Translations under genes and position numbers: made by a program
Notes under the pieces: model-generated
What the model was told of the DNA's origin: nothing
The model's input: only the letters and a program-made list of their open reading frames with translations
The model's database searches: none
Shown here: positions 1 through 64,000 of the stretch, in pieces
Numbering within the stretch: position 1 is the stretch's first letter
How the letters are laid out: the number at the start of each line of letters is the position of its first letter
Assembly: GCF_022870865.1 (NCBI RefSeq)
Contig: NZ_CP091508.1
Span: 1-64,000 of the forward strand
DNA: 64,000 nucleotides
Direction of reading: 5' to 3'
DNA from: Uruburuella testudinis
GTDB lineage: Bacteria > Pseudomonadota > Gammaproteobacteria > Burkholderiales > Neisseriaceae

Positions 1-107
1 TAAATGCAGGTTGGATGCTTGTGTCCGACCTTTTCACCATAACCGCAATCATTGAGCATGGCAGAAACATTAAGCATTTTGTCGGATACAAGTATCCGAC
101 CTAGGCA
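1..107. repeat. Family 3 repeat tail, partial copy
   Basis: This stretch has the paired motifs gtgtccgacc and gtcggatac...gtatccgac also found at the ends of the family 3 tails near 17.0, 39.65 and 54.6 kb. It is more diverged than those copies. It lies just downstream of the polA stop codon. No gene is seen here. Confidence 0.5.
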
Positions 108-130
108 CTGAGACGAATATAGGCAGGCAA

Positions 131-2908
131 TCAATGCGCCTCTTCCCAATTCTCTCCCACGCCCACTTCGGCCAGCAGCGGCACGTCCATCACGGCGGCT
201 TTCTGCATAATTTCGGGCAGTTTGGCTTGCACCAAACCCAGCTCCGCCTCCGGCACTTCCAGCACCAATTCATCGTGCACCTGCATAATCAGTTTGCTCT
301 TGAGGCCGTCTGAAACGAGCCAGGCCAACACGTCGACCATGGCGCGTTTGATAAGGTCGGATGCGGTACCCTGCATGGGGGCGTTGATGGCGGCGCGTTC
401 TGCACCTGCGCGTTCATTGCCGTTTTTGCTGTGGATGCCGGGCAGGTAGAGGCGGCGGCCGGACACGGTTTCGACATAGCCTTGGGCGGCGGCGAGCTCT
501 TTAGTGCGCTGCATGTAGTCGGCTACGCCGGGGTAGCGGGCGAAGTAGCGGTCGATAAAGCTTTTGGCCGACAAATTATCGATGCCGAGCGATTTGGCCA
601 GGCCGTATTGGCCCATGCCGTAAATCAGGCCGAAGTTGATGGTTTTGGCGTAGCGGCGCTGCTCGCTGCTGACGTTTTCGGGGGCGATGCCGAACACTTC
701 GGCGGCGGTGCGGCGGTGCACGTCTTCGCCGTTTTTAAAGGCTTGGAGCAGGGTTTTGTCGCCGCTCAAGTGTGCCATGATGCGCAATTCGATTTGGGAA
801 TAGTCGGCGGATACGATTTTGCTGCCCTCGGGGGCGATAAAGGCGCGGCGCACTTTGCGGCCGGCTTCGGTGCGGATGGGGATGTTTTGCAGATTGGGGT
901 TGTTGCTGGCGAGCCGGCCGGTGATGGCGACGGCTTGGGCATAGGTGGTGTGCACGCGGCCGCTGTGCGGGTTAATCATTTCGGGCAGCTTGTCGGTGTA
1001 GGTGGATTTGAGTTTGGCGAGGCTGCGGTTTTGCAGAATCACGCTGGGCAGGGGGTAGTCGGGCGCGAGGGTTTCGAGCACGGCTTCGTTGGTCGACACG
1101 CCGCCGGATGCGGTTTTTTTCAGGCCTTTGGTGGGGATGCCCATTTTGCCGAACAGGATTTCCTGCAATTGCTTGGGCGAATTGAGGTTGAAGGGCTGGC
1201 CGGCGATTTCGTAGGCCTGCTGTTCCAGTTGCACAAGCTCGCTGCCCAGCGTGTGGCTTTGGCGTGCCAGCTCGTCTTTATCAATCAATACGCCGTTGCG
1301 CTCCATCACAAACAATACTTCGGCCACAGGCAGCTCGAGGTTTTGATACATTTCAAGCTGTTTGGCGTCCATTGCTGTTTTCAGACGGCCTTCGATGCGC
1401 AGGGCGAAATCGGCATCTTGGGCGGCGTATTCGGTGGCTTGCTCGATGGCGACATCGGCAAATGAAATCTGCTTGGCGCCTTTGCCGCACAACGATTCAT
1501 AAGTGATGGTGGGCAGGCCGAGCCAGCGTTCGGCCAATTCATCGAGCCCGTGCCCTAAATGGCTTTCAATGATATACGAGGCCAGCATGGCATCGCCGGC
1601 AATGCCGTTTAATTTGATGCCGTAGTTGTAAAAAACGTGTTCGTCGTATTTGAGGTTTTGGCCGATTTTTTTCAGACGGCCTGACTCCAGATAGGGTTTC
1701 AGACGGCCTAATACCTCGTGCAAATCGAGTTGTTCGGGCGCGGCGGTGGGGGTGTGGCCGAGCGGGATATACACGGCTTCGCCGGGCGCAAAGGCGATGC
1801 TGATACCCACCAGCGCGGCGTTGATGGCATCGAGGCTGGTGGTTTCGGTGTCGAGCCCGACGGCGGTAGCGGCATCGAGTTTGGCCAACAATTCTGCAAA
1901 CGCGGTTTCGGTGGTGATGGCGCGGTAATCGAGCTTGTCGGGTGCGGGCGCGATTTCGGGCACGGGCGGCGGTGCGGCAACCGCAGCAGCAGGCGGCGGT
2001 GCGGTTTCGGCGGCAAACAAATCGCCGCCGCGGCCGTTGCCGTTGCCGATTTGGGCTTCGGCTTCTTTCAACCAGCTCTTAAAGCCGAGTGTTTGGAAAT
2101 GCTCGGCCAGCGCCTCCCATTTCGGGGTGCGCCGGTGCAGGCTCTGCATGCCCTCGGGCAGCTCTTGCTGCAAATCGACATCGGTTTTGATGGTAATCAG
2201 TTGGTAAGACAGCGGCAGGTGCGGCAAGGCGGCTTGCAGATTTTCGCCTACTTTGCCTTTGATATCGGCCGCGTGCGCCATCACGTTTTGCAGGCTGCCG
2301 TATTCGGCCAGCCATTTGACAGCGGTTTTGGGGCCGCATTTTTCCACGCCGGGCACATTGTCGACTTTGTCGCCGATTAAGGCCAGATAATCGATAATCT
2401 GCTCGGGGCGCACGCCGAATTTGTTGACCACGCCCTCGATATCCAGCGTTTCGTTGCTCATGGTATTCACCAGCGTGATGCGCTCGTTAACCAATTGCGC
2501 CATGTCTTTATCGCCGGTAGACACAATCACCTTCATTCCTGCTTCATCAGCCTGATGTGCCAATGTGCCGATAACGTCATCCGCTTCTACTCCGGCCACT
2601 TTCAACACCGGCCAGCCCATCAGCGCCACCAATTCGGGCAGCATATCGGCCTGCGGGCGCAAATCGTCGGGCATGGGCGGGCGGGTGGCTTTGTAGTCGG
2701 CAAACAGCTCGTGGCGGAAATTGCTGCCTTTGGCGTCAAACACGCAGGCGCAATAATCGTGCGGCACGTCGGTGCGCAGGCGGCGCAGCATATTGAGCAC
2801 GCCGTATACGGCATTGGTGGGCGTGCCGTCGGGCGCGGAAAGGTGGGTCATGGCGTAAAACGCGCGATAGAGATAAGAAGAGCCGTCGACCAGCAACAGG
2901 GTATTCAT
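131..2908 (-). CDS. polA: DNA polymerase I
   Basis: This is full-length Pol I (925 residues), which fills gaps in repair and removes Okazaki RNA primers in the cytoplasm. The order is 5'-3' exonuclease/flap domain (about 1-290), an Ala/Pro-rich linker (about 300-325), a 3'-5' exonuclease domain with the DxE motif VGLDTETTSLD (about 350), and the polymerase domain. Motif A (SADYSQIELRIMAHLSGD), motif B (KTINFGLIYGMGQYG) and motif C (MQVHDELVLEV) are all intact, so both the proofreading site and the polymerase site look functional. The start MNTLLLVDGSSYLYRAFYAM matches the family N-terminus, although no strong ribosome binding site precedes it. The coding strand contains DUS copies around 1670-1710 that are read as GRLK. 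It is transcribed alone and away from the DUF4298 gene. Confidence 0.98.
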   Translation of the reverse strand: MNTLLLVDGSSYLYRAFYAMTHLSAPDGTPTNAVYGVLNMLRRLRTDVPHDYCACVFDAKGSNFRHELFADYKATRPPMPDDLRPQADMLPELVALMGWPVLKVAGVEADDVIGTLAHQADEAGMKVIVSTGDKDMAQLVNERITLVNTMSNETLDIEGVVNKFGVRPEQIIDYLALIGDKVDNVPGVEKCGPKTAVKWLAEYGSLQNVMAHAADIKGKVGENLQAALPHLPLSYQLITIKTDVDLQQELPEGMQSLHRRTPKWEALAEHFQTLGFKSWLKEAEAQIGNGNGRGGDLFAAETAPPPAAAVAAPPPVPEIAPAPDKLDYRAITTETAFAELLAKLDAATAVGLDTETTSLDAINAALVGISIAFAPGEAVYIPLGHTPTAAPEQLDLHEVLGRLKPYLESGRLKKIGQNLKYDEHVFYNYGIKLNGIAGDAMLASYIIESHLGHGLDELAERWLGLPTITYESLCGKGAKQISFADVAIEQATEYAAQDADFALRIEGRLKTAMDAKQLEMYQNLELPVAEVLFVMERNGVLIDKDELARQSHTLGSELVQLEQQAYEIAGQPFNLNSPKQLQEILFGKMGIPTKGLKKTASGGVSTNEAVLETLAPDYPLPSVILQNRSLAKLKSTYTDKLPEMINPHSGRVHTTYAQAVAITGRLASNNPNLQNIPIRTEAGRKVRRAFIAPEGSKIVSADYSQIELRIMAHLSGDKTLLQAFKNGEDVHRRTAAEVFGIAPENVSSEQRRYAKTINFGLIYGMGQYGLAKSLGIDNLSAKSFIDRYFARYPGVADYMQRTKELAAAQGYVETVSGRRLYLPGIHSKNGNERAGAERAAINAPMQGTASDLIKRAMVDVLAWLVSDGLKSKLIMQVHDELVLEVPEAELGLVQAKLPEIMQKAAVMDVPLLAEVGVGENWEEAH

Positions 2909-3033
2909 GGGCGGTGCACCGTAAAATTAAGCAGTGCCGCCATTATATAATAGAAAATCTTGATATCCGCTGCGCCTTATGCCGAATCATCCTGCCAAGC
3001 AGCAAAGCAGGCTGATTCGGTTTAACGGCAACA

Positions 3034-3070
3034 AAAGGCCGTCTGAACCCTGATGATTCAGGCGGCCTTT
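3034..3070. terminator. Inverted DUS hairpin
   Basis: AAAGGCCGTCTGAA is followed after a short loop by its near-complement TTCAGGCGGCCTTT. The right arm carries one change from the DUS core. It sits between polA and the downstream end of the DUF4298 gene and probably terminates the latter. Confidence 0.6.
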
Positions 3071-3113
3071 GGCATTATCTTCATTCTGCGCCCGATGCGC
3101 CGCGCTTCAGGTG

Positions 3114-3410
3114 TTATTCCCGATCCAGCGCATCCAAACCCAAACGCATCCAATTTAATGCCATGTCGTGCCGGCTTTGCAGCGCTTCCCACAAAGTGTC
3201 TTCGTCCAGAATTGAAAAGTGGCTGCCGGTATCGAGCTGCAATTGGTCGTTTTCGCGGTCTTCATACCATTGCTCGCTACCGTAATATTCGTTTAACTCG
3301 GCCAAAATCTCATCGGCCTGCTGCCATTGCTGCTGGGCGGTTTCCAAGGCCTCGCGCAAGGCTTCCCAGCGGGCGTATTGATTTTGCAGGTGTTGGGGAT
3401 CGTGTTTCAT
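3114..3410 (-). CDS. DUF4298 family protein
   Basis: A small acidic protein (98 residues), mostly alpha-helical by composition and rich in Gln, Glu and Leu. The N-terminal part (QYARWEALREALETAQQQWQ) looks like a coiled coil, and a second helical part ends in MRLGLDALDRE. It resembles DUF4298 proteins, whose function is unknown. There is no signal peptide or membrane segment, so it is probably cytoplasmic. DUS hairpins lie on both sides, which suggests a single-gene transcript. The family assignment is from recognition of the sequence pattern. Confidence 0.7.
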   Translation of the reverse strand: MKHDPQHLQNQYARWEALREALETAQQQWQQADEILAELNEYYGSEQWYEDRENDQLQLDTGSHFSILDEDTLWEALQSRHDMALNWMRLGLDALDRE

Positions 3411-3538
3411 TGCATGCTTTCTCAGAAAATAGAAAGCCTGATGATAATCGAAAAATGTGACAGCTGTCTGTTTTTCTGCAAGCCGCGGCGCCGCCGGGCA
3501 GCAGTTTGCTGTTAATCAGATGCCGGCAGCAAAGCTTA

Positions 3539-3572
3539 CAGGCCGTCTGAAACCGGTTTTCAGACGGCCTGC
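3539..3572. terminator. Inverted DUS hairpin
   Basis: CAGGCCGTCTGAAA and its complement are separated by a few bases. It lies 14 bases beyond the stop codon of the ABC-1 permease and is its likely terminator. Confidence 0.75.
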
Positions 3573-3585
3573 AAGCTTCTCAAAC

Positions 3586-4338
3586 TCAATGCACCCAGCG
3601 CGCATGCAGCTTGCGGGTGGCGGCATCGAGCAGCCAGCCGAGCGCGCCAATCAGCACAATGGCGGCCATCAGCTCAGAATAAGCCAGGCGGTCGCGGGTG
3701 TCGAGAATAAAATAGCCCAAGCCTTCGTTCACGCCCAGCATTTCACAGGGCACCAATACAATCCACACCACGCCGATGGCCAGCCGCAAGCCGGTGAGAA
3801 TGTGGCCGAACACGGCGGGCAGCATGATTTTAAACAGCATTTCGCGGCGGGTGGCGGCGAGCGAGTGGCCCAGTTGCAGCCATTGGCGGTCGATGGATTT
3901 CACCCCGGTGGCGGTGTTGAGCAGAATCGGCCACACGGCGGCAAAGGCGAGCAGAAAATAAATCGGCGCATCGCCGATACCGAGCAGCATCACCACCACC
4001 GGCATCCATGACAGCGGTGAAATCATGCGCAGAAACTGAAATGAGGTGCCGGTGAGCTTTTCCACCAGCGTCGACTGGCCGATCAGCAAGCCCAGCGGCA
4101 CCCCGAAAGCCAGCGCCCACAGCAGCCCCACTGCCACGCGCTTGAGGCTGGCAATCATGTGGCCGGTCAGTTGGTTGCTGATAAGCAAATCCCACAGGCT
4201 TTGAAAGGTGGGCAGCGGGGCGAGCATATTGGCCAACGGCATTTTTTGCGCCAGCAGCAGAGTGCCGGCCTGCCAGGCAATCAGCAGAATAATGAGACCG
4301 GCGGCGCTGAGGGCGGAGTTTTTCAGAGATGCGGACAT
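3586..4338 (-). CDS. ABC-1 importer permease (SsuC/TauC-like)
   Basis: A 250-residue inner-membrane permease of the nitrate/sulfonate/taurine type. It has about six hydrophobic segments and the BPD_transp_1 EAA region around residues 165-190. The segment FQFLRMISPLSWMPVVVMLLG is typical of SsuC/TauC/NrtB proteins. It is the last gene of a three-gene minus-strand set, ATPase (5884-6681), binding protein (4528-5697), permease. Its start has AAGGAA a few bases upstream. The gap before it (4339-4527) holds a DUS hairpin at 4386-4420 that could lower permease expression. Substrate specificity cannot be read from sequence. Aliphatic sulfonate, taurine or a related oxyanion are the family candidates. 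Confidence 0.88.
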   Translation of the reverse strand: MSASLKNSALSAAGLIILLIAWQAGTLLLAQKMPLANMLAPLPTFQSLWDLLISNQLTGHMIASLKRVAVGLLWALAFGVPLGLLIGQSTLVEKLTGTSFQFLRMISPLSWMPVVVMLLGIGDAPIYFLLAFAAVWPILLNTATGVKSIDRQWLQLGHSLAATRREMLFKIMLPAVFGHILTGLRLAIGVVWIVLVPCEMLGVNEGLGYFILDTRDRLAYSELMAAIVLIGALGWLLDAATRKLHARWVH

Positions 4339-4385
4339 GGGGTTCCTTAAAATGGTGTGCTGAAAATAGTGTGTTGTTTTTTATA

Positions 4386-4420
4386 AAGGCCGTCTGAAAG
4401 GGCTAGCTTTCAGACGGCTT
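4386..4420. terminator. Inverted DUS hairpin inside ABC-1 operon
   Basis: AAGGCCGTCTGAAAG and its complement lie in the 189-base gap between the binding-protein and permease genes. It may cause partial termination within the operon. Confidence 0.5.
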
Positions 4421-4527
4421 GGCGGGACACGCCTTAGGGTTTGTTACCTCTCCCTAACCCCCTCCCATAGGAGCGGGAAGCAAGGTGCAGGCCGTCTGAA
4501 ACTTTTTGGGCTTTTCTCTGCCATCCT

Positions 4528-5697
4528 TCACACCGCAATTATTTCCTCGCGCGTCCAGCCGTTCAGCCCAAACACTTGCTGAAACTGCCCCGCTTCAACC
4601 GCCTGCTTCACAAAGCGGTCGTCTACCAAATCCTGCGCGGCAAAGGCGGGGCTGAGCGTATCGAGGAAGCGGTTAACGCCCGCAATATGGGTTTCTTTGA
4701 GCATTTCCACCAGCTTTTCGGTATAGGAAGGATAGGGGTAGGGCTGGAAATCGATGCGGTTTTGATGCCATTCGGGGTGGCGGATAATGCCCGTTTCGGT
4801 GTAGCGCGCCCAGGCATCGGGGGCGGGGGCGAGCACGTTTTGCAACACCGCATCTTCGTGCGGGGTGTATTTGTTCGGCCCTTGTTTCGACAGCATCCGC
4901 GCGGTGTCGGTGCGATGGCCGGCGGCGTAGGCTTGGCCTTCTACCAATGCATTCACCACGTTTTGCACCCATTCGGGGCGGCGGTTGATGTCGTGTTCCT
5001 GCATCAGCGTTACGCAGCAGGCATGGTCGCGCCACACGTCGCCGGAAAAGCGCAACACCTTGCCCACACCCTTGCTTTCGGCCACGGCGTTAAACGGTTC
5101 GGCCACGATAAAGCCGGCAATGGCGCGGTTGGCCAGCGCCGCCACCATGTCGGAAGGCGCCATCACGCTGAGCTTCACTTCGCCGGCCTGCGGGTTTTTC
5201 TCCACCACTTTGAGGCCGTTTTCGCGCAAGATTTTCTGCAACACCACATTGTGAATCGAATACCAAAACGGTATCGCCACGGTTTGCCCGCCCAAGCCGG
5301 CAATCGTGTCGATATCGGGCGCCACCGTCAGCGCCGAGCCGGCCATGTGGTTCCACATCACCACTTTAATCGGCGAGGCGCTGCCGTAACGCGCCCAGAT
5401 GCTCATTGGCGACAATAAATGAATCAGGTTGACCTGGCCGCTGAGAAAAGCTTCCACCAGCGAGGCCCAGCTGCGGAACAACACCGGTTTTTCAACATTG
5501 GCCACGCCGTGTTTTTCAAACAAGCCCTGCGCGTGTGCCACCAGCAGCGGCGTGGCGTCGGTAATCGGCAGATAGCCGATTTTCAGCGGCGCATCAGGGT
5601 TTTGCGCTGCCTGCCGCCCGCAGGCCTGCAACAGCGGCAGGCTGCCGGCGGCGGTAAACAGGGCGGCGAGTTTGAGGAAATCGCGGCGGCTGGTCAT
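4528..5697 (-). CDS. ABC-1 periplasmic binding lipoprotein (SsuA/NrtA-like), Tat-exported
   Basis: A 389-residue solute-binding protein. The N-terminus MTSRRDFLKLAALF is a twin-arginine signal and is followed by a lipobox-like LLQAC at about residues 22-26, so it is probably a Tat-exported lipoprotein anchored facing the periplasm. The body matches the NMT1/THI5-like and SsuA superfamily (KIGYLPITDATPLLVAHAQGLFEK). This superfamily binds sulfonates, nitrate, bicarbonate and similar small anions. It belongs with the ATPase encoded upstream and the permease downstream. An AAGGAA ribosome binding site lies five bases from the ATG. The ligand is not identifiable by eye. Confidence 0.88.
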   Translation of the reverse strand: MTSRRDFLKLAALFTAAGSLPLLQACGRQAAQNPDAPLKIGYLPITDATPLLVAHAQGLFEKHGVANVEKPVLFRSWASLVEAFLSGQVNLIHLLSPMSIWARYGSASPIKVVMWNHMAGSALTVAPDIDTIAGLGGQTVAIPFWYSIHNVVLQKILRENGLKVVEKNPQAGEVKLSVMAPSDMVAALANRAIAGFIVAEPFNAVAESKGVGKVLRFSGDVWRDHACCVTLMQEHDINRRPEWVQNVVNALVEGQAYAAGHRTDTARMLSKQGPNKYTPHEDAVLQNVLAPAPDAWARYTETGIIRHPEWHQNRIDFQPYPYPSYTEKLVEMLKETHIAGVNRFLDTLSPAFAAQDLVDDRFVKQAVEAGQFQQVFGLNGWTREEIIAV

Positions 5698-5810
5698 GAT
5701 GGATTCCTTGTATGTGTGTTTTATTGTGATGGATTTTATCGGCGGCCGTCTGAAAGCGGATTTAATTCAACGGCAGTGTGCGGCGACAGGCTGCCGGATA
5801 CCCTTTCATC

Positions 5811-5873
5811 GCCATTCACAAAAGCAAGCGAACAAGGCGGGCCAACGCTGCTGAGTTGTGTTTGTGAATGGGT
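5811..5873. repeat. Family 2 short inverted-repeat element
   Basis: The element starts CCATTCACAAAAGCAAGCGAAC and ends TTTGTGAATGGGT, about 63 bp, with imperfect terminal inverted repeats. It fills the gap between the ABC-1 ATPase and binding-protein genes and is followed at once by a DUS copy. Confidence 0.65.
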
Positions 5874-5883
5874 TTCAGACGGC

Positions 5884-6681
5884 CTAAATCACAAATTCCA
5901 CCGTTTCCACCTGGTGTTTGTGGCCGTGGGCATCGCGCAGAGCCTGTAAAATCTGCACCCGTTCCGGGTTCATTTCCAGCAGCGAATCGTGGCGCGGGTA
6001 AGGCAGGTTCAACACCCATTCGCCGATTTGGCGGCCGGGCTTGTTGCCGATGAGAATGGCGCGGTCGGCCAGAATCAGCGCCTCATCGATGTCGTGCGTC
6101 ACCATCACCGCGCTGGCGTTGTGGCGGCTGATCAGCGCGCGCAGCAGGTCTTGCATTTCAGTGCGGGTTACGGCATCCAGCGCGGAAAACGGCTCGTCGA
6201 GCAGCCAGATTTCGGGGTTGCGCGCCAGCACCCGCGCCAACGATACGCGCTGCGCCATGCCGCCTGAAAGCTCGCCCGGAAACATCTCGGCCGCGTGCGC
6301 CAAGCCCACTTCTTCGATGGCCTCGTCTACCCGCGTTTTGCGCTCGGCGCGGCTTAACAGCGGCTGGCTTTTGAAATCCAGCCCAAATGCCACATTGTCG
6401 CGCACGTTCAGCCAAGGCAGTAAAGCCGCCTGCTGAAACACAAACCCCAACCGCGGGTGCGGCCGGGTAACGGCTTCGCCAAACAGGCGCACTTCGCCGC
6501 TCAAAGGCTTGGCCAGCCCCGCCAATACCCGCAGCAGCGAGGATTTGCCCACACCGCTGGGGCCCATCAGGCCGATAAGTTCGCCCTCTTTTACCTCCAG
6601 CGAAAAATCACGCAACACGGTGTTGATGCCGCCGTTTTGCGGGTAGCCGAGCGTGATGTGGCGGGCGGAAAGCAGGGTCAT
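5884..6681 (-). CDS. ABC-1 importer ATP-binding protein (SsuB/TauB-like)
   Basis: A 265-residue cytoplasmic ATPase. Walker A GPSGVGKSS (about 40-48), Q-loop FVFQQAALLPWL, signature LSGGMAQR (about 140), Walker B IWLLDEPFSALD and the H-loop VTHDIDEA are all present, so it should be active. The family hydrolyses ATP to drive uptake of sulfonate, taurine or nitrate. It is the first gene of the ABC-1 set, with GAGGA five bases before its ATG. The upstream region has a dyad-symmetric A+T-rich site (6758-6780) that could bind a LysR-type regulator. Confidence 0.92.
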   Translation of the reverse strand: MTLLSARHITLGYPQNGGINTVLRDFSLEVKEGELIGLMGPSGVGKSSLLRVLAGLAKPLSGEVRLFGEAVTRPHPRLGFVFQQAALLPWLNVRDNVAFGLDFKSQPLLSRAERKTRVDEAIEEVGLAHAAEMFPGELSGGMAQRVSLARVLARNPEIWLLDEPFSALDAVTRTEMQDLLRALISRHNASAVMVTHDIDEALILADRAILIGNKPGRQIGEWVLNLPYPRHDSLLEMNPERVQILQALRDAHGHKHQVETVEFVI

Positions 6682-6757
6682 AAAGCATCCTCAAAGGGGT
6701 AATTTGGCGAGCTTGTGACTATAAATACGCGGTGGCAAAAAGGGAAAGAATATTCCA

Positions 6758-6780
6758 AGCTATCTAAAGAATTTTTAGCT
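6758..6780. promoter_or_regulatory. Dyad-symmetric A+T-rich site upstream of ABC-1
   Basis: AGCTA and TAGCT flank an inner near-palindrome CTAAAGAATTTTTAG. The location, 77 bases upstream of the ATPase start, and the dyad resemble a LysR-type operator of the kind that controls sulfonate and taurine transporters. This is inference from symmetry and position only. Confidence 0.3.
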
Positions 6781-6968
6781 ATAAGCAAGGGCGTGTCGGT
6801 TGCTGCGGCTGTAACAGTGCTTTAAAGGCCGCCAAGCGCAGACGGTATAAACCGTGCCCGTTTGAAAACGCAAGCCGGCCAAAGTGGCAAGGCGGTTTCA
6901 GACGGCCATTTGCCGAATCGGCGGATTTCGGTAGAATAAACACACCCACCCAACCCGGAATACGCCCC

Positions 6969-7700
6969 ATGAGCCTGTATCAAAAACTGCCCGACCCGAT
7001 TTTGCGGGAAGAAACCCGCCGCGAAATCAAAGCGCGCGAGTCTTACCATGTGTTGAAAATCATTTCCGAATTTGTCGAAGCGGGCGAGGAGCTGCATGCC
7101 ATCCAGCCGGCGGTGAGCATTTACGGCAGCGCGCGCACCCGGCCCGACCACGCCGATTATCTGTTTACCGAGCGGCTGTCGCGCAAGCTTTCCGATGCCG
7201 GTTTTTCGGTGATTTCCGGCGGCGGCCCCGGCATCATGGAAGCCGCCAACAAGGGGGCGTTTGCCGGTAAAAGCCCGGCGGTGGGGCTGAACATTGTGTT
7301 GCCGCACGAACAACACGGCAATCCGTATCAGGATTTGTCGATTAAATTTCAGCACTTTTTCCCGCGCAAAGTGATGTTTGTGAAGCATGCCGTGGCTTAT
7401 GTGGTGATGCCCGGCGGCTTCGGCACACTGGACGAGCTGTTTGAAAGCCTCACACTGGTGCAAACCGGCAAAACGCCGAGCCGGCCGATTATTTTAGTCG
7501 GGCGCAGCTTCTGGCAAGGCCTGGTGGGCTGGATTCAGGAGCAGCTGTTGGGCCGGGGGCTGATTTCGGCCGCGGATTTGGATCTGTTTCACATCATCGA
7601 TGATGAAGACGAAATCATCGAATATATTTTCCGGCATTATGATAAGATTAACGAAGAGTTGTGCTCGCCGACGGATAACAGTTGGACGCTGGGCTTGTAA
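6969..7700 (+). CDS. LOG-family nucleotide 5'-monophosphate phosphoribohydrolase (TIGR00730)
   Basis: A 243-residue Rossmann-fold protein of the lysine-decarboxylase-like LOG family. It has the diagnostic SGGGPGIMEAANKGA (about 82-96) and PGGFGTLDE (about 154-162) motifs that hold the catalytic Arg/Glu and bind the nucleotide phosphate. Characterised members cleave the N-glycosidic bond of nucleoside monophosphates, including cytokinin ribotides. It is cytoplasmic and transcribed as a single gene, ending at the bidirectional DUS terminator shared with cynS. No link to the neighbouring transport genes is evident. Confidence 0.9.
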   Translation: MSLYQKLPDPILREETRREIKARESYHVLKIISEFVEAGEELHAIQPAVSIYGSARTRPDHADYLFTERLSRKLSDAGFSVISGGGPGIMEAANKGAFAGKSPAVGLNIVLPHEQHGNPYQDLSIKFQHFFPRKVMFVKHAVAYVVMPGGFGTLDELFESLTLVQTGKTPSRPIILVGRSFWQGLVGWIQEQLLGRGLISAADLDLFHIIDDEDEIIEYIFRHYDKINEELCSPTDNSWTLGL

Positions 7701-7721
7701 AAGCTTGCTCAAACACATCAA

Positions 7722-7755
7722 CAGAGGCCGTCTGAAACCTTTCAGACGGCCTCTG
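7722..7755. terminator. Bidirectional DUS terminator between LOG gene and cynS
   Basis: CAGAGGCCGTCTGAAA pairs perfectly with its complement across a very short loop. It lies between two convergent genes and should stop transcription from both. Confidence 0.8.
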
Positions 7756-7792
7756 TCGGGTATAAACGGCTTAGGGTATCCTAACCGCAGTA

Positions 7793-8242
7793 TCAATACG
7801 ATTTATACGGCAGGAATTTGCCCGACATCACGATATTCACACGGTCGCCTTTCGGGTCGGCTTCACGCTGGATATCCATTGAGAAATCAATCGCGCTCAT
7901 GATGCCGTCGCCGAATTCTTCGTGAATCAGCGCTTTCATGGTGGTGCCGTATACGCTGATGACTTCATACAGACGGTAAATCAGCGGGTCGGTGGGCACG
8001 GCGGTGGGCAGACAGCCTTTATAAGGCACTTCTTGCAGCCATTTGGCGGCTTCTTCATCCAAGCCGAAAATTTCGGCCACGGTGGCGGCCTGCTCTGCAC
8101 TCAAGGCCATTTGGCCGAGACAGGCGGCGGTCACCCATTCTTTGCTCAAGCCGACTTTGGCGGCAACATCTTCCCACTTCAAGCCTTTGCTGACTTTGGC
8201 GGCGATAATCATTTCAGTAACATCGTTGCGGCTGGTAATCAT
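7793..8242 (-). CDS. cynS: Cyanase (cyanate hydratase)
   Basis: Cyanase (149 residues) converts cyanate and bicarbonate to ammonia and CO2 through carbamate, as a decamer in the cytoplasm. The N-terminal part is a lambda-repressor-like helical domain and the C-terminal part is the catalytic domain (DPLIYRLYEVISVYG...GDGIMSAIDF). Counting from the chosen start, Arg90, Glu93 and Ser116 correspond to the catalytic Arg96, Glu99 and Ser122 of the E. coli enzyme. The start at 8242 is preferred over an in-frame ATG at 8257 because AGGAG lies between them at good spacing. It is the last gene of the osmC-flavoprotein-rubredoxin reductase-cynS run on the minus strand. An adjacent C7/T8 tract lies in its leader. 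Its presence implies that cyanate is imported or made by the pathway. Confidence 0.95.
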   Translation of the reverse strand: MITSRNDVTEMIIAAKVSKGLKWEDVAAKVGLSKEWVTAACLGQMALSAEQAATVAEIFGLDEEAAKWLQEVPYKGCLPTAVPTDPLIYRLYEVISVYGTTMKALIHEEFGDGIMSAIDFSMDIQREADPKGDRVNIVMSGKFLPYKSY

Positions 8243-8268
8243 GGTATTGCTCCTCATGTGTGGTCATC

Positions 8269-8283
8269 AAAAAAAAGGGGGGG
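8269..8283. repeat. Adjacent A8 and G7 homopolymer tracts before cynS
   Basis: Eight A residues are followed directly by seven G residues on the plus strand, about 20 bases upstream of the cynS ribosome binding site. Tracts of this kind are slippage-prone in Neisseria. Confidence 0.6.
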
Positions 8284-8317
8284 TAAGGGGGTTAAAGAAG
8301 GGGCATCAAGCAAGAAT

Positions 8318-9712
8318 CTAAGGCCGGCTGATGCGGATTTCGGCACTGACTTGCCGTTGCTGCATTTGCTGCAAACACAATTCTTCGGCGCTGTTTTTCT
8401 GCACTGCCCAAGCGGCGTCGCGGTCGGGGCTGCCCGATACCACCACCGACAGGCTTTTGGTTTTCAGACGCACCACCGGCTCGCTGTGGGCATAGGGCGC
8501 ATGTGTCTGCCCCATGATTTCGGCGGCGATGATGTCGGCCTGCGCTTGCAGCGGCGCAATAAAGCGGCAGGCTTTGCCGTTTAAATCGATGCAGTCGCCC
8601 AAGGCATAAATATCAGCCACGCTGGTTTGCAAGGTGTCGGGGTGCACGCGGACGCCGCTGGCGGGGTGGAAATCCAATCCGGCGCGTTCGGGCAGGCGGG
8701 GGTCGGTTTTCAGCCCGGCGGCCACCACAATCTGGTCGGCCACATCCAGATAGGCGATGCCGGCCGTGCCGATGCTGCTGAGCCGGTAGCTGCCGTCTTC
8801 TGCCCGCGCCGCGCCGCTCACATGGCGGCCGCCGCAATAGCGTATGCCCTGACTGTGCAGCGCTTCGGCCAAGCGCCGCCCCGCCTGCTCCGGCAACAGG
8901 CCGCAGAGCGGGTATTCGGCGCGGTCGATAATGGTCACGCGGTGGCCGGCGCGGCTGATGTCTTCGGCCAGCTCGGTGCCGATCATGCCGCCGCCGACTA
9001 TCACCACCCGCTGCGGGCCTTTGGCCAACGCTTTTTGCAGGCCGTCGAAGCCGGTAAGGTGGTTGATGCGCCAGCAATATTGCGGCGGCAACACGTCGGG
9101 CATAAACGGGGTGGCGCCGGTGGCGAATACCAGTTTGTCGTAGGTAAAGGCGCCGCGGGTGGTGCGGATTTGTTTCAGACGGCTGTCGATATTGAGCACA
9201 AAGGTTTTCGGCAGCAGGCTCAAGTTGAGTTCGGCGGCGGCACTGCTGCCGGTTTTTTTCACGATTTTGGCCGCATCAACGCCTTTGCTGATGGCCACCG
9301 ACAACTCGGGCTTGTGGTAACGGTCGCCGTTGCAGGCGGTAACCATCAGCATGGGGCTGGCTTCATCCAGACTGCGCACGGCTTCGGCCACTGCCCAGCC
9401 GGCCATGCCGCCGCCGAGAATAATCACGCCGTAGTGGTCTGCAGGCGCGGTGGTGGTTTGCTGCGGCACGATATTGAGTACGCGCGGAATAAATAATTCG
9501 AAATCGCCTTTGCCCACGCCGCACAAGGGGCAGACCCAATCATCGGGAATCTCTTCAAATTTGGTGCCGGGGGCGATGCCGCTGTCGGGGTCGCCTTCCA
9601 CTTCGTCGTAAATCAGACCGCAGGCCCGGCAGATGTATTTTTTCCAACTGTCGTCGGCGGGGTTGAGGGCGTTTTGCACGCTTTGGGCAAGGGGGGTGGC
9701 GGGGGTGTTCAT
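8318..9712 (-). CDS. Rubredoxin fused to FAD/NAD(P)H-dependent rubredoxin reductase
   Basis: A 464-residue electron-transfer fusion. Residues about 23-75 are a rubredoxin with both CxxC iron ligands (YICRACG, C28/C31; WVCPLCG, C61/C64). The rest is a pyridine-nucleotide-disulfide-type flavoprotein with an FAD Rossmann motif ([12 protein letters not shown], about 95), an NAD(P)H motif ([14 protein letters not shown], about 236) and the second FAD motif ([10 protein letters not shown]). Such reductases pass electrons from NAD(P)H to rubredoxin and then to an oxygenase or peroxide/superoxide reductase. Its start codon overlaps the flavoprotein stop (9709-9712), which argues for coupled translation and makes that flavoprotein its likely partner. 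Separate rubredoxin and reductase genes are also common in other bacteria. Confidence 0.92.
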
Positions 9713-10863
9713 GCGGGCATCTCCTCAGTGAGCAGTTGCTGTGCCAAAAAGCGCAGGTGCTTGATGGCGGGGGTTACGATGGCGACAAACTGCGCCTCGC
9801 GCACGCGCCGCTGGGCGGATGCGGCGGCCAGATAGCCGCGGGCGCCGGTGTGCATCAGCGCCGCTTCGCTGGCCCGCAGGCAGTATTTCGCTCCTTGTGC
9901 GCGCAAATCGATCACATCGAGCAGAAAATCTTTGCCGGTATCAAACGGTGTTTGTGCCATTTCGCGGGTTTGTTTGGCGGCGGCATCGAGCAGAGTTTGC
10001 AGGCCGCCGGCTTGGTCTTCGAGAAACTGGTTGACATGGCCGAGCTGGTCTTCCACGCTTTTGATGTCGTCGATGCAGCCTTCGATAATGCCCAGCCCCA
10101 AGCCCATTTGCAGCAAGATGAAGGCGGCGCGGATTTTCAAGATAAACGGTTTGGCCGGGTCGGCAATGATGTCGTCGTGCGGCACGAAATAGTCTTTCAG
10201 GCCGATGCCGTAGGTGCCGCTGCCTTCCATGCCGCTGAATTTGGGGCATTGGCGCAATTCGGCACGCTCATCCAGCCGCAGCAGAAACAGAATATCGTAG
10301 GGGGCGCCGGCGCTTTCCACCTGCGCCACGGCGCCGCAATACTGGCCGCGGCCGATGTGGCTCACCCACGGCAGGCTGCCGGAAACGCTGTAGCCGCCGT
10401 TCACTTTTTTCGCCCGCAAGGCCATCGGCTCAATGTCGGTCCAGGCTTTCATGGGGTTGGAAAGGGCGGTGCCGCCGAAGGTTTGGCCGTGCATATGGCT
10501 TTGAATCACGCTGCCGCTGTGAATGGCGGGGTTTTCCGATTGGTCGAGATAGAGCCCGCAGGCATGGTGCGCCCAGGTCATAAAACCGGTGGTGCCGCAC
10601 ACCCGGCTCACGGCGCGCATGGCATCAATGGCCAAATCAAAACGCAGCCCCTGCGCGCTCATGTGCGGGGCGAGCGCACCTGCGGCGCCGAGTTGGGCCA
10701 TGATGTCGAGCGGGTAATAGCCAAGATCGATATCATAGGTTTTCGGGGCAAGCGCTTCGCGGGCAATGCGGTTTGTGTCGGCCAGCACTTTGGCGCCGTC
10801 GGCCCATTCGGGTACAAACAAAGCGGGCGGGTGTTGCAGGAATTCGGAGCTGAGCGGGGTCAT
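9709..10863 (-). CDS. Acyl-CoA dehydrogenase-fold flavoprotein, DszC/SfnB-like
   Basis: A 384-residue protein with the acyl-CoA dehydrogenase fold. An N-terminal helical domain, a middle beta domain (around [13 protein letters not shown]) and a C-terminal helical domain (ending [16 protein letters not shown]) can be traced. The sequence lacks the usual beta-oxidation signatures and reads more like flavin-dependent monooxygenases of the DszC/SfnB type, which oxidise sulfur or nitrogen compounds using reduced flavin. The start at 10863 is chosen because AGAAAGG lies at proper spacing. An in-frame ATG at 10929 has none. It overlaps the rubredoxin reductase gene by four bases. The exact substrate is unknown, and assignment as an oxygenase rather than a dehydrogenase is inference from context. 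Confidence 0.8.
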
Positions 10864-10954
10864 GGTGGCTGCCTTTCTGTGCGTGTGTTTCAAAGCGTTT
10901 TTGAATAAAATCCGATTGATTGCATTCAAAAAAGTTTTGGAAAAAGTTTGGGGT

Positions 10955-10989
10955 TTTCAGACGGCCTCTATTAAGCAGGCCGTCTGAAG
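10955..10989. terminator. Inverted DUS pair between osmC and flavoprotein genes
   Basis: TTCAGACGGCCT and AGGCCGTCTGAA flank a short loop. No T-run follows in the minus direction, so read-through of the presumed operon is plausible. Confidence 0.45.
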
Positions 10990-10997
10990 CATCTGCT

Positions 10998-11537
10998 TTA
11001 CAAGGTGCTGATTTCAAAGGCCACCGGGTTGCGCATGGTGTTGGCTACCGGTGAGAAATAATTGGCGTGCTGCACGATTTCGGCCAGCGTTTCTTTATCG
11101 GCATCGCCGTCGATGTCGATTTTGACGCGGATGGCCTGAAAGCCCATTTGCGCAGGTTCGCGCTCGGCGCCGCCGGCACCCCAAGCGGCGGTGTTGCCGA
11201 TGTCGGCTTCGAGAAACACTTCGAGCTTGCTCAGTTTCACTTGGCGGTGGGTGGCCACGGCCACGATGCCGACGGTGAGGCAGCCGCCCAGTGCGCTCAG
11301 CACCACTTCGCCCGGTGCCGGCGCGGTGTTTTCGCCGAAGAGGTGGTAAGGCTCGTCGACCACCACGCCCGGGTGGCAGGGGTCGCCGTTGGTGAGGTAG
11401 CTGATGGTGCGGAATTTGCCCACTGATACGGTGTGCACTTTGTTGGTGCCTTTGCGGTCGGGGTTTTCACGGCCGGCGGCGGCGAATTTTTCCAGGCCTT
11501 CGGCATCGATGGGGCGCAGGTAAGTGGTTTCGGTCAT
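10998..11537 (-). CDS. OsmC/Ohr family protein
   Basis: A 179-residue protein of the OsmC fold. It shows the segment PAPGEVVLSALGGCLTVGIVAVATHR, with the single resolving-type Cys in the helix GGCLT, and RQVKLSKLEVFLEADIG. Many family members reduce organic peroxides with two cysteines. Here only one clear conserved Cys is visible, as in the YhfA/OsmC-like branch, so peroxidase activity is uncertain. It is first in the minus-strand gene run that ends with cynS. A near-consensus sigma-54 promoter lies 74 to 89 bases upstream of its start. It may protect against or process a reactive intermediate of the pathway. Confidence 0.88.
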   Translation of the reverse strand: MTETTYLRPIDAEGLEKFAAAGRENPDRKGTNKVHTVSVGKFRTISYLTNGDPCHPGVVVDEPYHLFGENTAPAPGEVVLSALGGCLTVGIVAVATHRQVKLSKLEVFLEADIGNTAAWGAGGAEREPAQMGFQAIRVKIDIDGDADKETLAEIVQHANYFSPVANTMRNPVAFEISTL

Positions 11538-11610
11538 GCGGATTCTCCTCAGGGAACAATAATCGGGTGTGTGTTACAGGCGTGGGTTGCAGCCTGCCTG
11601 AAAAGAGTAC

Positions 11611-11626
11611 AGCATTTTGCGTGCCA
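11611..11626 (-). promoter_or_regulatory. Sigma-54 promoter of the osmC-cynS operon
   Basis: Read on the minus strand the site is TGGCACGCAAAATGCT, against the consensus TGGCACRNNNNTTGCW. The GG and GC doublets are ten bases apart, as required. Transcription should start near 11600, about 60 bases before osmC. Confidence 0.8.
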
Positions 11627-11644
11627 ATTCTTGTTTTTATTGTT

Positions 11645-11657
11645 TTTCAAGGATTTA
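11645..11657. promoter_or_regulatory. Possible IHF site
   Basis: TTTCAAGGATTTA differs at one position from the IHF consensus WATCAANNNNTTR. It lies between the putative activator site and the sigma-54 promoter, where DNA bending would be expected. A+T-rich DNA produces such matches easily. Confidence 0.3.
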
Positions 11658-11681
11658 AGATATTTCTTATGACCATACAAA

Positions 11682-11703
11682 GTTGACAATGTCGACATTG
11701 TTG
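11682..11703. promoter_or_regulatory. Putative upstream activator site for the osmC operon
   Basis: GTTGACAATGTCGACATTGTTG contains the perfect 16-base palindrome at 11686-11701. Its GTTGACAATGT arm matches two sites upstream of the divergent importer operon. It lies 56 bases upstream of the sigma-54 promoter, a typical distance for enhancer-binding proteins. The regulator encoded next door is the obvious candidate to bind. Confidence 0.6.
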
Positions 11704-11719
11704 CGGCGCTGTCCGACAA

Positions 11720-11753
11720 AAAGGCCGTCTGAAACATGCATTCAGACGGCCTC
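11720..11753. terminator. DUS terminator of the sigma-54 activator gene
   Basis: AAAGGCCGTCTGAAA and its complement flank a short loop, 18 bases after the activator stop codon. It separates the activator transcript from the osmC operon. Confidence 0.7.
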
Positions 11754-11770
11754 GAAACCGATACGGCTGC

Positions 11771-13360
11771 TTAAAGGTTTCTCAATTTGTCGAGCCGGTA
11801 ATTAAACTGCCGCGCGGTCAGCCCCAACATTTGTGCGGCCTGGGTTTTGTTGCCGCGGCATTGCGCCAGCACCTGTTCCAATTCGGCCAGGGTGTGCGAT
11901 TCGGCCTGCATATAAGGGCGTACGGCAAAAGGCTGCATCATCGGGTTGGGCTGCGCGGGGGCGCCGTATGCGCTGTGGACGGCCGTCTGAAACAGGGGCT
12001 CTGCTTCCACCTGCTGCAACAGCGGCAGCACCGCATTTTCATCGGCAATGGCGCCGGGCGAGAGCAACACCAGCCGTTCCAACACATTTTCAAGCTGGCG
12101 GATATTGCCGGGCCAGTGATACTGCTGCAAGGCTTTCACGCCGGCGGGCGTCAGGTTGACGCTGCGTTCGTTTTCCTGATTGATGCGGTTGAGAAAATAA
12201 GCGGTCAGCTCGGGAATGTCTTCGCGCCGCTCGCGCAGGGGCGGCAGCTGGATGGGGATGACATACAGGCGGTAATACAAATCTTCGCGAAAGCGCCCCA
12301 TGCGCACTTCTTCGGCCAAATGGCGGTGGGTGGCGGTCACCACGCGCACGTTGATTTTGGTTTCGCGGCGGCTGCCCAGGCGGGTAACCGTGCCCTCCTG
12401 CAGCGTGCGCAACAGCTTGCTTTGCACCGCCAGCGGCAATTCGCCGATTTCATCTAAAAAAATGGTGCCGCCGTCGGCCTGTTCAAACAAACCGGCGCGT
12501 TCGTGGCGGGCATCGGTAAAAGCGCCTTTTTCGTGGCCGAATAATTCTGATTCAAACAAACTTTCGGGAATGGCCGCGCAATTGACTTTGATAAACGGCT
12601 TGTCGGCGCGCGGGCTGGCGGTGTGCAGCGCGCGGGCAAACATTTCTTTGCCGGTGCCCGATTCGCCCAGCAGCAACACATTGGCATTGCTGGCCGACAC
12701 CTGCTCCAAATCGTTGATGGCTTTGAGCAGCGGCCGGGAAGAGCCGATGATGCCGTAGCGGCGCGAGCTGGCCATCAAGGCCTTTTGCAGCATGGCGTTT
12801 TGGTCGAGCAAGGTTTCGGCACGCGCTTCGGTGGCGGCGTGCCAGTGCAGCAGCTGCGCGGCCAGAGTGGCGAGAATCTGCAACATGGCCATATCGTCGT
12901 GCATGGCGCGCTCGCTCAAGCGCAAACGGTGGCAGGCCAGCACGCCGATGCAGCGGTGCTCCGCCATCAGCGGCAGGGCGATGAACGACACTTTTTCGGG
13001 CGGCAGATCGCTTTTATCGACCGCGCGGCCGAGAAACAGGCGGTCTTGGCGGATATCCTGCACGATAATCGGATGCCGGTCGGCAAACACGGTGCCGGTA
13101 ATGCCTTCGCCATGGTGGTAACGCCCGCGCGCTTTTTGTGCTGCCGTCAGCCCGTAGGCATAACGGATGCTGAGCGTGGTGCCGTTGGTTTCGGGCAGAA
13201 TGATGCGCCCCCGGTTCAAACCCAACAGCTCCGACATCAGGTGCAGCATGGTTTTCAGCGCCGCATCGGGCGTGCCGCCTTTGCCGACATTCTGCATCAC
13301 CTGCTGCAACAGCAGAATTTCCAAAGCCCGCCCGTGGCTGTCTTTTTTTTCTTTTTCCAT
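11771..13360 (-). CDS. Sigma-54-dependent activator, GAF-AAA+-Fis (NifA-like)
   Basis: A 529-residue enhancer-binding protein. A GAF sensor domain covers about residues 25-175. The AAA+ domain (about 205-435) has Walker A GESGTGKE, Walker B GGTIFLDEIGE and the sigma-54 contact loop written GAFTDA instead of GAFTGA. A Fis-type helix-turn-helix ends the protein (GNKTQAAQMLGLTARQFNYRL). It should activate RNA polymerase-sigma-54 after sensing a small ligand in the GAF domain. It sits between two sigma-54 promoters, both with similar upstream sites, so it likely controls the osmC-cynS operon and the ABC-2 importer. An A8 run lies at codons 5-7 and could switch the gene off by slippage. Confidence 0.93.
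   Translation of the reverse strand: MEKEKKDSHGRALEILLLQQVMQNVGKGGTPDAALKTMLHLMSELLGLNRGRIILPETNGTTLSIRYAYGLTAAQKARGRYHHGEGITGTVFADRHPIIVQDIRQDRLFLGRAVDKSDLPPEKVSFIALPLMAEHRCIGVLACHRLRLSERAMHDDMAMLQILATLAAQLLHWHAATEARAETLLDQNAMLQKALMASSRRYGIIGSSRPLLKAINDLEQVSASNANVLLLGESGTGKEMFARALHTASPRADKPFIKVNCAAIPESLFESELFGHEKGAFTDARHERAGLFEQADGGTIFLDEIGELPLAVQSKLLRTLQEGTVTRLGSRRETKINVRVVTATHRHLAEEVRMGRFREDLYYRLYVIPIQLPPLRERREDIPELTAYFLNRINQENERSVNLTPAGVKALQQYHWPGNIRQLENVLERLVLLSPGAIADENAVLPLLQQVEAEPLFQTAVHSAYGAPAQPNPMMQPFAVRPYMQAESHTLAELEQVLAQCRGNKTQAAQMLGLTARQFNYRLDKLRNL
13343..13350. repeat. Homopolymer T8 (A8 in coding sense) in activator codons 5-7
   Basis: Eight T on the plus strand correspond to GAAAAAAAAG in the coding strand near the start of the activator. 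Loss or gain of one base would frameshift nearly the whole protein. Confidence 0.6.
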
Positions 13361-13431
13361 CCGCCGCTCTCTTTACTGTGTGGTTGTTCAGGCCGTCTGA
13401 AACGGTTTTGCTCTGGCTCATTATGATTTGA

Positions 13432-13462
13432 ACATTATCAACGGATTGTTTGAATTGTCAAC
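13432..13462. promoter_or_regulatory. Tandem putative activator sites for the importer operon
   Basis: ACATTATCAAC (13432-13442) and GAATTGTCAAC (13452-13462) are spaced 20 bases start to start, about two helical turns. Both resemble ACATTGTCAAC, the complement of the arm at 11682-11692. They lie 53-83 bases upstream of the sigma-54 promoter at 13515. Confidence 0.55.
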
Positions 13463-13484
13463 AATGTAGAAAAATAAATTTATT

Positions 13485-13497
13485 TAACCATATGATT
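13485..13497. promoter_or_regulatory. Possible IHF site
   Basis: TAACCATATGATT matches the complement of the IHF consensus at all but one position. It lies between the activator sites and the sigma-54 promoter, mirroring the arrangement at 11645. Confidence 0.3.
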
Positions 13498-13514
13498 TGC
13501 AATAAAAACATAAT

Positions 13515-13530
13515 TGGCACGCCAAATGCT
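13515..13530 (+). promoter_or_regulatory. Sigma-54 promoter of the ABC-2 operon
   Basis: TGGCACGCCAAATGCT matches TGGCACRNNNNTTGCW at all but one defined position, with the GG and GC doublets ten bases apart. Transcription is expected near 13541, 28 bases before the ATG of the binding protein. Confidence 0.85.
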
Positions 13531-13568
13531 TTATGTTTTTTTAAACACACCATCACAAGGAGCACCAC

Positions 13569-14951
13569 ATGCAGAACAACCGTTTCCGCCCCTACGATGC
13601 CGAGAGCACATTGGGCTTGTGCCGCTGCGGCCTGCACCATCCGCCCGGCGTCTGCCGCGACCCGCAGGCCGATGCCGGGCAAAACGGCGGAGAAGAAGCC
13701 TTGTCGCAAGATTTTGTCGAAGCCGCCGCCGTGCATGCGCTGTTTCCGCACGAGCCGACCCGGCGCGCGTTTTTAAAAGCGGTGGGTGCGGGCACGGCGA
13801 TGGCGGCCATCAGCAGCGTGCTGCCGCTCGACAGCCTCAAGGCGATGGCGGCCGAAACCAAAACGCAGGGCAATCTGGAAAAGAAAAACCTCAATATCGG
13901 CTTTATCCCCATCACCTGCGCCACACCGCTGATTATGGCCGACCCAATGGGTTTTTATGCCAAACAGGGGCTCAACGTTACCCTCAACAAAATCGCCGGC
14001 TGGGCGCTGGTGCGCGACCGCATGATGAACCGCGAGCTCGATGCCAGCCATTTTCTGGCGCCGATGCCGTTGGCCATCAGCATGGGTTTGGGCTCTGCGC
14101 CGCAAAATATGCAGGTGGCCTCGATTCAGAACATCAACGGCCAGGCGCTCACCATATCGCTCAAGCATGTTAACAACCGCAATCCGAAAAACTGGAAAGG
14201 CATGGTGTTTGCCATTCCTTTCGAGCATTCGATGCACAATTACCTGCTGCGCTATTTTCTGGCCGAACACGGCCTCGACCCCGACCGCGATGTGCAGCTG
14301 CGGCTCACTTCGCCGGCCGACATGATTGCCAATCTGCGCGCCGGCAATATCGACGGCTTTTTCGGCCCCGAGCCGTTTAACCAACGCGCCGTGTTTGACA
14401 AAGTGGGCTATATCCACACGCTCTCGCGCAATATCTGGAACGGCCACCCCTGCTGCGCATTCGGCACGTCGCAAGCGTTTATCGAACAAAACCCCAACAC
14501 CTTTTTGGCGCTCTACCGCGCCATTCTCAGCGCCACCGCCGCCGCCAATCAACGTGAAAACCGCCGTGAAATCGCCCGTGCCATTTCGGGGCCGAATTAT
14601 CTCAACCAGCCCGAAATCGTGGTGCGCCAAGTGCTTACCGGCCGCTTTGCCGACGGTGTGGGCAAGGTGCAGGATTACCCCGACCGCACCGGCTTTGATG
14701 CGCTGCCGTGGTATTCGTTTGCCGTGTGGATGCTCACGCAGATGAAGCGCTGGGGCTATGTGAAAGGTCAGGCAGATTACCGCGCGCTGGCCGAAAAAGT
14801 GTTTATGCTCACCGATGCGCAAAAGCAGATGCGCGCCTTGGGGCAGAGCGTGCCCGAACGCAACGCCTACGCCGGCTTCAACGTGATGGGCAAAGCCTTC
14901 GACCCCAACCGCCCCGATGCTTATACCGCGAGTTTCCAAATCAAACGCTGA
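13569..14951 (+). CDS. ABC-2 periplasmic binding protein (CmpA/NrtA type), Tat-exported
   Basis: A 460-residue solute-binding protein of the nitrate/bicarbonate/cyanate class. Unusually, 64 residues precede the twin-arginine motif TRRAFLK (64-70), and this extension contains a Cys/His cluster CRCGLHHPPGVC (C18, C20, H23, H24, C29). The mature part begins after about residue 95 (LNIGFIPITCATPLIMADPMGFYAKQ). It should bind a small anion in the periplasm and hand it to the permease encoded next. AAGGAG lies six bases before the ATG, and a sigma-54 promoter lies at 13515-13530. The linked cyanase suggests cyanate or a cyanate precursor as ligand, which is inference. Confidence 0.9.
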   Translation: MQNNRFRPYDAESTLGLCRCGLHHPPGVCRDPQADAGQNGGEEALSQDFVEAAAVHALFPHEPTRRAFLKAVGAGTAMAAISSVLPLDSLKAMAAETKTQGNLEKKNLNIGFIPITCATPLIMADPMGFYAKQGLNVTLNKIAGWALVRDRMMNRELDASHFLAPMPLAISMGLGSAPQNMQVASIQNINGQALTISLKHVNNRNPKNWKGMVFAIPFEHSMHNYLLRYFLAEHGLDPDRDVQLRLTSPADMIANLRAGNIDGFFGPEPFNQRAVFDKVGYIHTLSRNIWNGHPCCAFGTSQAFIEQNPNTFLALYRAILSATAAANQRENRREIARAISGPNYLNQPEIVVRQVLTGRFADGVGKVQDYPDRTGFDALPWYSFAVWMLTQMKRWGYVKGQADYRALAEKVFMLTDAQKQMRALGQSVPERNAYAGFNVMGKAFDPNRPDAYTASFQIKR

Positions 14952-14961
14952 GGTTGTTTCA

Positions 14962-15070
14962 TACCAATCCACAAAAATAACCTAACGGCGCTGAAGCGCC
15001 AAGTCAAACAGCCCCGCACGCGTTACTGTCTTCGGCCCGCTGCCTTGTCAGCTTACTTTTGTGAATGGGT
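14962..15070. repeat. Family 2 short inverted-repeat element
   Basis: The ends are TACCAATCCACAAAAATAA and CTTACTTTTGTGAATGGGT, imperfect terminal inverted repeats of the family 2 type. It lies inside the ABC-2 operon between the binding-protein and permease genes. Confidence 0.65.
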
Positions 15071-15142
15071 TTCAGACGGCCTGCACAGGATAGAGGCCGT
15101 CTGAAAACAGATTTCAAGATTGATGATTTATAAGGAACCACC

Positions 15143-16012
15143 ATGAAAAAAACCGTTTCCCCTTACGCCGCGCCGCTGGTGTCGCTGATGCTGCTCTTGG
15201 GCATGATTTTGATTTGGTATGCCGCCACCCTGCCGCCGCCGGCCGCCAGCTACACCCCGGAGCAGCGCGAATACGCAATCTTGATGGGCGATCTGCCTGA
15301 AGACGGCAGCGATGTGCCGGTGGGCAATCCTTCTGATTTTCCCACCCCCGCAGGTTTTGCCAAGCTGGGCTGGGATCATCTGTCGCAGCCGTTTTACGAC
15401 AACGGCCCCAACGACAAAGGCATCGGCATCCAGCTCGGCTATTCGCTGCTGCGGGTGTTGGCCGGCTATCTGCTGGCGGTGGCAGTGGCGATACCGCTGG
15501 GCTACATTATCGGCATGTCGCCGCTGATTTCCAAAGCGCTCAGCCCTTATATTCAGCTGCTGAAGCCGATTTCACCGCTGGCCTGGATGCCGATTGCGCT
15601 CTACACCATTAAAGATTCGAATATGTCGGCCATTTTCGTGATTTTCATCTGCTCGCTGTGGCCGATGCTGATGAACACCGCTTTCGGCGTGGCCAATGTG
15701 CGCAAAGACTGGCTCAATGTGGCCGCCACGCTGGAAGTCAAACCTTTCAGAAAGGCGTTCAAAATCATTCTGCCCGCCGCCGCCCCGGCCATTCTCACCG
15801 GCATGCGTATCTCGATGGGCATTGCCTGGCTGGTGATTGTGGCCGCCGAAATGCTGGTGGGCGGCACCGGTATCGGCTATTTTGTGTGGAACCAGTGGAA
15901 CAACCTTTCGCTGGGCAACGTGGTGTTTGCGGTGCTGCTGATCGGCATTGTCGGCATGTTGCTCGACATGAGCTTCGGCTGGTTGCAGAAAAAAGTTACC
16001 TATATTGAATAA
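15143..16012 (+). CDS. ABC-2 importer permease (NrtB/CynB-like)
   Basis: A 289-residue inner-membrane permease. One N-terminal membrane segment (LVSLMLLLGMILIWYAATL) is followed by a periplasmic insertion of about 75 residues and then five or so membrane segments with the BPD_transp_1 EAA loop. The phrase LLKPISPLAWMPIALYTIKD is characteristic of nitrate/bicarbonate/cyanate permeases. AAGGAA lies six bases before the ATG. The gap from the binding-protein gene is 191 bases and holds a family 2 repeat and DUS copies, but the three genes are codirectional and belong to one importer. Confidence 0.92.
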   Translation: MKKTVSPYAAPLVSLMLLLGMILIWYAATLPPPAASYTPEQREYAILMGDLPEDGSDVPVGNPSDFPTPAGFAKLGWDHLSQPFYDNGPNDKGIGIQLGYSLLRVLAGYLLAVAVAIPLGYIIGMSPLISKALSPYIQLLKPISPLAWMPIALYTIKDSNMSAIFVIFICSLWPMLMNTAFGVANVRKDWLNVAATLEVKPFRKAFKIILPAAAPAILTGMRISMGIAWLVIVAAEMLVGGTGIGYFVWNQWNNLSLGNVVFAVLLIGIVGMLLDMSFGWLQKKVTYIE

Positions 16013-16030
16013 GGCCGTCTGAAAAGGAGC

Positions 16031-16912
16031 ATGAGCATGACTACCCAACCCCTGAATACCAAACCGCTGATGGAAGTCGACGGCCTCGCCAAACGCTACC
16101 GCGCCGGCCAGCCCAATGTGTTTCAAGACATCCGCTTCGACATTGGGCGCAACGAATTTATCTGCGTGATCGGCCATTCCGGCTGCGGCAAGTCCACGAT
16201 TCTGAATATTTTGGCCGGGCTGGAAACCGCCAGCGAAGGCGCCGTGGTGATGAACGGCAAAGAAGTGGCCGGCCCCGGCCTCGACCGCGGCGTGGTGTTT
16301 CAAAGCCATGCGCTGCTGCCGTGGCTGACGGTGCGCGACAACATCGCCTTTGCCGTCCGCTCGCGCCACCCCAGTATGAGCAAGGCCGATGTCGCCCAGC
16401 GCGTGCAGCACTATATCGGCCTGGTCGGCCTCAGCCACGCGCTGGATAAAAAACCGAGCGAACTCTCCGGCGGCATGAAGCAGCGGGTGGGCATTGCCCG
16501 CGCGTTTTCAGTAGAACCGAAAATGCTGTTTATGGACGAGCCCTTCGGTGCACTCGATGCGCTTACCCGCGGCGTGATTCAAGACGAATTGCTGAAAATC
16601 GTGCAGGAAACCCGCCAAACCGTGTATATGATTACCCACGATATCGACGAAGCGATTTTGCTGGCCGACCGCATTTTCCTGATGAGCAACGGCCCCGAAG
16701 CCTGCATCGCCGAAATCGTGGTCAACACCATTCCCAAGCCGCGCAACCGCGAAAACATGCACCACGACCCGCGCTTTTACGCCATGCGCAACCACCTGCT
16801 CGATTTTCTGGTGCACCGCTCCAAAGCCATGCAGGCCGAAGGCATACGCCCGAAAGAGCCGCTGATTGTGTATCCGGGTGCAGAAGCAAACGAAACCTTA
16901 CAGGCCGTCTGA
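16031..16912 (+). CDS. ABC-2 importer ATP-binding protein (NrtD/CynD-like)
   Basis: A 293-residue ATPase with Walker A GHSGCGKST (about 50-58), Q-loop VVFQSHALLPWL, signature LSGGMKQR, Walker B MLFMDEPFGALD and H-loop ITHDIDEA. The C-terminal extension of about 40 residues (HHDPRFYAMRNHLLDFLVHRS) is typical of NrtD/CmpD-type subunits. It follows the permease by 18 bases with AAGGAG in front. It energises the ABC-2 importer. Its stop codon lies in a DUS copy and is followed by a DUS hairpin. Confidence 0.93.
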   Translation: MSMTTQPLNTKPLMEVDGLAKRYRAGQPNVFQDIRFDIGRNEFICVIGHSGCGKSTILNILAGLETASEGAVVMNGKEVAGPGLDRGVVFQSHALLPWLTVRDNIAFAVRSRHPSMSKADVAQRVQHYIGLVGLSHALDKKPSELSGGMKQRVGIARAFSVEPKMLFMDEPFGALDALTRGVIQDELLKIVQETRQTVYMITHDIDEAILLADRIFLMSNGPEACIAEIVVNTIPKPRNRENMHHDPRFYAMRNHLLDFLVHRSKAMQAEGIRPKEPLIVYPGAEANETLQAV

Positions 16913-16925
16913 AACCCATTCTAAC

Positions 16926-17110
16926 CAGGCCGTCTGAAAGCATTTTCTTCAGACGGCCTCTGCACGTGCAGCGTTTTCGTAGGCACAATCCACACCATAT
17001 CCCTTATAGGCCGGATGCTTGAATCCGACATTTTTCAGACGGCCAAAATCATTTAGCACCACAAGCATATCGAACAATTTAAACGATTTGTCGGATACCG
17101 GCATCCGACT
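16926..17110. repeat. Family 3 repeat: DUS hairpin plus conserved tail
   Basis: The unit begins with the inverted DUS pair at 16926-16960 (terminator of the ABC-2 operon) and continues with a tail conserved at 39.6 and 54.5 kb, including CTTGAATCCGACATTTTTCA and a closing GTCGGATAC...GCATCCGACT. No gene is seen in the gap between 16913 and 17241. Confidence 0.7.
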
Positions 17111-17241
17111 GCGTTTGCCGTGCCCGGCATGGCGATGATGTTGCTTTACCACAGTATTCTTTTTGTGCGTACTTACCTTTCAGACGGCATATTGATATAA
17201 TCAATTCATATTAAAAAAATGATAGAAGAAAGGAGTGCGAT

Positions 17242-17514
17242 ATGCGTATCCCTGAATTAGACCGTATCAACGAGTTGGCCGGTTTGGCCAAAATCCGCAC
17301 GCTTACTGTGGCAGAAACTGCCGAGCGCGAGGTGTTGCGGCGGGCTTATCTTGAGGCGGTGAAAGGGCAGATGACCAATATGCTGGCCACAGTAACCGTG
17401 ATAGATCCTGAAGGCAACGATGTAACTCCTGCCGCTTTGCGTGATGCACAAGCCCGCGGTATGGCGGCGGGCGCAACACGGCATGAACACCGGGCAGCCT
17501 GCACAATCTGTTAA
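17242..17514 (+). CDS. DUF896 family protein (YnzC-like)
   Basis: A 90-residue protein. Residues about 5-65 fit DUF896: INELAGLAKIRTLTVAETAEREVLRRAY, then TVIDPEGNDVTPAALR. The family is best known from Bacillus YnzC, a small cytoplasmic helical protein of unknown function. The C-terminal tail HEHRAACTIC is outside the domain and carries two Cys and two His. GAAAGGAG lies at good spacing before the ATG. It is a single gene, with codirectional pirin downstream. Confidence 0.85.
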   Translation: MRIPELDRINELAGLAKIRTLTVAETAEREVLRRAYLEAVKGQMTNMLATVTVIDPEGNDVTPAALRDAQARGMAAGATRHEHRAACTIC

Positions 17515-17607
17515 ATGAGGAAAGAAGTGATGCAAGACACCGCAACACCATAGCACTTTTTATACATTTCACGATATCGGCTTGCCCGGCTTTTTCAAAT
17601 GGGCAAC

Positions 17608-17634
17608 AGGCCGTCTGAAACGTTCAGACGGCCA
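17608..17634. terminator. Inverted DUS hairpin before pirin gene
   Basis: AGGCCGTCTGAA and TTCAGACGGCC are separated by only a few bases. It ends the DUF896 transcript and shows that a longer in-frame pirin start at 17599 is not real. Confidence 0.65.
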
Positions 17635-17652
17635 CAGGAAAGGACCTACAAC

Positions 17653-18522
17653 ATGCGCAACATCCGTTATATTTACAACGCCCCGGGCACACATTGGGTG
17701 GGCAACGGCTTTAAAGTGGCACCGCTGTTTTCCCATATGGGTGAAGACAAACACACCAGCCCGTTTCTGATGCTTGATTATGCCGCACCGATGACATTTG
17801 CCCCCAATGAAACGCAACCGCGCGGCGTGGGCGCGCATCCGCACAAAGGCTTTGAAACCGTGACCATCGCCTATCACGGCGAAGTGGCACACCGCGACAG
17901 CAGCGGCGGCGGCGGTGTGATCGGCGAGGGCGATGTGCAATGGATGACTGCCGGTGCAGGCATTGTGCATGAAGAGTTTCATTCCGAAGCCTTCAGCAAA
18001 CGCGGCGGCTTGTTTGAAATGGCGCAATTGTGGGTGAATTTGCCGAAAAAAGACAAAAACACCCCCGCCCGCTACCAACACTTGCCGGCGGCAGCCATTC
18101 CGGAGGTGGCTTTGGCAGACAACCGCGGCCATATCCGTGTGATTGCCGGTGAATATCAAGATGTAAAAGGCCCGGCAGAAACGTTTACTGAAATGAACGT
18201 GTGGGATGTGCGGCTTGAAGCCGGCAGCGAAATCGTGCTGAGGCTGCCCGCCGATCACAACCTGACCATCGCAATGCGCCGCGGTGAGGCCGAATTCAAC
18301 GGCACACACCAAGCCGGCGCCACCCAATTGGTAACATTTGCAACCGAAGCCGGCGAAATCCGCATCAAAGCGCTGGATAACGATGTGGCGCTGCTGTTGC
18401 TCAGCGGCAAACCGATCAACGAGCCGGTGGCGGCTTACGGCCCCTTTGTGATGAACAGCCGCGAAGAGCTGGTGCAGGCGGTGGAGGATTTCAACAACGG
18501 CAAATTCGGGGCGCTGAATTAA
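17653..18522 (+). CDS. Pirin family protein
   Basis: A 289-residue two-cupin protein. The N-terminal cupin has the metal-binding pattern GVGAHPHKGFETVTIAYHGE (about 57-76) and later GAGIVHEEFH, giving the three His and one Glu typical of pirins. Bacterial pirins such as E. coli YhhW act as quercetinases, and others bind enzymes as redox sensors. The role here is unknown. The start at 17653 is chosen because AAAGGA lies upstream and a DUS hairpin lies between it and the longer alternative. It is cytoplasmic and a single gene. Confidence 0.92.
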   Translation: MRNIRYIYNAPGTHWVGNGFKVAPLFSHMGEDKHTSPFLMLDYAAPMTFAPNETQPRGVGAHPHKGFETVTIAYHGEVAHRDSSGGGGVIGEGDVQWMTAGAGIVHEEFHSEAFSKRGGLFEMAQLWVNLPKKDKNTPARYQHLPAAAIPEVALADNRGHIRVIAGEYQDVKGPAETFTEMNVWDVRLEAGSEIVLRLPADHNLTIAMRRGEAEFNGTHQAGATQLVTFATEAGEIRIKALDNDVALLLLSGKPINEPVAAYGPFVMNSREELVQAVEDFNNGKFGALN

Positions 18523-18624
18523 GGCTTGCCGATATCGTTTGTGCAGGGGTTTTGTTGCAGGGAATCTGCACAAGCGGTTTATTGTGTGGCCATTTTTGCC
18601 TTGAATAACGCACGTTAAATAAAA

Positions 18625-18665
18625 ACAGGCCGTCTGAAAGAAATACGTTCAGACGGCCTGTTTTT
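18625..18665. terminator. DUS terminator after pirin gene
   Basis: ACAGGCCGTCTGAAAG pairs with its complement and T5 follows. It lies between pirin and the convergent degV gene. Confidence 0.8.
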
Positions 18666-18794
18666 ATTTAAATGTGAAGCCGATACAGGGCTTCGGCAGA
18701 TTCCGCTGCCGACAGGTATTTAAATCCATTGATAAACACAAACCGGCTGAATTGCCGTGTTTGCCGGCTTATTTTTGCAAATGACTGGCGGCAT

Positions 18795-19679
18795 TTATTC
18801 CGGCAGCCGTTCGATAATGCCCACACCGATGGCGTCGGTGCCGATGTAGGCACCCATAACCGGAGTAATCGGAATGCCTTGCAGATGCAGGCCGGTTTTT
18901 TGGTGCAGCTTGTGTGCGAATTGGCGGTAAAGATCAAGATTGCCGCCATACATGCCGCCCACCACCAAACCGCTCCGGTCGCGGCCTTCGATGCGCCCGG
19001 CCACAGCCGCTACGGTGGCATCCAGCAGCGCATTGTTGTCATAAGTGTCGTTGAGCATGGTCAGCTGGTTGTTGCTGAAGCGGAATACCGGTTTGACGGC
19101 CAGGTTGCTCACGGCAATGCCTGCGCGCTTAAAGCCGCCGCTGATGGCTGCCTGCCGCAGCGAAGAGAGGCCGATTAACAGCTCGCCGCGCGGTTTGAGC
19201 TGCTCCAGATAATCCGCCACTTCGGCGGCGGTTTTGCCCGCTTGCAGCAATCTGAGCGCTTCCAATGCGAAAAAACCTTCCGGCATGCAGGCCAGGCCGG
19301 TGTCGACAACATAGATGGCCATCATATCGGCCATTTCGGCGGCCACGCGGCGGATGATGGCGGCGCTGGTGCTCAGCCGGCTGCTGAGGGTGGTAATCAC
19401 GGCTTCGCGATAGCCTTGCTCATGCAGATAATGAAACATATTGCGCAGCGACTGCGCCGAGGGCGGCTCGGTGGTGGGCGGTGTGTCGGGGTGCTGCGCC
19501 ATCCATTGGTAAAACCGCTCCGGCTCCAGGTCGAGGCCGTCTGCATAAGAATGGCTGCCGGTGTGTACGGTCAGGCGCAGAATCTGAATCGGGCTGTTGC
19601 GGTCGAGTATGCTGTCGAGCGAGCCGGTGGAGGTGGACAATATTGCGCAGCGGTAAAGTGCATATGAGCCGATGGCCAT
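18795..19679 (-). CDS. DegV family fatty-acid-binding protein
   Basis: A 294-residue DegV fold protein. Typical features are the N-terminal STSTGSLDS with the Thr/Ser pair that holds the lipid headgroup, the TTEPPSAQ segment, and the C-terminal GVGIIERLPE. DegV/FakB proteins bind fatty acids and in Firmicutes present them to FakA kinase. No fakA neighbour is seen here. AGGAGG lies five bases upstream of the ATG. The protein is cytoplasmic. DegV proteins are less common in Gram-negative bacteria than in Firmicutes. Confidence 0.88.
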   Translation of the reverse strand: MAIGSYALYRCAILSTSTGSLDSILDRNSPIQILRLTVHTGSHSYADGLDLEPERFYQWMAQHPDTPPTTEPPSAQSLRNMFHYLHEQGYREAVITTLSSRLSTSAAIIRRVAAEMADMMAIYVVDTGLACMPEGFFALEALRLLQAGKTAAEVADYLEQLKPRGELLIGLSSLRQAAISGGFKRAGIAVSNLAVKPVFRFSNNQLTMLNDTYDNNALLDATVAAVAGRIEGRDRSGLVVGGMYGGNLDLYRQFAHKLHQKTGLHLQGIPITPVMGAYIGTDAIGVGIIERLPE

Positions 19680-19804
19680 TCCATCCTCCTGTTATCAAAT
19701 AATCGGTTGAATAACATGATAAACGGTATGGTCATGCTTGTCTATTTTGCCGGCAGCAGCAAACCGGCATCCCGACAGCATCTTCCAAACCGCTGAAATG
19801 TTGT

Positions 19805-19822
19805 GAAATTTGATGAAATTTC
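19805..19822. promoter_or_regulatory. Inverted repeat upstream of dihydroorotate dehydrogenase
   Basis: GAAATTTGATGAAATTTC has seven-base arms around a four-base centre, about 80 bases upstream of pyrD. It could be an operator. No regulator is identified. Confidence 0.3.
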
Positions 19823-19902
19823 ATTACTTTGCGCTTCATCAGAAAATGTTGCTGCACAACATGCTAGATTATGCGGATAACTGACGCCCGAGGAGCAAGC
19901 GC

Positions 19903-20841
19903 ATGATATCCACCCGTACCCACATCGCCGGTTTTAATTTTGACAACTGCATCATGAATGCCGCCGGCGTGTATGATTACAGCGCCGAAGAGCTCGACGC
20001 CGTGCAGCAGTCGGCGGCGGCCACGTTTGTCACCAAATCGGCCACCCTTGTGCCGCGCGAAGGCAACCCCGAGCCGCGCTATTGCAACACGCCTTACGGC
20101 AGCATCAATTCGATGGGGCTGCCCAATTTCGGGCTGGCCTATTATTTGGATTATGTTTCTGCCGCGCAGCGCCAAGTGCCCGGCAAAACCTATTTCGTGT
20201 CGCTCACCGGCTTTAATGTCGAGGAAGACATCGCCCTGCTCAGGCAGGTGCAGGCCTCTGATTTTGAAGGCATTGTCGAGCTCAATCTTTCCTGCCCCAA
20301 TGTGCCGGGCAAGCCGCAAACCGGTTATGATTTTGAAGCCGTGACGCGCATTTTGGAAGCCGTGTTCGATTTATACCGCGCGCCGTTGGGCATCAAGCTG
20401 CCGCCATATTTCGACCTGGTGCATTTCGATCAAATCGCCGCCATTCTCAACCGCTTTCCGCTGGCCTATGTGAATTCGGTCAACAGCATCGGCAACGGCC
20501 TGTGTGTCGATGCGGCTGCCGAAAGCGTGCTGATCAAACCCAAACAAGGCTTCGGCGGCATCGGCGGCGCCTATCTCAAACCCACCGCCCTGGCCAATGT
20601 GTTTGCCTTCCGTCAGCGCCTCAACAGCAGCATTCAGATTATCGGCACCGGCGGGGTGCAAAACGGCACCGATGTGTTTGAACATATTCTCTGCGGCGCC
20701 GATATGGTGCAGGTGGGCACGGTGCTGCATCAGGAAGGCGTGGCGGTGTTTGAGCGGCTGACCCGCGAATTGAAAGCCGTGATGGCGCAAAAAGGATATG
20801 GCGGCATTGATGAATTCAAAGGCCGTCTGAAAACTTTATAA
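19903..20841 (+). CDS. pyrD: Dihydroorotate dehydrogenase, class 1A
   Basis: A 312-residue FMN enzyme of pyrimidine synthesis that oxidises dihydroorotate to orotate. The motif [12 protein letters not shown] supplies the catalytic Cys of class 1 enzymes, and the start [17 protein letters not shown] sequence plus [16 protein letters not shown] matches the homodimeric, cytosolic, fumarate-using class 1A known from lactococci and streptococci. It lacks the N-terminal membrane helix of the class 2 enzyme usual in Proteobacteria. GAGGAG precedes the ATG. The last codons (GRLKTL) are written by a DUS copy. It is a single gene. Confidence 0.92.
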
Positions 20842-20865
20842 ACTTATCAGGCATTATCATTAAAG

Positions 20866-20908
20866 AGAGGCCGTCTGAACAATACGTTGATACGTTTTCA
20901 GACGGCCT
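20866..20908. terminator. DUS terminator of pyrD
   Basis: GAGAGGCCGTCTGAA and its complement surround a loop of about 15 bases, 25 bases after the stop codon. Confidence 0.7.
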
Positions 20909-20929
20909 CTATTGTGACTGGTCAAAGCA

Positions 20930-21061
20930 CTCTGGGGTATTCTGAACATTCGATTGACGGGTGTATTTTGCCCCTGAAAGCGCATCTGCTGCATTTTTTG
21001 CCTGGCATCTGCATTTCCAGAAACAAAAACCCCCTCATAAACGAATTATCATGGCACCCTA
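20930..21061. repeat. Family 1 MITE, internally deleted copy
   Basis: The ends CTGGGGTATTCTGAACATTCG and ATTATCATGGCACCCTAG are diverged family 1 terminal repeats. The body has the shared words TTTTGCCCCTGAAAGCGCATCTGCTGC and GCCTGGCATCTGCA but lacks the central GTTAAAAAGCCTCGCAAGAT block. Confidence 0.7.
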
Positions 21062-21069
21062 GCGGCGTT

Positions 21070-22074
21070 TCAGCGCAATACCGTGCGTGTCCAGCGGCTC
21101 ACCCATTGGCGCTGTTTCATCGTAATCTGGCTGTTGCCGGGGCTGTAGTGCTGCTTGGGCGCTTCGGCAAATTGAAACACTTCGGGCAGCGGTGTATTGC
21201 GCACGGCAGGATACACCCACATTTCGGCCGGCAGCGCTTTTTGCACCTCAGCACTTTGCAGATAGCGCACCAGCTTCAGCGCCAGCTCAGGCTCTTTTGC
21301 CCCTTGCAGCACCGCCGCGCCTTCTACCTGGCGGAATACGCCGCCTTTCAAAAACAGGTTGCCGGTGGGCGGCACGGTGTATTTGCCCTTGCCGAAATGC
21401 ACTTCGGCCGCGGGGCTGGTGGCATAGCTGACCACCAGCGGATACGCGCCGCCGTTTTGGGTGAAATCGGTGTAATACGCATCGCTCCAGCTTTTCGCCA
21501 CTTTCACCCCGTTTTGACGCATTTGCCCCCACCAGCGGAATGCCGCGCTTTCACCCATGCCGCCGATGTTGGCCAGCAAAAAGCCCAGCCCCGGGCTGGA
21601 TGTGGCCGGATTGGGCACCACCAGCAGGTTTTTATAAGCCGGTTTGGTTAAATCTTCCAGCGTTTTCGGCAGCGGCAAGCCTTTGTCTGCAAACCATTTT
21701 TTATCGTAATTAAGCGCCACATAAGCATAATCCACCGCCAGCGTGCCGGGCAGGCTGGCGCTTGTCGGCACCGTGCGCGGTTGGCGTACCGCCAAAATAC
21801 CGCTTTGGGCGGCCCGGCCGATATTGGCGTTGTCGAGGCCGTATACCGCATCGGCAATCGGGCGGGCGCGGCTTAAAATCAGCTTGTTGAGCATTTCATT
21901 GGCGCTGCCCGCTTCGATAACCGACACTTTGGCATCATGTTCGCGCTCGAATTGCGCCATCACGGCTTTGGGCAGGCTGAACGATTTGTGCACCGCCAGC
22001 CGCACTTCGGTTTGCGCCGCGGCAGACAGGCTCAGCAGGCAGGCGGCAAGGCCGGATAAAATTTTGATATTCAT
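21070..22074 (-). CDS. thiB: Thiamine-type ABC transporter binding protein (ThiB-like), orphan
   Basis: A 334-residue periplasmic protein with a Sec signal peptide (MNIKILSGLAACLLSLSAAAQT). The body matches the ThiB/TbpA branch: VYGLDNANIGRA, VDYAYVALNYDKKW, TSSPGLGFLL, SWSDAYY, VVSYATSPAAEV and EMWVYP. ThiB delivers thiamine or its phosphates to ThiPQ, but no permease or ATPase gene is adjacent. The start at 22074 is chosen because GAGGGGA precedes it and the signal peptide begins there. It is divergent from the HAD gene, and the 76-base gap is too short for a TPP riboswitch. Confidence 0.8.
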   Translation of the reverse strand: MNIKILSGLAACLLSLSAAAQTEVRLAVHKSFSLPKAVMAQFEREHDAKVSVIEAGSANEMLNKLILSRARPIADAVYGLDNANIGRAAQSGILAVRQPRTVPTSASLPGTLAVDYAYVALNYDKKWFADKGLPLPKTLEDLTKPAYKNLLVVPNPATSSPGLGFLLANIGGMGESAAFRWWGQMRQNGVKVAKSWSDAYYTDFTQNGGAYPLVVSYATSPAAEVHFGKGKYTVPPTGNLFLKGGVFRQVEGAAVLQGAKEPELALKLVRYLQSAEVQKALPAEMWVYPAVRNTPLPEVFQFAEAPKQHYSPGNSQITMKQRQWVSRWTRTVLR

Positions 22075-22150
22075 TGGCAAAGATTCCCCTCTTGGAAACA
22101 CGGTTACGTTATCATACCAAGCCGACCCAGTAAAAGAAACCGATACCCTG

Positions 22151-22798
22151 ATGAGCGCCCCCGTTTGGCTTTTCGACCTCGACAACACCCTGCATCACGC
22201 CGATGCCGGCATTTTTTATCTGATCAACCGCCACATGACCGCCTTTCTCGCCCGCGAATTGGGGCTCGGCCATGAAGCCGCTTCCACATTGCGGCAGGAT
22301 TACTGGCACCGCTACGGCGCCACGCTGGCCGGTTTGCAAAAGCACCATCCTGAAATCAGCGTGCAGGATTTTTTACAGCAAAGCCATCCGCTGCCCGAAA
22401 TTTTAAACGCGCTGGTGCCGATGGCGCACACGGCGGAAACTTTAGGCCGCCTGAAAGGTCGAAAAGCCGTATTTTCCAACGGCCCGTCGTTTTACGTGCG
22501 CGCATTGGTCGGCGCCTTAGCGCTGGCCGGCTGTTTTGATGCCCAATTCGGCACCGATGATTTCGGCCTCTACTACAAACCCGCCGAAAAAGCCTATTTA
22601 ACCGTTTGTCGGCAGCTGGATGCGCGCCCCGAAGATTGCATTATGATAGACGACAGCGCCGATAATCTGCACACCGCCAAAGCCTTGGGCATGCGCACCG
22701 TGTGGTATGGTCAGGCCGCGCACAACCTGCCGTTTGTCGATTTTGCCGCTGCCGATATGGTAGCGCTGGCCGAATGGGGCGCCGGCCAAACCGCCTAA
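22151..22798 (+). CDS. HAD-superfamily pyrimidine 5'-nucleotidase
   Basis: A 215-residue HAD phosphatase. Motif I is WLFDLDNTLHH (nucleophile and acid/base Asp at about 9 and 11), motif II lies in VFSNGPSFYV, and motif IV is DCIMIDDSADNLHTAKALGM. The pattern fits TIGR01993-type pyrimidine 5'-nucleotidases, which dephosphorylate UMP/CMP and damaged nucleotides. The start at 22151 gives the usual family N-terminus, but the ribosome binding site is weak. The protein is cytoplasmic. Confidence 0.85.
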   Translation: MSAPVWLFDLDNTLHHADAGIFYLINRHMTAFLARELGLGHEAASTLRQDYWHRYGATLAGLQKHHPEISVQDFLQQSHPLPEILNALVPMAHTAETLGRLKGRKAVFSNGPSFYVRALVGALALAGCFDAQFGTDDFGLYYKPAEKAYLTVCRQLDARPEDCIMIDDSADNLHTAKALGMRTVWYGQAAHNLPFVDFAAADMVALAEWGAGQTA

Positions 22799-22799
22799 A

Positions 22800-22867
22800 T
22801 ACCCATTCGCAAAGGTAAGCCAACAAGGCGGCGGGGCAACGCCGTGAGGTTATTTTTGCGAATGGGT
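22800..22867. repeat. Family 2 short inverted-repeat element
   Basis: TACCCATTCGCAAAGGTAAGC at the left pairs with TTATTTTTGCGAATGGGT at the right, giving a 68 bp element directly after the HAD gene. Confidence 0.7.
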
Positions 22868-22988
22868 GTGAAACCGCCGACAGCATAATGATAAATGAGA
22901 ATGGCCGCCGCCACTATGAATCAGCAAACGATTTGATTACAATCACCGGTATCGTGCTGAAAACCGACTTAAAATTTAAGGAACTGCC

Positions 22989-23246
22989 ATGCGCTACATT
23001 ACCTTGCTGATTGCCGCCTTTGTGGTGGCCGGCTGCTCTTGGGAAACCTACCAAAACGCCGAAGGCCGCACGTCGCTGCGCCAGAAATACGAACCGGGCA
23101 CCCGCGTGTATTATGAAGACGGCACCTATTCACACAATATGCGCAACAACCAATTCCGCCCCGAACAACATGCTGTCAAACCCGGTGTGGGCGAGCCTGC
23201 CGATGTGCGCGGCACCAACTGGCAAACGCCCGGCAGCGGCGAATAA
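22989..23246 (+). CDS. Small lipoprotein of unknown function
   Basis: An 85-residue protein with a lipoprotein signal MRYITLLIAAFVVAGCSW (lipobox VAGC, Cys16). The mature part is short, polar and Tyr/Asn/Gly-rich (ETYQNAEGRTSLRQKYEPGT), with no domain I recognise. AAGGAA lies six bases from the ATG. It is a single gene ending at a DUS terminator. Confidence 0.8.
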   Translation: MRYITLLIAAFVVAGCSWETYQNAEGRTSLRQKYEPGTRVYYEDGTYSHNMRNNQFRPEQHAVKPGVGEPADVRGTNWQTPGSGE

Positions 23247-23257
23247 ACAGAGCCGCT

Positions 23258-23297
23258 AAGGCCGTCTGAAAAGCGTTATGCCTTTCAGACGGCCTTC
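23258..23297. terminator. DUS terminator of the small lipoprotein gene
   Basis: AAGGCCGTCTGAAAAG and its complement around GCGTTATGC, 12 bases after the stop codon. Confidence 0.75.
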
Positions 23298-23308
23298 AAG
23301 CACATAAC

Positions 23309-23358
23309 CTAAGGTATTCTGACAATTCGTTTATAAACAAATTGTCCGGACACCCTAG
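23309..23358. repeat. Family 1 MITE, end-only 50 bp form
   Basis: CTAAGGTATTCTGACAATTCG is followed directly by ACAAATTGTCCGGACACCCTAG. Only the two terminal repeats remain, without the usual body. It lies just upstream of glmU. Confidence 0.75.
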
Positions 23359-23393
23359 CCGACAGATTCCCGAATTGATTTGAAGATGACATC

Positions 23394-24764
23394 ATGAGCC
23401 AAAATCCCCTGCATATCGTTATTCTCGCGGCCGGCAAAGGCACGCGCATGTATTCCAAGCTGCCCAAAGTGCTGCACGAAATCGGCGGCGAAACCATGGT
23501 GGCGCGCGTGATCGATACCGCACAAAGCCTCAACCCGCAACACACCATCGTGGTCATCGGTCACGGCAAAGACCAAGTGCTGGAGCGCGTGCAGCGCGAT
23601 GTGGTGTGGGTAGAGCAAACCGAGCAGCTCGGCACCGGCCACGCCGTCAAAACCGCACTGCCGCAACTGCCGTCTGAAGGCCGCACGCTGGTGCTCTACG
23701 GCGATGTACCGCTGATCGACACCGCCACCCTGCAAGCCCTGCTCGAAGCCGCCGGCGATGAAGTCGGCCTGCTTACCGATGTGCTCGACAACCCCGCCGG
23801 CTACGGCCGCATTATCCGCGAAAACGGCAACGTGGTAGCGATTGTGGAAGAAAAAGACGCCGATGCCGCCCAAAAAGCCGTGCAAGAAACCAACACCGGC
23901 ATTTTGGTGCTGCCCAACGCCAAACTCGCCGGCTGGCTCAACGCCCTGCAAAGCAACAACGCCCAAGGCGAATACTACCTCACCGACCTCATCGCATTGG
24001 CCAATTCAGACGGCATCAAAGTTCATCCCGTGCAGGTGCGCGCCTCTCATCTGGCCGCCGGCGTCAACAATAAAGTGCAACTGGCCGAGCTGGAGCGTAT
24101 TTTCCAAAGCGAACAGGCCGATGCGCTGCTCAAAGCCGGCGTAACCCTGCGCGACCCCGCCCGTTTTGATTTGAGAGGCCGTCTGAAACACGGCCAAGAT
24201 GTGGTGATTGATGTCAACGTGGTGATAGAGGGCGATGTCGAGCTGGGCGATGATGTCGAAATCGGCGCCCACTGCGTCATCCGTAACGCCAAAATCGGCG
24301 CCGGCACCCGCATCGAAGCCTTTTCGCATTTGGAAGACTGCGAAATCGGTGCCCGCGCCCATATCGGCCCCTACGCCCGCCTGCGCCCGAATGCCAAACT
24401 GGCGGATGACGTGCACATCGGCAACTTTGTCGAAGTAAAAAACACCACCATCGGCCAAGGCAGCAAAGCCAACCATCTCACCTATCTGGGCGATGCCCAA
24501 ATCGGCAGCAAAACCAACATCGGTGCCGGCACCATCACCGCCAACTACGATGGCGTGAATAAATACCAAACCATTATCGGCGACGAAGTGCGCATCGGCT
24601 CCAACACCGTATTGGTCGCTCCCGTTACCGTCGGCAACCGCGCCACCACCGGCGCCGGCAGCGCCATTACCAAAACCTGCCCCGAAAACAAACTTGCCCT
24701 CGCCCGCGCCCGCCAAACCATTATCGAAGACTGGGTGCGCCCTGAAAAGCCGGCGAAAAAATAA
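23394..24764 (+). CDS. glmU: Bifunctional UDP-GlcNAc pyrophosphorylase / glucosamine-1-phosphate acetyltransferase
   Basis: GlmU (456 residues) makes UDP-GlcNAc for peptidoglycan and LOS. The N-terminal uridylyltransferase domain begins with ILAAGKGTRMYSKLPKVLH and includes the nucleotide-binding YGDVPL. The C-terminal left-handed beta-helix acetyltransferase has hexapeptide repeats from about residue 250 (GDVELGDDVEIGAHCVIRNAKIG) and the catalytic loop NHLTYLGDAQIG. The length is normal. A DUS copy at 24176-24187 is read as GRLK near the domain junction. glmS follows after 119 bases, giving a glmU-glmS pair for the same pathway. Confidence 0.98.
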   Translation: MSQNPLHIVILAAGKGTRMYSKLPKVLHEIGGETMVARVIDTAQSLNPQHTIVVIGHGKDQVLERVQRDVVWVEQTEQLGTGHAVKTALPQLPSEGRTLVLYGDVPLIDTATLQALLEAAGDEVGLLTDVLDNPAGYGRIIRENGNVVAIVEEKDADAAQKAVQETNTGILVLPNAKLAGWLNALQSNNAQGEYYLTDLIALANSDGIKVHPVQVRASHLAAGVNNKVQLAELERIFQSEQADALLKAGVTLRDPARFDLRGRLKHGQDVVIDVNVVIEGDVELGDDVEIGAHCVIRNAKIGAGTRIEAFSHLEDCEIGARAHIGPYARLRPNAKLADDVHIGNFVEVKNTTIGQGSKANHLTYLGDAQIGSKTNIGAGTITANYDGVNKYQTIIGDEVRIGSNTVLVAPVTVGNRATTGAGSAITKTCPENKLALARARQTIIEDWVRPEKPAKK

Positions 24765-24770
24765 TCGGCT

Positions 24771-24812
24771 TTTCAGACGGCCTCTATATATATATCCTGA
24801 GGCCGTCTGAAA
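24771..24812. repeat. Outward-facing DUS pair with TA repeat between glmU and glmS
   Basis: TTCAGACGGCCT and AGGCCGTCTGAA flank CTATATATATATCCTG. The pair can form a hairpin. The (TA)5 run is a simple repeat in the glmS leader region. Confidence 0.55.
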
Positions 24813-24883
24813 CCTTTCCCGCCTGTTTGACCGAGAGTCGGCAAACAAGCATTTTGATAAAACTTTGATACTAAGGAACTTTT

Positions 24884-26722
<1,839 letters not shown>

Positions 26723-26744
26723 ACCGCATTACCAGGCAACAATC

Positions 26745-26787
26745 AAAGGCCGTCTGAAACTGTTTTGGGTTTCAGACGGCCTTTTTT
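26745..26787. terminator. DUS terminator of glmS
   Basis: AAAGGCCGTCTGAAAC pairs with its complement and is followed by six T residues. Confidence 0.85.
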
Positions 26788-26829
26788 AAGCTTGCTGTAT
26801 AAGCAAATGCTGTGATGGCAAATACTGCT

Positions 26830-26931
26830 TTTAGGGTATTTTTTAAAGCTGTTTATTCAAAAGCAATGCCCGTTCATAAAAGTAAGCGAACCAGGCGGCG
26901 AGGCGAAGACAGCACCCCCAGGACACCCTAG
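26830..26931. repeat. Composite: family 2 remnant between family 1 ends
   Basis: TTTAGGGTATT at the left and GGACACCCTAGG at the right are family 1 ends. Between them lies CCCGTTCATAAAAGTAAGCGAACCAGGCGG, a family 2 left half. It is decayed and lies between glmS and the hotdog gene. Confidence 0.5.
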
Positions 26932-26962
26932 GTTGCTGATTTGAAATGGGCGTTGTTCACGC

Positions 26963-27457
26963 TCAGTCTTTTTTCTTCAACACCCACGCCCACACCATTT
27001 CCACCATCACGGGCGGTTCGCCGCTCTCGTCGCCCACTTCGCAAGGCACGGTGAAGTTGCCGCGCTCTTCGGTTTGCAGCAGGGCGGCCATTTCATCGCT
27101 GACGTGCGCCACGGCATACATATTGCCTTCGCTGCGTTTCACATATTGGATATTCATCGATTTGAGCAGAATCAGCTTGTCGTCGGGGGTGTTCATCTGC
27201 ACGGCAAAGCCGGTGGCGGTTTCGGCCAGCAAGGCCATGGCGCAGGCGTGTATGCCTTTGATGTGGTTTTGCACCGGGCGGCGGTTGCGCAGGCTCACGC
27301 GCACGGTTTCGCGGCGGATGGTGTCGAAATGCAGGCCGGCGGTGCCCAAAAACGGCACAAAACGCCCCATCAGGCGGGTTTGCACGACACCGCGCCATGA
27401 GGCGGGCAGTTTGTTTAAACGGTTGAGGCTGCGGTACATCCGGTTTTCTATGCGCAT
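26963..27457 (-). CDS. DUF4442 hotdog-fold protein
   Basis: A 164-residue protein resembling DUF4442/YiiD-C-type hotdog proteins, a group that includes thioesterases. The recognisable core is NHIKGIHACAMALLAETATGFAVQ followed by beta strands. The start at 27457 is chosen because AAAGGAG lies six bases upstream. It is cytoplasmic. It is transcribed in the same direction as the lipoprotein gene upstream, with a gap of about 150 bases. The acyl substrate is unknown. Confidence 0.82.
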   Translation of the reverse strand: MRIENRMYRSLNRLNKLPASWRGVVQTRLMGRFVPFLGTAGLHFDTIRRETVRVSLRNRRPVQNHIKGIHACAMALLAETATGFAVQMNTPDDKLILLKSMNIQYVKRSEGNMYAVAHVSDEMAALLQTEERGNFTVPCEVGDESGEPPVMVEMVWAWVLKKKD

Positions 27458-27609
27458 GGCGGCTCCTTTGCAGTGGCGCGGCCGGTTTTGCCGGCATCTT
27501 TTTATCAACAGCGGCCGTGAGATGCGGCGGCCTTGGGGAATGTAGGTAAGGCGGATTCGGAACAGCTGCCCGGCGGTGTTGCCCGGCCGGCTCCGAACGG
27601 GCTATTAAA

Positions 27610-28557
27610 TCAGGGTTCGGCCAAATATTCAAATACGGCGTACAGCATTTCTGTTTGCGCCGCGCGGTGGCCGTGTTCGGCTTCAACGTTGATGTAGCCG
27701 ATGCCGTGGCGGGCGGCGTATACCGATAATGAGCCGTCGTCGTGCACGGTCAGGCTGTTTTGGCGCACGATGTTGAAGCCGCGGGCTTTGAAAAAGCTAA
27801 AGGCGCGGCGGTCGGTGGTGAAAAAATAGTCGTCGGGGTCGCGCGCGGGGTTGATGTAGACTTCGGCGCTGCCGTGGCCGAGCATGCCGCTTAAGTAGCT
27901 GCGGATATCGGTGCCGCCGTTGCTGTTGTTGTGCACGGCGATGATGATGCGCTGCGGATTGAGATGGTGTGTGAGCAGGTATCGGGCAAAGGCGGCAGTG
28001 GTGTTTTCGGCATCTGTGCCGGCACGGCTGCGGGCTAGGGTGGCGCGGCGGCCGGCTTCGGTGTAGATGCGGTTGGGGTCGAAATCGGCGCGGCTGTTGG
28101 CGCTTTCGATAACGATGCGGCGGCTGGCGCGGTGTTCCAGCGCCAGCAGGCAGCCTTTGCCGCGTTCGGCCAGCGCGGCGGCGGTAGTTTTTTTAGCAGT
28201 GGTTTCGTTTTCGTGGGGGTGGTAAAACAAGATGCCGGGTTCGGGCGTATCGGTGCAATAGCGGACGATGTGTACGCTGCTGCGGCCTAGGGTGTCCGGA
28301 CAATTCGATTTACGGGTGCTTTTTGCCCCTGAAAACGCACCTGCTGCGTTAAAAAGCCTCGCAAGATGTCCAATCTTGCTGCGTTTTTTGCCCGGCATCT
28401 GCATTTTCAGGGGCAAAAATCTCCTCATAAACAAATTGTCCGGACACCCTAGCGGATAGTGTTCGCGCTCGGCGTGCAGGCCGGCGGGCAGGGCGCTGCA
28501 AGCGGGTAAGGCGGCCAGCATCAGGGCGGCACTGAGAAGGCGGAAGAATCGTTTCAT
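27610..28557 (-). CDS. Lipoprotein of unknown function with in-frame MITE insertion
   Basis: A 315-residue reading frame with a lipoprotein signal (MKRFFRLLSAALMLAALPACSA, Cys20). Residues about 36-91 are encoded by a complete family 1 MITE (28287-28452), which stays open in this frame and adds sequence such as MPGKKRSKIGHLARLFNAAG. The flanking parts join naturally if the MITE is removed (EREHYP to SSVHIVRYC). The C-terminal part (RIIIAVHNNSNGGTDIRSYLSG, SLSVYAARHGIGYINVEAEHG) looks like a soluble enzyme-like domain that I do not recognise with confidence. It reads somewhat like an N-acetylmuramoyl-amidase-type or succinylglutamate-desuccinylase-like region. Whether the protein tolerates the insertion is unknown. 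Confidence 0.65.
   Translation of the reverse strand: MKRFFRLLSAALMLAALPACSALPAGLHAEREHYPLGCPDNLFMRRFLPLKMQMPGKKRSKIGHLARLFNAAGAFSGAKSTRKSNCPDTLGRSSVHIVRYCTDTPEPGILFYHPHENETTAKKTTAAALAERGKGCLLALEHRASRRIVIESANSRADFDPNRIYTEAGRRATLARSRAGTDAENTTAAFARYLLTHHLNPQRIIIAVHNNSNGGTDIRSYLSGMLGHGSAEVYINPARDPDDYFFTTDRRAFSFFKARGFNIVRQNSLTVHDDGSLSVYAARHGIGYINVEAEHGHRAAQTEMLYAVFEYLAEP
28287..28452. repeat. Family 1 MITE, complete copy (inside lipoprotein gene)
   Basis: Perfect 19-base terminal inverted repeats CTAGGGTGTCCGGACAATT flank a 166 bp element. The body has TTTTTGCCCCTGAAAACGCA, GTTAAAAAGCCTCGCAAGAT and AATCTTGCTGCGTTTTTTGC. It encodes no transposase. Confidence 0.9.
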
Positions 28558-29327
28558 GGGGTAATCATAGCATTGCCGGTGCAGGCCGGTGTGGTTTTCA
28601 GACGGCCTGCGGGGGTGACAGGCCGTCTGAAAACAGTTTTGTCATACTCATTTATCAAAGTAAGCTTGGCAAGGCAGTGGGGCGAAAACTGTATCCATAC
28701 CGTGTGCTCGGGATAAGATAATCTATGAGGTATTTGATGTTTCAGACGGCCTCATCTGTCTGCTTGATACGTATCCTTGATGTGTGTCTTTGATGCGCCC
28801 ACGCTAATTGTTTCATGCAAACAAAAGCCGCTTTCAGACGGCCTGTGTGTTTTGTCAGGCCGTCTGAAAGCCGGTTAGTGTTGCTGCATTTGTTTGGCGT
28901 TGCAGCATTCTGTTCCCCCGTTAGGGGGAATCGTGAAGGATTGATATCTCATGAATTTTCTTATTCCGAACTCACGTTAAATATAGCGGGGCAATTAAAT
29001 CATCTTATAGTGAAATGTGAAATGAATAAAAAAGTGCTGCGGCATGGCTGCACCTTGTTGTTCCGGCTGTACTGCCTGCGTTTTTTATCACTTCTTTCTT
29101 CATTCCCCTATTTTGTTGTTTTGCCGCTTTGTATGGTGATTCGGTTGCGCGGCTATTGCACGGCGGGGCGGGGCGCGATGGGGTGGTTTTTATGAAAGGG
29201 ATTTGTTTGATTTGCTTCTTTACAGTCAGGCGGCTATCTGTCACGCTTGGGTTTTGTGGCAGGCACGGCGGCGCTTGAGGATGCTGCGGGCGTTGCGTTT
29301 TCTTGGTTTTTCCGATGGTGGTGGGTG
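28558..29327. other. 770-base gene-poor stretch
   Basis: I see no convincing gene. It holds an outward DUS pair (about 28595-28632), further DUS copies near 28740, 28840 and 28860, a family 2 remnant near 28650, and a block (28930-28979: GTGAAGGATTGATATCTCAT and TTATTCCGAACTCACG) that recurs at 39487-39535. Translations here look like artefacts of repeats. Confidence 0.6.
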
Positions 29328-30635
29328 ATGAAAACTTTGTCGAATAAGTTTTATGCGCTTTTTTGCTCGGTGTTTTTTCTGTTTGCCGGATTCGGCCTGT
29401 TTTTGAATTCGGCCGGGGTCAAGCTGGCGCAAATGGGGGTGAACAGCACCGCCATCGGGGCGCTGAATGCGGCGTTTTTTGTGGGCGCGGCTTTGAGCGC
29501 GGTGGCGGCGCACCGGGTGGTGTCGGGCGTGGGGCATATCCGTGCTTTCAGCGTGTTCGGCGCGGTGTTTGCGATGGCGGCGCTGGGGCACATGATGACG
29601 GATAAGCTGTGGGCTTGGGGCGTGTTGCGGGTGGGGTTGGGTTTTTGCTATTACAGCCTGTTGATGATTGTGGAAAGCTGGTTTGCCGAGCGCAGTGCGG
29701 CGGGCGAGCGGGCGCGGGTGTTGGCGTTTTACAACGTGGTTTACTATGTGGCTTTTACCGTCGGCATCGCGTTGCTGAGCCTGAAGCCTTCGAGCAATGA
29801 TATTTTTACCCTGGCGGCGATTTTGGTGATGGCGGCGATGCTGCCGGTGGCGCTCACGCGCATGAGTGCGCCGCAATTGCCGCCGCGCCAACGCATCAGT
29901 ATTCCGCGCCTGATGGCGATTGCACCGCTGGCGCTGGTGGGCAGCTTTGTGGGCGGTTTGCTGATGAACGGTTTTTTTACCATGGCATCGGTGTTTTTGC
30001 TGCAACAGGGTTTCGGTGTGCGCCAGATTTCGTTTTATTTGATGGTGGCCATGATCACCGGCTTTGCGGTGCAGCTGCCGGTGGCGCGTTTTTCCGACCG
30101 CTATGGGCGGCGTAATGCGATTTTGGCTTGTGCTGTGATTGCGGCGGTGGGCGCGGTGGCCGGTTTGGTGCTGATGCTGCTGGATGTGGGCGGGGTGTGG
30201 GCGCAATATGGGGTGTCGGGCTTTTTCGGGGTCGGGCTGTTTACGCTTTATGCGCTCAGCGTGGCGCGCGCCAACGACCAGCTGCCCAATGAAATGAACA
30301 CGGTAGAAGTGAGCCGCAGCCTGTTGTTCAGCTATGGCATGGGTTCGCTGCTGGCGCCGCTGTTGTTGGGGGCGGTGATGCAGCAGGCGCAGCGGTATGG
30401 GTTTTATACTTTTTTCGCCGTGGGTGCGGCTTTGCTGGCCTGGGTGGCGTGGCGCCAGCAAGTGGTGCCTGAAGCCAAACGCAGCGTGCATGTGGCGATG
30501 TCGGGCGACACCGGGCCGCTGATGGCTGATCTCGACCCGCGCAACAATGAGGGGGTGATGCGGCCGTTTGACGAAGTGGCGGCGCAGCAGTATGCAGATG
30601 AATTGGCGCAGGAAGAAGCCGACAAACCGGCCTGA
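29328..30635 (+). CDS. MFS transporter (YcaD-like)
   Basis: A 435-residue inner-membrane protein with about 12 hydrophobic segments. Features resembling YcaD-type major facilitators are VGLGFCYYSLLMIVESWFAE (TM4-5 region), GERARVLAFYNVVYYVAF, and a TM8-9 loop ARFSDRYGRRNAIL that carries the MFS A-like motif. The hydrophilic C-terminal tail (about 60 residues) is cytoplasmic. The start at 29328 is chosen for the membrane segment that follows. The ribosome binding site is weak (GGTGGTGGG). The substrate is unknown. Confidence 0.85.
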   Translation: MKTLSNKFYALFCSVFFLFAGFGLFLNSAGVKLAQMGVNSTAIGALNAAFFVGAALSAVAAHRVVSGVGHIRAFSVFGAVFAMAALGHMMTDKLWAWGVLRVGLGFCYYSLLMIVESWFAERSAAGERARVLAFYNVVYYVAFTVGIALLSLKPSSNDIFTLAAILVMAAMLPVALTRMSAPQLPPRQRISIPRLMAIAPLALVGSFVGGLLMNGFFTMASVFLLQQGFGVRQISFYLMVAMITGFAVQLPVARFSDRYGRRNAILACAVIAAVGAVAGLVLMLLDVGGVWAQYGVSGFFGVGLFTLYALSVARANDQLPNEMNTVEVSRSLLFSYGMGSLLAPLLLGAVMQQAQRYGFYTFFAVGAALLAWVAWRQQVVPEAKRSVHVAMSGDTGPLMADLDPRNNEGVMRPFDEVAAQQYADELAQEEADKPA

Positions 30636-30730
30636 ATACGCATGAAGCGATTGGGAAAGCCACCCGATACTGCCTTTCAGGCTTCAGACGGCCTCGGAGA
30701 GGGCACGGCACAGCCTGCATCACCCGCCAT

Positions 30731-30888
30731 GCCCATTCACAAAAGAGCGGAGGCTGTCCTGACCATTTGATTTATAGGCGCTTTTCACGCCAGAAAATGC
30801 AGCAGATGTGCTTTTCGCGCAAAAAATCTGACTAATTCTGGATTGTCAGGACACCTTAGGCGGGGCAAGGCTGTTTGGGTGAATGGGT
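30731..30888. repeat. Family 2 element interrupted by a family 1 MITE
   Basis: CCCATTCACAAAAGAGCGG at the left and CGGGGCAAGGCTG...GTGAATGGGTC at the right are two halves of a family 2 element. A family 1 copy (30752-30859) sits between them. Confidence 0.7.
30752..30859. repeat. Family 1 MITE nested in family 2
   Basis: The ends are GGCTGTCCTGACCATTTGATT and GGATTGTCAGGACACCTTAGG. The body is shortened, keeping GCAGCAGATGTGCTTTT and AAAAAATCTGACTAATTCTG. Confidence 0.75.
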
Positions 30889-30893
30889 CTGAT

Positions 30894-31532
30894 TCAGCTG
30901 TCGGCCAGGCGCTGTTGCAAAATGGCGGCGATTTTGGCCATCAAAATATCCACCGCCACGCTGTTTTGCTCATCGCTGGGGATGATGATGTGGGCATGGC
31001 GTTTGGTGGGCTCCACAAACTGGTTGTGCATGGGGCGCACTTGGGCGGTGTATTGCGCCACCACCGATTCGATAGAGCGGCCGCGCTCATGATAGTCGCG
31101 CTGCATGCGGCGGATAAAGCGCAGGTCGGCATCGGTGTCGACAAAGATTTTGATGTCCATCAGGCTGCGGATTTTTTCATCGTACAGCGCAAGTATGCCT
31201 TCGAGAATAATCACATCCACCGGCTCTTGATGCTTGGTGTGATCGGCGCGGGTATCGCGGGTGTAGTCGTATTGCGGCAGTGCCACGGCGCGGCGTTGCA
31301 GCAAGTGGGTCAGGTGCTGGTAGAGCAGTTCGTTGTCAAACGCGCAAGGGTGGTCGTAATTCTGGCGGCGGCGCACTTCGGGTGCCAGCTCGGCCTGGTC
31401 TTTATAATAATAGTCTTGCTCGATGATGGTGATGGGGTGGCCGCTGAATTGCTCGTAAAGGGCGCGTGAAATGGTGGTTTTGCCGGAGCCGGAGCCGCCG
31501 GCCACGCCGATGATGATGGGTTTTTGAGGCAT
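30894..31532 (-). CDS. udk: Uridine kinase
   Basis: Udk (212 residues) phosphorylates uridine and cytidine with ATP or GTP in pyrimidine salvage. It has the P-loop GVAGGSGSGKTT (about 8-19), the nucleoside-binding YDHPCAFD and YDYTRDTR, and the LID region IKIFVDTDADLRFIRRMQRD. The length is normal. The start is the expected MPQKPIIIGVAG. It is a single gene on the minus strand and convergent with the MFS gene. Confidence 0.97.
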   Translation of the reverse strand: MPQKPIIIGVAGGSGSGKTTISRALYEQFSGHPITIIEQDYYYKDQAELAPEVRRRQNYDHPCAFDNELLYQHLTHLLQRRAVALPQYDYTRDTRADHTKHQEPVDVIILEGILALYDEKIRSLMDIKIFVDTDADLRFIRRMQRDYHERGRSIESVVAQYTAQVRPMHNQFVEPTKRHAHIIIPSDEQNSVAVDILMAKIAAILQQRLADS

Positions 31533-31659
31533 GTGTGTCTCTGGGGATTGCCGGTTTGCTGAAAAGCATAATTATATCGTGAAAGCCGCCGATTATCCTA
31601 TCGGCTTGTATCGGTTGCGGTGTGGAAAGGATCAAGATACCTTGATATCGGGAGCAAAT

Positions 31660-31935
31660 ATGAAAATGATTCAGTTGCTGTTGTGGCCGTTGCTGCTGGC
31701 CGGTTGCGGTGCGGCGGGCTCTGCTGTGCCGCCGCTTGAAACCGCGCCGCTTGCCGCCGAGAATCATTGCGGCCGGCGCATCTGCACCATGGAATATGAC
31801 CCGGTGTGTGCCGTTATTGAAACCGGCGGCCTGGTTCGCGAACACACTTTTGGCAACCGTTGCTCGGTGTGCGGTGGCGGCGGGCGCGTTCTTTCGGTTC
31901 GCAAAGGGGCGTGCGGCAGCACAATGCTGCGTTGA
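31660..31935 (+). CDS. Lipoprotein with a Kazal-like domain
   Basis: A 91-residue lipoprotein. The signal MKMIQLLLWPLLLAGC has its lipobox Cys at 16. The mature part has exactly six further cysteines (37, 42, 50, 68, 71, 85). The segment CTMEYDPVCAV (C-x7-C) followed by HTFGNRCSVC matches the Kazal inhibitor signature (C-x7-C ... YGN-x-C-x2-C). Kazal domains inhibit serine proteases by a reactive loop between the second and third cysteines. Here that loop region is TMEYDPV. It would sit on the outer membrane, facing the periplasm or the surface. GGAG lies five bases before the ATG. It is divergent from udk. Confidence 0.85.
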   Translation: MKMIQLLLWPLLLAGCGAAGSAVPPLETAPLAAENHCGRRICTMEYDPVCAVIETGGLVREHTFGNRCSVCGGGGRVLSVRKGACGSTMLR

Positions 31936-31949
31936 ATGGTCAGAACACC

Positions 31950-32115
31950 CTGGGGTATCCTGACCATTCATATATCATGATCTTTATTGCGCTAAAAGCA
32001 CATCTTCTGCGTTAAAAAGCCTCGCAAGATGCCCAATCTTGCTGCGTTTTCTACCTGGCATCTGTACTTTTATCACAAAAAATCTGAGTCATTCTGAATG
32101 GTCAGGATGCCCTAG
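31950..32115. repeat. Family 1 MITE
   Basis: CTGGGGTATCCTGACCATTCA and GAATGGTCAGGATGCCCTAG are the ends. The body has GCGTTAAAAAGCCTCGCAAG and CAATCTTGCTGCGTTTT. An extra family 1 end at 31934-31950 forms a palindrome with the left end, suggesting an earlier insertion at the same place. Confidence 0.85.
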
Positions 32116-32614
32116 CTGTAGTGTCTGCGGCTTGCGGCCTGGCCTCACTTCTTTTCTCATTCCACTATAAAAGATTGCCTGCAAAGCCGGTTTTGGCTGT
32201 GGGCGGTGCTGGGCAAAATGTAAAGGCTTGCCGGCAGACAAGAGGTGCAAAACCCGTATCCTGAGGGTGTGCGGTCTGCTGGAGGATAGCCGCCGTGCCG
32301 CGCCGGGTGCGGCATTTTTTTATGCGTGCAATCAAAATATTGCCGGCGGAAGGCAACGCGGCAGAGCGGCCGTCTGAAGCAAAACCGCCCTGCACCAACG
32401 CGCTTGCCGACACCGGGCTGACAAAAGTTAAGCCTGAGCCAAATCGTGTAATCGCGGCAACCTCCTGCTTGAACTTCAGTCTGAGTGGCACGATACTTTG
32501 GCGGGCAATGATTACATCCGGCAGTATTTCCCGGCACGCAATCTTGCGCCGATTATCGTGATAGGCGGCGCAATTGTGCGGCTTGACCTTTTATTTCCGA
32601 TAGGAGCAAACAAC
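32116..32614. other. 499-base stretch without a recognised gene
   Basis: No gene could be supported. It holds one DUS-like GCGGCCGTCTGAAGC near 32370 and a G+C-rich hairpin-like GTGCCGCGCCGGGTGCGGCAT with T7 near 32294-32320 (a possible terminator). Codons just upstream of the next gene stay open without a start of their own, so a decayed gene cannot be excluded. Confidence 0.4.
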
Positions 32615-33169
32615 ATGAAAAAAGCTTTGTTAACCGTTTTGGTTTTGGGCGCAGGCGCCACCGCCGCGGCTGCCCCGCTGCCTGCCACGTTTACCGGCCC
32701 GGCCGTGGAAATCGGTGCCGGCGTGAGCAAAACCGATGTGAAAAACAGCCGTTGGCATGAAAAAAACAAAGCCGATATCGCCCTGCGCGGCAATTACAAT
32801 GTTGAATACGGCAACAACTGGATCGGCGGCGGCGAAGTGGCCTACAAACCGCTCAGCCGCACGGTAGGTACCAACGGCAATCATGAGCTGAAACAAAAAT
32901 ACGACCTGTCCGCATCGTATATCCAAGGCTACCGCGTGGCGCCCGATGCCATGCTGTACGGCAAAGTGGGCTACCACTACGGCCGCTTCGACAATTCGGC
33001 AACCAACACAGAATTCGGTGCCAACGGTTTGGGCTACGGCTTGGGCGCCAAATATGCGGTCACACCGAATGTGGAATTGGGCGCGGAATGGGAGCAGGTG
33101 CGCTATAAAAAAGATGGTGATAAAGCCACCAACAACAGCTATATGGCTACGGTAGGCTATCGCTTCTAA
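32615..33169 (+). CDS. Small outer-membrane beta-barrel protein
   Basis: A 184-residue protein with a Sec signal (MKKALLTVLVLGAGATAAAA). The mature part alternates hydrophobic and polar residues in short strands (IGAGVSKTDVKNS, ADIALRGNYNVEYG, AMLYGKVGYHYGRF, VELGAEWEQVRYKK) and ends in YMATVGYRF, with the C-terminal Phe typical of Bam substrates. This suggests an eight-stranded barrel in the OmpA/OmpW/NspA size range, without a clear family match. TAGGAG precedes the ATG. A DUS terminator follows. Confidence 0.85.
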   Translation: MKKALLTVLVLGAGATAAAAPLPATFTGPAVEIGAGVSKTDVKNSRWHEKNKADIALRGNYNVEYGNNWIGGGEVAYKPLSRTVGTNGNHELKQKYDLSASYIQGYRVAPDAMLYGKVGYHYGRFDNSATNTEFGANGLGYGLGAKYAVTPNVELGAEWEQVRYKKDGDKATNNSYMATVGYRF

Positions 33170-33185
33170 AGCGTGCCGCTGCTGT

Positions 33186-33227
33186 AAAAATAGGCCGTCT
33201 GAAACCATTCAGACGGCCTATTTTTAC
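33186..33227. terminator. DUS terminator of the barrel gene
   Basis: AAAAATAGGCCGTCTGAAAC and its complement form a long stem ending in T5. Confidence 0.85.
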
Positions 33228-33365
33228 CATGAAATCAATCTTTATTCACAAAAGTAAGCGATAGTGGAATAAAGAAAGAAGTGATACAAGGCGCAGCAAC
33301 GCCCTCGGTGCGCCATGCTGCTATTGCAGGCTGCACCGGCATCATGTTTACCGGTTTCAGACGGC

Positions 33366-34610
33366 CTATTCGTTTGGTGCAAGCGGGGCCGGTTTCGCCA
33401 ATTTCGGATTGGCATTGCCCCAAACGGTATAGAGGTCGGCGAGTAAGGCGCCGTTGATCTCCTCAATTTCGCTTTGGGTGATTTCCGAGTTGTCTTGTCT
33501 GCCGAACAACACTACTTCGTCGCCCGCCGCAATATCCGGGTAATCGGTAACGTCAACCATGGTGGTGTTCATCGAGGTTTTGCCGACCACCGGCACTTTG
33601 TGGCCGCGGATCAGCACATGGCCTTTATTGGTAAACACGCGGCGGTAGCCGTCTGAATAACCGATCGGCAGATTGGCCAAATGCGAATCACGGGTCAGCG
33701 TGTAGGTGCGGTCGTAGCCCACCGTGGTGCCTTTGGGATAAGCATTGATGGCGGCTACCCTGCTTTTGAGCGCAAACGTTTTTTTGTATTCGGTGTGCTC
33801 AGGGATGGTGTCGCCGTATAAAAGGCCGCCCGGGCGCACCATATCCAGCCGCGCTTCGGGCACCGCCAGCGTGGTAAACGAATTGGCCGCATGCAGGGTA
33901 AGCTTGCTGCGGTCGAGCTTGGCGGCTTGAATCAGCCAGGCACTTTCTTGGTTGAATGCGGCCAGCCCTTTGCGCACATCTGCGGCCTCTTCGACCGGAA
34001 AATGGGTCATGATGCCGACCAATGCCAAATGGGGCAGCCAGGTCATGCGCACGGCGGCACGCCGGTTGGCGCGGGCGCTGAGGTCGATGCCGTTGCGGTT
34101 CATGCCGGCGGAATTGAGCGCCAGATGAAAGCGCACGGTTTTGCCCGCCGCACCGGCGATGGCGCTGATTCTTTGCGCTTGCAGCGGATTGCCCAGCAGC
34201 TCTTCCATATCGTATTGCAGGCCGTCGCGGATTTCATCATCGGTGGCCATGCGCACCCGCACAATCTTGCCCGGGTAGCCGTGGGCGCGGATGACGCGGG
34301 CTTCTTCATTGCTGGCAATGCCGATGCAGGGCACGCCCATTTTTATCACACTGGGCATCAATAAATCGATACCGTTGCCGTAAGCATCGGCTTTCATAAT
34401 GGCGCAGATTTGTGATTTGCCGGCCAGCTCGTTTTGCAGCGTGCGGATATTGTCTTCAAATGCCTGCACATCGATTTCCATCCACGCATTGGTATTGCGG
34501 GTGTTGACTGCCGCCGGTGCATCGGTGCTCAATACCGGTGCGGCAACGGCAGGCGCGCCCATCAGCAGGCTGCTGAGGCATAGGGCTAAAACAGTTTTTT
34601 GGCTGAACAT
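33366..34610 (-). CDS. Periplasmic broad-spectrum amino-acid racemase (BsrV-like)
   Basis: A 414-residue PLP racemase with a Sec signal peptide (MFSQKTVLALCLSSLLMGAPAVAA), which separates it from the cytoplasmic Alr. It aligns by eye with Vibrio cholerae BsrV. K73 (in AIMKADAYGNG) is the PLP lysine. R118 and R120 (IVRVRMA) and N166, R172, N173 (LNSAGMNRNG) match the Bsr specificity residues at offset minus one. The cysteine pair C69/C95 is kept. Bsr enzymes make non-canonical D-amino acids that alter peptidoglycan. The start at 34610 is chosen for the signal peptide and AAGGAG upstream. It is a single gene. Confidence 0.88.
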   Translation of the reverse strand: MFSQKTVLALCLSSLLMGAPAVAAPVLSTDAPAAVNTRNTNAWMEIDVQAFEDNIRTLQNELAGKSQICAIMKADAYGNGIDLLMPSVIKMGVPCIGIASNEEARVIRAHGYPGKIVRVRMATDDEIRDGLQYDMEELLGNPLQAQRISAIAGAAGKTVRFHLALNSAGMNRNGIDLSARANRRAAVRMTWLPHLALVGIMTHFPVEEAADVRKGLAAFNQESAWLIQAAKLDRSKLTLHAANSFTTLAVPEARLDMVRPGGLLYGDTIPEHTEYKKTFALKSRVAAINAYPKGTTVGYDRTYTLTRDSHLANLPIGYSDGYRRVFTNKGHVLIRGHKVPVVGKTSMNTTMVDVTDYPDIAAGDEVVLFGRQDNSEITQSEIEEINGALLADLYTVWGNANPKLAKPAPLAPNE

Positions 34611-34710
34611 ATATCTCTCCTTAAACGGCGGTAAAAATATGATCAAGCATATATTGTTAACAATCGATAAACAAGCGGTGGTTGCATATATATGATCAGA
34701 AAATATAAAA

Positions 34711-34748
34711 AAGGCCGTCTGAAACACATATGGCGTTCAGACGGCCTC
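34711..34748. terminator. DUS terminator of gltX
   Basis: AAAGGCCGTCTGAAAC and its complement surround ACATATGGC, 22 bases downstream of the gltX stop. Confidence 0.75.
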
Positions 34749-34769
34749 ACACATCATGCTAAATATGTA

Positions 34770-36164
34770 TCAAGCGCGGATGCGGCTGAGCACTTCTTCT
34801 TTGCCCAACAAGGCCAATACGGCGTCGATGCTGGGGGTTTTGGCGGTGCCGGCCACGGCCAGGCGCAGCGGCATGCCGAGTTTGCCCATTTTGATGCCTT
34901 CGGCTTCGCAAAAAGGCTTGAACAAATCGTGAATGGCTTCGGCATTCCAGTCGGCCAGCCCTTCGAGCTGTTCGGCAAAACGCAGCATGCGCGCGGCGGC
35001 TTCATCGTCCCAATGTTTGGCGGTGTCGGCTTCGGCGGGCGTGCCTTTTTTGTAGAAATACATGCATTCGTCGGCCAATTGATTGAGGTCTTGCGCACGC
35101 TCTTTCACCAGCGCCAACACATCTTCCAATGCGGGCTTGGCGGTTTCACGGATGTCGCGCACGTGCAGGCGCGGCAGCACCAGCGCGGCCAGCTTGTCGT
35201 CAGGCGTGGCCTTGATGTGTTCGGCATTGATCCACAGCAGCTTTTTCATATCCATGCGGCTGGGTGAGGGCGATACGTCTTTCAGATCAAACCATTCCAC
35301 AAATTGCGGCATGGTAAAAAATTCGTCGTCGCCGTGCGCCCAACCCAGGCGCGCCAGATAATTGAGCATGGCTTCGGGCAGAATGCCCATGGCGTCGAAA
35401 TCGGTAATCGCTACGGTGTCGCCGCTGCGCTTGGAGATTTTTTTGCCCTGTTCGTTGAGAATCATCGGCAGATGCGCGTATTGTGGCGGCGTGGTGCCGA
35501 GTGCTTTCAAGATGTTGATTTGCTTGGGGGTGTTGTTAACATGGTCATCGCCGCGGATAACGTGGGTGATGCCCATGTCGTGATCGTCGACCACCACGCA
35601 GAAATTATAAGTCGGCGTGCCGTCGGCGCGGGCGATAATCAAATCATCGAGCGCTTCGTTGGGAATGGCGATTTCGCCTTTGACCAAATCGTGCCAAACG
35701 GTATTGCCCTCAAGCGGTGATTTGAAGCGCACCACCGGCTCCACCCCTTCCGGCACCGGCGGCAGGGTTTTGCCCGGCTCGGGGCGCCAGCGGCGGTCGT
35801 AAGTGGCCGTGCCTTCTTTTTCGGCTTTTTCGCGCATGGCTTCCAGCTCTTCTTTGCTGCAATAGCAATGATAAGCATGGCCTTGCTCGAGCAGTTGGGC
35901 AATCACTTCTTTATAGCGGTCAAACTGGCGGGTTTGGTAAACCACGTTATCGGCATTGTCGTAATGCAGGCCGACCCAATGCATGCCGTCGAGAATGATG
36001 TTGACCGATTCGGCGGTGGAGCGGGCCTGATCGGTGTCTTCGATGCGCAGCAGAAACGCGCCTTTGTGCTTGCGGGCAAACGCCCAAGAAAACAGCGCGG
36101 TGCGCACGCCGCCGATGTGCAGATAGCCGGTGGGGCTGGGGGCGAAGCGGGTACGGATAGTCAT
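34770..36164 (-). CDS. gltX: Glutamyl-tRNA synthetase
   Basis: GltX (464 residues) charges tRNA-Glu. The HIGH motif is PTGYLHIGG (about 11-19) and the KMSKS motif is KISKRSG (about 240). The class I Rossmann domain and C-terminal helical anticodon-binding part are both full length. The start [16 protein letters not shown] is the family start. It is a single gene, divergent from xseB. Confidence 0.98.
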
Positions 36165-36296
36165 GGTTTTTCGCTCTTTTTGTTGGAATTCGTGAAAGTG
36201 CCATTGTACGCCAAGTATGGTGGCATGCCAATTTCAGACGGCCTCGGCCTGCCGAATGATGGTACAATTATGCCTTTGTTTAGCCGGTTTGCCGAC

Positions 36297-36524
36297 ATGA
36301 AAAAATCCGCCCCCAAATCATTTGAAGAAGCGCTCAAGCGCCTTGAAACCCTCACCCAGGCCATGCAAAGCAGCGAAATGCCGCTGGAAGACGCCTTGGC
36401 CGCTTATCAGGAAGGCAACGAGCTGGTGAAATACTGCCAACAGAAGCTGGCCGAAGTGGAGCAGAAACTGCAAGTGCTCGATGCGGGCGAACTGAAGGAG
36501 CTGAATCTTGACCCGAGCGAATGA
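36297..36524 (+). CDS. xseB: Exodeoxyribonuclease VII small subunit
   Basis: XseB (75 residues) is the helical small subunit that supports XseA in exonuclease VII. The sequence [37 protein letters not shown] is the conserved core. The start at 36297 ([12 protein letters not shown]) fits other neisserial XseB proteins, and a longer start at 36270 is possible. Its 3' end overlaps ispA by 17 bases, so the two are translated from one message. Confidence 0.95.
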
Positions 36525-37404
36525 TGTGAACGCCTGGCAGCAAAAAGCGCAGGCGCAGGCCGAGCTGGCCTTGGCGCGCGTGTTGCCGCCCGAAAACGAA
36601 ACGCCGGCCGGGCTGCATCAGGCCATGCGCTATGCCGTGCTGGGCGGCGGCAAACGCCTGCGGCCGCTGCTGGTGTCGGCGGCGGCCGAATTGGGCGAAG
36701 CCGATGCGGATGCCGTTGCGCAGGCGATGGCGGCCGTAGAATGCATACACGTGTATTCACTGGTGCACGACGACATGCCCGCGATGGACAACGACAGCCT
36801 GCGCCGCGGCAAACCCACCTGCCACGTGCAATACGGCGAAGCCGCCGCACTGTTGGCCGGCGATGCACTGCAAACCTTGGCGTTTGATGTACTCAGCCGC
36901 CCCACCGGCCTGCCGGCTGCACGCCAGCTGCGCATGTTGCAAACCTTGGCGCAGGCTTCAGGCAGCCTGGGTATGGCCGGCGGTCAAGCCATCGATTTGG
37001 CCCATGTCGGCCTGCCGATGAGCCGGCATGAGCTGGAGCAGATGCACAGCCTCAAAACCGGCGCCCTGATCCGCGCCGCGGTAGCCTTGGGGGCGCTGGC
37101 CTGCCCCGATATCAGCGATGACAGGCTGGCCGGCCTCGACGGTTACGCCCGCAAACTCGGTTTGGCGTTTCAAGTGATTGACGATGTGCTCGACTGCGAA
37201 GCCGACACCGCCACACTGGGCAAAACCGCCGGCAAAGATGCCGACAACGACAAGCCCACCTATGTGAAGCTGATGGGCTTGGCGCCGGCGCGTGCCTATG
37301 CCGAAACCCTGGTGGCCGATGCAGTGGCGCTGTTGGCGCCGTTTGGCAGCAAAGCCGGGCATTTGCGCGGCTTGGCAGAGTTTGTTACGACACGAAAAAA
37401 TTAA
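36508..37404 (+). CDS. ispA: Farnesyl diphosphate synthase
   Basis: IspA (298 residues) makes farnesyl diphosphate from IPP and GPP for undecaprenyl phosphate, quinones and other isoprenoids. Both Asp-rich motifs are present, DDMPAMDND (about 90) and DDVLDCEAD (about 226), together with [10 protein letters not shown]. The start codon is TTG at 36508, with AAGGAG seven bases upstream inside xseB, so the rare start is well supported. It is translationally coupled to xseB and followed by a DUS terminator. Confidence 0.96.
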
Positions 37405-37415
37405 GTGTTTGATTC

Positions 37416-37459
37416 AAAAGGCCGTCTGAAAGCATCAAGGTGTTTTCAGACGGCCTTTG
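37416..37459. terminator. DUS terminator of xseB-ispA
   Basis: AAAAGGCCGTCTGAAAG and its complement with loop CATCAAGGTG. Confidence 0.8.
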
Positions 37460-37469
37460 ATTTAAGCGA

Positions 37470-37611
37470 TATCCATTCACAAAAATAAGCGAACAAAGGC
37501 GGCGGGGCGGAGACGGGACACGCGCACGGAGCCGGTGGGTTTGACTTAGCGAACCAGCCCTCTTCAATCACAGGCAAGCCAATACGCTTAGGTTGTTTTT
37601 ATGAATGGATA
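37470..37611. repeat. Family 2 element, long form
   Basis: TATCCATTCACAAAAATAAGC and GTTGTTTTTATGAATGGATA are the ends of a 142 bp element. It lies between convergent ispA and the glycosyltransferase gene and carries no gene. Confidence 0.7.
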
Positions 37612-37612
37612 T

Positions 37613-38671
37613 TCAGACGGCCTTAAAAGGCTCAAGCCCCTGCGCGGCTGTACCGGCATGCTGCCAAACACTGTCGGCCACTTGCTGCACCGGTGTGCGG
37701 CAGCCGCCGGCCAGCCATTGGGCAACGGCGGGTGCGGGGTCGGGAAAGAGCGTTTGGGTTGCGGCAGCCTGCGCCAGCCATTGCGTTAACACCTCATCGT
37801 CAAAATCAGTCATCACTGTCGCGCGCCCCATTTGTTGTAAAACCGTTGCATTGGATTGCTGTTCAATTTGGTTTTGCAGCGGACGGGTGAGGATTTTTTT
37901 GCCCGCCGCCATCGCCTCGCTGCACAAACCGAAGCCGGTGTTGCAGATAATGCCGCTGCAATGCGCCAAATCAAGCGGAAAGGCTTGGCGCGACAAAGGC
38001 CGCACTTCAATATGGGCGGCTTCGTCAAATGCATACGGGGTGGCCGCGTAAATGCGGAAGCGGTGGCGGGTAAAAGGTTTGAGCCAGCGGCAGACAAACG
38101 TGAGGCTTTCAAACGGCAGATACACCAAAATAAAGCCGTCGTCGGAAAGGGTCGTGTTGCCGGCCTGAATCAGCGGCGGCAGCACCGGTGCATCAAACGG
38201 CTGCCAATGCACACCCAAATAATATTGTGCCGGCGCGAACGCCGAAATGCTCCAGCGCAGCAACGGCAGCGCCGGTGTGCCGGGCAGCGGGTAGCGCAGC
38301 GCATATTGGTGCGCCAGCCCCACCGAGGGCACGCCTTGCAGTTTTGCCGCCCACGCACTCACCGGCTCGAAATCGGTCAACACCCAATCATAACGGCGCA
38401 AATCCAGACGGCATACATCGCCGATAAACGCCCCCGGCCGGGCATCGGCCAGCGTTTGCGGCCAGCGCACGCGCCCTTTGTGCATATTGTAGGTAAAACC
38501 CTGAAAGCAGCGGTAGCGGCCGAATGCTTCCATATCGAAATAATGGTGGCGTTCGCGGCCGCTGAACACAAAATCCACGTGAATGCCTTGTGCCCGTAAA
38601 GCCGGCAGCATGGCGCGGGCGCGGGTGATGTGGCCGTTGCCGGTGGCCTGCACGCCGTAAAGAATGCGCAT
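37613..38671 (-). CDS. Glycosyltransferase-like protein (MJ1255/TIGR00661 type)
   Basis: A 352-residue GT-B-like protein. The N-terminus MRILYGVQATGNGHITRARAM is the typical glycine-rich start, and GIICNTGFGLCSEAMAAGKKIL (about 270) is the sugar-nucleotide-binding region of this family, known as MJ1255/VC2487-like. The substrate is unknown. The start at 38671 fits the family and lies four bases after the PAP2 phosphatase stop codon, so the two form an operon. The pair might act on a lipid-linked or surface glycan, which is inference. Confidence 0.85.
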   Translation of the reverse strand: MRILYGVQATGNGHITRARAMLPALRAQGIHVDFVFSGRERHHYFDMEAFGRYRCFQGFTYNMHKGRVRWPQTLADARPGAFIGDVCRLDLRRYDWVLTDFEPVSAWAAKLQGVPSVGLAHQYALRYPLPGTPALPLLRWSISAFAPAQYYLGVHWQPFDAPVLPPLIQAGNTTLSDDGFILVYLPFESLTFVCRWLKPFTRHRFRIYAATPYAFDEAAHIEVRPLSRQAFPLDLAHCSGIICNTGFGLCSEAMAAGKKILTRPLQNQIEQQSNATVLQQMGRATVMTDFDDEVLTQWLAQAAATQTLFPDPAPAVAQWLAGGCRTPVQQVADSVWQHAGTAAQGLEPFKAV

Positions 38672-38675
38672 GGCT

Positions 38676-39209
38676 TCAAGCGCCAGCCAACAATACCGCC
38701 GCCAAGCCGCACAGCGTGCCCAACAAAGCGCCCGCTGCAATGTCAGACGGATAATGCACGCCTAAAATCACGCGCGAAAGGCCGATAAGCACCGCCATGG
38801 TATAGGCAAACGGTGCGAACAGCGGGTAAAAGGCCGCCACCAATGCCGCAAACACAAAGGCCGCGGCGGTGTGGCCGGAAGGAAAGCTGAATTTGTCGGA
38901 AGGCTCGATGAGCGCGTCAATATCGCAGATGCCGTGACAGGGGCGGCTGCGGCGGATGCTGTTTTTCAGCAGCCGGTAAAGCGGCAGCTCCAGCGCATAA
39001 GCCAGCAGGCCGGTATAAAAAAACGCTGCCCCCTGCGCATTGCCCCACAGCCACAAGGCCAGCCCGGCCGCCGCATAAAGATGGCCGTCGCCGCAGCGCG
39101 AAATCCGCAGCCCCGCGCGGCCGACAAAACGCTTGCGGCTGTGGCGGTTAAACCAGAAAAACAAACGGGTATCGGTGCCGGCCAGCACCGCAGGCAGATG
39201 GTATTTCAT
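38676..39209 (-). CDS. PAP2-family membrane phosphatase
   Basis: A 177-residue inner-membrane phosphatase with about four or five hydrophobic segments. The three PAP2 motifs are present: KNSIRRSRP, FPSGHTAAA and SRVILGVHYPSD, with the catalytic His residues in GH and VHYPSD. Family members dephosphorylate phosphatidate, undecaprenyl pyrophosphate or lipid A. The ATG at 39209 is preferred to an in-frame GTG at 39218 because GGGGGAG sits nine bases upstream of it. It is followed by the glycosyltransferase gene. Confidence 0.9.
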   Translation of the reverse strand: MKYHLPAVLAGTDTRLFFWFNRHSRKRFVGRAGLRISRCGDGHLYAAAGLALWLWGNAQGAAFFYTGLLAYALELPLYRLLKNSIRRSRPCHGICDIDALIEPSDKFSFPSGHTAAAFVFAALVAAFYPLFAPFAYTMAVLIGLSRVILGVHYPSDIAAGALLGTLCGLAAVLLAGA

Positions 39210-39571
39210 GATGCGCACTCCCCCTCAATATCAGGATACTTCAAACAGACAACCCTCACGGGTATCAGAGATGCTGCAAGAGATTATCTGCACCCCCGGT
39301 TACAGCAACATGACCGTGGCGGGCGGATGTGGAAATAAACCGGGGCAGGTGTGGTATCGGATTGATAATGTGGTATTTTTGTGAATGGGTGCAACTCAAG
39401 CAGGAAGTTCGCGGGCAGAGCCTACGCTACGCTTACCCTGCTCCCTCACCGTTCCAACGGGAGAGGGTGAGGGTGGGGGTAAAGTCGTGAAGGATGTTAT
39501 ATCTCATGGATTATCTGATTCCGAACTCACGCTAACCTGCTTTTGTGAATGGGTATGATGCTGCAAGTAAT

Positions 39572-39755
39572 TAAGGCCGTCTGAAAGCGTTTTCTTTCAG
39601 ACGGCCTTTGCTCGCATAGGGCTTTCGTGAGCAACACCCATGCGATACACCCTGTAGATAGAATTCTTGAATCCGACATTTTTCAGACGGCCAAAATCAT
39701 TTGGATACACAGCATATCGAACCATTTGTCGAATACCCGTATCCGACTTTGTATA
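39572..39755. repeat. Family 3 repeat: DUS hairpin plus conserved tail
   Basis: The inverted DUS pair (39572-39609) is followed by a tail with CTTGAATCCGACATTTTTCA, AAAATCATTTGG and a closing GTATCCGACT. It aligns with 16926-17110 and 54505-54690 along its full length. Confidence 0.75.
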
Positions 39756-39815
39756 TCGAACATCCCGTATCATAGCAAGCCCCCCGCTGTGCTTGCTTCA
39801 CGGTTTTATCCCACG

Positions 39816-39980
39816 CTAGGGTGTCCTGACCATTCGATTTACGGGTGAATTTTGCCCCTGAAAACGCATCTGCGGCGTTAAAAAGCCTCGCAAGATATTC
39901 AATCTTGCTGCGTTTTTTGCCTGGCATCTGTGCTTTTATCACAAAAAATCCGAGTCATTCTGAATTGTCATGACACCCTG
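39816..39980. repeat. Family 1 MITE
   Basis: CTAGGGTGTCCTGACCATTCG and GAATTGTCATGACACCCTG are its ends. The body includes TTTTGCCCCTGAAAACGCAT, TTAAAAAGCCTCGCAAGATA and CAATCTTGCTGCG. Confidence 0.88.
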
Positions 39981-40312
39981 ACCCTCCCGTTGGGACTAGG
40001 CAGAGTGTGGCAACGCCAAACAAATGCGGCGACACCGATCAGATGCTGCCGAATAAAATTTGATGTCCGGCAACCTGCCAGCCCGATGATTATCCGACCT
40101 GTGTAAAAGTGCTGCGCCGTCATGCTTGGCCGTGCGCATGCATTAACTTTGTTCAGCTTTCTGTCGTCAATTGATTGGAATTGAACAATGGCCTTCTTAA
40201 AGTGGCTGTTTTTTTGGCATTTTATTATCCCAAACTTAAGTGATATTAAGTCAGACAATAAATTGTTGGGGTGAATGGGCTGTTGTATTGGGAAGCTGTT
40301 CATCAGGAAGGC

Positions 40313-40462
40313 ACTCATTCACAAAAATAGCCTAACGGCGGTGGCTCGCTTAAGCTCGAAGAGGACTGCTTTCGCTAAGGCGCTGAAGCGCCAAGTCAAC
40401 CAGCCCCGTACGTGTGTACTGTTTTCGGCTCGGCCTGGTTAGCTTATTTTTGCGAGTGGGTA
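40313..40462. repeat. Family 2 element, long form
   Basis: ACTCATTCACAAAAATAGCC at the left and TTATTTTTGCGAGTGGGTAT at the right flank a body with GGCGCTGAAGCGCCAAGTCA also present in the copy at 14962. Confidence 0.7.
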
Positions 40463-40482
40463 TCAGTCGGGCGGCGCTATTT

Positions 40483-41286
<804 letters not shown>

Positions 41287-41329
41287 TCAAGATAACGAAG
41301 GCATTTTATCAAGGCTGGGAGGGTATAAC

Positions 41330-41370
41330 CAAGGCCGTCTGAACGCATCTAACCTGTTCAGACGGCCTTG
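41330..41370. terminator. DUS terminator of luxS
   Basis: CAAGGCCGTCTGAACG and its complement, 11 bases after the luxS stop. Confidence 0.78.
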
Positions 41371-41380
41371 ATGCTGCGGT

Positions 41381-41887
41381 TTATTCCTGCAACAGGCTTT
41401 CGTCCAGCGTCAAATCTTCATTTTTGTTGACGCGGATATCGGCGGCCAACACTTTTTCGGCGATGCTTTGCGCTTCCAAAAGCGAGTGCATTTGGTAGGT
41501 GCCGCATTGGTATTCGTTGAGCTCGGGAATTTTATTTTGATCCTGCACGGCCAGCACATCCTGCATGGAGGCGCGCCAGGCTTCGGCCACGCGGGCTTCT
41601 TCGGGGGTACCGATGAGGCTCATGTAAAAGCCGGTGCGGCAGCCCATCGGCGAAATATCGATGATTTCTACATGATCGCTGTTGAGATGGTCGCGCATAA
41701 AGCCGGCAAACAAATGCTCCAGCGTGTGAATGCCTTTTTCAGACAAGATTTCCTGATTGGGCACGCAGAAACGCAAATCGTAAACGGTGATGTCGTCGCC
41801 CTTGGGGGTTTGCATGGTTTTGGCGATACGCACGGCCGGCGCGTGCATGCGGGTGTGGTCGACTTTGAAGCTGTCTAGTAAAGGCAT
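41381..41887 (-). CDS. luxS: S-ribosylhomocysteine lyase
   Basis: LuxS (168 residues) cleaves S-ribosylhomocysteine to homocysteine and DPD, the AI-2 precursor, in the activated methyl cycle. The metal ligands His54 and His58 are in HTLEH, and the catalytic Cys83 is in MGCRTGFY. A third metal ligand Cys lies in EYQCGTYQ. It is full length, cytoplasmic and a single gene. Confidence 0.98.
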
Positions 41888-42026
41888 GGCGGTTTCCTGT
41901 GTGTGGTATGGGTGTTCAGACGGCCTTTATGATAACATTTTTTGCCGCTTGAGGCCGTCTGAACGGTATGAAAACACTGCTTGAAGCCGCCTTTCAGACG
42001 GCCTGGTTTGCAGAAAGCGGTATGTT

Positions 42027-43331
42027 TCACGGCACTTGCCAATAAGGCGGGTAACCGGCTTCTGCCTGCGCTTGGCGGTAAATCTTGCTGCGGATTTCAC
42101 GCTCTTTGGCAATCATGTCTGACTGCGTAGCGCCGGTAATCCACAGTTGCAGCAGCATCACACCGGCAGCGGTCATGTCGCTGTCGGTCAGGATGTCGTT
42201 GCGGCCGCGGTTGTGGCGGATCAGGATGCCTTCGCGGTTTTCTAAGGCATCGACATAGTCGTAATCGAGAATATCGGCCACTTTGCCGGTGGTTTTTCCG
42301 GTAATCAATACAATCAGGGTGTATTGGAAATCGTCGCCGTCGCGCCATTTCTGCCACGGGGTTTTGCCGGGCAGTTTGCGCCCGCCGGCGGCCAGCGCCA
42401 GATTGTCTTCATATAGCGAATTGCCAAACGAATACAGATAGTTGTAGTGATAGCTGTGGGCGGCGCGGGGGTTGATTTCCGTTAAGGCGATGCTGCCGTT
42501 TGGCATCATCCAGAATTCGAGATTGAAAAACTGGCCGACATAGCCCAGCGCAGCCATGCGCCCCATATAGTTGTTGACCCAGGCTTCGATTTTGCTGGCG
42601 GCGGCAGCATCGATGCTCATCGGCGGCGTGAGATAGCCCAAAGCCTGATGGTTGGAAAAATAAATTTCTTCGGTGAGCGCATAGTGAACAATTTCGCCTT
42701 CTGTGGTGATGTAGCCTTCGTAGCAGTATTCGATGGCGCTGTTCATGTCGACCATGTGTTCGGCGATAAACGGCGGCACCACAGGCGGCAGCGCTTCGGC
42801 AGCTATGCCCTGCATAAAGGTTTGGTTTTGATGGGCAATCAATGCCTGCAAGCCGGTGTCGGCGCGGTAATCGGCCAATACGGCTTTGAGTTCGCGTTCA
42901 TTCTTGATTTTGAAAATGCCGCGCCCGAGTGACAATGAAGTGTTTTTCAGCATAAACGGCCATTCTTTGATTTTGGCGATAATTTCTTCATCGCTTTCAT
43001 GCAGCGGGTCGACGGCATCAAACCAAAACGGGTCGGCTTCCAGCGTGCGCATCAGGTATTTGTTCATGCAGTAGAGAAAGGCCAGCCGCAAGGGGGCGGT
43101 GTTGCCCAGCCGCTCGTTAATCAGAATGTGGTGGAAGGCGTCTTTTTGGGCAAACCCGGCCACCACGCCGATGCCCAGCCGGCGGCATTCGGCGGCAACC
43201 GCATCCATTTCGTCTTCATCCCAGCTTTGCGGATAGAGTTTGTGCACGGTCATGCGGGTGCTCATGTCGGCAATGGCCTTAGCCATATAGGCTTGCGGGC
43301 CGAGAAAACCAATGTGGGGTAAGGTGTTCAT
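42027..43331 (-). CDS. ATP-grasp family enzyme of unknown substrate
   Basis: A 434-residue protein. The N-terminal part (about 1-110) looks like a pre-ATP-grasp domain, and RLAFLYCMNKYLMRTLEADP precedes the ATP-grasp fold. WPFMLKNTSLSLGRGIFKI holds the phosphate-binding loop, and FNLEFWMMPNGSIALTEINPR is the metal/catalytic strand pair (Glu and Asn). The C-terminal part continues after GNSLYEDNLALAAG. It should form an acyl-phosphate and ligate an amine or thiol. I do not recognise a characterised subfamily. AGGAG lies seven bases before the ATG at 43331. It is a single gene between luxS and moaA. Confidence 0.82.
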   Translation of the reverse strand: MNTLPHIGFLGPQAYMAKAIADMSTRMTVHKLYPQSWDEDEMDAVAAECRRLGIGVVAGFAQKDAFHHILINERLGNTAPLRLAFLYCMNKYLMRTLEADPFWFDAVDPLHESDEEIIAKIKEWPFMLKNTSLSLGRGIFKIKNERELKAVLADYRADTGLQALIAHQNQTFMQGIAAEALPPVVPPFIAEHMVDMNSAIEYCYEGYITTEGEIVHYALTEEIYFSNHQALGYLTPPMSIDAAAASKIEAWVNNYMGRMAALGYVGQFFNLEFWMMPNGSIALTEINPRAAHSYHYNYLYSFGNSLYEDNLALAAGGRKLPGKTPWQKWRDGDDFQYTLIVLITGKTTGKVADILDYDYVDALENREGILIRHNRGRNDILTDSDMTAAGVMLLQLWITGATQSDMIAKEREIRSKIYRQAQAEAGYPPYWQVP

Positions 43332-43515
43332 GACGGGCTCCTGACAAAGTCGGCGCCGCCTGCCCGGCGGCAATTGTGGGTGGGGATGAGAGGGTATGGC
43401 GGGAAATGCCATCAAGATTCAATATGATGTCGGCGTTAATGAAAGTATGGCAGTTTTTGGTTTGTCTGGCTATTCAATTTTCAACACAGGCAAAACACGC
43501 CGGCGGGCATACAAA

Positions 43516-43542
43516 ATGCCGTCTGAAAAATTCAGACGGCAT
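43516..43542. terminator. moaA terminator made of AT-dialect DUS
   Basis: ATGCCGTCTGAA and TTCAGACGGCAT pair around AAA. This is the meningococcal AT-DUS form, unlike the AG form used almost everywhere else here. It lies 18 bases after the moaA stop. Confidence 0.75.
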
Positions 43543-43560
43543 CAGTTAAAGGGTGCGCGC

Positions 43561-44535
43561 TCAACCGCCGGTGAGGGCCATCACGCGGATGATTTTGTGC
43601 GGGTTTTCCACAAATTCGTGTTTTTCCGGCTTCATCATCATGGCGTTGCGGATGGCTTGCTCCAGCTCGGCATCGCTGCAACCGTCGCGCAGCAAATCAC
43701 GCAGCGGCACTTTGTCTTCCTGCCCCAAACACAAATGGATATTGCCGGTGGCCGACAGCCGCACGCGGTTGCAGGTGGCGCAGAAATGCTGGCTCATCGG
43801 CGTAATCAGGCCGAGGGTGAAATCGCCGCTGCCGCTTTGCCAATAGCGCGCAGGGCCGCCGCCGATTTTGCCTTCATAAGGTGTGAGGCCGAATTTCTGC
43901 TGCAAATCGGTGAGCACGGGTTGCAGGCTGACTTTGGCGTGTGCCTGGCCGGTGCTGCCCATCGGCATAGCTTCGATCAGGTTGAGGATAAAACCATTTT
44001 CGATACAAAACGCTACCATGTCGTCCAAATCGATATCGTTGATGCCTTTGAGCGGCACCATATTGATTTTGATGCGCTCAAAACCTGCTTGTTTGGCGGT
44101 TTTGATGCCGTCGAGCACTTGCGGCAGGCAGTCGCTGCCGGTGATGTCTTTCACGCAGTCGCCGCGCAGCGAATCGAGGCTGATGTTGAGGCGGCGTATA
44201 CCTGCGGCGCGTAAATCGTAAGCTTGTTTGCCTAATTGGGTGCCGTTGGTGGTGAGCGAAATGTCTTCCACACCGGGTTGGCGGTTGATTTCGGCGGCCA
44301 GATCGGCCAAGCCTTTGCGCAGCAGCGGTTCGCCGCCGGTGAGGCGGAAGCGCTTGGTGCCCAGCCGCGCAAACGCAGCCGCCACCCGCCCGAGCTCTTC
44401 AATGCTCAGCCATTCTTTGGGAACGGAAAAGCCTTTGAAGCCTTTGGGCAGGCAGTAGGTGCAGCGCAAATCGCAACGGTCGGTCACGGAAATGCGCAGA
44501 TAGTCTACGGTGCGGCCGAATGCATCGGTTAACAT
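43561..44535 (-). CDS. moaA: GTP 3',8-cyclase (molybdenum cofactor)
   Basis: MoaA (324 residues) is a radical-SAM enzyme that starts molybdenum cofactor synthesis by converting GTP to 3',8-cyclo-GTP. The SAM cluster motif is RCDLRCTYC, the second cluster lies in CATCNRVRLSATGNIHLC, and the C-terminal GG required for activity is present. It is a single gene on the minus strand. Confidence 0.97.
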   Translation of the reverse strand: MLTDAFGRTVDYLRISVTDRCDLRCTYCLPKGFKGFSVPKEWLSIEELGRVAAAFARLGTKRFRLTGGEPLLRKGLADLAAEINRQPGVEDISLTTNGTQLGKQAYDLRAAGIRRLNISLDSLRGDCVKDITGSDCLPQVLDGIKTAKQAGFERIKINMVPLKGINDIDLDDMVAFCIENGFILNLIEAMPMGSTGQAHAKVSLQPVLTDLQQKFGLTPYEGKIGGGPARYWQSGSGDFTLGLITPMSQHFCATCNRVRLSATGNIHLCLGQEDKVPLRDLLRDGCSDAELEQAIRNAMMMKPEKHEFVENPHKIIRVMALTGG

Positions 44536-44708
44536 GGCGGTGCTCGCTTTGGTGTGGTGTAGTATATTCTTTTACAACGGTTTTTATTGTATGCCACCGC
44601 TTGCGGTTTGTAGATGCGGCATTGTGCTTAGCGGCTAGTTATTTCGACGGACAGGCAGGCCGTCTGAATGGGTATTATAAACGATAATACCCATTCGAAA
44701 AAATAACA

Positions 44709-44743
44709 ACAGGCCGTCTGAAAATCTGTTTTCAGACGGCCTG
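44709..44743. terminator. DUS terminator of murJ
   Basis: ACAGGCCGTCTGAAAA and its complement, 17 bases after the murJ stop. Confidence 0.78.
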
Positions 44744-44759
44744 TTGTCTGCCGCACCGG

Positions 44760-46298
44760 TTATATTTCCGAGCGCTTAAAATGGCGCGGCCTGAAGCCCA
44801 GAGCCAGCAGCGAGCCGAAATACAGCGCCACGCCCAAAGCCACCAATCCGCCCAATTGCAACACTTTCTGCAAACCGTGCACCCCCACCCATTGCAGCGG
44901 CAGATAGGTTTGCGCCGCCCACAGGCCGCCGCCCATCACCAGCAGCGCCAACACGAGCTTGGCAATAAACGTTTTCCAGCCCGCGCCCGGCTGATACAGC
45001 CCTTTCACCCGCAGCAACACATACAGCAAGCCCGCATTCAAACACGCGCCCAAGCCGATGGCCAGCGCCAGGCCGACGTGTTGCAGCGGCCCGATAAACA
45101 CCAAGTTCATCAATTGGGTGACCACCAGCGTAAACACCGCCACTTTTACCGGCGTTTTGATGTTTTGGCGTGCATAAAAACCGGGTGCGAGCACCTTAAT
45201 CACAATCAGGCCGATTAAGCCGAACGAATAGGCAATCAGCGCATTTTGCGTCATCAGCGCATCATTGAGCGTAAATTCTTGATACATAAACAAGGTCGCC
45301 ACCAAGGGGAACGCCAACACCGCCAGCGCTACTGCCGACGGCATCGCCAGCAGCATACACAGGCGCAAGCCCCAATCGAGCAGGGCAGAAAATTCCTGTG
45401 TGTTGTTGCTGGCCACATGTTTCGACAAAGTCGGCAGCAGAATCGTGCCCAAGGCCACGCCGAGCACGCCGGTGGGCAGCTCCATCAGGCGGTCGGCATA
45501 ATACATCCACGACACGCTACCCGATTGCAGAAACGAAGCGAAAATAGTGTTGATCACCAACGAAATCTGCGCCACGCTCACGCCCAAAATCGCCGGCGCC
45601 ATCTGTTTCATCACCCGATTGACCGCCGCATCTTTAATGTCCAGCCGGGGCATTTTCAAAAAACCGAGTTTAAACAACCACGGCAGTTGGAAGCCCAGTT
45701 GCAGCAAACCGCCCGCAAACACCGCCCACGCCAGCGCCATCACCGGCGGCTCGAAATAAGGCGCCAACCACAGCGCAAACACGATAAACGAAATATTCAA
45801 AAACGTGGGCGTAAACGCGGGGATGCTGAATTTGTGGTAAGTGTTGAGAATCGAGCCGACAAACGACGAGAGCGAAATCAGCAAAATATACGGAAACGTC
45901 ACCCGCAGTAAATCCACCGACAGCGCGAATTTATCCGGGTTTTTGGCAAAGCCGGGTGCCGACACATAAATCACCCACGGCGCCGCCACAATGCCGATGG
46001 CGGTCACGATAACCAGTATAAACGACAGCATGCCCGCCACATGGCGCACAAATTCGCGCGTGGCCTCTTCCGAGCGCGTTTGCCGGTATTCTGCCAAAAT
46101 CGGCACAAACGCCTGCGCAAACGCCCCTTCGGCAAAAATCCGCCGCAATAAATTCGGCAGCTTGAACGCCACAAAAAACGCATCCGTCGCCATACCCGCG
46201 CCAAACGCCCGCGCAATAATCGTGTCGCGCACAAAACCGAGTATGCGCGACACCATGGTCAAGCTGCCGACTTTCGCCAGCGCACCGAGTAGATTCAT
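44760..46298 (-). CDS. murJ: Lipid II flippase
   Basis: MurJ (512 residues) is the MOP-superfamily transporter that flips lipid II across the inner membrane. It has about 14 hydrophobic segments and family hallmarks such as [33 protein letters not shown] and [23 protein letters not shown]. The start [11 protein letters not shown] is standard. It is a single gene flanked by DUS pairs. Confidence 0.97.
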
Positions 46299-46327
46299 AA
46301 GCTTGTTTCTAAATGATTAAGGGGTTG

Positions 46328-46372
46328 GCAGGCCGTCTGAAAAAGGCCGTCTGAAGCTTTTCAGACGGCCTG
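46328..46372. repeat. Three DUS copies upstream of murJ
   Basis: Two AGGCCGTCTGAA copies in tandem are followed by an inverted copy, able to form alternative hairpins. Confidence 0.65.
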
Positions 46373-46475
46373 ATACCCATTCACAAAAGTAACCTAACGG
46401 CGTTGGCTCGCCTTGCCGTACGTGTGTACTGTCTTCGGCTCGCCGCCTTGTTCGCTTACTTTTGTGAATGGGTAT
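46373..46475. repeat. Family 2 element with perfect 20-base ends
   Basis: ATACCCATTCACAAAAGTAA at the left is repeated in exact inverse at the right. The 103 bp element is the best-preserved family 2 copy in the window. Confidence 0.85.
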
Positions 46476-46590
46476 GAGGCAGGCCGGATGCAACTTACCG
46501 CGCTCAAAAGACCGGATTCTCACATCCGACACCGCTTTGCCAAACAAGTTTATCCGCCCCTGCATTTTTCAGACGGCCATCAAACCGCCA

Positions 46591-49500
46591 TTATATCTCT
46601 GCCGCCCGAGCTTTGCTTTTCTTTCGCACCCAAGTGCGCACCCACACAAAAAACAGCGGCACAAACAGCAAACCCAAAACGGTTGAAATCACCGTGCCGC
46701 CCAATACCGCGGTGCCGATGGCGATGCGGCCGGCAGCACCGGCGCCGCTGCCGAGCGCCAGCGGCAATACGCCGAAACCGAAGGCGAGCGAGGTCATCAC
46801 AATCGGGCGCAGGCGCAGTTTGGCCGCTTCTATTGCCGCCTGGGCGATGCTGCGGCCTTGTTGTTGCAGCTGCACGGCGAATTCGACAATCAAAATGGCG
46901 TTTTTAGCGGCCAGCCCGACGGTGGTGAGCAGGCCGACTTGAAAGAATATGTCATTATTCAAGCCGCGCAGCGAAGTGGCGGCGAGTGCGCCGAGTAAGC
47001 CCAGTGCGGCAGCCAGAATCACCGCCAAGGGCACGCTCCAACTTTCATACAGGGCGGCCAAACACAGAAACACAAATAAAACCGACAACACATACAGCAT
47101 CGGCGCTTGTGCACCGGCACGCTGCTCCTGCAAAGAAGCGCCCGTCCATTCATAATCAAAACCGTGCGGCAGCTGCGCCATGATGTTGGCCACTTCGCGC
47201 ATGGCATCGCCCGAGCTCACCCCCGCCACGGCGGCGGCTTGCATTTCCATGGCTGGGCTGCCGTTGAAACGCAGCAGCTGCGGCGGCGCAACATCCCAGC
47301 GCACGTTGCTGAATGCGGCAAGCGGAATCATCGCCCCGGCATCATTGCGCACTTTCCAGGCGCCGATGTCGTGCGGCTGCATGCGAAACGGCGCATCGCC
47401 TTGAATATACACGCGTTTGACACGGCCGTTGTGGATAAAATCGTTGACATAGGTGCCGCCGAGCGCATCGCTGAGCAGCTGGTTGACCGCTTCCGGAGCG
47501 ATTTGGTGGGCCGCTGCTTTTTCATTGTCGATGTCTACCGCCAACTGGCTGCGGGCATCCTGATTGTTGGTGCGCACGCTGCGCAGATAGGCGTTGTTGC
47601 GCGAAAGCTCGATAAAGCGGTCTTTGGCGGCCACCAGCGCATCATAACCGGCGCCGTTGCTGTCTTGAATCACAAAGCTCAACCCGCCCGCCGAGCCGAG
47701 GCCGCGCACCACCGGCGGCAGGCTCACGAAAATGCGCGCATCAGTGCGGCCGCGAAACAGGCGGGCGGCGCGCTGCTCCAATGCGGCGGCGCTTTGATTG
47801 GCCGCCGGCCGCTCGCGCCAAGGCTTCAGCCGCACCGTCATCCGCCCGAAGCCTTGGTTGCCGCCGATGCCGGTAATCGCCGACACCGTGCGCACTTCGG
47901 GTTGCTGTTGGAAATATGCGCCCAATTCGCTCATCGTCCGCTGCAAAGGCTCATCGGTGGTGCCCGGCGGCATGGTGACACTCACGGTTAAAAAGCCCTG
48001 ATCCTCTTCGGGCAGAAACGAAGTCGGCAGCCAGGCAAACAAACCCGCGCACAAGGCCAACACCGCCGCAAACGCCGCCAACATGATTTTAGAACGCGGC
48101 AGCAATCCGGCCACCGTGCGGCCATAGCCTTCCGCCAAGCGCGCAAAGCCGCGGTTAAACCATTGAAAAGGCCGTCTGAACAAGCCGCCGGTTGCCGTAT
48201 CGTGCGCTTTCGCCTGTAAAAACTGTGCGCACATCGCCGGCGACAACGTTAGCGCCACCAGCACCGAAAAGCCCATTGCCGCAATCAGCGTTACCGCAAA
48301 CTGGCGGTAAATCACACCGGTAGAGCCGGGAAAAAACGCCATCGGCACAAACACCGCCGCCAACACCATGCCGATGCCCACCAATGCCGAAGAAATTTCG
48401 CGCATCGATTTTTCGGTGGCGGTTTTCGCATCCAACCCTTCTTCGTGCATCACCCGCTCTACGTTTTCGACCACCACAATCGCATCGTCTACCAGCAAAC
48501 CGATGGCCAGCACCAGCGCAAACATGGTGAGCATATTGACGGAATAGCCCAACAGCGCCAACACGCCGAACGTGCCCATCAGCACCACCGGCACCGCCAC
48601 CGCCGGAATCAGCGTGGCGCGCCAGCTTTGCAGAAACACATACATCACCACCACCACCAGCACGATGGCTTCCAGCAAGGTGTAAATCACTTCCTGCACC
48701 GAAGCTTTCACAAACGGCACGCTGTCTTGGCTGGTTTGCGCCTGCATGCCAAACGGAAAATCCGGCTCCATTTTGCGGATTTCCGCCTCGACCGCCGCCG
48801 CCACCGCCAGCGCATTCGCACCGTCGGTCATGATGACAGCCAGCGCCCCCGCATTGCGGCCGTTGAGCTTGTTTTGCACATCCGCATTTTCTGCCGCCAG
48901 CTCCACCCGCGCCACATCTTTAATCTTCACCAGCGCACCGGCGTGATTGCTTTTCAAAATAATATTTTCAAACTGCGCCACCGTTTGCAGCTTGCCGCGC
49001 GCCTGAATCGGCACATTCAACACCTGCCCGGCAACCGAAGGCAGCTGGCCGAGCTGGCCGGCAGAAACCTGCACATTCTGCCGCTCCACCGCCACCCGCA
49101 CATCAGCAGGCATCAGCTGGTATTGCTCCAGCTTGTTGGGGTCGAGCCAAATCCGCATCGCATAAGGGCTGCCGTACAGCACCACCTCGGCCACCCCGTC
49201 GATGCGCCCGAGCACGTCCACCAGATTGGTAGACAGATAATCGGTAATCGCCACCCTCGGCACCGCAGCATCTGCCGGCACAAACATCCACGTCACCAAG
49301 CTGTCCTGCCCGCCCCGGGTCACGCTCACTCCTCTGGCCTGCACCGAATCGGGCAAACGGCTCACCGCCTGCTGCAAGGCATTTTGCACCTGCACTTGCG
49401 CCACATCGATATCCGTGCCCGGCTCAAACGTGAGGGTGGTGCGCGACTGCCCCGACGAATCAGCGGTGGAGCTCATATACATCAACCCGTCCAAGCCCTT

Positions 49501-49707
49501 GAGCTGCTGCTCGATAACCTGCGTGACCGAATCATTTACCGTTTCGGCCGAAGCCCCGCCATAGCGCGCCTGCACCGACACCTGCGGCGGCGCGATATTG
49601 GGATATTGCTCCAGCGGCAGCGTCAAAAGCGACAGCGCCCCGGCAAAGGTGATGAAAATCGCCAACACCCAGGCGAATACGGGGCGGTGGATAAAAAAGT
49701 GAGCCAT
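46591..49707 (-). CDS. RND multidrug efflux transporter (HAE1 family), orphan
   Basis: A 1038-residue inner-membrane RND pump of the AcrB/MexB type, with 12 membrane segments and two large periplasmic loops. The proton relay DD in IGLLVDDAIVVVENVERV (TM4) and the TM10 Lys in GLAAKNAILIVEF are intact. The N-terminus MAHFFIHRPVFAWVLAIF is typical. No membrane-fusion protein or outer-membrane channel gene is adjacent, unlike the mtrCDE layout, so it must borrow partners encoded elsewhere. The ATG has a weak leader. A 13 bp tandem repeat lies 230 bases upstream. Confidence 0.94.
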   Translation of the reverse strand: MAHFFIHRPVFAWVLAIFITFAGALSLLTLPLEQYPNIAPPQVSVQARYGGASAETVNDSVTQVIEQQLKGLDGLMYMSSTADSSGQSRTTLTFEPGTDIDVAQVQVQNALQQAVSRLPDSVQARGVSVTRGGQDSLVTWMFVPADAAVPRVAITDYLSTNLVDVLGRIDGVAEVVLYGSPYAMRIWLDPNKLEQYQLMPADVRVAVERQNVQVSAGQLGQLPSVAGQVLNVPIQARGKLQTVAQFENIILKSNHAGALVKIKDVARVELAAENADVQNKLNGRNAGALAVIMTDGANALAVAAAVEAEIRKMEPDFPFGMQAQTSQDSVPFVKASVQEVIYTLLEAIVLVVVVMYVFLQSWRATLIPAVAVPVVLMGTFGVLALLGYSVNMLTMFALVLAIGLLVDDAIVVVENVERVMHEEGLDAKTATEKSMREISSALVGIGMVLAAVFVPMAFFPGSTGVIYRQFAVTLIAAMGFSVLVALTLSPAMCAQFLQAKAHDTATGGLFRRPFQWFNRGFARLAEGYGRTVAGLLPRSKIMLAAFAAVLALCAGLFAWLPTSFLPEEDQGFLTVSVTMPPGTTDEPLQRTMSELGAYFQQQPEVRTVSAITGIGGNQGFGRMTVRLKPWRERPAANQSAAALEQRAARLFRGRTDARIFVSLPPVVRGLGSAGGLSFVIQDSNGAGYDALVAAKDRFIELSRNNAYLRSVRTNNQDARSQLAVDIDNEKAAAHQIAPEAVNQLLSDALGGTYVNDFIHNGRVKRVYIQGDAPFRMQPHDIGAWKVRNDAGAMIPLAAFSNVRWDVAPPQLLRFNGSPAMEMQAAAVAGVSSGDAMREVANIMAQLPHGFDYEWTGASLQEQRAGAQAPMLYVLSVLFVFLCLAALYESWSVPLAVILAAALGLLGALAATSLRGLNNDIFFQVGLLTTVGLAAKNAILIVEFAVQLQQQGRSIAQAAIEAAKLRLRPIVMTSLAFGFGVLPLALGSGAGAAGRIAIGTAVLGGTVISTVLGLLFVPLFFVWVRTWVRKKSKARAAEI

Positions 49708-50103
49708 AGTGTGGAATATCAGTGCGTTATTGAATATTGTGGCGCAGATTGTAGCGGATATTGAGAATCGCTTGCTGAAGCGGCATGGTAAAAAGAGATA
49801 AAAGGCCGTCTGAAACGGTTCGGCAGACTCAGCGCAGGCATTAATTTTTAGGGCGGCACTGAAAATGGTTGCAGAGGCTTTCAGACGGCCTCAGTGATAA
49901 AAACGATAATTTTAAATCCATCTCATTGTTTTAACAGAGAAATTAATAAGAGAAATTAATAAAAGACTTTTAGAATTAAAATTGCCAAAGTTACAGCTTG
50001 CTTTTGCGAATGGGTGTCAAACATTTCAGACGGCCTTTGCATCAATAATAAAAGGCCGTCTGAAACATTATATGAATATGATTCAAACGGCCTCAAAACC
50101 ACT
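49708..50103. other. 396-base A+T-rich intergenic stretch with 13 bp tandem repeat
   Basis: No gene is seen. AGAGAAATTAATA occurs twice in tandem at 49936-49961. DUS copies lie at 49803, 49877, 50028 and 50053, and a family 2 right end lies at about 49997-50017. Confidence 0.55.
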
Positions 50104-51129
50104 TTAAAACGTAAACCCCGTTTCCAATTCATCATCGCCCACCAAATCGACCAGCAGCGCATACAGCGGCGCCAAATCGTTGTAGCGGCGGGATGCGCGG
50201 CGCAGGTAGTTGAGAAAGCGCGGAATTTCGCTGCGGTATTTTTCTTTGCCGTCGCGGTGGTAAAGCCGTGCGAAAATGCCGGCCACTTTCAGATGGCGCT
50301 GTACCCCCATCCATTCAAACCAACGGTAGAATTCATCAAAATCGGCGCTCACGGGCAGGCCGGCAGCACGGGCTTTTTCCCAATAGCGGATAACCAGATC
50401 GAGCACGAATTCTTCTTCCCACTCGATAAACGCATCACGCAACAGCGACACCAAATCATACGAGATCGGGCCGTAGAGCGCATCTTGAAAATCAAGCACG
50501 CCGGGGCGGCCGGGGGTGAGCATCAGATTGCGCACGATAAAGTCGCGGTGCACATACACCTGCGGTTGCGCCAGCAAGGGCGGCAACAGCGTATCCACGG
50601 TTTGCTGCCACCATTGGCGCTGTTTGAAATTGAGCGTTTTGCCCAATTCTTTGGCCACAAACCAATCGGGAAAGAGGTTGATCTCGCGCAGCATCACTTC
50701 GCGGTCATATTCGGGCAAGTCGCCCGCGCGGCCGGCTTTTTGCAGCACCACCAATTCGTCAATCGCCTCAAGCAGCAGCGCTTTGTGGGCAATTTCGCGC
50801 CCGTCGTGCTGCATCGCCGCCAGAAACGTGGTGTTGCCCAAATCATTGAGCACCATAAAGCCTTGCGCCTCATCCACCGCGAGAACTTGCGGCACGTTGA
50901 GCATGTCAAACAGCTTCTGCACCTTCAGATAAGGCGCCACGCTCATTTTTTCGGGCGGCGCATCCATGCAGATAACGGTGCGGCCGCCGGCTTCGGACAC
51001 CGGCGTTTCAGCGAACGTGGCGCGGAAGTAGCGGCGGAAGTCGGCATCGGCTGCGGCAAAAGCCAGCTCGAACGGCCGGCCGGGAAAAACACTTTCCAGC
51101 CATTTTTTTAATTCGGTTTGTCGTTGCAT
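50104..51129 (-). CDS. amgK: N-acetylmuramate/N-acetylglucosamine kinase
   Basis: A 341-residue APH-type sugar kinase. The Brenner-like motif YVHRDFIVRNLML and the metal-binding GVLDFQDALYGPISYDLVSLLRDAF match AmgK, which phosphorylates MurNAc at the anomeric position for MurU. It is divergent from lptD, an arrangement also known in pseudomonads where amgK-murU lies next to lptD. Here murU has moved away. The start MQRQTELKKWLE is plausible, and the ribosome binding site is weak. Confidence 0.9.
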   Translation of the reverse strand: MQRQTELKKWLESVFPGRPFELAFAAADADFRRYFRATFAETPVSEAGGRTVICMDAPPEKMSVAPYLKVQKLFDMLNVPQVLAVDEAQGFMVLNDLGNTTFLAAMQHDGREIAHKALLLEAIDELVVLQKAGRAGDLPEYDREVMLREINLFPDWFVAKELGKTLNFKQRQWWQQTVDTLLPPLLAQPQVYVHRDFIVRNLMLTPGRPGVLDFQDALYGPISYDLVSLLRDAFIEWEEEFVLDLVIRYWEKARAAGLPVSADFDEFYRWFEWMGVQRHLKVAGIFARLYHRDGKEKYRSEIPRFLNYLRRASRRYNDLAPLYALLVDLVGDDELETGFTF

Positions 51130-51190
51130 GATGGTTTTCAGGTTAAAATAAGCGCTATTCTAACTGGCAAAACCGATTTAAGGTGATACT

Positions 51191-53521
51191 TTGGCTCGTT
51201 TATTTTCATTAAAACCGCTGGTGCTGGCATTAAGCATGGGCTTTGGCGCGCTGGCCACAGCGCAGGCCGCCGATGATTTGACGCTCGGCAGCACCTGCCT
51301 GAAATGTTCGCCCGAAAAGCTGAAAAGCGAAGCGGCGGCACAGGCCGTGCCTGAAATCCGCCGCAGCGGCGAAGAGCCTTTGGCGGCCGATTACACCCGC
51401 ATTACCGCCGATGAGGTGCAGGGGCAGACACAGGTGCGCGTGCGGGCCGAAGGCGATGTGATTATCGAGCGCAACAATCAGGTGTTAAACGCCGAATGGG
51501 TGGATTATGACCAAGGCCGCGACATCGTGACCGCCGGCAATACCTTCACCCTGTATCAAAACGGCACCACCGTCAGCGGCGAGCATATCGAATACAGCCT
51601 GGCCGAAGGCACCGGCACCGCTACCGGCGCCCGTATGGAATCGGAGCACGAAGGCCGCCGTCTGCAAAGCGTGAGCGAAAGCGCCCAAATGCAGGGCAGC
51701 GGCCGCTATAAATTGATCAACACCAAATTCAACACCTGCGAGCCGGGCGATGCGAGCTGGTATATCAAAGCCGAAAGCATCGAGGCCGATCAAAACACCG
51801 GCATCGGCGTGGCCAAAAATGCCTCGCTGGTGTTTGGCGGCGTGCCAGTGCTTTATACGCCGTGGGCCGATTTTCCGCTCAACGGCAACCGCAAAAGCGG
51901 CCTGCTGGTGCCCATCATCAGTTTCGGTTCAGACGGCCTCGAATTGAAAACGCCGTATTATCTCAATCTTGCCCCCAATTACGATGCCACCATCACCCCC
52001 GGCATCATCAGCAGCCGCGGCGTGCAATTGGGCGGGCAGTTCCGCTATCTGCAACCCACCTATGCCGGCCAGATGGAAGGCGAATGGATGCCCGACGACC
52101 GCCGCAGCGAACACAACAACCGCTATCATGCCAAATGGCAGCACCAACAGCAGTTTACCACCTCGCTTTCAGGCGGCATCGATTACAATCAAGTGTCGGA
52201 CGATGATTATTACCGCGATTTTTACGGCCGCAACGATATTGCCAGAAGCGTCAACCTCAACCGCCAGGCATGGCTGAACCACCACACCCGTATCGGCGGC
52301 GGCACGCTCGACAGCTACGCCACCGTGCAAAAATACCAAACGCTGGCCAACAGCAGCGGCTATAAAGACGAGCCTTATGCCATCATGCCGCGTTTGTCTT
52401 CACGCTGGCAGAAAAACATCGGCAATGCCCAAATCAACGCATTCGGCCAATTTACCCGCTTTGAGCACGACGACAAACAATCGGGCAACCGCGTGGTGGT
52501 TTACCCGAGCGTGAAATGGGATTTCCACAACCAATGGGCCTATGTGCGCCCGAAAATCGGTGTGCACGCCACCTATTACGACCTCGACCGTTTCGATGGC
52601 TCGACCACCCGCCACAACAGCCGTGTTTTGCCGATTTTCAATATCGATTCAGGCATGACTTTCGAGCGCCGCGCCCAAGCTTTTGGCAACGACTACATCC
52701 AAACCCTCGAACCGCGCCTGTTTTACAACTATATTCCGACCAAATCGCAAAACAACCTGCCCAATTTCGACAGCTCAGAAAACAGCTTTACCTATGAGCA
52801 GCTGTTTCGCGAAAACCTCTATTCGGGCAACGACCGCATCAATTCGGCCAACAGCATTTCCACCGCCGTACAAACGCGCATTCTCCGCCCCGACACCGGC
52901 GCCGAGCTGTTCCGCGCCGGCATCGGTCAGAAGTTTTACATCAAAAACGACAACGTCTTGCTCGACGGCAGCGTGAGCCGCTACCAACGCAACCGCTCCG
53001 ATTGGATTGCCTTTGCCCACGGCAATGTGAGCAACAGCGTGCGCATCGATACCGACATCCACTATAATCAAAACCAAACCCGGGTGGAAAACTTCGCCGC
53101 CGGCATCCGCTACAACCCCGAAGCCGGCAAAGTGTTGAGCGCGCGCTATAAATACGGCCGCAATGAAAGAATCTATCTGCAAGACGACGGCGAATATTTT
53201 TACGACAAGCTCAGCCAAATCGATTTGGCCGCCCAATGGCCGATTAAGCAGAATATTTATGCGGTGGCGCGTTATAATTACGCACTCAACGTCAAGCGCC
53301 CGCTCGAGCTGCTGGCCGGTGTCGAATACAAAAGCGGCTGCGGCTGCTGGAGCGCCAGCGTGGTGGCCCAGCGCTATGTAACCGGCTTGAACGACAGCAA
53401 AAACGCCGTATTCTTCAATCTGCAATTGAAAGACTTGAGCAATATCGGCAACAACCCCTTCGAACAACTGCGCCTGGCCATTCCGGGCTACAGCAAAACC
53501 AACGAGGTCATCAACCCATGA
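51191..53521 (+). CDS. lptD: LPS/LOS assembly outer-membrane protein
   Basis: LptD (776 residues) inserts lipooligosaccharide in the outer leaflet together with LptE. A signal peptide (MARLFSLKPLVLALSMGFGALATAQA) is followed by an LptA-like jelly-roll domain (YTRITADEVQGQTQVRVRAEGDVII) and the large barrel. The N-terminal CLKC and C-terminal CGC cysteines can form the interdomain disulfides needed for function. The start codon is TTG at 51191 with AAGGTGA upstream. It overlaps surA by four bases (ATGA), so its own chaperone is coupled to it. Confidence 0.96.
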   Translation: MARLFSLKPLVLALSMGFGALATAQAADDLTLGSTCLKCSPEKLKSEAAAQAVPEIRRSGEEPLAADYTRITADEVQGQTQVRVRAEGDVIIERNNQVLNAEWVDYDQGRDIVTAGNTFTLYQNGTTVSGEHIEYSLAEGTGTATGARMESEHEGRRLQSVSESAQMQGSGRYKLINTKFNTCEPGDASWYIKAESIEADQNTGIGVAKNASLVFGGVPVLYTPWADFPLNGNRKSGLLVPIISFGSDGLELKTPYYLNLAPNYDATITPGIISSRGVQLGGQFRYLQPTYAGQMEGEWMPDDRRSEHNNRYHAKWQHQQQFTTSLSGGIDYNQVSDDDYYRDFYGRNDIARSVNLNRQAWLNHHTRIGGGTLDSYATVQKYQTLANSSGYKDEPYAIMPRLSSRWQKNIGNAQINAFGQFTRFEHDDKQSGNRVVVYPSVKWDFHNQWAYVRPKIGVHATYYDLDRFDGSTTRHNSRVLPIFNIDSGMTFERRAQAFGNDYIQTLEPRLFYNYIPTKSQNNLPNFDSSENSFTYEQLFRENLYSGNDRINSANSISTAVQTRILRPDTGAELFRAGIGQKFYIKNDNVLLDGSVSRYQRNRSDWIAFAHGNVSNSVRIDTDIHYNQNQTRVENFAAGIRYNPEAGKVLSARYKYGRNERIYLQDDGEYFYDKLSQIDLAAQWPIKQNIYAVARYNYALNVKRPLELLAGVEYKSGCGCWSASVVAQRYVTGLNDSKNAVFFNLQLKDLSNIGNNPFEQLRLAIPGYSKTNEVINP

Positions 53522-54483
53522 AATTCAAACCCCTGATGCTGGCCGCCATAACCGGCCTGGCCTTTTCTGCCGCCCAAGCCGCCGATATCAAGCTGGTCGA
53601 CGGCATCGCCGCCGTGGTAGACAGCGAAGTGATTACCTACCGCGACCTCAACCAAGGAGTGGCCACCGCCCGCCGCAACCTGCCCAAAGGCACGCAGATC
53701 AGCGATGAAGAATTGCGCCGGCAGGTGTTGCAGCAACTGGTTAACCAATCATTGGTGGTGCAGGCCGGCAAACGCCGCAACCTCGGCGCCAGCGATGCCG
53801 AAATCGATGAAGCGCTGGCGCATACCGCACAAGCACGCAAAACCACAGTAGCCGCCCTGTATGCGCAGTCTGCCCGTGACGGCATCAGCCGCGCCGCCGT
53901 GCGCCGCAATATTGCCGACAGCATCATCACCCAAAAAGTGCAGCAACAGGCCGTGATGCAGAACAGCCGTGTGAGCGAGCCGGAAATCGATGCCTTTATC
54001 AGCCGCGCCCGCGAGCAGGGCGTGGCCGTGCCTGAAGGCGAGCCGGTGCGCCAATACCGCGCCCAACACATCCTGATTAAGGCCGACAGCAGCAATGCCG
54101 CCGCCGCCGCAGAGGCCGAAGTGCGCAAACTCTACGACCAAGCCCGTTCGGGTGTGGATTTTGCGGCGCTGGCACGACAATATTCGCAAGACGGCAGCGC
54201 TGCCAACGGCGGCGACTTAGGCTGGTTTAGCGACGGTGTGATGGTGCCGCAGTTTGAAGATGCCGTGCACCAGCTCCAGCCCGGCCAAGTGAGCCGCCCG
54301 GTACGCAGCCAGTTTGGCTGGCACATCATCAAGCTGAACGATGTCCGCGATTCGGGCACCCCCGAAGAGCGCCAGCGCAACGCCGTGCGCCAGTATATCG
54401 CCCAGCAGAAAGCCGAACAGGCCACCACCGGCTTGCTGCAAGAGCTGCATCAAAACGGCTATATCGAAATCCGCCAACCGTAA
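53518..54483 (+). CDS. surA: Periplasmic chaperone/peptidyl-prolyl isomerase SurA, single-parvulin form
   Basis: A 321-residue periplasmic protein with signal MKFKPLMLAAITGLAFSAAQAA. The SurA N-terminal chaperone domain (IAAVVDSEVITYRDLNQGVA) is followed by one parvulin rotamase domain (RAQHILIKADS ... GGDLGWFSDGVMVPQFEDAV, about 180-285). E. coli SurA has two such domains and 428 residues, so this is a short form. It helps fold barrel proteins including LptD, with which it is translationally coupled. Confidence 0.93.
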   Translation: MKFKPLMLAAITGLAFSAAQAADIKLVDGIAAVVDSEVITYRDLNQGVATARRNLPKGTQISDEELRRQVLQQLVNQSLVVQAGKRRNLGASDAEIDEALAHTAQARKTTVAALYAQSARDGISRAAVRRNIADSIITQKVQQQAVMQNSRVSEPEIDAFISRAREQGVAVPEGEPVRQYRAQHILIKADSSNAAAAAEAEVRKLYDQARSGVDFAALARQYSQDGSAANGGDLGWFSDGVMVPQFEDAVHQLQPGQVSRPVRSQFGWHIIKLNDVRDSGTPEERQRNAVRQYIAQQKAEQATTGLLQELHQNGYIEIRQP

Positions 54484-54504
54484 ACCGCAGCATTTCACCA
54501 CATG

Positions 54505-54690
54505 CAAAGGCCGTCTGAAAACATTTTCTTTCAGACGGCCTTTGCATGCTTGGGGTTTTTGTGAGCAGCACTTACGCTATACGCCATGTATGTCGGATTT
54601 TAGAATCCGACGTTTTTCAGACGGCTGAAATTATTTGGCGTCACAAGAATATCAAACCATTGATCGGATACAAGCATCTGAATCTACGCC
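54505..54690. repeat. Family 3 repeat: DUS hairpin plus conserved tail
   Basis: The hairpin (54505-54543) is the surA terminator. The tail continues with TTTTTGTGAGCAGCACTTACG, AGAATCCGACGTTTTTCAGA and CGGATACAAGCATCTGAAT, matching the copies at 17.0 and 39.65 kb. Confidence 0.75.
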
Positions 54691-54713
54691 TAATTTTGTG
54701 AGTGGGTATTATT

Positions 54714-55677
54714 TTTGGGCGTAAGAAACAAAAAAGGTGCTGAAAATAGCTGAAAGCCGTATCCTGTAAGGATTTCAAGGATTCAAAGGTTTTGAATACA
54801 AAAAATGCCCTTTTTGCCGCTCAAACAAGGCCAAAAAAGACGGCAAACAAACTGCCAAACAGCCCGCAGAGCATTTTCATTGCAGCAGAAAAACCATCAC
54901 CCGGCATTTAAACAAGGTCAAAACCAAAGCTGATTTTGCGGCACCGTCAGCCATCAACCTGATTATGGATACCACCTATTTCGGCAGATGTTTTGGTGTG
55001 ATGATTTTGTTTGACAGCATCAGCCAACAGGTTTTATCGGTTAATGAAGTAAAATATGAAACCAATGCGCTTTATGTTGATGCAGTCTGCAAAATCAAAG
55101 AAAAAGGCATGGCAATACAGAGCATTACCTGCGACGGCAGGAAAGGGTTAATGCAGATGTTTCCTGAAATTCCGGTGCAGTTGTGCCAATGCCATCAGGT
55201 TAAAACGGTTAACTGCTACCTGCCCCGTAAGCCTAAAACCATAGCGGCACAAGAATTACGGGAAGTGGTATTGGCATTGAAAAGCAGCAACCGTCTTCAT
55301 TTTGAAGACGCTTTAACCTGCCGGTTTGAGAAATATAAAAGCTTCTTAAACGAACGCACTGTTCATGCAGAAACAGGCAAGTCCCATTATACGCACAAAA
55401 AGCTCAGAAGCGCGTATAACAGCTTAAAACGAAATATGGGCTATCTGTTTACCTTTGAACAATTTCCTGAATTGGGCATCCCTAAAACAAGCAATATGTT
55501 GGAAGGCTGCTTTGGGGATATGAAGCAAAAATTACGTTGCCATCAAGGCATGAAAAGGATAATAAGATTAGGTTTATTAAAGATTATTTCTCTAAAAAAC
55601 GGTCTTAACAGCACCTAAAATGTCCCTTAGAGCAATATCTCTTAAAAATAGCACCTTTTTTGTCCCTTACGCCCAAA
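54714..55677 (+). mobile_element. IS256-family element, variant Zn-binding type, about 964 bp
   Basis: TTTGGGCGTAAG...ACAAAAAAGGTGCT at the left is repeated in inverse at the right (AGCACCTTTTTTGT...CTTACGCCCAAA), giving terminal inverted repeats of about 30 bases with two changes. It encloses the transposase remnant. A clear target duplication was not seen. Confidence 0.82.
54770..55618 (+). pseudogene. Degenerate transposase, IS256 variant Zn-binding type
   Basis: After an in-frame TAA at 54767-54769 the frame stays open to 55618. It starts with a zinc-ribbon half (YKKCPFCRSNKAKKDG) that runs straight into HFHCSRKTITRHLNKVK, so the second half of the ribbon and the following linker seem deleted. 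The catalytic part is intact in pattern: DTTYF, TCDGRKGL, CQCHQVKT and SNMLEGCFGDMKQKLR supply the DDE residues. Without a clear start and with a shortened N-terminus it is probably inactive. The nearest in-frame ATG is 54965. Confidence 0.78.
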
Positions 55678-55696
55678 TGTCCAATAGGCCTGTTTT

Positions 55697-57064
55697 TTAT
55701 TTGCCGATGCAGAAACGTGAAAAAATCACGCCGAGCAAATCATCGGCGCTGAATTCGCCGGTGATTTCGCTGCATGCCGATTGTGCCAGTCGCAGGTGTT
55801 CGGCCAGCAATTCGATTTGGTTGTGGCTGCACAAGGCGGCGTTTTCCAGCTCGGCGGCGGCCTGATTGAGGGCGTGCAGATGGCGGCTGCGGGCGAGAAA
55901 CAGGCTCTCGCTTTCGCCCTGCCAGCCGATTTGCTGCAACAGCGCCTGTTTGAGCCGCTCGAGGCCGGTTTTGTGTTTGGCCGAAAGTTTGATCAGCGTG
56001 TCGGCGCCGCTTTGGGTGTGGATGCCGTCTGAAAGCATTTCGGCGGTTTCGCCGGTAAGGTCGATTTTGTTGTGGATTTCGATTTTTTTCATCGCCGGCG
56101 GCAGGCTCTCGAGAATGGTGCGGGTGGCGGCGTTGATGCCTTCGCGCGGGTCGACCAGAATCAATGCCACATCGGCTTGCTGCACGGCTTTGCGGCTGCG
56201 CTCGATGCCGATTTTTTCTACTACGTCATCGGTTTCGCGCAAGCCGGCGGTGTCGATGATGTGCACCGGCACGCCGTCGAGGGTAATTTGTTCGCGCACG
56301 GTATCGCGGGTGGTGCCGGCGATGTCGGTTACAATCGCCACATCGTCGCCGGCCAGCGCATTGAGCAGGCTGGATTTGCCCACGTTGGGCGCGCCCACCA
56401 GCACCACGTTCATGCCTTCGCGCAAAATCGCGCCCTGCTCGGCGCCGGCCAGCACTTGGGCAAGCTGCGATTGCAGTGCGGCCAGCTTGCCTTTGGCATC
56501 GGCGGCTTCGAGAAAATCGATGTCTTCTTCGGGGAAATCGAGCGTGGCTTCTACCAGCATGCGCAGGGTAATCAAATCGTCTACCAGCTGATGAATGTGC
56601 TCGGAAAACGCGCCCTTGAGCGAACGTAAGGCCATGCGGGCGGCGGTTTGGCTGCCGGCATCAATCAAATCGGCCACGCTTTCGGCCTGCGCCAAGTCGA
56701 GCTTGTTGTTGAGAAAGGCGCGTTTGGTAAATTCGCCCGGCTCGGCCAAACGCGCGCCCAGCTCTAAGCAGCGCTGCAACAGCATCTGCATCACCACCGG
56801 CCCGCCGTGCCCCTGCAATTCGACCACGTCTTCGCCGGTAAAGCTGGCGGGGGCGGCAAAATAAAGCAGCAGGCCGTTGTCGATTGCTTGGCCTTCCGAA
56901 TCAAGAAAATCGGTATACAGCGCCACGCGCGGTTTGGGGGTTTTGCCACCGCTGAGGGTTCGCGCCAAAGGCAGCAAATCTTTGCCTGACAGGCGGATAA
57001 CGCCCACGCCGCCGCGGCCGGGGGCGGTGGCGATGGCGGCAATGGTAGGTTGGGGTGCAGACAT
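55697..57064 (-). CDS. mnmE: tRNA modification GTPase MnmE
   Basis: MnmE (455 residues) works with MnmG to make 5-carboxymethylaminomethyluridine at tRNA position 34. The N-terminal tetrahydrofolate-binding domain starts TIAAIATAPGRGGVGVIRLSG. The G domain has GAPNVGKSSLLNAL, DIAGTTRDT, DTAGLRETD and a NKxD-type HNKID. The C-terminal FCIGK ends with the catalytic Cys. It is full length and a single gene. An AT-type DUS copy lies within the gene at about 56025. Confidence 0.97.
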   Translation of the reverse strand: MSAPQPTIAAIATAPGRGGVGVIRLSGKDLLPLARTLSGGKTPKPRVALYTDFLDSEGQAIDNGLLLYFAAPASFTGEDVVELQGHGGPVVMQMLLQRCLELGARLAEPGEFTKRAFLNNKLDLAQAESVADLIDAGSQTAARMALRSLKGAFSEHIHQLVDDLITLRMLVEATLDFPEEDIDFLEAADAKGKLAALQSQLAQVLAGAEQGAILREGMNVVLVGAPNVGKSSLLNALAGDDVAIVTDIAGTTRDTVREQITLDGVPVHIIDTAGLRETDDVVEKIGIERSRKAVQQADVALILVDPREGINAATRTILESLPPAMKKIEIHNKIDLTGETAEMLSDGIHTQSGADTLIKLSAKHKTGLERLKQALLQQIGWQGESESLFLARSRHLHALNQAAAELENAALCSHNQIELLAEHLRLAQSACSEITGEFSADDLLGVIFSRFCIGK

Positions 57065-57105
57065 CGGATATTCCGTAAACCAATAATGTGCGGTTATTAT
57101 ATATC

Positions 57106-57141
57106 AAGGCCGTCTGAAAACGTTTGTTCAGACGGCCTTTT
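57106..57141. terminator. Inverted DUS hairpin upstream of mnmE
   Basis: AAGGCCGTCTGAAAAC and its complement followed by T4, between mnmE and yjdM. Confidence 0.65.
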
Positions 57142-57194
57142 CTCCAACCGGCGCTTATCGGGTGAAATTTCCTTATCAACGAATGGTTAGAAAG

Positions 57195-57361
57195 CTAGGG
57201 TGTCCTGACCATTCAGAATGATTCAGATTTTTTGTGATAAAAATGCAGACGCAAGGCAAAAAACACAGCAAGATTAGAGCATCTTGCGAGGCTTTTTAAC
57301 GCAGCAGATGCGTTTTCAGGGGCAAAATACACCCGTAAATCGAATTGTCCGGGCACCCTAG
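57195..57361. repeat. Family 1 MITE supplying the yjdM stop codon
   Basis: CTAGGGTGTCCTGACCATTC and GAATTGTCCGGGCACCCTAG are the ends. The body runs in the opposite sense to the copies at 28287 and 39816 (TCTTGCGAGGCTTTTTAACG). The last bases CTA give TAG, the stop codon of yjdM. Confidence 0.9.
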
Positions 57362-57687
57362 GCCTTTTTCACAAATTCCGATTTCAAATTCATGCTGCTG
57401 CCGTCGATTTTGCAGGCAATGTCGTGATCGCCTTCTTGCAGGCGGATGCCTTTGACTTTGGTGCCTTGTTTGATAACTTGTGAAGAACCTTTGACTTTCA
57501 AATCTTTAATCAGCACCACGGTATCGCCGTCTGCCAATGCGGTGCCGTTGGCGTCTTTAATCACAAGGCTTTCTTCGGCGGTGCTGTCGCCTTCCTGCCA
57601 CTCGTGGGCGCATTCGGGGCACACCAGTTGCACACCGTCGTGGTATGTGTATTCGGATTGGCATTGCGGGCAGGCGGGCAGGTTCAT
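57358..57687 (-). CDS. yjdM: Zinc-ribbon protein YjdM (PhnA)
   Basis: A 109-residue protein. The N-terminal zinc ribbon has two CxxC motifs (CPQCQ, CPECAH). The C-terminal SH3-like PhnA domain has [25 protein letters not shown] and ends KSEFVKKA. E. coli YjdM was once named PhnA but its function is unsettled. The reading frame stops exactly at the family 1 MITE end, which writes the TAG codon. The length matches the family, so at most one or two residues were lost. Confidence 0.93.
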
Positions 57688-58006
57688 GGTGGTTATCCTT
57701 TTTTTGCATGGGTATTATTAGGTAGGAAGGCGGCGGATAAAGGTGTGCTAATGTATCGTTATATGAGGGGATTTTTGCTCCTGGAAATGCAGATGCCGGG
57801 CAAAAAACACAGCAAGAGGCATCTTGCGAGGCTTGTTAACGCAGCAGGTGTGCTTTTAGCGCAAAAAAGATGATGATATATGATACATCAGAAAACCCTA
57901 GGGTAATTTATCCGAAAGGGCTTATTATAACGGATAAACATGCAAATAGAGAGGCCGTCTGAAAACGCTTTCAGACGGCCTCTCTATCTCATATCATTAA
58001 TCATGA
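57688..58006. other. 319-base gap with a degenerate family 1 MITE and DUS terminator
   Basis: A decayed family 1 copy spans about 57744-57902 (GCAGATGCCGGGCAAAAAAC, CATCTTGCGAGGCTTGTTAA, end AAACCCTAGGG). The DUS terminator is listed separately. No gene is seen. Confidence 0.6.
57950..57983. terminator. DUS terminator of the hibernation-factor gene
   Basis: AGAGGCCGTCTGAAAA pairs with its complement around a short GC-rich loop. Confidence 0.8.
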
Positions 58007-59092
58007 TTAATAGCGGGTAATCACGGCCATTCCGCGCATGGGGTTGATGGTTTTCAGGCTGCCGTTATCAACAAATTTCACTTGGCCGCCGGTGGCCAGG
58101 GTTTTTTCGATGATTTCGTCAACGATGTCTTGATAGCCGTTGCCGCCTGCCGATTCGGCCAGCAGCTCGGTAATTTCCCGGCCGTCGGTGCTCACTTCGG
58201 CGGGAATATGCAAATCTTCTTCCACCACCAACACTTCGGCACGGCCGTCGGTAACGGCTTGCCAGATTTCGTTGAGTCCGCCGACAAACAGATTATTGCT
58301 TTTGGCGTTTTCCAGCTCGGCAATCACTTTTTGACGCGCCTGAGCCAGTGCATCTTTGATTTGCGGCCAAATGCGTTGTGCCAGCTCGCGGGTGCCGTCG
58401 CTGTTGTGGCCGCTGTTGATATACAGCATCACTTGGCTGCTGTTGCGCGCGCCTTCTTTAAAATGGCCGATGTTGCGGTCGACGCCGACCACCACAATGG
58501 GGGCGGGAATCTGTTTTTGCGCTTCGGTCAGCGCTTCGCCGACTTCGCGCATCTGATCGGTAATCATTTGGTCGCGCACGTGGCTGATGTCTTGGTTAAC
58601 AGCGGCTTCGGGTATTTCTTCTTCAAGGGTAAAGGGAAAACCGTAGGCTTCCACTTCATCAAGCGCGTCTTTATGGCCGACAAACAGGCGGGTGCCGTTT
58701 TCGCTCAACACGGTAAGCAGATAAAGCGGGCTGCGGTTGAGGGCATAAACCAAATCGCGGGTGAGAAAATGATCGGCAATGGTTACACGCTCGGGCAGGC
58801 AGAAAGGCAGATGGAAAAGCTCGGTATAATCGGCGCTGGCAAAAATGACCAAGCCGTCAAGATTATAGCGGTGGCTCACGCTGTCGGCCAGGCGGTTGAT
58901 GCCGGCAGCAACGGCGGCGGCTTCGCGTTTGCCGTAATCCTGCTCCAAGCGGTTTACAGCTTCATTCACCAAATTTTTCAGGCGGATGGCATCTTTTTCA
59001 TTGTCGGGATACGTGCGGTTGGTGGGTAGCGTGATGGTGACGCTGGGGGTGGCGTGCATGCTTTGAATATTTTTAATGATGGCTAAATTCAT
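58007..59092 (-). CDS. Balon-like ribosome hibernation factor (eRF1/Pelota-related)
   Basis: A 361-residue protein. The N-terminal part SVTITLPTNRTYPDNEKDAIRLKNLVNEAVNRL is the hallmark of the baeRF family, bacterial relatives of archaeal/eukaryotic release factors. The middle (IPAPIVVVGVDRNIGHFKEGARNS) and C-terminal (NNLFVGGLNEIWQAVTDGRAEVLVVEEDLH) regions fit the eRF1 domain 2/3 layout. Balon, described from Psychrobacter, binds the empty or EF-Tu-occupied ribosomal A site in stress. The protein has no GGQ motif and thus should not release peptides. It is cytoplasmic and a single gene. The assignment is from pattern recognition. Confidence 0.75.
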   Translation of the reverse strand: MNLAIIKNIQSMHATPSVTITLPTNRTYPDNEKDAIRLKNLVNEAVNRLEQDYGKREAAAVAAGINRLADSVSHRYNLDGLVIFASADYTELFHLPFCLPERVTIADHFLTRDLVYALNRSPLYLLTVLSENGTRLFVGHKDALDEVEAYGFPFTLEEEIPEAAVNQDISHVRDQMITDQMREVGEALTEAQKQIPAPIVVVGVDRNIGHFKEGARNSSQVMLYINSGHNSDGTRELAQRIWPQIKDALAQARQKVIAELENAKSNNLFVGGLNEIWQAVTDGRAEVLVVEEDLHIPAEVSTDGREITELLAESAGGNGYQDIVDEIIEKTLATGGQVKFVDNGSLKTINPMRGMAVITRY

Positions 59093-59229
59093 GTTTCTCC
59101 CTCTATGTGTATTTTAATCGGGTGCAACTGCCCAAAGCTGTCAAGCATTAACGTAAGGGCTTGTTGTTATTTAGATTTACATGCACAGCCGGCTTTCTTC
59201 AAGCCCTTTTAATCTTTTTAACAATAAAA

Positions 59230-59293
59230 CAGGCCGTCTGAAAGCGGGGGCAAAGCCGGTTAACCGGTGCTTTGCCTGCTTTCAGACGGCCTG
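59230..59293. terminator. Long DUS-based inverted repeat
   Basis: ACAGGCCGTCTGAAAGC and its complement enclose inner dyads (GCAAAGCCGGTTAACCGGTGCTTTGC), giving a 64-base hairpin. It lies between the hibernation-factor promoter region and the FKBP gene. Confidence 0.6.
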
Positions 59294-59342
59294 TGGACAA
59301 CTATAGGGAAAAGTGTTTGAAAAGCTTGTGTATTAACCATTT

Positions 59343-59366
59343 AAACTTATGTTTTATCATAAGTTT
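59343..59366. terminator. A+T-rich inverted repeat after FKBP gene
   Basis: AAACTTATG and CATAAGTTT pair exactly around a six-base loop and T residues follow. It lies 27 bases downstream of the FKBP stop on the minus strand. Confidence 0.5.
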
Positions 59367-59392
59367 TTACACACCTGCCCATAAGTGGATAA

Positions 59393-59719
59393 TTATTCGT
59401 ATACTTTCAGCAGCTCCACTTCGAAAATCAGTGTGGCATTGGGCGGAATCACGCCGCCGGCGCCGTGCGCGCCATAGCCCATTTCCGGCGGAATGGTCAG
59501 CTTGCGCTTGCCACCTTCTTTCATGCCGCCGAAGCCTTCGTCCCAGCCTTGAATCACTTGGCCGGCGCCCAATACGATGGTGAGCGGTTGGCGGCGGTCG
59601 AGGCTGGAATCGAATTTGCTGCCGTCTTGCAGCCAGCCGGTGTAGTGCACGGTGATTTCTTTGCCTTTCACAGCTTCTTTGCCGTGGCCGGTTTCGATAT
59701 CTTCAATAATCAGGTTCAT
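59393..59719 (-). CDS. FKBP-type peptidyl-prolyl isomerase
   Basis: A 108-residue single-domain FKBP. The sequence [63 protein letters not shown] retains the aromatic active-site residues and closely follows the meningococcal FKBP. There is no signal peptide, so it is probably cytoplasmic. The ATG at 59719 is chosen over a TTG at 59731. Both lack a strong ribosome binding site. Confidence 0.95.
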
Positions 59720-59805
59720 ATTTTTACTCAAGCGTCGGGGTTTTTGCGGGCACCTGCTGCCGGGTATGTTTGCCGGCAGCAGGCAGATGGGGCGGCGCGC
59801 AGCCG

Positions 59806-59856
59806 CTAGGGTATCTTGACCATTCGGAATTATTTTGAATGGTTAGGACACCCTAG
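59806..59856. repeat. Family 1 MITE, end-only 51 bp form
   Basis: CTAGGGTATCTTGACCATTC is followed directly by GAATGGTTAGGACACCCTAG. This is the second end-only form beside 23309-23358. Confidence 0.8.
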
Positions 59857-59962
59857 CGACATTTTATGTGCAAATTCAAATCAAGTGCAACGGTTTTGCT
59901 GCAATCCATTTACCTATTACCCGGTAAAACCAACGCAACCGGGTTATTTTGATGAATGGGTA

Positions 59963-60745
59963 TTATCCGACTTGCACACAAGTCATATCCAATGAGCCGC
60001 CGACAAAGCCGGTATTGAAGATATCGAGCGCATCATCGTTTTCCTGCAAGGCCAAAATATACAGCAGCGGCAGATAATGCTCTGCGGTCGGGATGGCTTT
60101 TTGCACGTCGCCGCCCAACGCCCGATAGTTTGCCAGCGCATCTAAATCGCCCGACTTGACCAGCGCCAGCAAAATTTCCTGCGCCCGCACCGCCCAATCG
60201 TAAGCAAATGGTTCATCGGCGCGCTGCCTGTCCATCAAACGCAGATTGTGGATTAAATTGCCGCTGCCTAAAATCAAAATGCCTTGTTTGCGCAACGGTT
60301 TGAGCTGTTTGGCCAGCTCGATGTGCTGCTGCATGCTCAAATTTGCATCAAGGCTCAGCTGCACCACCGGGATATCGGCTTGCGGATACATATGCTTCAA
60401 CACCGCCCAGGTGCCGTGATCCAAACCCCGTTTGTTGTCTGCCGCAACAGCCGGCTGGCTGATTTGTTGCTGCACTTGCTCTGCCAACTGCCTGCTGCCC
60501 TTGGCCGGGTAGCGTACTTGGTAAAGGGCTTTCGGAAAGCCGTAAAAATCATAAATCAGCTCATGTGCGTCTGCCGTTGTTTCTGTCACGCCGTCTGAAA
60601 CCCAATGTGCGGAAACCACCAAAACTGCTTCCGGCTTCGGCATCTGCTGCGCCGCGCGCCGCCATTGCGGGGTAAACGGGTTGTCTTCAAGCGCCAGCAT
60701 CGGCGAACCGTGCCCGATAAAAATCGCCGGCATTTTGTTGCTCAT
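59963..60745 (-). CDS. DODA-type extradiol ring-opening dioxygenase (YgiD-like)
   Basis: A 260-residue LigB-superfamily enzyme. IFIGHGSPMLALEDNPFT supplies the first metal His, VVSAHWVSDG the second, and YPQADIPVVQLSLD continues the fold. Family members such as E. coli YgiD are 4,5-DOPA dioxygenases using Zn or Fe. The physiological substrate here is unknown. Three ATG codons lie in a row, and the third (60745) has AAGGA at the best spacing. It is a single gene. Confidence 0.88.
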   Translation of the reverse strand: MSNKMPAIFIGHGSPMLALEDNPFTPQWRRAAQQMPKPEAVLVVSAHWVSDGVTETTADAHELIYDFYGFPKALYQVRYPAKGSRQLAEQVQQQISQPAVAADNKRGLDHGTWAVLKHMYPQADIPVVQLSLDANLSMQQHIELAKQLKPLRKQGILILGSGNLIHNLRLMDRQRADEPFAYDWAVRAQEILLALVKSGDLDALANYRALGGDVQKAIPTAEHYLPLLYILALQENDDALDIFNTGFVGGSLDMTCVQVG

Positions 60746-61053
60746 CATCATTCCTTATTGATTGCAATAATGTAGATGTCGGGCAGTATATAAATAAACC
60801 AATGAGAAATAAATAATGATTTTATTGATAGATACTTTCCTAAAAAGAAAACCTAACCGTGTGTACGATAAAGTTTTTCTTTTCACAGAGCTGGCGATTA
60901 GTGTTGCTGTAGCAGATTTTGCCTCGAAAGCATATTGGTAATCACAGCCGGAGCACGGCTGTTTTTGAAAACAGCCGTGCCGGTTTGCGCATCCGCCCTT
61001 TCCAAGCTGCTGAAAATGGGGCAAGATGGCTGCAATAGGCAGGTTAATCAGAT
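60746..61053. other. 308-base gap with one strong hairpin
   Basis: GCACGGCTGTTTTTGAAAACAGCCGTGC at 60953-60980 is a near-perfect hairpin without a DUS. It lies downstream of the DUF2061 gene and may terminate it. Nothing else could be supported. Confidence 0.55.
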
Positions 61054-61287
61054 TCAGTTGCCCACGCATTGATGCAGCGGAAATTTGCCTTTTTTACGGC
61101 GCGCCATAATGCCTTTTTTGCGCTCGTAGCGGTTCCAGGCTTTTTCATGAAAATAAAACACCACCGTGTTGGCCATCGGCTCAATCAATGCCACTGCACT
61201 GGAAATACCGATGCTGCCGGTTAACAGATAAGCCACGCTGAAGGCCACGCTGAAATGCAAAATGGCGAAAGTGATGGTTTTTAACAT
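61054..61287 (-). CDS. DUF2061 membrane protein
   Basis: A 77-residue protein with two hydrophobic segments (TFAILHFSVAFSVAYLLTG and GISSAVALIEPMANTVVFY) followed by FHEKAWNRY, the DUF2061 signature, and a basic C-terminal tail (RKKGIMARRKKGKF). It is an inner-membrane protein of unknown function. The start at 61287 is chosen because AAGGAAG lies seven bases upstream. Confidence 0.88.
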   Translation of the reverse strand: MLKTITFAILHFSVAFSVAYLLTGSIGISSAVALIEPMANTVVFYFHEKAWNRYERKKGIMARRKKGKFPLHQCVGN

Positions 61288-61324
61288 AATGTGCTTCCTT
61301 TTTGGTTTGGAGGCCGTCTGAAAC

Positions 61325-61393
61325 CCTTCATTCAAAAAGTAACCTTACCGCACCGGCTCGCTGCCTTGTTTGCTTACTTTTTTGAATGGGTAT
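61325..61393. repeat. Family 2 element, short form
   Basis: CCTTCATTCAAAAAGTAACC and GCTTACTTTTTTGAATGGGT are the ends. It lies between the divergent DUF2061 and dehydrogenase genes. Confidence 0.7.
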
Positions 61394-61432
61394 GAAACGG
61401 CAAGACAAACTGCTGTTGTTTCGATAAGCAAA

Positions 61433-61450
61433 TAATAATGATTATCATAT
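61433..61450. promoter_or_regulatory. Fur-box-like site
   Basis: ATAATGATTATCAT (61435-61448) matches the centre of the Fur consensus GATAATGATAATCATTATC with one change. It lies about 80 bases upstream of the dehydrogenase start, next to A+T-rich promoter-like DNA. Confidence 0.5.
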
Positions 61451-61528
61451 GAAAAGTACAGTTGATTATTTTTATTTACATTTAAAATTTTTCTATCAGA
61501 TATTTTATTTCAATAAGAAAGGATGATG

Positions 61529-62479
61529 ATGAGCCTGAATATTGCTGTATTAGAGCGTGAAACCTTGGCAGATCGGCCGTTTGGCTTTGATTTTGAACAT
61601 AAATTGCGCGAATTCAGCAGCACTGAATCGGCTAATACCGCTGCCTGTATTGCCGGTGCCGATGTGCTGATCAGCAACAAAGTTCCGATTACCGCCGAGC
61701 ACATCGCCGCTAATCCTCAGCTCAAACTGATTGCCGTTGCCGCTACCGGAGTCAACAATATCGACCTTGAAGCCGCCCGCAGCGCCGGGGTAACCGTATG
61801 TAATATCCGCGCTTACGGCAACGAATCGGTAGCCGAACATGCTTTTATGCTGATGATTGCACTGATGCGCAACCTGCCCGCTTATCAGCGCGATGTTGCC
61901 GCCGGTTTGTGGGAGCAATCGCCGTTTTTCTGCCATTTCGGCGCGCCGATGCGTGATTTGAACCGCAAAACGCTGGCCATCTTCGGCCGCGGCGGCATCG
62001 GCAATACGCTGGCGGGTTACGCTCGGGCCTTTGGTATGAATGTGATTTTCGGCGAACACAAACATGCCGACCGCGTGCGCGAAGGTTATGTTGCTTTTGA
62101 TGAAGCCATCCGCAACGCCGATGTGGTGTCGCTGCATTGCCCACTCAACGAACAAACCGCCGATATGATTGATGAAGCCGAATTGCAGCAGATGAAGCCC
62201 GGCGCCATTCTGATTAACTGCGGCCGCGGCGGCCTGGTCAATGAAACCGCGCTGGTGGCGGCTTTGAAATATGGCGGGCTCGGCGGCGCCGGCTTTGATG
62301 TGCTCACCGAAGAGCCGCCGCGCAACGGCAATCCGCTGCTCAAAGCGCGGTTGCCCAATCTGATTGTTACCCCGCACATGGCTTGGGGCAGCCAGGAAGC
62401 GCAAAACCGGCTGTTTGATATTTTGGTGGATAACATCAATTGCTTTGTTGCGGGTAAGCCGCAAAACGTAGTGGCATAA
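61529..62479 (+). CDS. D-isomer-specific 2-hydroxyacid dehydrogenase (HprA/glycerate dehydrogenase-like)
   Basis: A 316-residue NAD(P)-dependent dehydrogenase. The cofactor motif is AIFGRGGIGNTLAGYARAFG (about 148-167). The catalytic Arg lies in INCGRGGLVNE, the Glu in TEEPP and the His in TPHMAWG. The family reduces glyoxylate or hydroxypyruvate, or works on related D-2-hydroxyacids. Three ATG codons lie together, and 61529 gives the best spacing to AAAGGA. A Fur-box-like site upstream suggests iron control. Confidence 0.9.
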   Translation: MSLNIAVLERETLADRPFGFDFEHKLREFSSTESANTAACIAGADVLISNKVPITAEHIAANPQLKLIAVAATGVNNIDLEAARSAGVTVCNIRAYGNESVAEHAFMLMIALMRNLPAYQRDVAAGLWEQSPFFCHFGAPMRDLNRKTLAIFGRGGIGNTLAGYARAFGMNVIFGEHKHADRVREGYVAFDEAIRNADVVSLHCPLNEQTADMIDEAELQQMKPGAILINCGRGGLVNETALVAALKYGGLGGAGFDVLTEEPPRNGNPLLKARLPNLIVTPHMAWGSQEAQNRLFDILVDNINCFVAGKPQNVVA

Positions 62480-62546
62480 TGCAGATAAAGGTAATCATCC
62501 GCTCAATCCGGCAAGCTCGGATTTGTGGATAATATTGTGGATAAGA

Positions 62547-62586
62547 TAAGGCCGTCTGAAACAAAATATTTCAGACGGCCTTATCT
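62547..62586. terminator. Bidirectional DUS terminator between dehydrogenase and gnd
   Basis: ATAAGGCCGTCTGAAAC pairs with its complement around a short A+T-rich loop, between convergent genes. Confidence 0.8.
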
Positions 62587-62628
62587 TTAAAACCAAACCG
62601 ATTAATCGATGCGGTTTGCCGACATTAA

Positions 62629-64000
<1,372 letters not shown>

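Follow-up and report, generated by a model that had tools for sequence, protein, structure and literature searches.

The arrangement of genes in one stretch of the Uruburuella testudinis genome raises a question: does a regulator gene that lies between an importer operon and a catabolic operon control both of them through sigma-54, and if so, what does the system import? The window (the whole 64-kb stretch of DNA that was analyzed) holds, on the minus strand, a catabolic operon led by the gene for an OsmC-family protein (osmC; 10998..11537; PF02566). The genes that follow encode a putative flavoenzyme of the acyl-CoA-dehydrogenase (ACAD) fold (9709..10929), a rubredoxin fused to an NADH:rubredoxin-reductase-like flavoprotein (8318..9712; PF00301, PF07992), and the cyanase CynS (7793..8257; PF02560, PF21291; TIGR00673 above its cut-off). 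The importer, an NrtABC-type ABC transporter, is encoded on the plus strand and consists of an NrtA/CmpA-like substrate-binding protein with a Tat-type signal (13569..14951; PF13379, TIGR01409), an NrtB-type permease (15143..16012; TIGR01183 above cut-off), and an NrtC/D-type ATPase (16031..16912; TIGR01184 above cut-off).

Between the two operons lies the regulator gene (11771..13360, minus strand), whose 529-residue product had been described in an initial annotation as a sigma-54 activator of the GAF-AAA+-Fis type. The Pfam domains agree with that description (PF01590, PF00158, PF25601, and the Fis-type helix-turn-helix PF02954); the Sigma54_activat domain (PF00158) scores 240.9 bits, and the Walker A and Walker B motifs are present. 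The initial annotation had also asked whether rpoN is intact in this strain, and it is: the gene is an open frame of 447 codons with a recognizable DNA-binding domain (Sigma54_DBD, E = 2.7e-57). The regulator is one of three strong sigma-54 activators encoded in the genome; by eye, the other two are PilR-like and AcoR-like.

We then consider the promoters. Two outward-facing sigma-54 promoters with correct GG/GC spacing, one on each side of the activator gene, had been proposed, and both cores were located as described. Exact matches to TGGCACGN5TGC occur only twice in the window, as TGGCACGCAAAATGC (11612..11626, minus strand), ahead of the osmC operon, and as TGGCACGCCAAATGC (13515..13529, plus strand), ahead of nrtA. 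Both point away from the regulator gene, both have GG and GC at the fixed spacing, and each has a single mismatch to TGGCACG-N4-TTGC. The cores start 89 bases ahead of the osmC start codon and 54–55 bases ahead of that of nrtA. A second ABC operon in the window has no sigma-54 site at up to two mismatches in the stretch ahead of it (6640–7010).

Could these cores be chance matches to a short consensus string? By count alone, a pair of exact cores in 64 kb is unremarkable: 0.75 are expected, and at least two appeared in 12 of 60 shuffles (first-order Markov, as in our other shuffle controls for cores, palindromes, and IHF sites). Genome-wide, there are 16 exact cores vs. 7 for the reversed control pattern. 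Four of the 16 were taken as intergenic, namely the two in the window, one at aco, and one at a rhodanese gene; most of the 16 look coding, as judged by eye rather than by calling genes around each. The weight of the cores thus comes from their position and conservation, not from their number. We examined 86 loci: the window, five that were retrieved individually, and the 80 best among 450 flavoenzyme-relative stretches in a contig scan; several are from one genus, and the counts overstate independence because the loci are related. A core with no more than one mismatch lies upstream of the homologous flavoenzyme operon at 49 of the 86 loci, window included, vs. 0.3 expected, and at none on the other strand. 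This conservation, together with the correspondence between palindrome and regulator described below, contradicts chance as an explanation; given how the cores, palindromes, and regulator are conserved, placed, and found together, we regard it as having a negligible probability.

The osmC promoter is kept at the loci L058 and L061 and in many alpha-, beta-, and gamma-proteobacteria. Where nrtA is split from the catabolic operon, as in the window, it usually has a sigma-54 site of its own (12 of 15 loci); where it directly follows that operon, it has one in 3 of 41, a shorter stretch having been searched there. We also compared cores with the presence of rpoN in 28 genomes, chosen so as to be weighted toward loci lacking a good site. 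The five without rpoN had no core at up to two mismatches, as was also true of 13 of the 23 with rpoN; the comparison is only suggestive.

What would the regulator recognize? Sites of the type GTTGAYAATGT had been noted upstream of both promoters, and they are present: TTGACAATGT lies at 11683, with variants at 13432 and about 13453. As decamers they are weak evidence (8 matches at up to one mismatch in the window vs. 3.9 expected); the conserved elements are instead the palindromes surrounding them, ACAATGTCGACATTGT (11686..11701) and ATTGTCAACAAT (13454..13465), whose centers are approximately 67 and 55 bases upstream of their respective cores. The predicted activator site is thus better given as WTGTNNACAW. 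A weaker half-site, TTGATAATGT (13432..13441, minus strand), is conserved only in part in L058. Shorter strings are nonspecific: WTTGTNNACAAW alone (the ATTGT form) occurs at 48 places in the genome vs. 17 for its control, and TGTCGACA alone occurs four times in the window.

Palindromes were counted at the 68 loci that could be anchored; the other 18 were left out, as the sequence read from them held no site with up to three mismatches at a distance of 250 bases or more from its start. The WTGTNNACAW class was found at 43 of the 68, with about one expected, and neither palindrome form at 18. The usual form is present at 41 of 48 loci whose regulator shares at least 50% identity with that of the window. 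Among 12 loci with a more distant regulator, seven have a form that is one base longer, TGTCNGACA, and one has the usual form, while only one of the eight loci without a regulator has a palindrome. That the palindrome tracks the presence of the regulator gene across bacterial classes is, at the level of sequence comparison, well supported. The same tracking bears on whether the PilR-like or the AcoR-like activator might serve the cluster promoters in place of the neighboring regulator. Their presence in the genome invites this idea, but the palindrome follows the neighboring gene, and the AcoR-like gene has near it a sigma-54 site with TGTCAC repeats and without any WTGTNNACAW within 220 bases upstream. 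We therefore rejected control by either one as very improbable.

Possible IHF sites between activator site and core had also been suggested. Each gap in the window holds a candidate with one mismatch to WATCAANNNNTTR (11645..11657, plus strand, and 13485..13497, minus strand), and neither reaches significance by itself (P about 0.20 and 0.25). Among the relatives, however, an exact match is present at 16 of the 68 loci vs. 0.33 expected, and that of L061 is co-located with the first candidate.

Conservation within the Neisseriaceae is divided. The 83 family genomes were searched with the flavoenzyme. Among relatives from the same genus, the complete cluster was seen in G043 alone. This genome keeps both promoters and both palindromes; its counterpart of ACAATGTCGACATTGT differs in the two central letters, and that of ATTGTCAACAAT (in L058) is identical in every letter. 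The two other members of the family with the flavoenzyme at 54–68% identity, G037 and G054, have rpoN but no sigma-54 site at the flavoenzyme locus. The contig piece of G037 holds no regulator, and the regulator match in G054 reaches only 43.7% identity over 341 residues. The expectation that promoters and palindromes would be kept beside homologous clusters is thus borne out in G043 and, for the osmC promoter, in many proteobacteria, but not in these two genomes.

The initial annotation had predicted a complete local circuit governing the importer and catabolic operons. The promoters and palindromes on both sides of the regulator gene agree with this; the circuit is not only local, however, as promoters of the same type lie elsewhere in the genome, at the rhodanese gene and at a gene for a transporter of the formate/nitrite family (FNT). 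At the rhodanese gene, a sigma-54 site is accompanied by a degenerate palindrome; G043 keeps both, and the gene itself (E ≤ 1e-60) is found in two of the 83 family genomes: U. testudinis and G043, the two in which the complete circuit was seen. The FNT gene is present in only one of the 83. In the U. testudinis genome, palindrome plus core gave four matches over two pattern forms, and the reversed controls gave none. Across 46 genomes of the genus, the TTGT form plus core gave six matches vs. four for its reversed control; the search with the ATGT form covered the U. testudinis genome only. Because six stands so close to four, lone matches outside the conserved places, that at the FNT gene included, are not proof. 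One such match (G000:C1:160591) lies in coding sequence, within a TauE-like frame (L147:3566-4363), and was attributed to chance.

We compared the regulator with characterized activators. By published description and gene layout, it is similar to CynF, a sigma-54 activator known to control cyanate genes. The cynFABDS system of Pseudomonas pseudoalcaligenes (oleovorans) CECT5344 likewise has a divergent gene for a Fis-type sigma-54 activator, an ABC importer, a cyanase, and a predicted sigma-54 promoter before the importer, and CynF is required for expression on cyanate, according to the sections of that report on the cyn genes (PMC6627978). The same sections give CynF a single target operon and present no enhancer motif, whereas here importer and catabolic operons flank the regulator gene and two distant targets are added; the cynABDS genes they describe come without the flavoenzyme, whereas the present cluster adds osmC, the ACAD-fold enzyme, and the rubredoxin reductase (PMC6627978). 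The CynF-type layout itself was found here: the regulator gene is divergent from an ABC importer that has a sigma-54 promoter, and a cyanase gene is in the cluster. With regard to CynF orthology, three of 298 genomes of Pseudomonas, the genus of L070, have a match at E ≤ 1e-130: that of L070 itself and two that carry the flavoenzyme cluster.

NorR recognizes GT-N7-AC and NifA recognizes TGT-N10-ACA, and neither motif occurs in either intergenic region of the window. Both were rejected as the regulator's family. NifA is the best NCBIfam match by score and shares the regulator's domain order, but the score (469.9 bits) is below the cut-off of 528.85, and there are no nif genes among the annotated genes of the cluster. 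For NorR the score is 361.4 bits against a cut-off of 476. The NorR/norVW system does share the GAF-AAA+-Fis architecture, several enhancer sites, and sigma-54 dependence (in part from PMC2941729, in part general background), and the rubredoxin reductase contains a NorW-like flavoprotein domain; it differs in that no flavodiiron protein is among the annotated cluster genes here.

NorR is also instructive for the regulator's sigma-54 contact loop. This loop reads GAFTDA only in the window and in L061, vs. GAFTGA in 62 of 70 regulator matches. In NorR, the equivalent change, G266D, still allows open complexes to form and escapes repression by the GAF domain, as stated in the portions of PMC2941729 that treat this variant. 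The two observations together make inducibility in this organism doubtful. Taken further, they would mean that the regulator is locked on, with the altered loop bypassing the GAF sensor and the sigma-54 promoters being constitutive in this strain. We consider this rather unlikely: NorR belongs to a different activator family, as its subthreshold NCBIfam score indicates, and the GAF domain of the present regulator may behave differently.

The reading that we prefer, and consider probable, is a CynF-like sigma-54 circuit with four promoters that co-induces import and catabolism, most likely of thiocyanate. The circuit itself is well supported: sequence comparison shows promoter-like sites and palindromes that are conserved and that follow the regulator gene. 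Binding, inducer, the role of IHF, substrate, and the flavoenzyme's reaction are inferred. The enhancer-binding protein would bind palindromes of either the ACAATGTNNACATTGT or the ATTGTNNACAAT type, situated some 55–75 bases upstream of the −24/−12 promoters of the osmC-flavoenzyme-rubredoxin reductase-cynS operon, nrtABC, the rhodanese gene, and the FNT gene. IHF would probably bend the DNA between palindrome and core, and the AAA+ domain would remodel RNA polymerase-sigma-54, such that importer and catabolic genes would be switched on together. What the pathway would then import is most likely thiocyanate, or else a similar compound with a cyano group. From it, the ACAD-fold flavoenzyme, the rubredoxin reductase, and OsmC would yield cyanate and sulfane sulfur, and cyanase would free ammonia and CO2.

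The substrate is assigned because of the company that the genes keep. The flavoenzyme has the ACAD fold, but its HMM alignment ends just short of what we take to be the position of the short-chain-type catalytic glutamate; an ungapped extension by eye places an invariant Thr386 opposite. A protein search scored 7998 candidates and yielded 4273 relatives at E ≤ 1e-60; the 120 matches listed carry the name acyl-CoA dehydrogenase (in some cases AidB-like or FadE), the label hypothetical, or no name. There was no flavin monooxygenase among the 50 matches listed in the fold comparison, which is uninformative with respect to the reaction. Genes for persulfide dioxygenase-like proteins, TauE sulfite exporters, or rhodaneses lie on the same strand at 36 of the 86 loci. 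The control for these neighbors consisted of 46 short loci (165 kb, whereas the cluster loci amount to 1.43 Mb); the one match in it was the rhodanese of U. testudinis, and it therefore provides no estimate of the background. The cluster is present in Methylorubrum thiocyanatum (L104), with no cyanase gene in view at that locus, and Methylobacterium appears among users of thiocyanate as a nitrogen source in the relevant part of PMC5328954. From this company we infer a route from thiocyanate (or cyanide) through cyanate to ammonia.

The circuit could be real and act on another substrate. Candidates are cyanate itself, free cyanide, or something akin to a nitrile, and the flavoenzyme and the sulfur genes would then have a role in detoxification. 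Several published statements, each from a limited part of its source, lean this way: CynF controls a cynABDS operon without the flavoenzyme (PMC6627978), a cyanide monooxygenase that yields cyanate is a proposal still awaiting experimental demonstration (PMC11049912, PMC5778177), and rhodanese also detoxifies cyanide (PMC13021748). Cyanase, moreover, is found at 49 of the 86 loci and is not in view at 37, some of them on short contigs. On the other hand, the persulfide dioxygenase-like and sulfite-exporter neighbors point to the release of sulfane sulfur, and for cyanate alone the flavoenzyme would be needless. A substrate other than thiocyanate is accordingly a serious possibility, if the lesser one.

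If thiocyanate is indeed the substrate, the proposed pathway would resemble known ones in its end and differ in its beginning. The cyanate pathway described in the pertinent section of PMC5778177 also ends in cyanase. The first step described there and in part of PMC5328954 is catalyzed by a copper dehydrogenase or by a hydrolase, whereas the enzyme proposed here is a flavoprotein of the ACAD fold, together with a rubredoxin reductase. Cyanase is not valid evidence for the cyanate pathway, as a thiocyanate user that follows the COS pathway also has it (PMC5328954). Judged by title and abstract, the open-access PMC literature yielded no description of such a cluster, a comammox genome paper (PMC5596200) being among the items listed; we make no claim about print at large.

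Heterotrophs that use thiocyanate as a nitrogen source are listed in part of PMC5328954. We tentatively suggest, at somewhat less than even likelihood, that many heterotrophic proteobacteria share an undescribed aerobic nitrogen route from thiocyanate (or cyanide), in which the ACAD-fold flavoenzyme would feed or be fed by the rubredoxin reductase, OsmC would act on sulfane sulfur, and cyanate would pass to cyanase. The route would have a sigma-54 activator dedicated to it, with an enhancer motif of its own; in the acetic acid bacteria that have lost rpoN, this activator would be recast as an ordinary sigma-70 regulator. If this is true, the cluster names the missing enzyme, the importer, the regulator, and the regulator's DNA word. 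It would also provide a naturally occurring series in which the sigma-54 circuit is intact, is divided between two promoters, has lost its regulator, or has lost rpoN and has an altered activator loop. More speculatively, salivary thiocyanate may provide a link to oral Neisseria.

Positions 11537-13569 of the window comprise one regulator gene and two intergenic regions. The initial annotation had proposed that two sigma-54 promoters face outward from this gene; indeed, both -24/-12 cores were found in the window sequence exactly at the positions and in the directions claimed, at 11612-11626 (minus strand) before osmC and at 13515-13529 (plus strand) before nrtA. The gene between them (11771-13360, minus strand) encodes the expected GAF domain, sigma-54 AAA+ domain with lid, and Fis-type helix-turn-helix. 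To its left, the minus strand carries osmC, an acyl-CoA-dehydrogenase (ACAD)-fold gene (9709..10929; no Pfam match) whose product we call the flavoenzyme, a rubredoxin-NorW-like reductase fusion, and cyanase; to its right, the plus strand carries nrtA, nrtB, and nrtC-type genes. Near the cyanase gene lies another ABC importer (3586-6681, minus strand), made up of a permease, an SsuA/TauA-like binding protein, and an ATPase; a LOG-family (lysine decarboxylase-like) gene separates the two (6969-7700, plus strand). No sigma-54 site with two or fewer mismatches was found upstream of this importer. In Marinobacter and Amphritea, the cluster is flanked by an importer of this type rather than by nrtABC.

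As strings, the cores are unremarkable: two exact cores also occurred in 12 of 60 shuffled windows. Genome-wide, U. testudinis holds 16 exact cores, vs. 7 for the reversed control. It is their position and their conservation in relatives, not string counts, that set the cores above chance. Conservation beside a homologous cluster was borne out in G043, a same-genus relative with the whole cluster: its cluster proteins are 81–96% identical to those of the window, and both cores and both palindromes (the putative activator sites at 11686-11701 and 13454-13465 of the window) are kept, while other intergenic stretches have diverged. With the flavoenzyme as bait, we assembled 86 loci (the window, 5 fetched, and 80 named, the best of 450) from alpha-, beta-, and gamma-proteobacteria. 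A frequent arrangement, on a single strand, starts with the regulator and osmC, continues with the flavoenzyme and rubredoxin reductase, and ends with nrtABC and cyanase. A sigma-54 site stands upstream of the first gene in 49 of the 86 (perfect in 15, with one mismatch in 34), where chance predicts 0.3 in shuffles and the opposite strand yields none; its distance to the start codon is mostly 80 to 142 bases. As judged from sequence comparison, the two-promoter sigma-54 circuit is likely to be real.

The proposed activator decamers required a closer reading: TTGACAATGT-type sites are present, but as strings, with one mismatch allowed, they are only mildly enriched. When inverted repeats preceding the sigma-54 sites were tallied without bias, TGTCGACA and close forms came out in 39 of 68 loci (0.15 expected); the class WTGTNNACAW was present in 43 of the 68 (about 1 expected). 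This palindrome tracks the regulator gene. It occurs in 41 of the 48 loci whose regulator is at least 50% identical to that of the window and in one of eight with no regulator at the locus; among 12 loci with a more distant regulator, one has WTGTNNACAW, seven have the one-base-longer TGTCNGACA, and four have neither. Such tracking is the strongest evidence that the neighboring regulator, rather than another activator, would be the user of the palindromes. Copies stand nine bases apart in 19 of 68 loci, and the regulator's true binding unit could be larger than one palindrome. Exact IHF-like sites occur in 16 of 68 loci (0.33 expected); the possible IHF sites suggested for the window are there, but each has one mismatch.

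The second promoter, before nrtA, depends on gene arrangement. Where nrtA directly follows the reductase gene (41 of 56 cases), a sigma-54 site precedes it in three, with the gap alone searched. Where it lies elsewhere (15 cases, including the window and G043), 12 have a sigma-54 site in the 500 bases upstream, and 7 have the palindrome as well. Because nrtA has such sites when split off and rarely when adjacent, the window's arrangement is best read as a split operon, the second half of which would have acquired or kept its own promoter.

We checked for rpoN in 28 chosen genomes, weighted to loci lacking a good sigma-54 site. It was found in 23, and not in Moraxella catarrhalis (L077), an uncultured Moraxella (L097), or three Komagataeibacter (L123, L129, L135). 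Allowing up to two mismatches, no core was found in any of these five. That rpoN absence accompanies core absence is suggestive only, because 13 of the 23 rpoN-bearing genomes likewise lack the core; rpoN-bearing genomes without it often also lack the regulator or osmC. The Komagataeibacter loci retain the palindrome and have no -24/-12 site upstream of osmC. The sigma-54 loop, GAFTGA in 62 of 70 regulator matches, is GAFPGA in the two Komagataeibacter regulators in view (L129, L135) and GAFPTA in a related Acetobacter plasmid locus (L055), which has neither a -24/-12 site nor WTGTNNACAW upstream of osmC. The Komagataeibacter activator has likely lost its sigma-54 role along with rpoN and would still bind its site; in these acetic acid bacteria, a former sigma-54 activator looks to have been recast. 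At two Neisseriaceae loci (L059, L060), the flavoenzyme and reductase are present and the genome has rpoN, but neither a sigma-54 site nor a complete regulator is visible; osmC, too, is missing from L060. Four Moraxella/Psychrobacter loci (L075, L076, L077, L097) keep the flavoenzyme and reductase, and three of them nrtABC; osmC, the regulator, and cyanase are not visible at these loci. The G043 flavoenzyme gene (L058:2034-3251, minus strand; same as L061) has one in-frame stop, and may be a pseudogene or reflect an assembly error.

The nearest described circuit is CynF/cynABDS of P. pseudoalcaligenes: the CynF sigma-54 regulator gene is divergent from cynABDS and needed for its expression, and a sigma-54 promoter is predicted before cynA (PMC6627978). 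This kind of circuit is thus already known, and the window-type cluster would add an operon for the flavoenzyme, a defined enhancer motif, the two-sided layout, and distant targets. In Methylobacterium, loci L096 and L118 each combine the two layouts: osmC is preceded by one regulator gene, and another, a partial match, runs divergently from nrtABC-cynS. The two regulators form a natural pair for comparing specificity. The window regulator's sigma-54 contact loop is GAFTDA (same in L061), which corresponds to the G266D bypass mutation of NorR. As NorR with this change still opened promoters and escaped GAF control (PMC2941729), the window regulator may, by analogy, be partly or wholly unregulated.

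The claim of a complete local circuit is supported as an interpretation, but putative targets outside the window extend it. A palindrome-plus-core search of the U. testudinis genome returned four places (reversed controls, none): two are the window promoters, a third falls within a coding frame, and the fourth lies some 40 bases upstream of a formate/nitrite-family (FNT) transporter gene (L146:4786-5797; G000:C1:1594.8 kb), where the core TGGCATGGCGCTTGC follows a palindrome within a long inverted repeat. When the TTGT form was searched across 46 genomes of the genus, six matches came up (three in this genome, one the G043 orthologue), vs. four for the reversed control. The FNT gene affords no conservation test, since it is present in 1 of 83 family genomes (E <= 1e-40). 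Upstream of a two-domain rhodanese gene (L022:1501-2423; G000:C1:1752176), an exact core ends 45 bases before the gene, with the degenerate palindrome ACAATGTTGCCATTG upstream; G043 (L150) has an identical ACAATGTTGCCATTG and the core TGGCACACGCCTTGC. This rhodanese was found in 2 of 83 family genomes (E <= 1e-60), U. testudinis and G043, both those in which the complete regulator cluster was seen, a coincidence with an arithmetical chance of 1 in 3403 for two picks from 83. In Amphritea (L065), a rhodanese 60% identical to that of U. testudinis is encoded between the regulator gene and osmC. As a contrast case, an exact core at 188–190 kb of the U. testudinis genome (L010, L004), near an AcoR-like activator gene, has TGTCAC repeats upstream and no such palindrome; by eye, it is probably an acetoin operon promoter.

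What does the cluster metabolize? All 86 loci show the reductase, 81 show osmC, 56 nrtA, 49 cyanase, and 12 an ABC binding protein of a second type. On the flavoenzyme's strand, persulfide dioxygenase-like genes of one family occur in 25 loci and of another in 4, TauE/SafE sulfite exporters likewise in 10 and 7, and a rhodanese in 8; at least one of these kinds occurs in 36 of 86 loci, as a raw count. The persulfide dioxygenase identity rests on similarity, the NCBIfam match (Blh, a longer model) scoring 385 bits, below the cut-off of 625. A cluster that draws nitrogen from cyanate and also disposes of sulfane sulfur would point to thiocyanate as substrate, a testable proposal; the main alternative is cyanide. 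The cluster is present in Methylorubrum thiocyanatum DSM 11490 (L104), with no cyanase visible in that locus; the species reportedly uses thiocyanate and cyanate as nitrogen sources, as the title of Wood et al. 1998 has it. By itself, a cyanase does not count as evidence that a cyanate pathway exists, as one study warns (PMC5328954). Fold comparison places the flavoenzyme in the ACAD fold, and perhaps its chemistry is not that of an ACAD. A paralogue, 39% identical, lies at G000:C1:1219659-1220711, and 31 of 46 genus genomes have matches of this kind. On a Klebsiella plasmid (L056:9914-11539), a 43% identical activator has as neighbors a carbon-nitrogen hydrolase, a nitrile hydratase, and ABC importers; activators of this family may thus be concerned with further cyano compounds.
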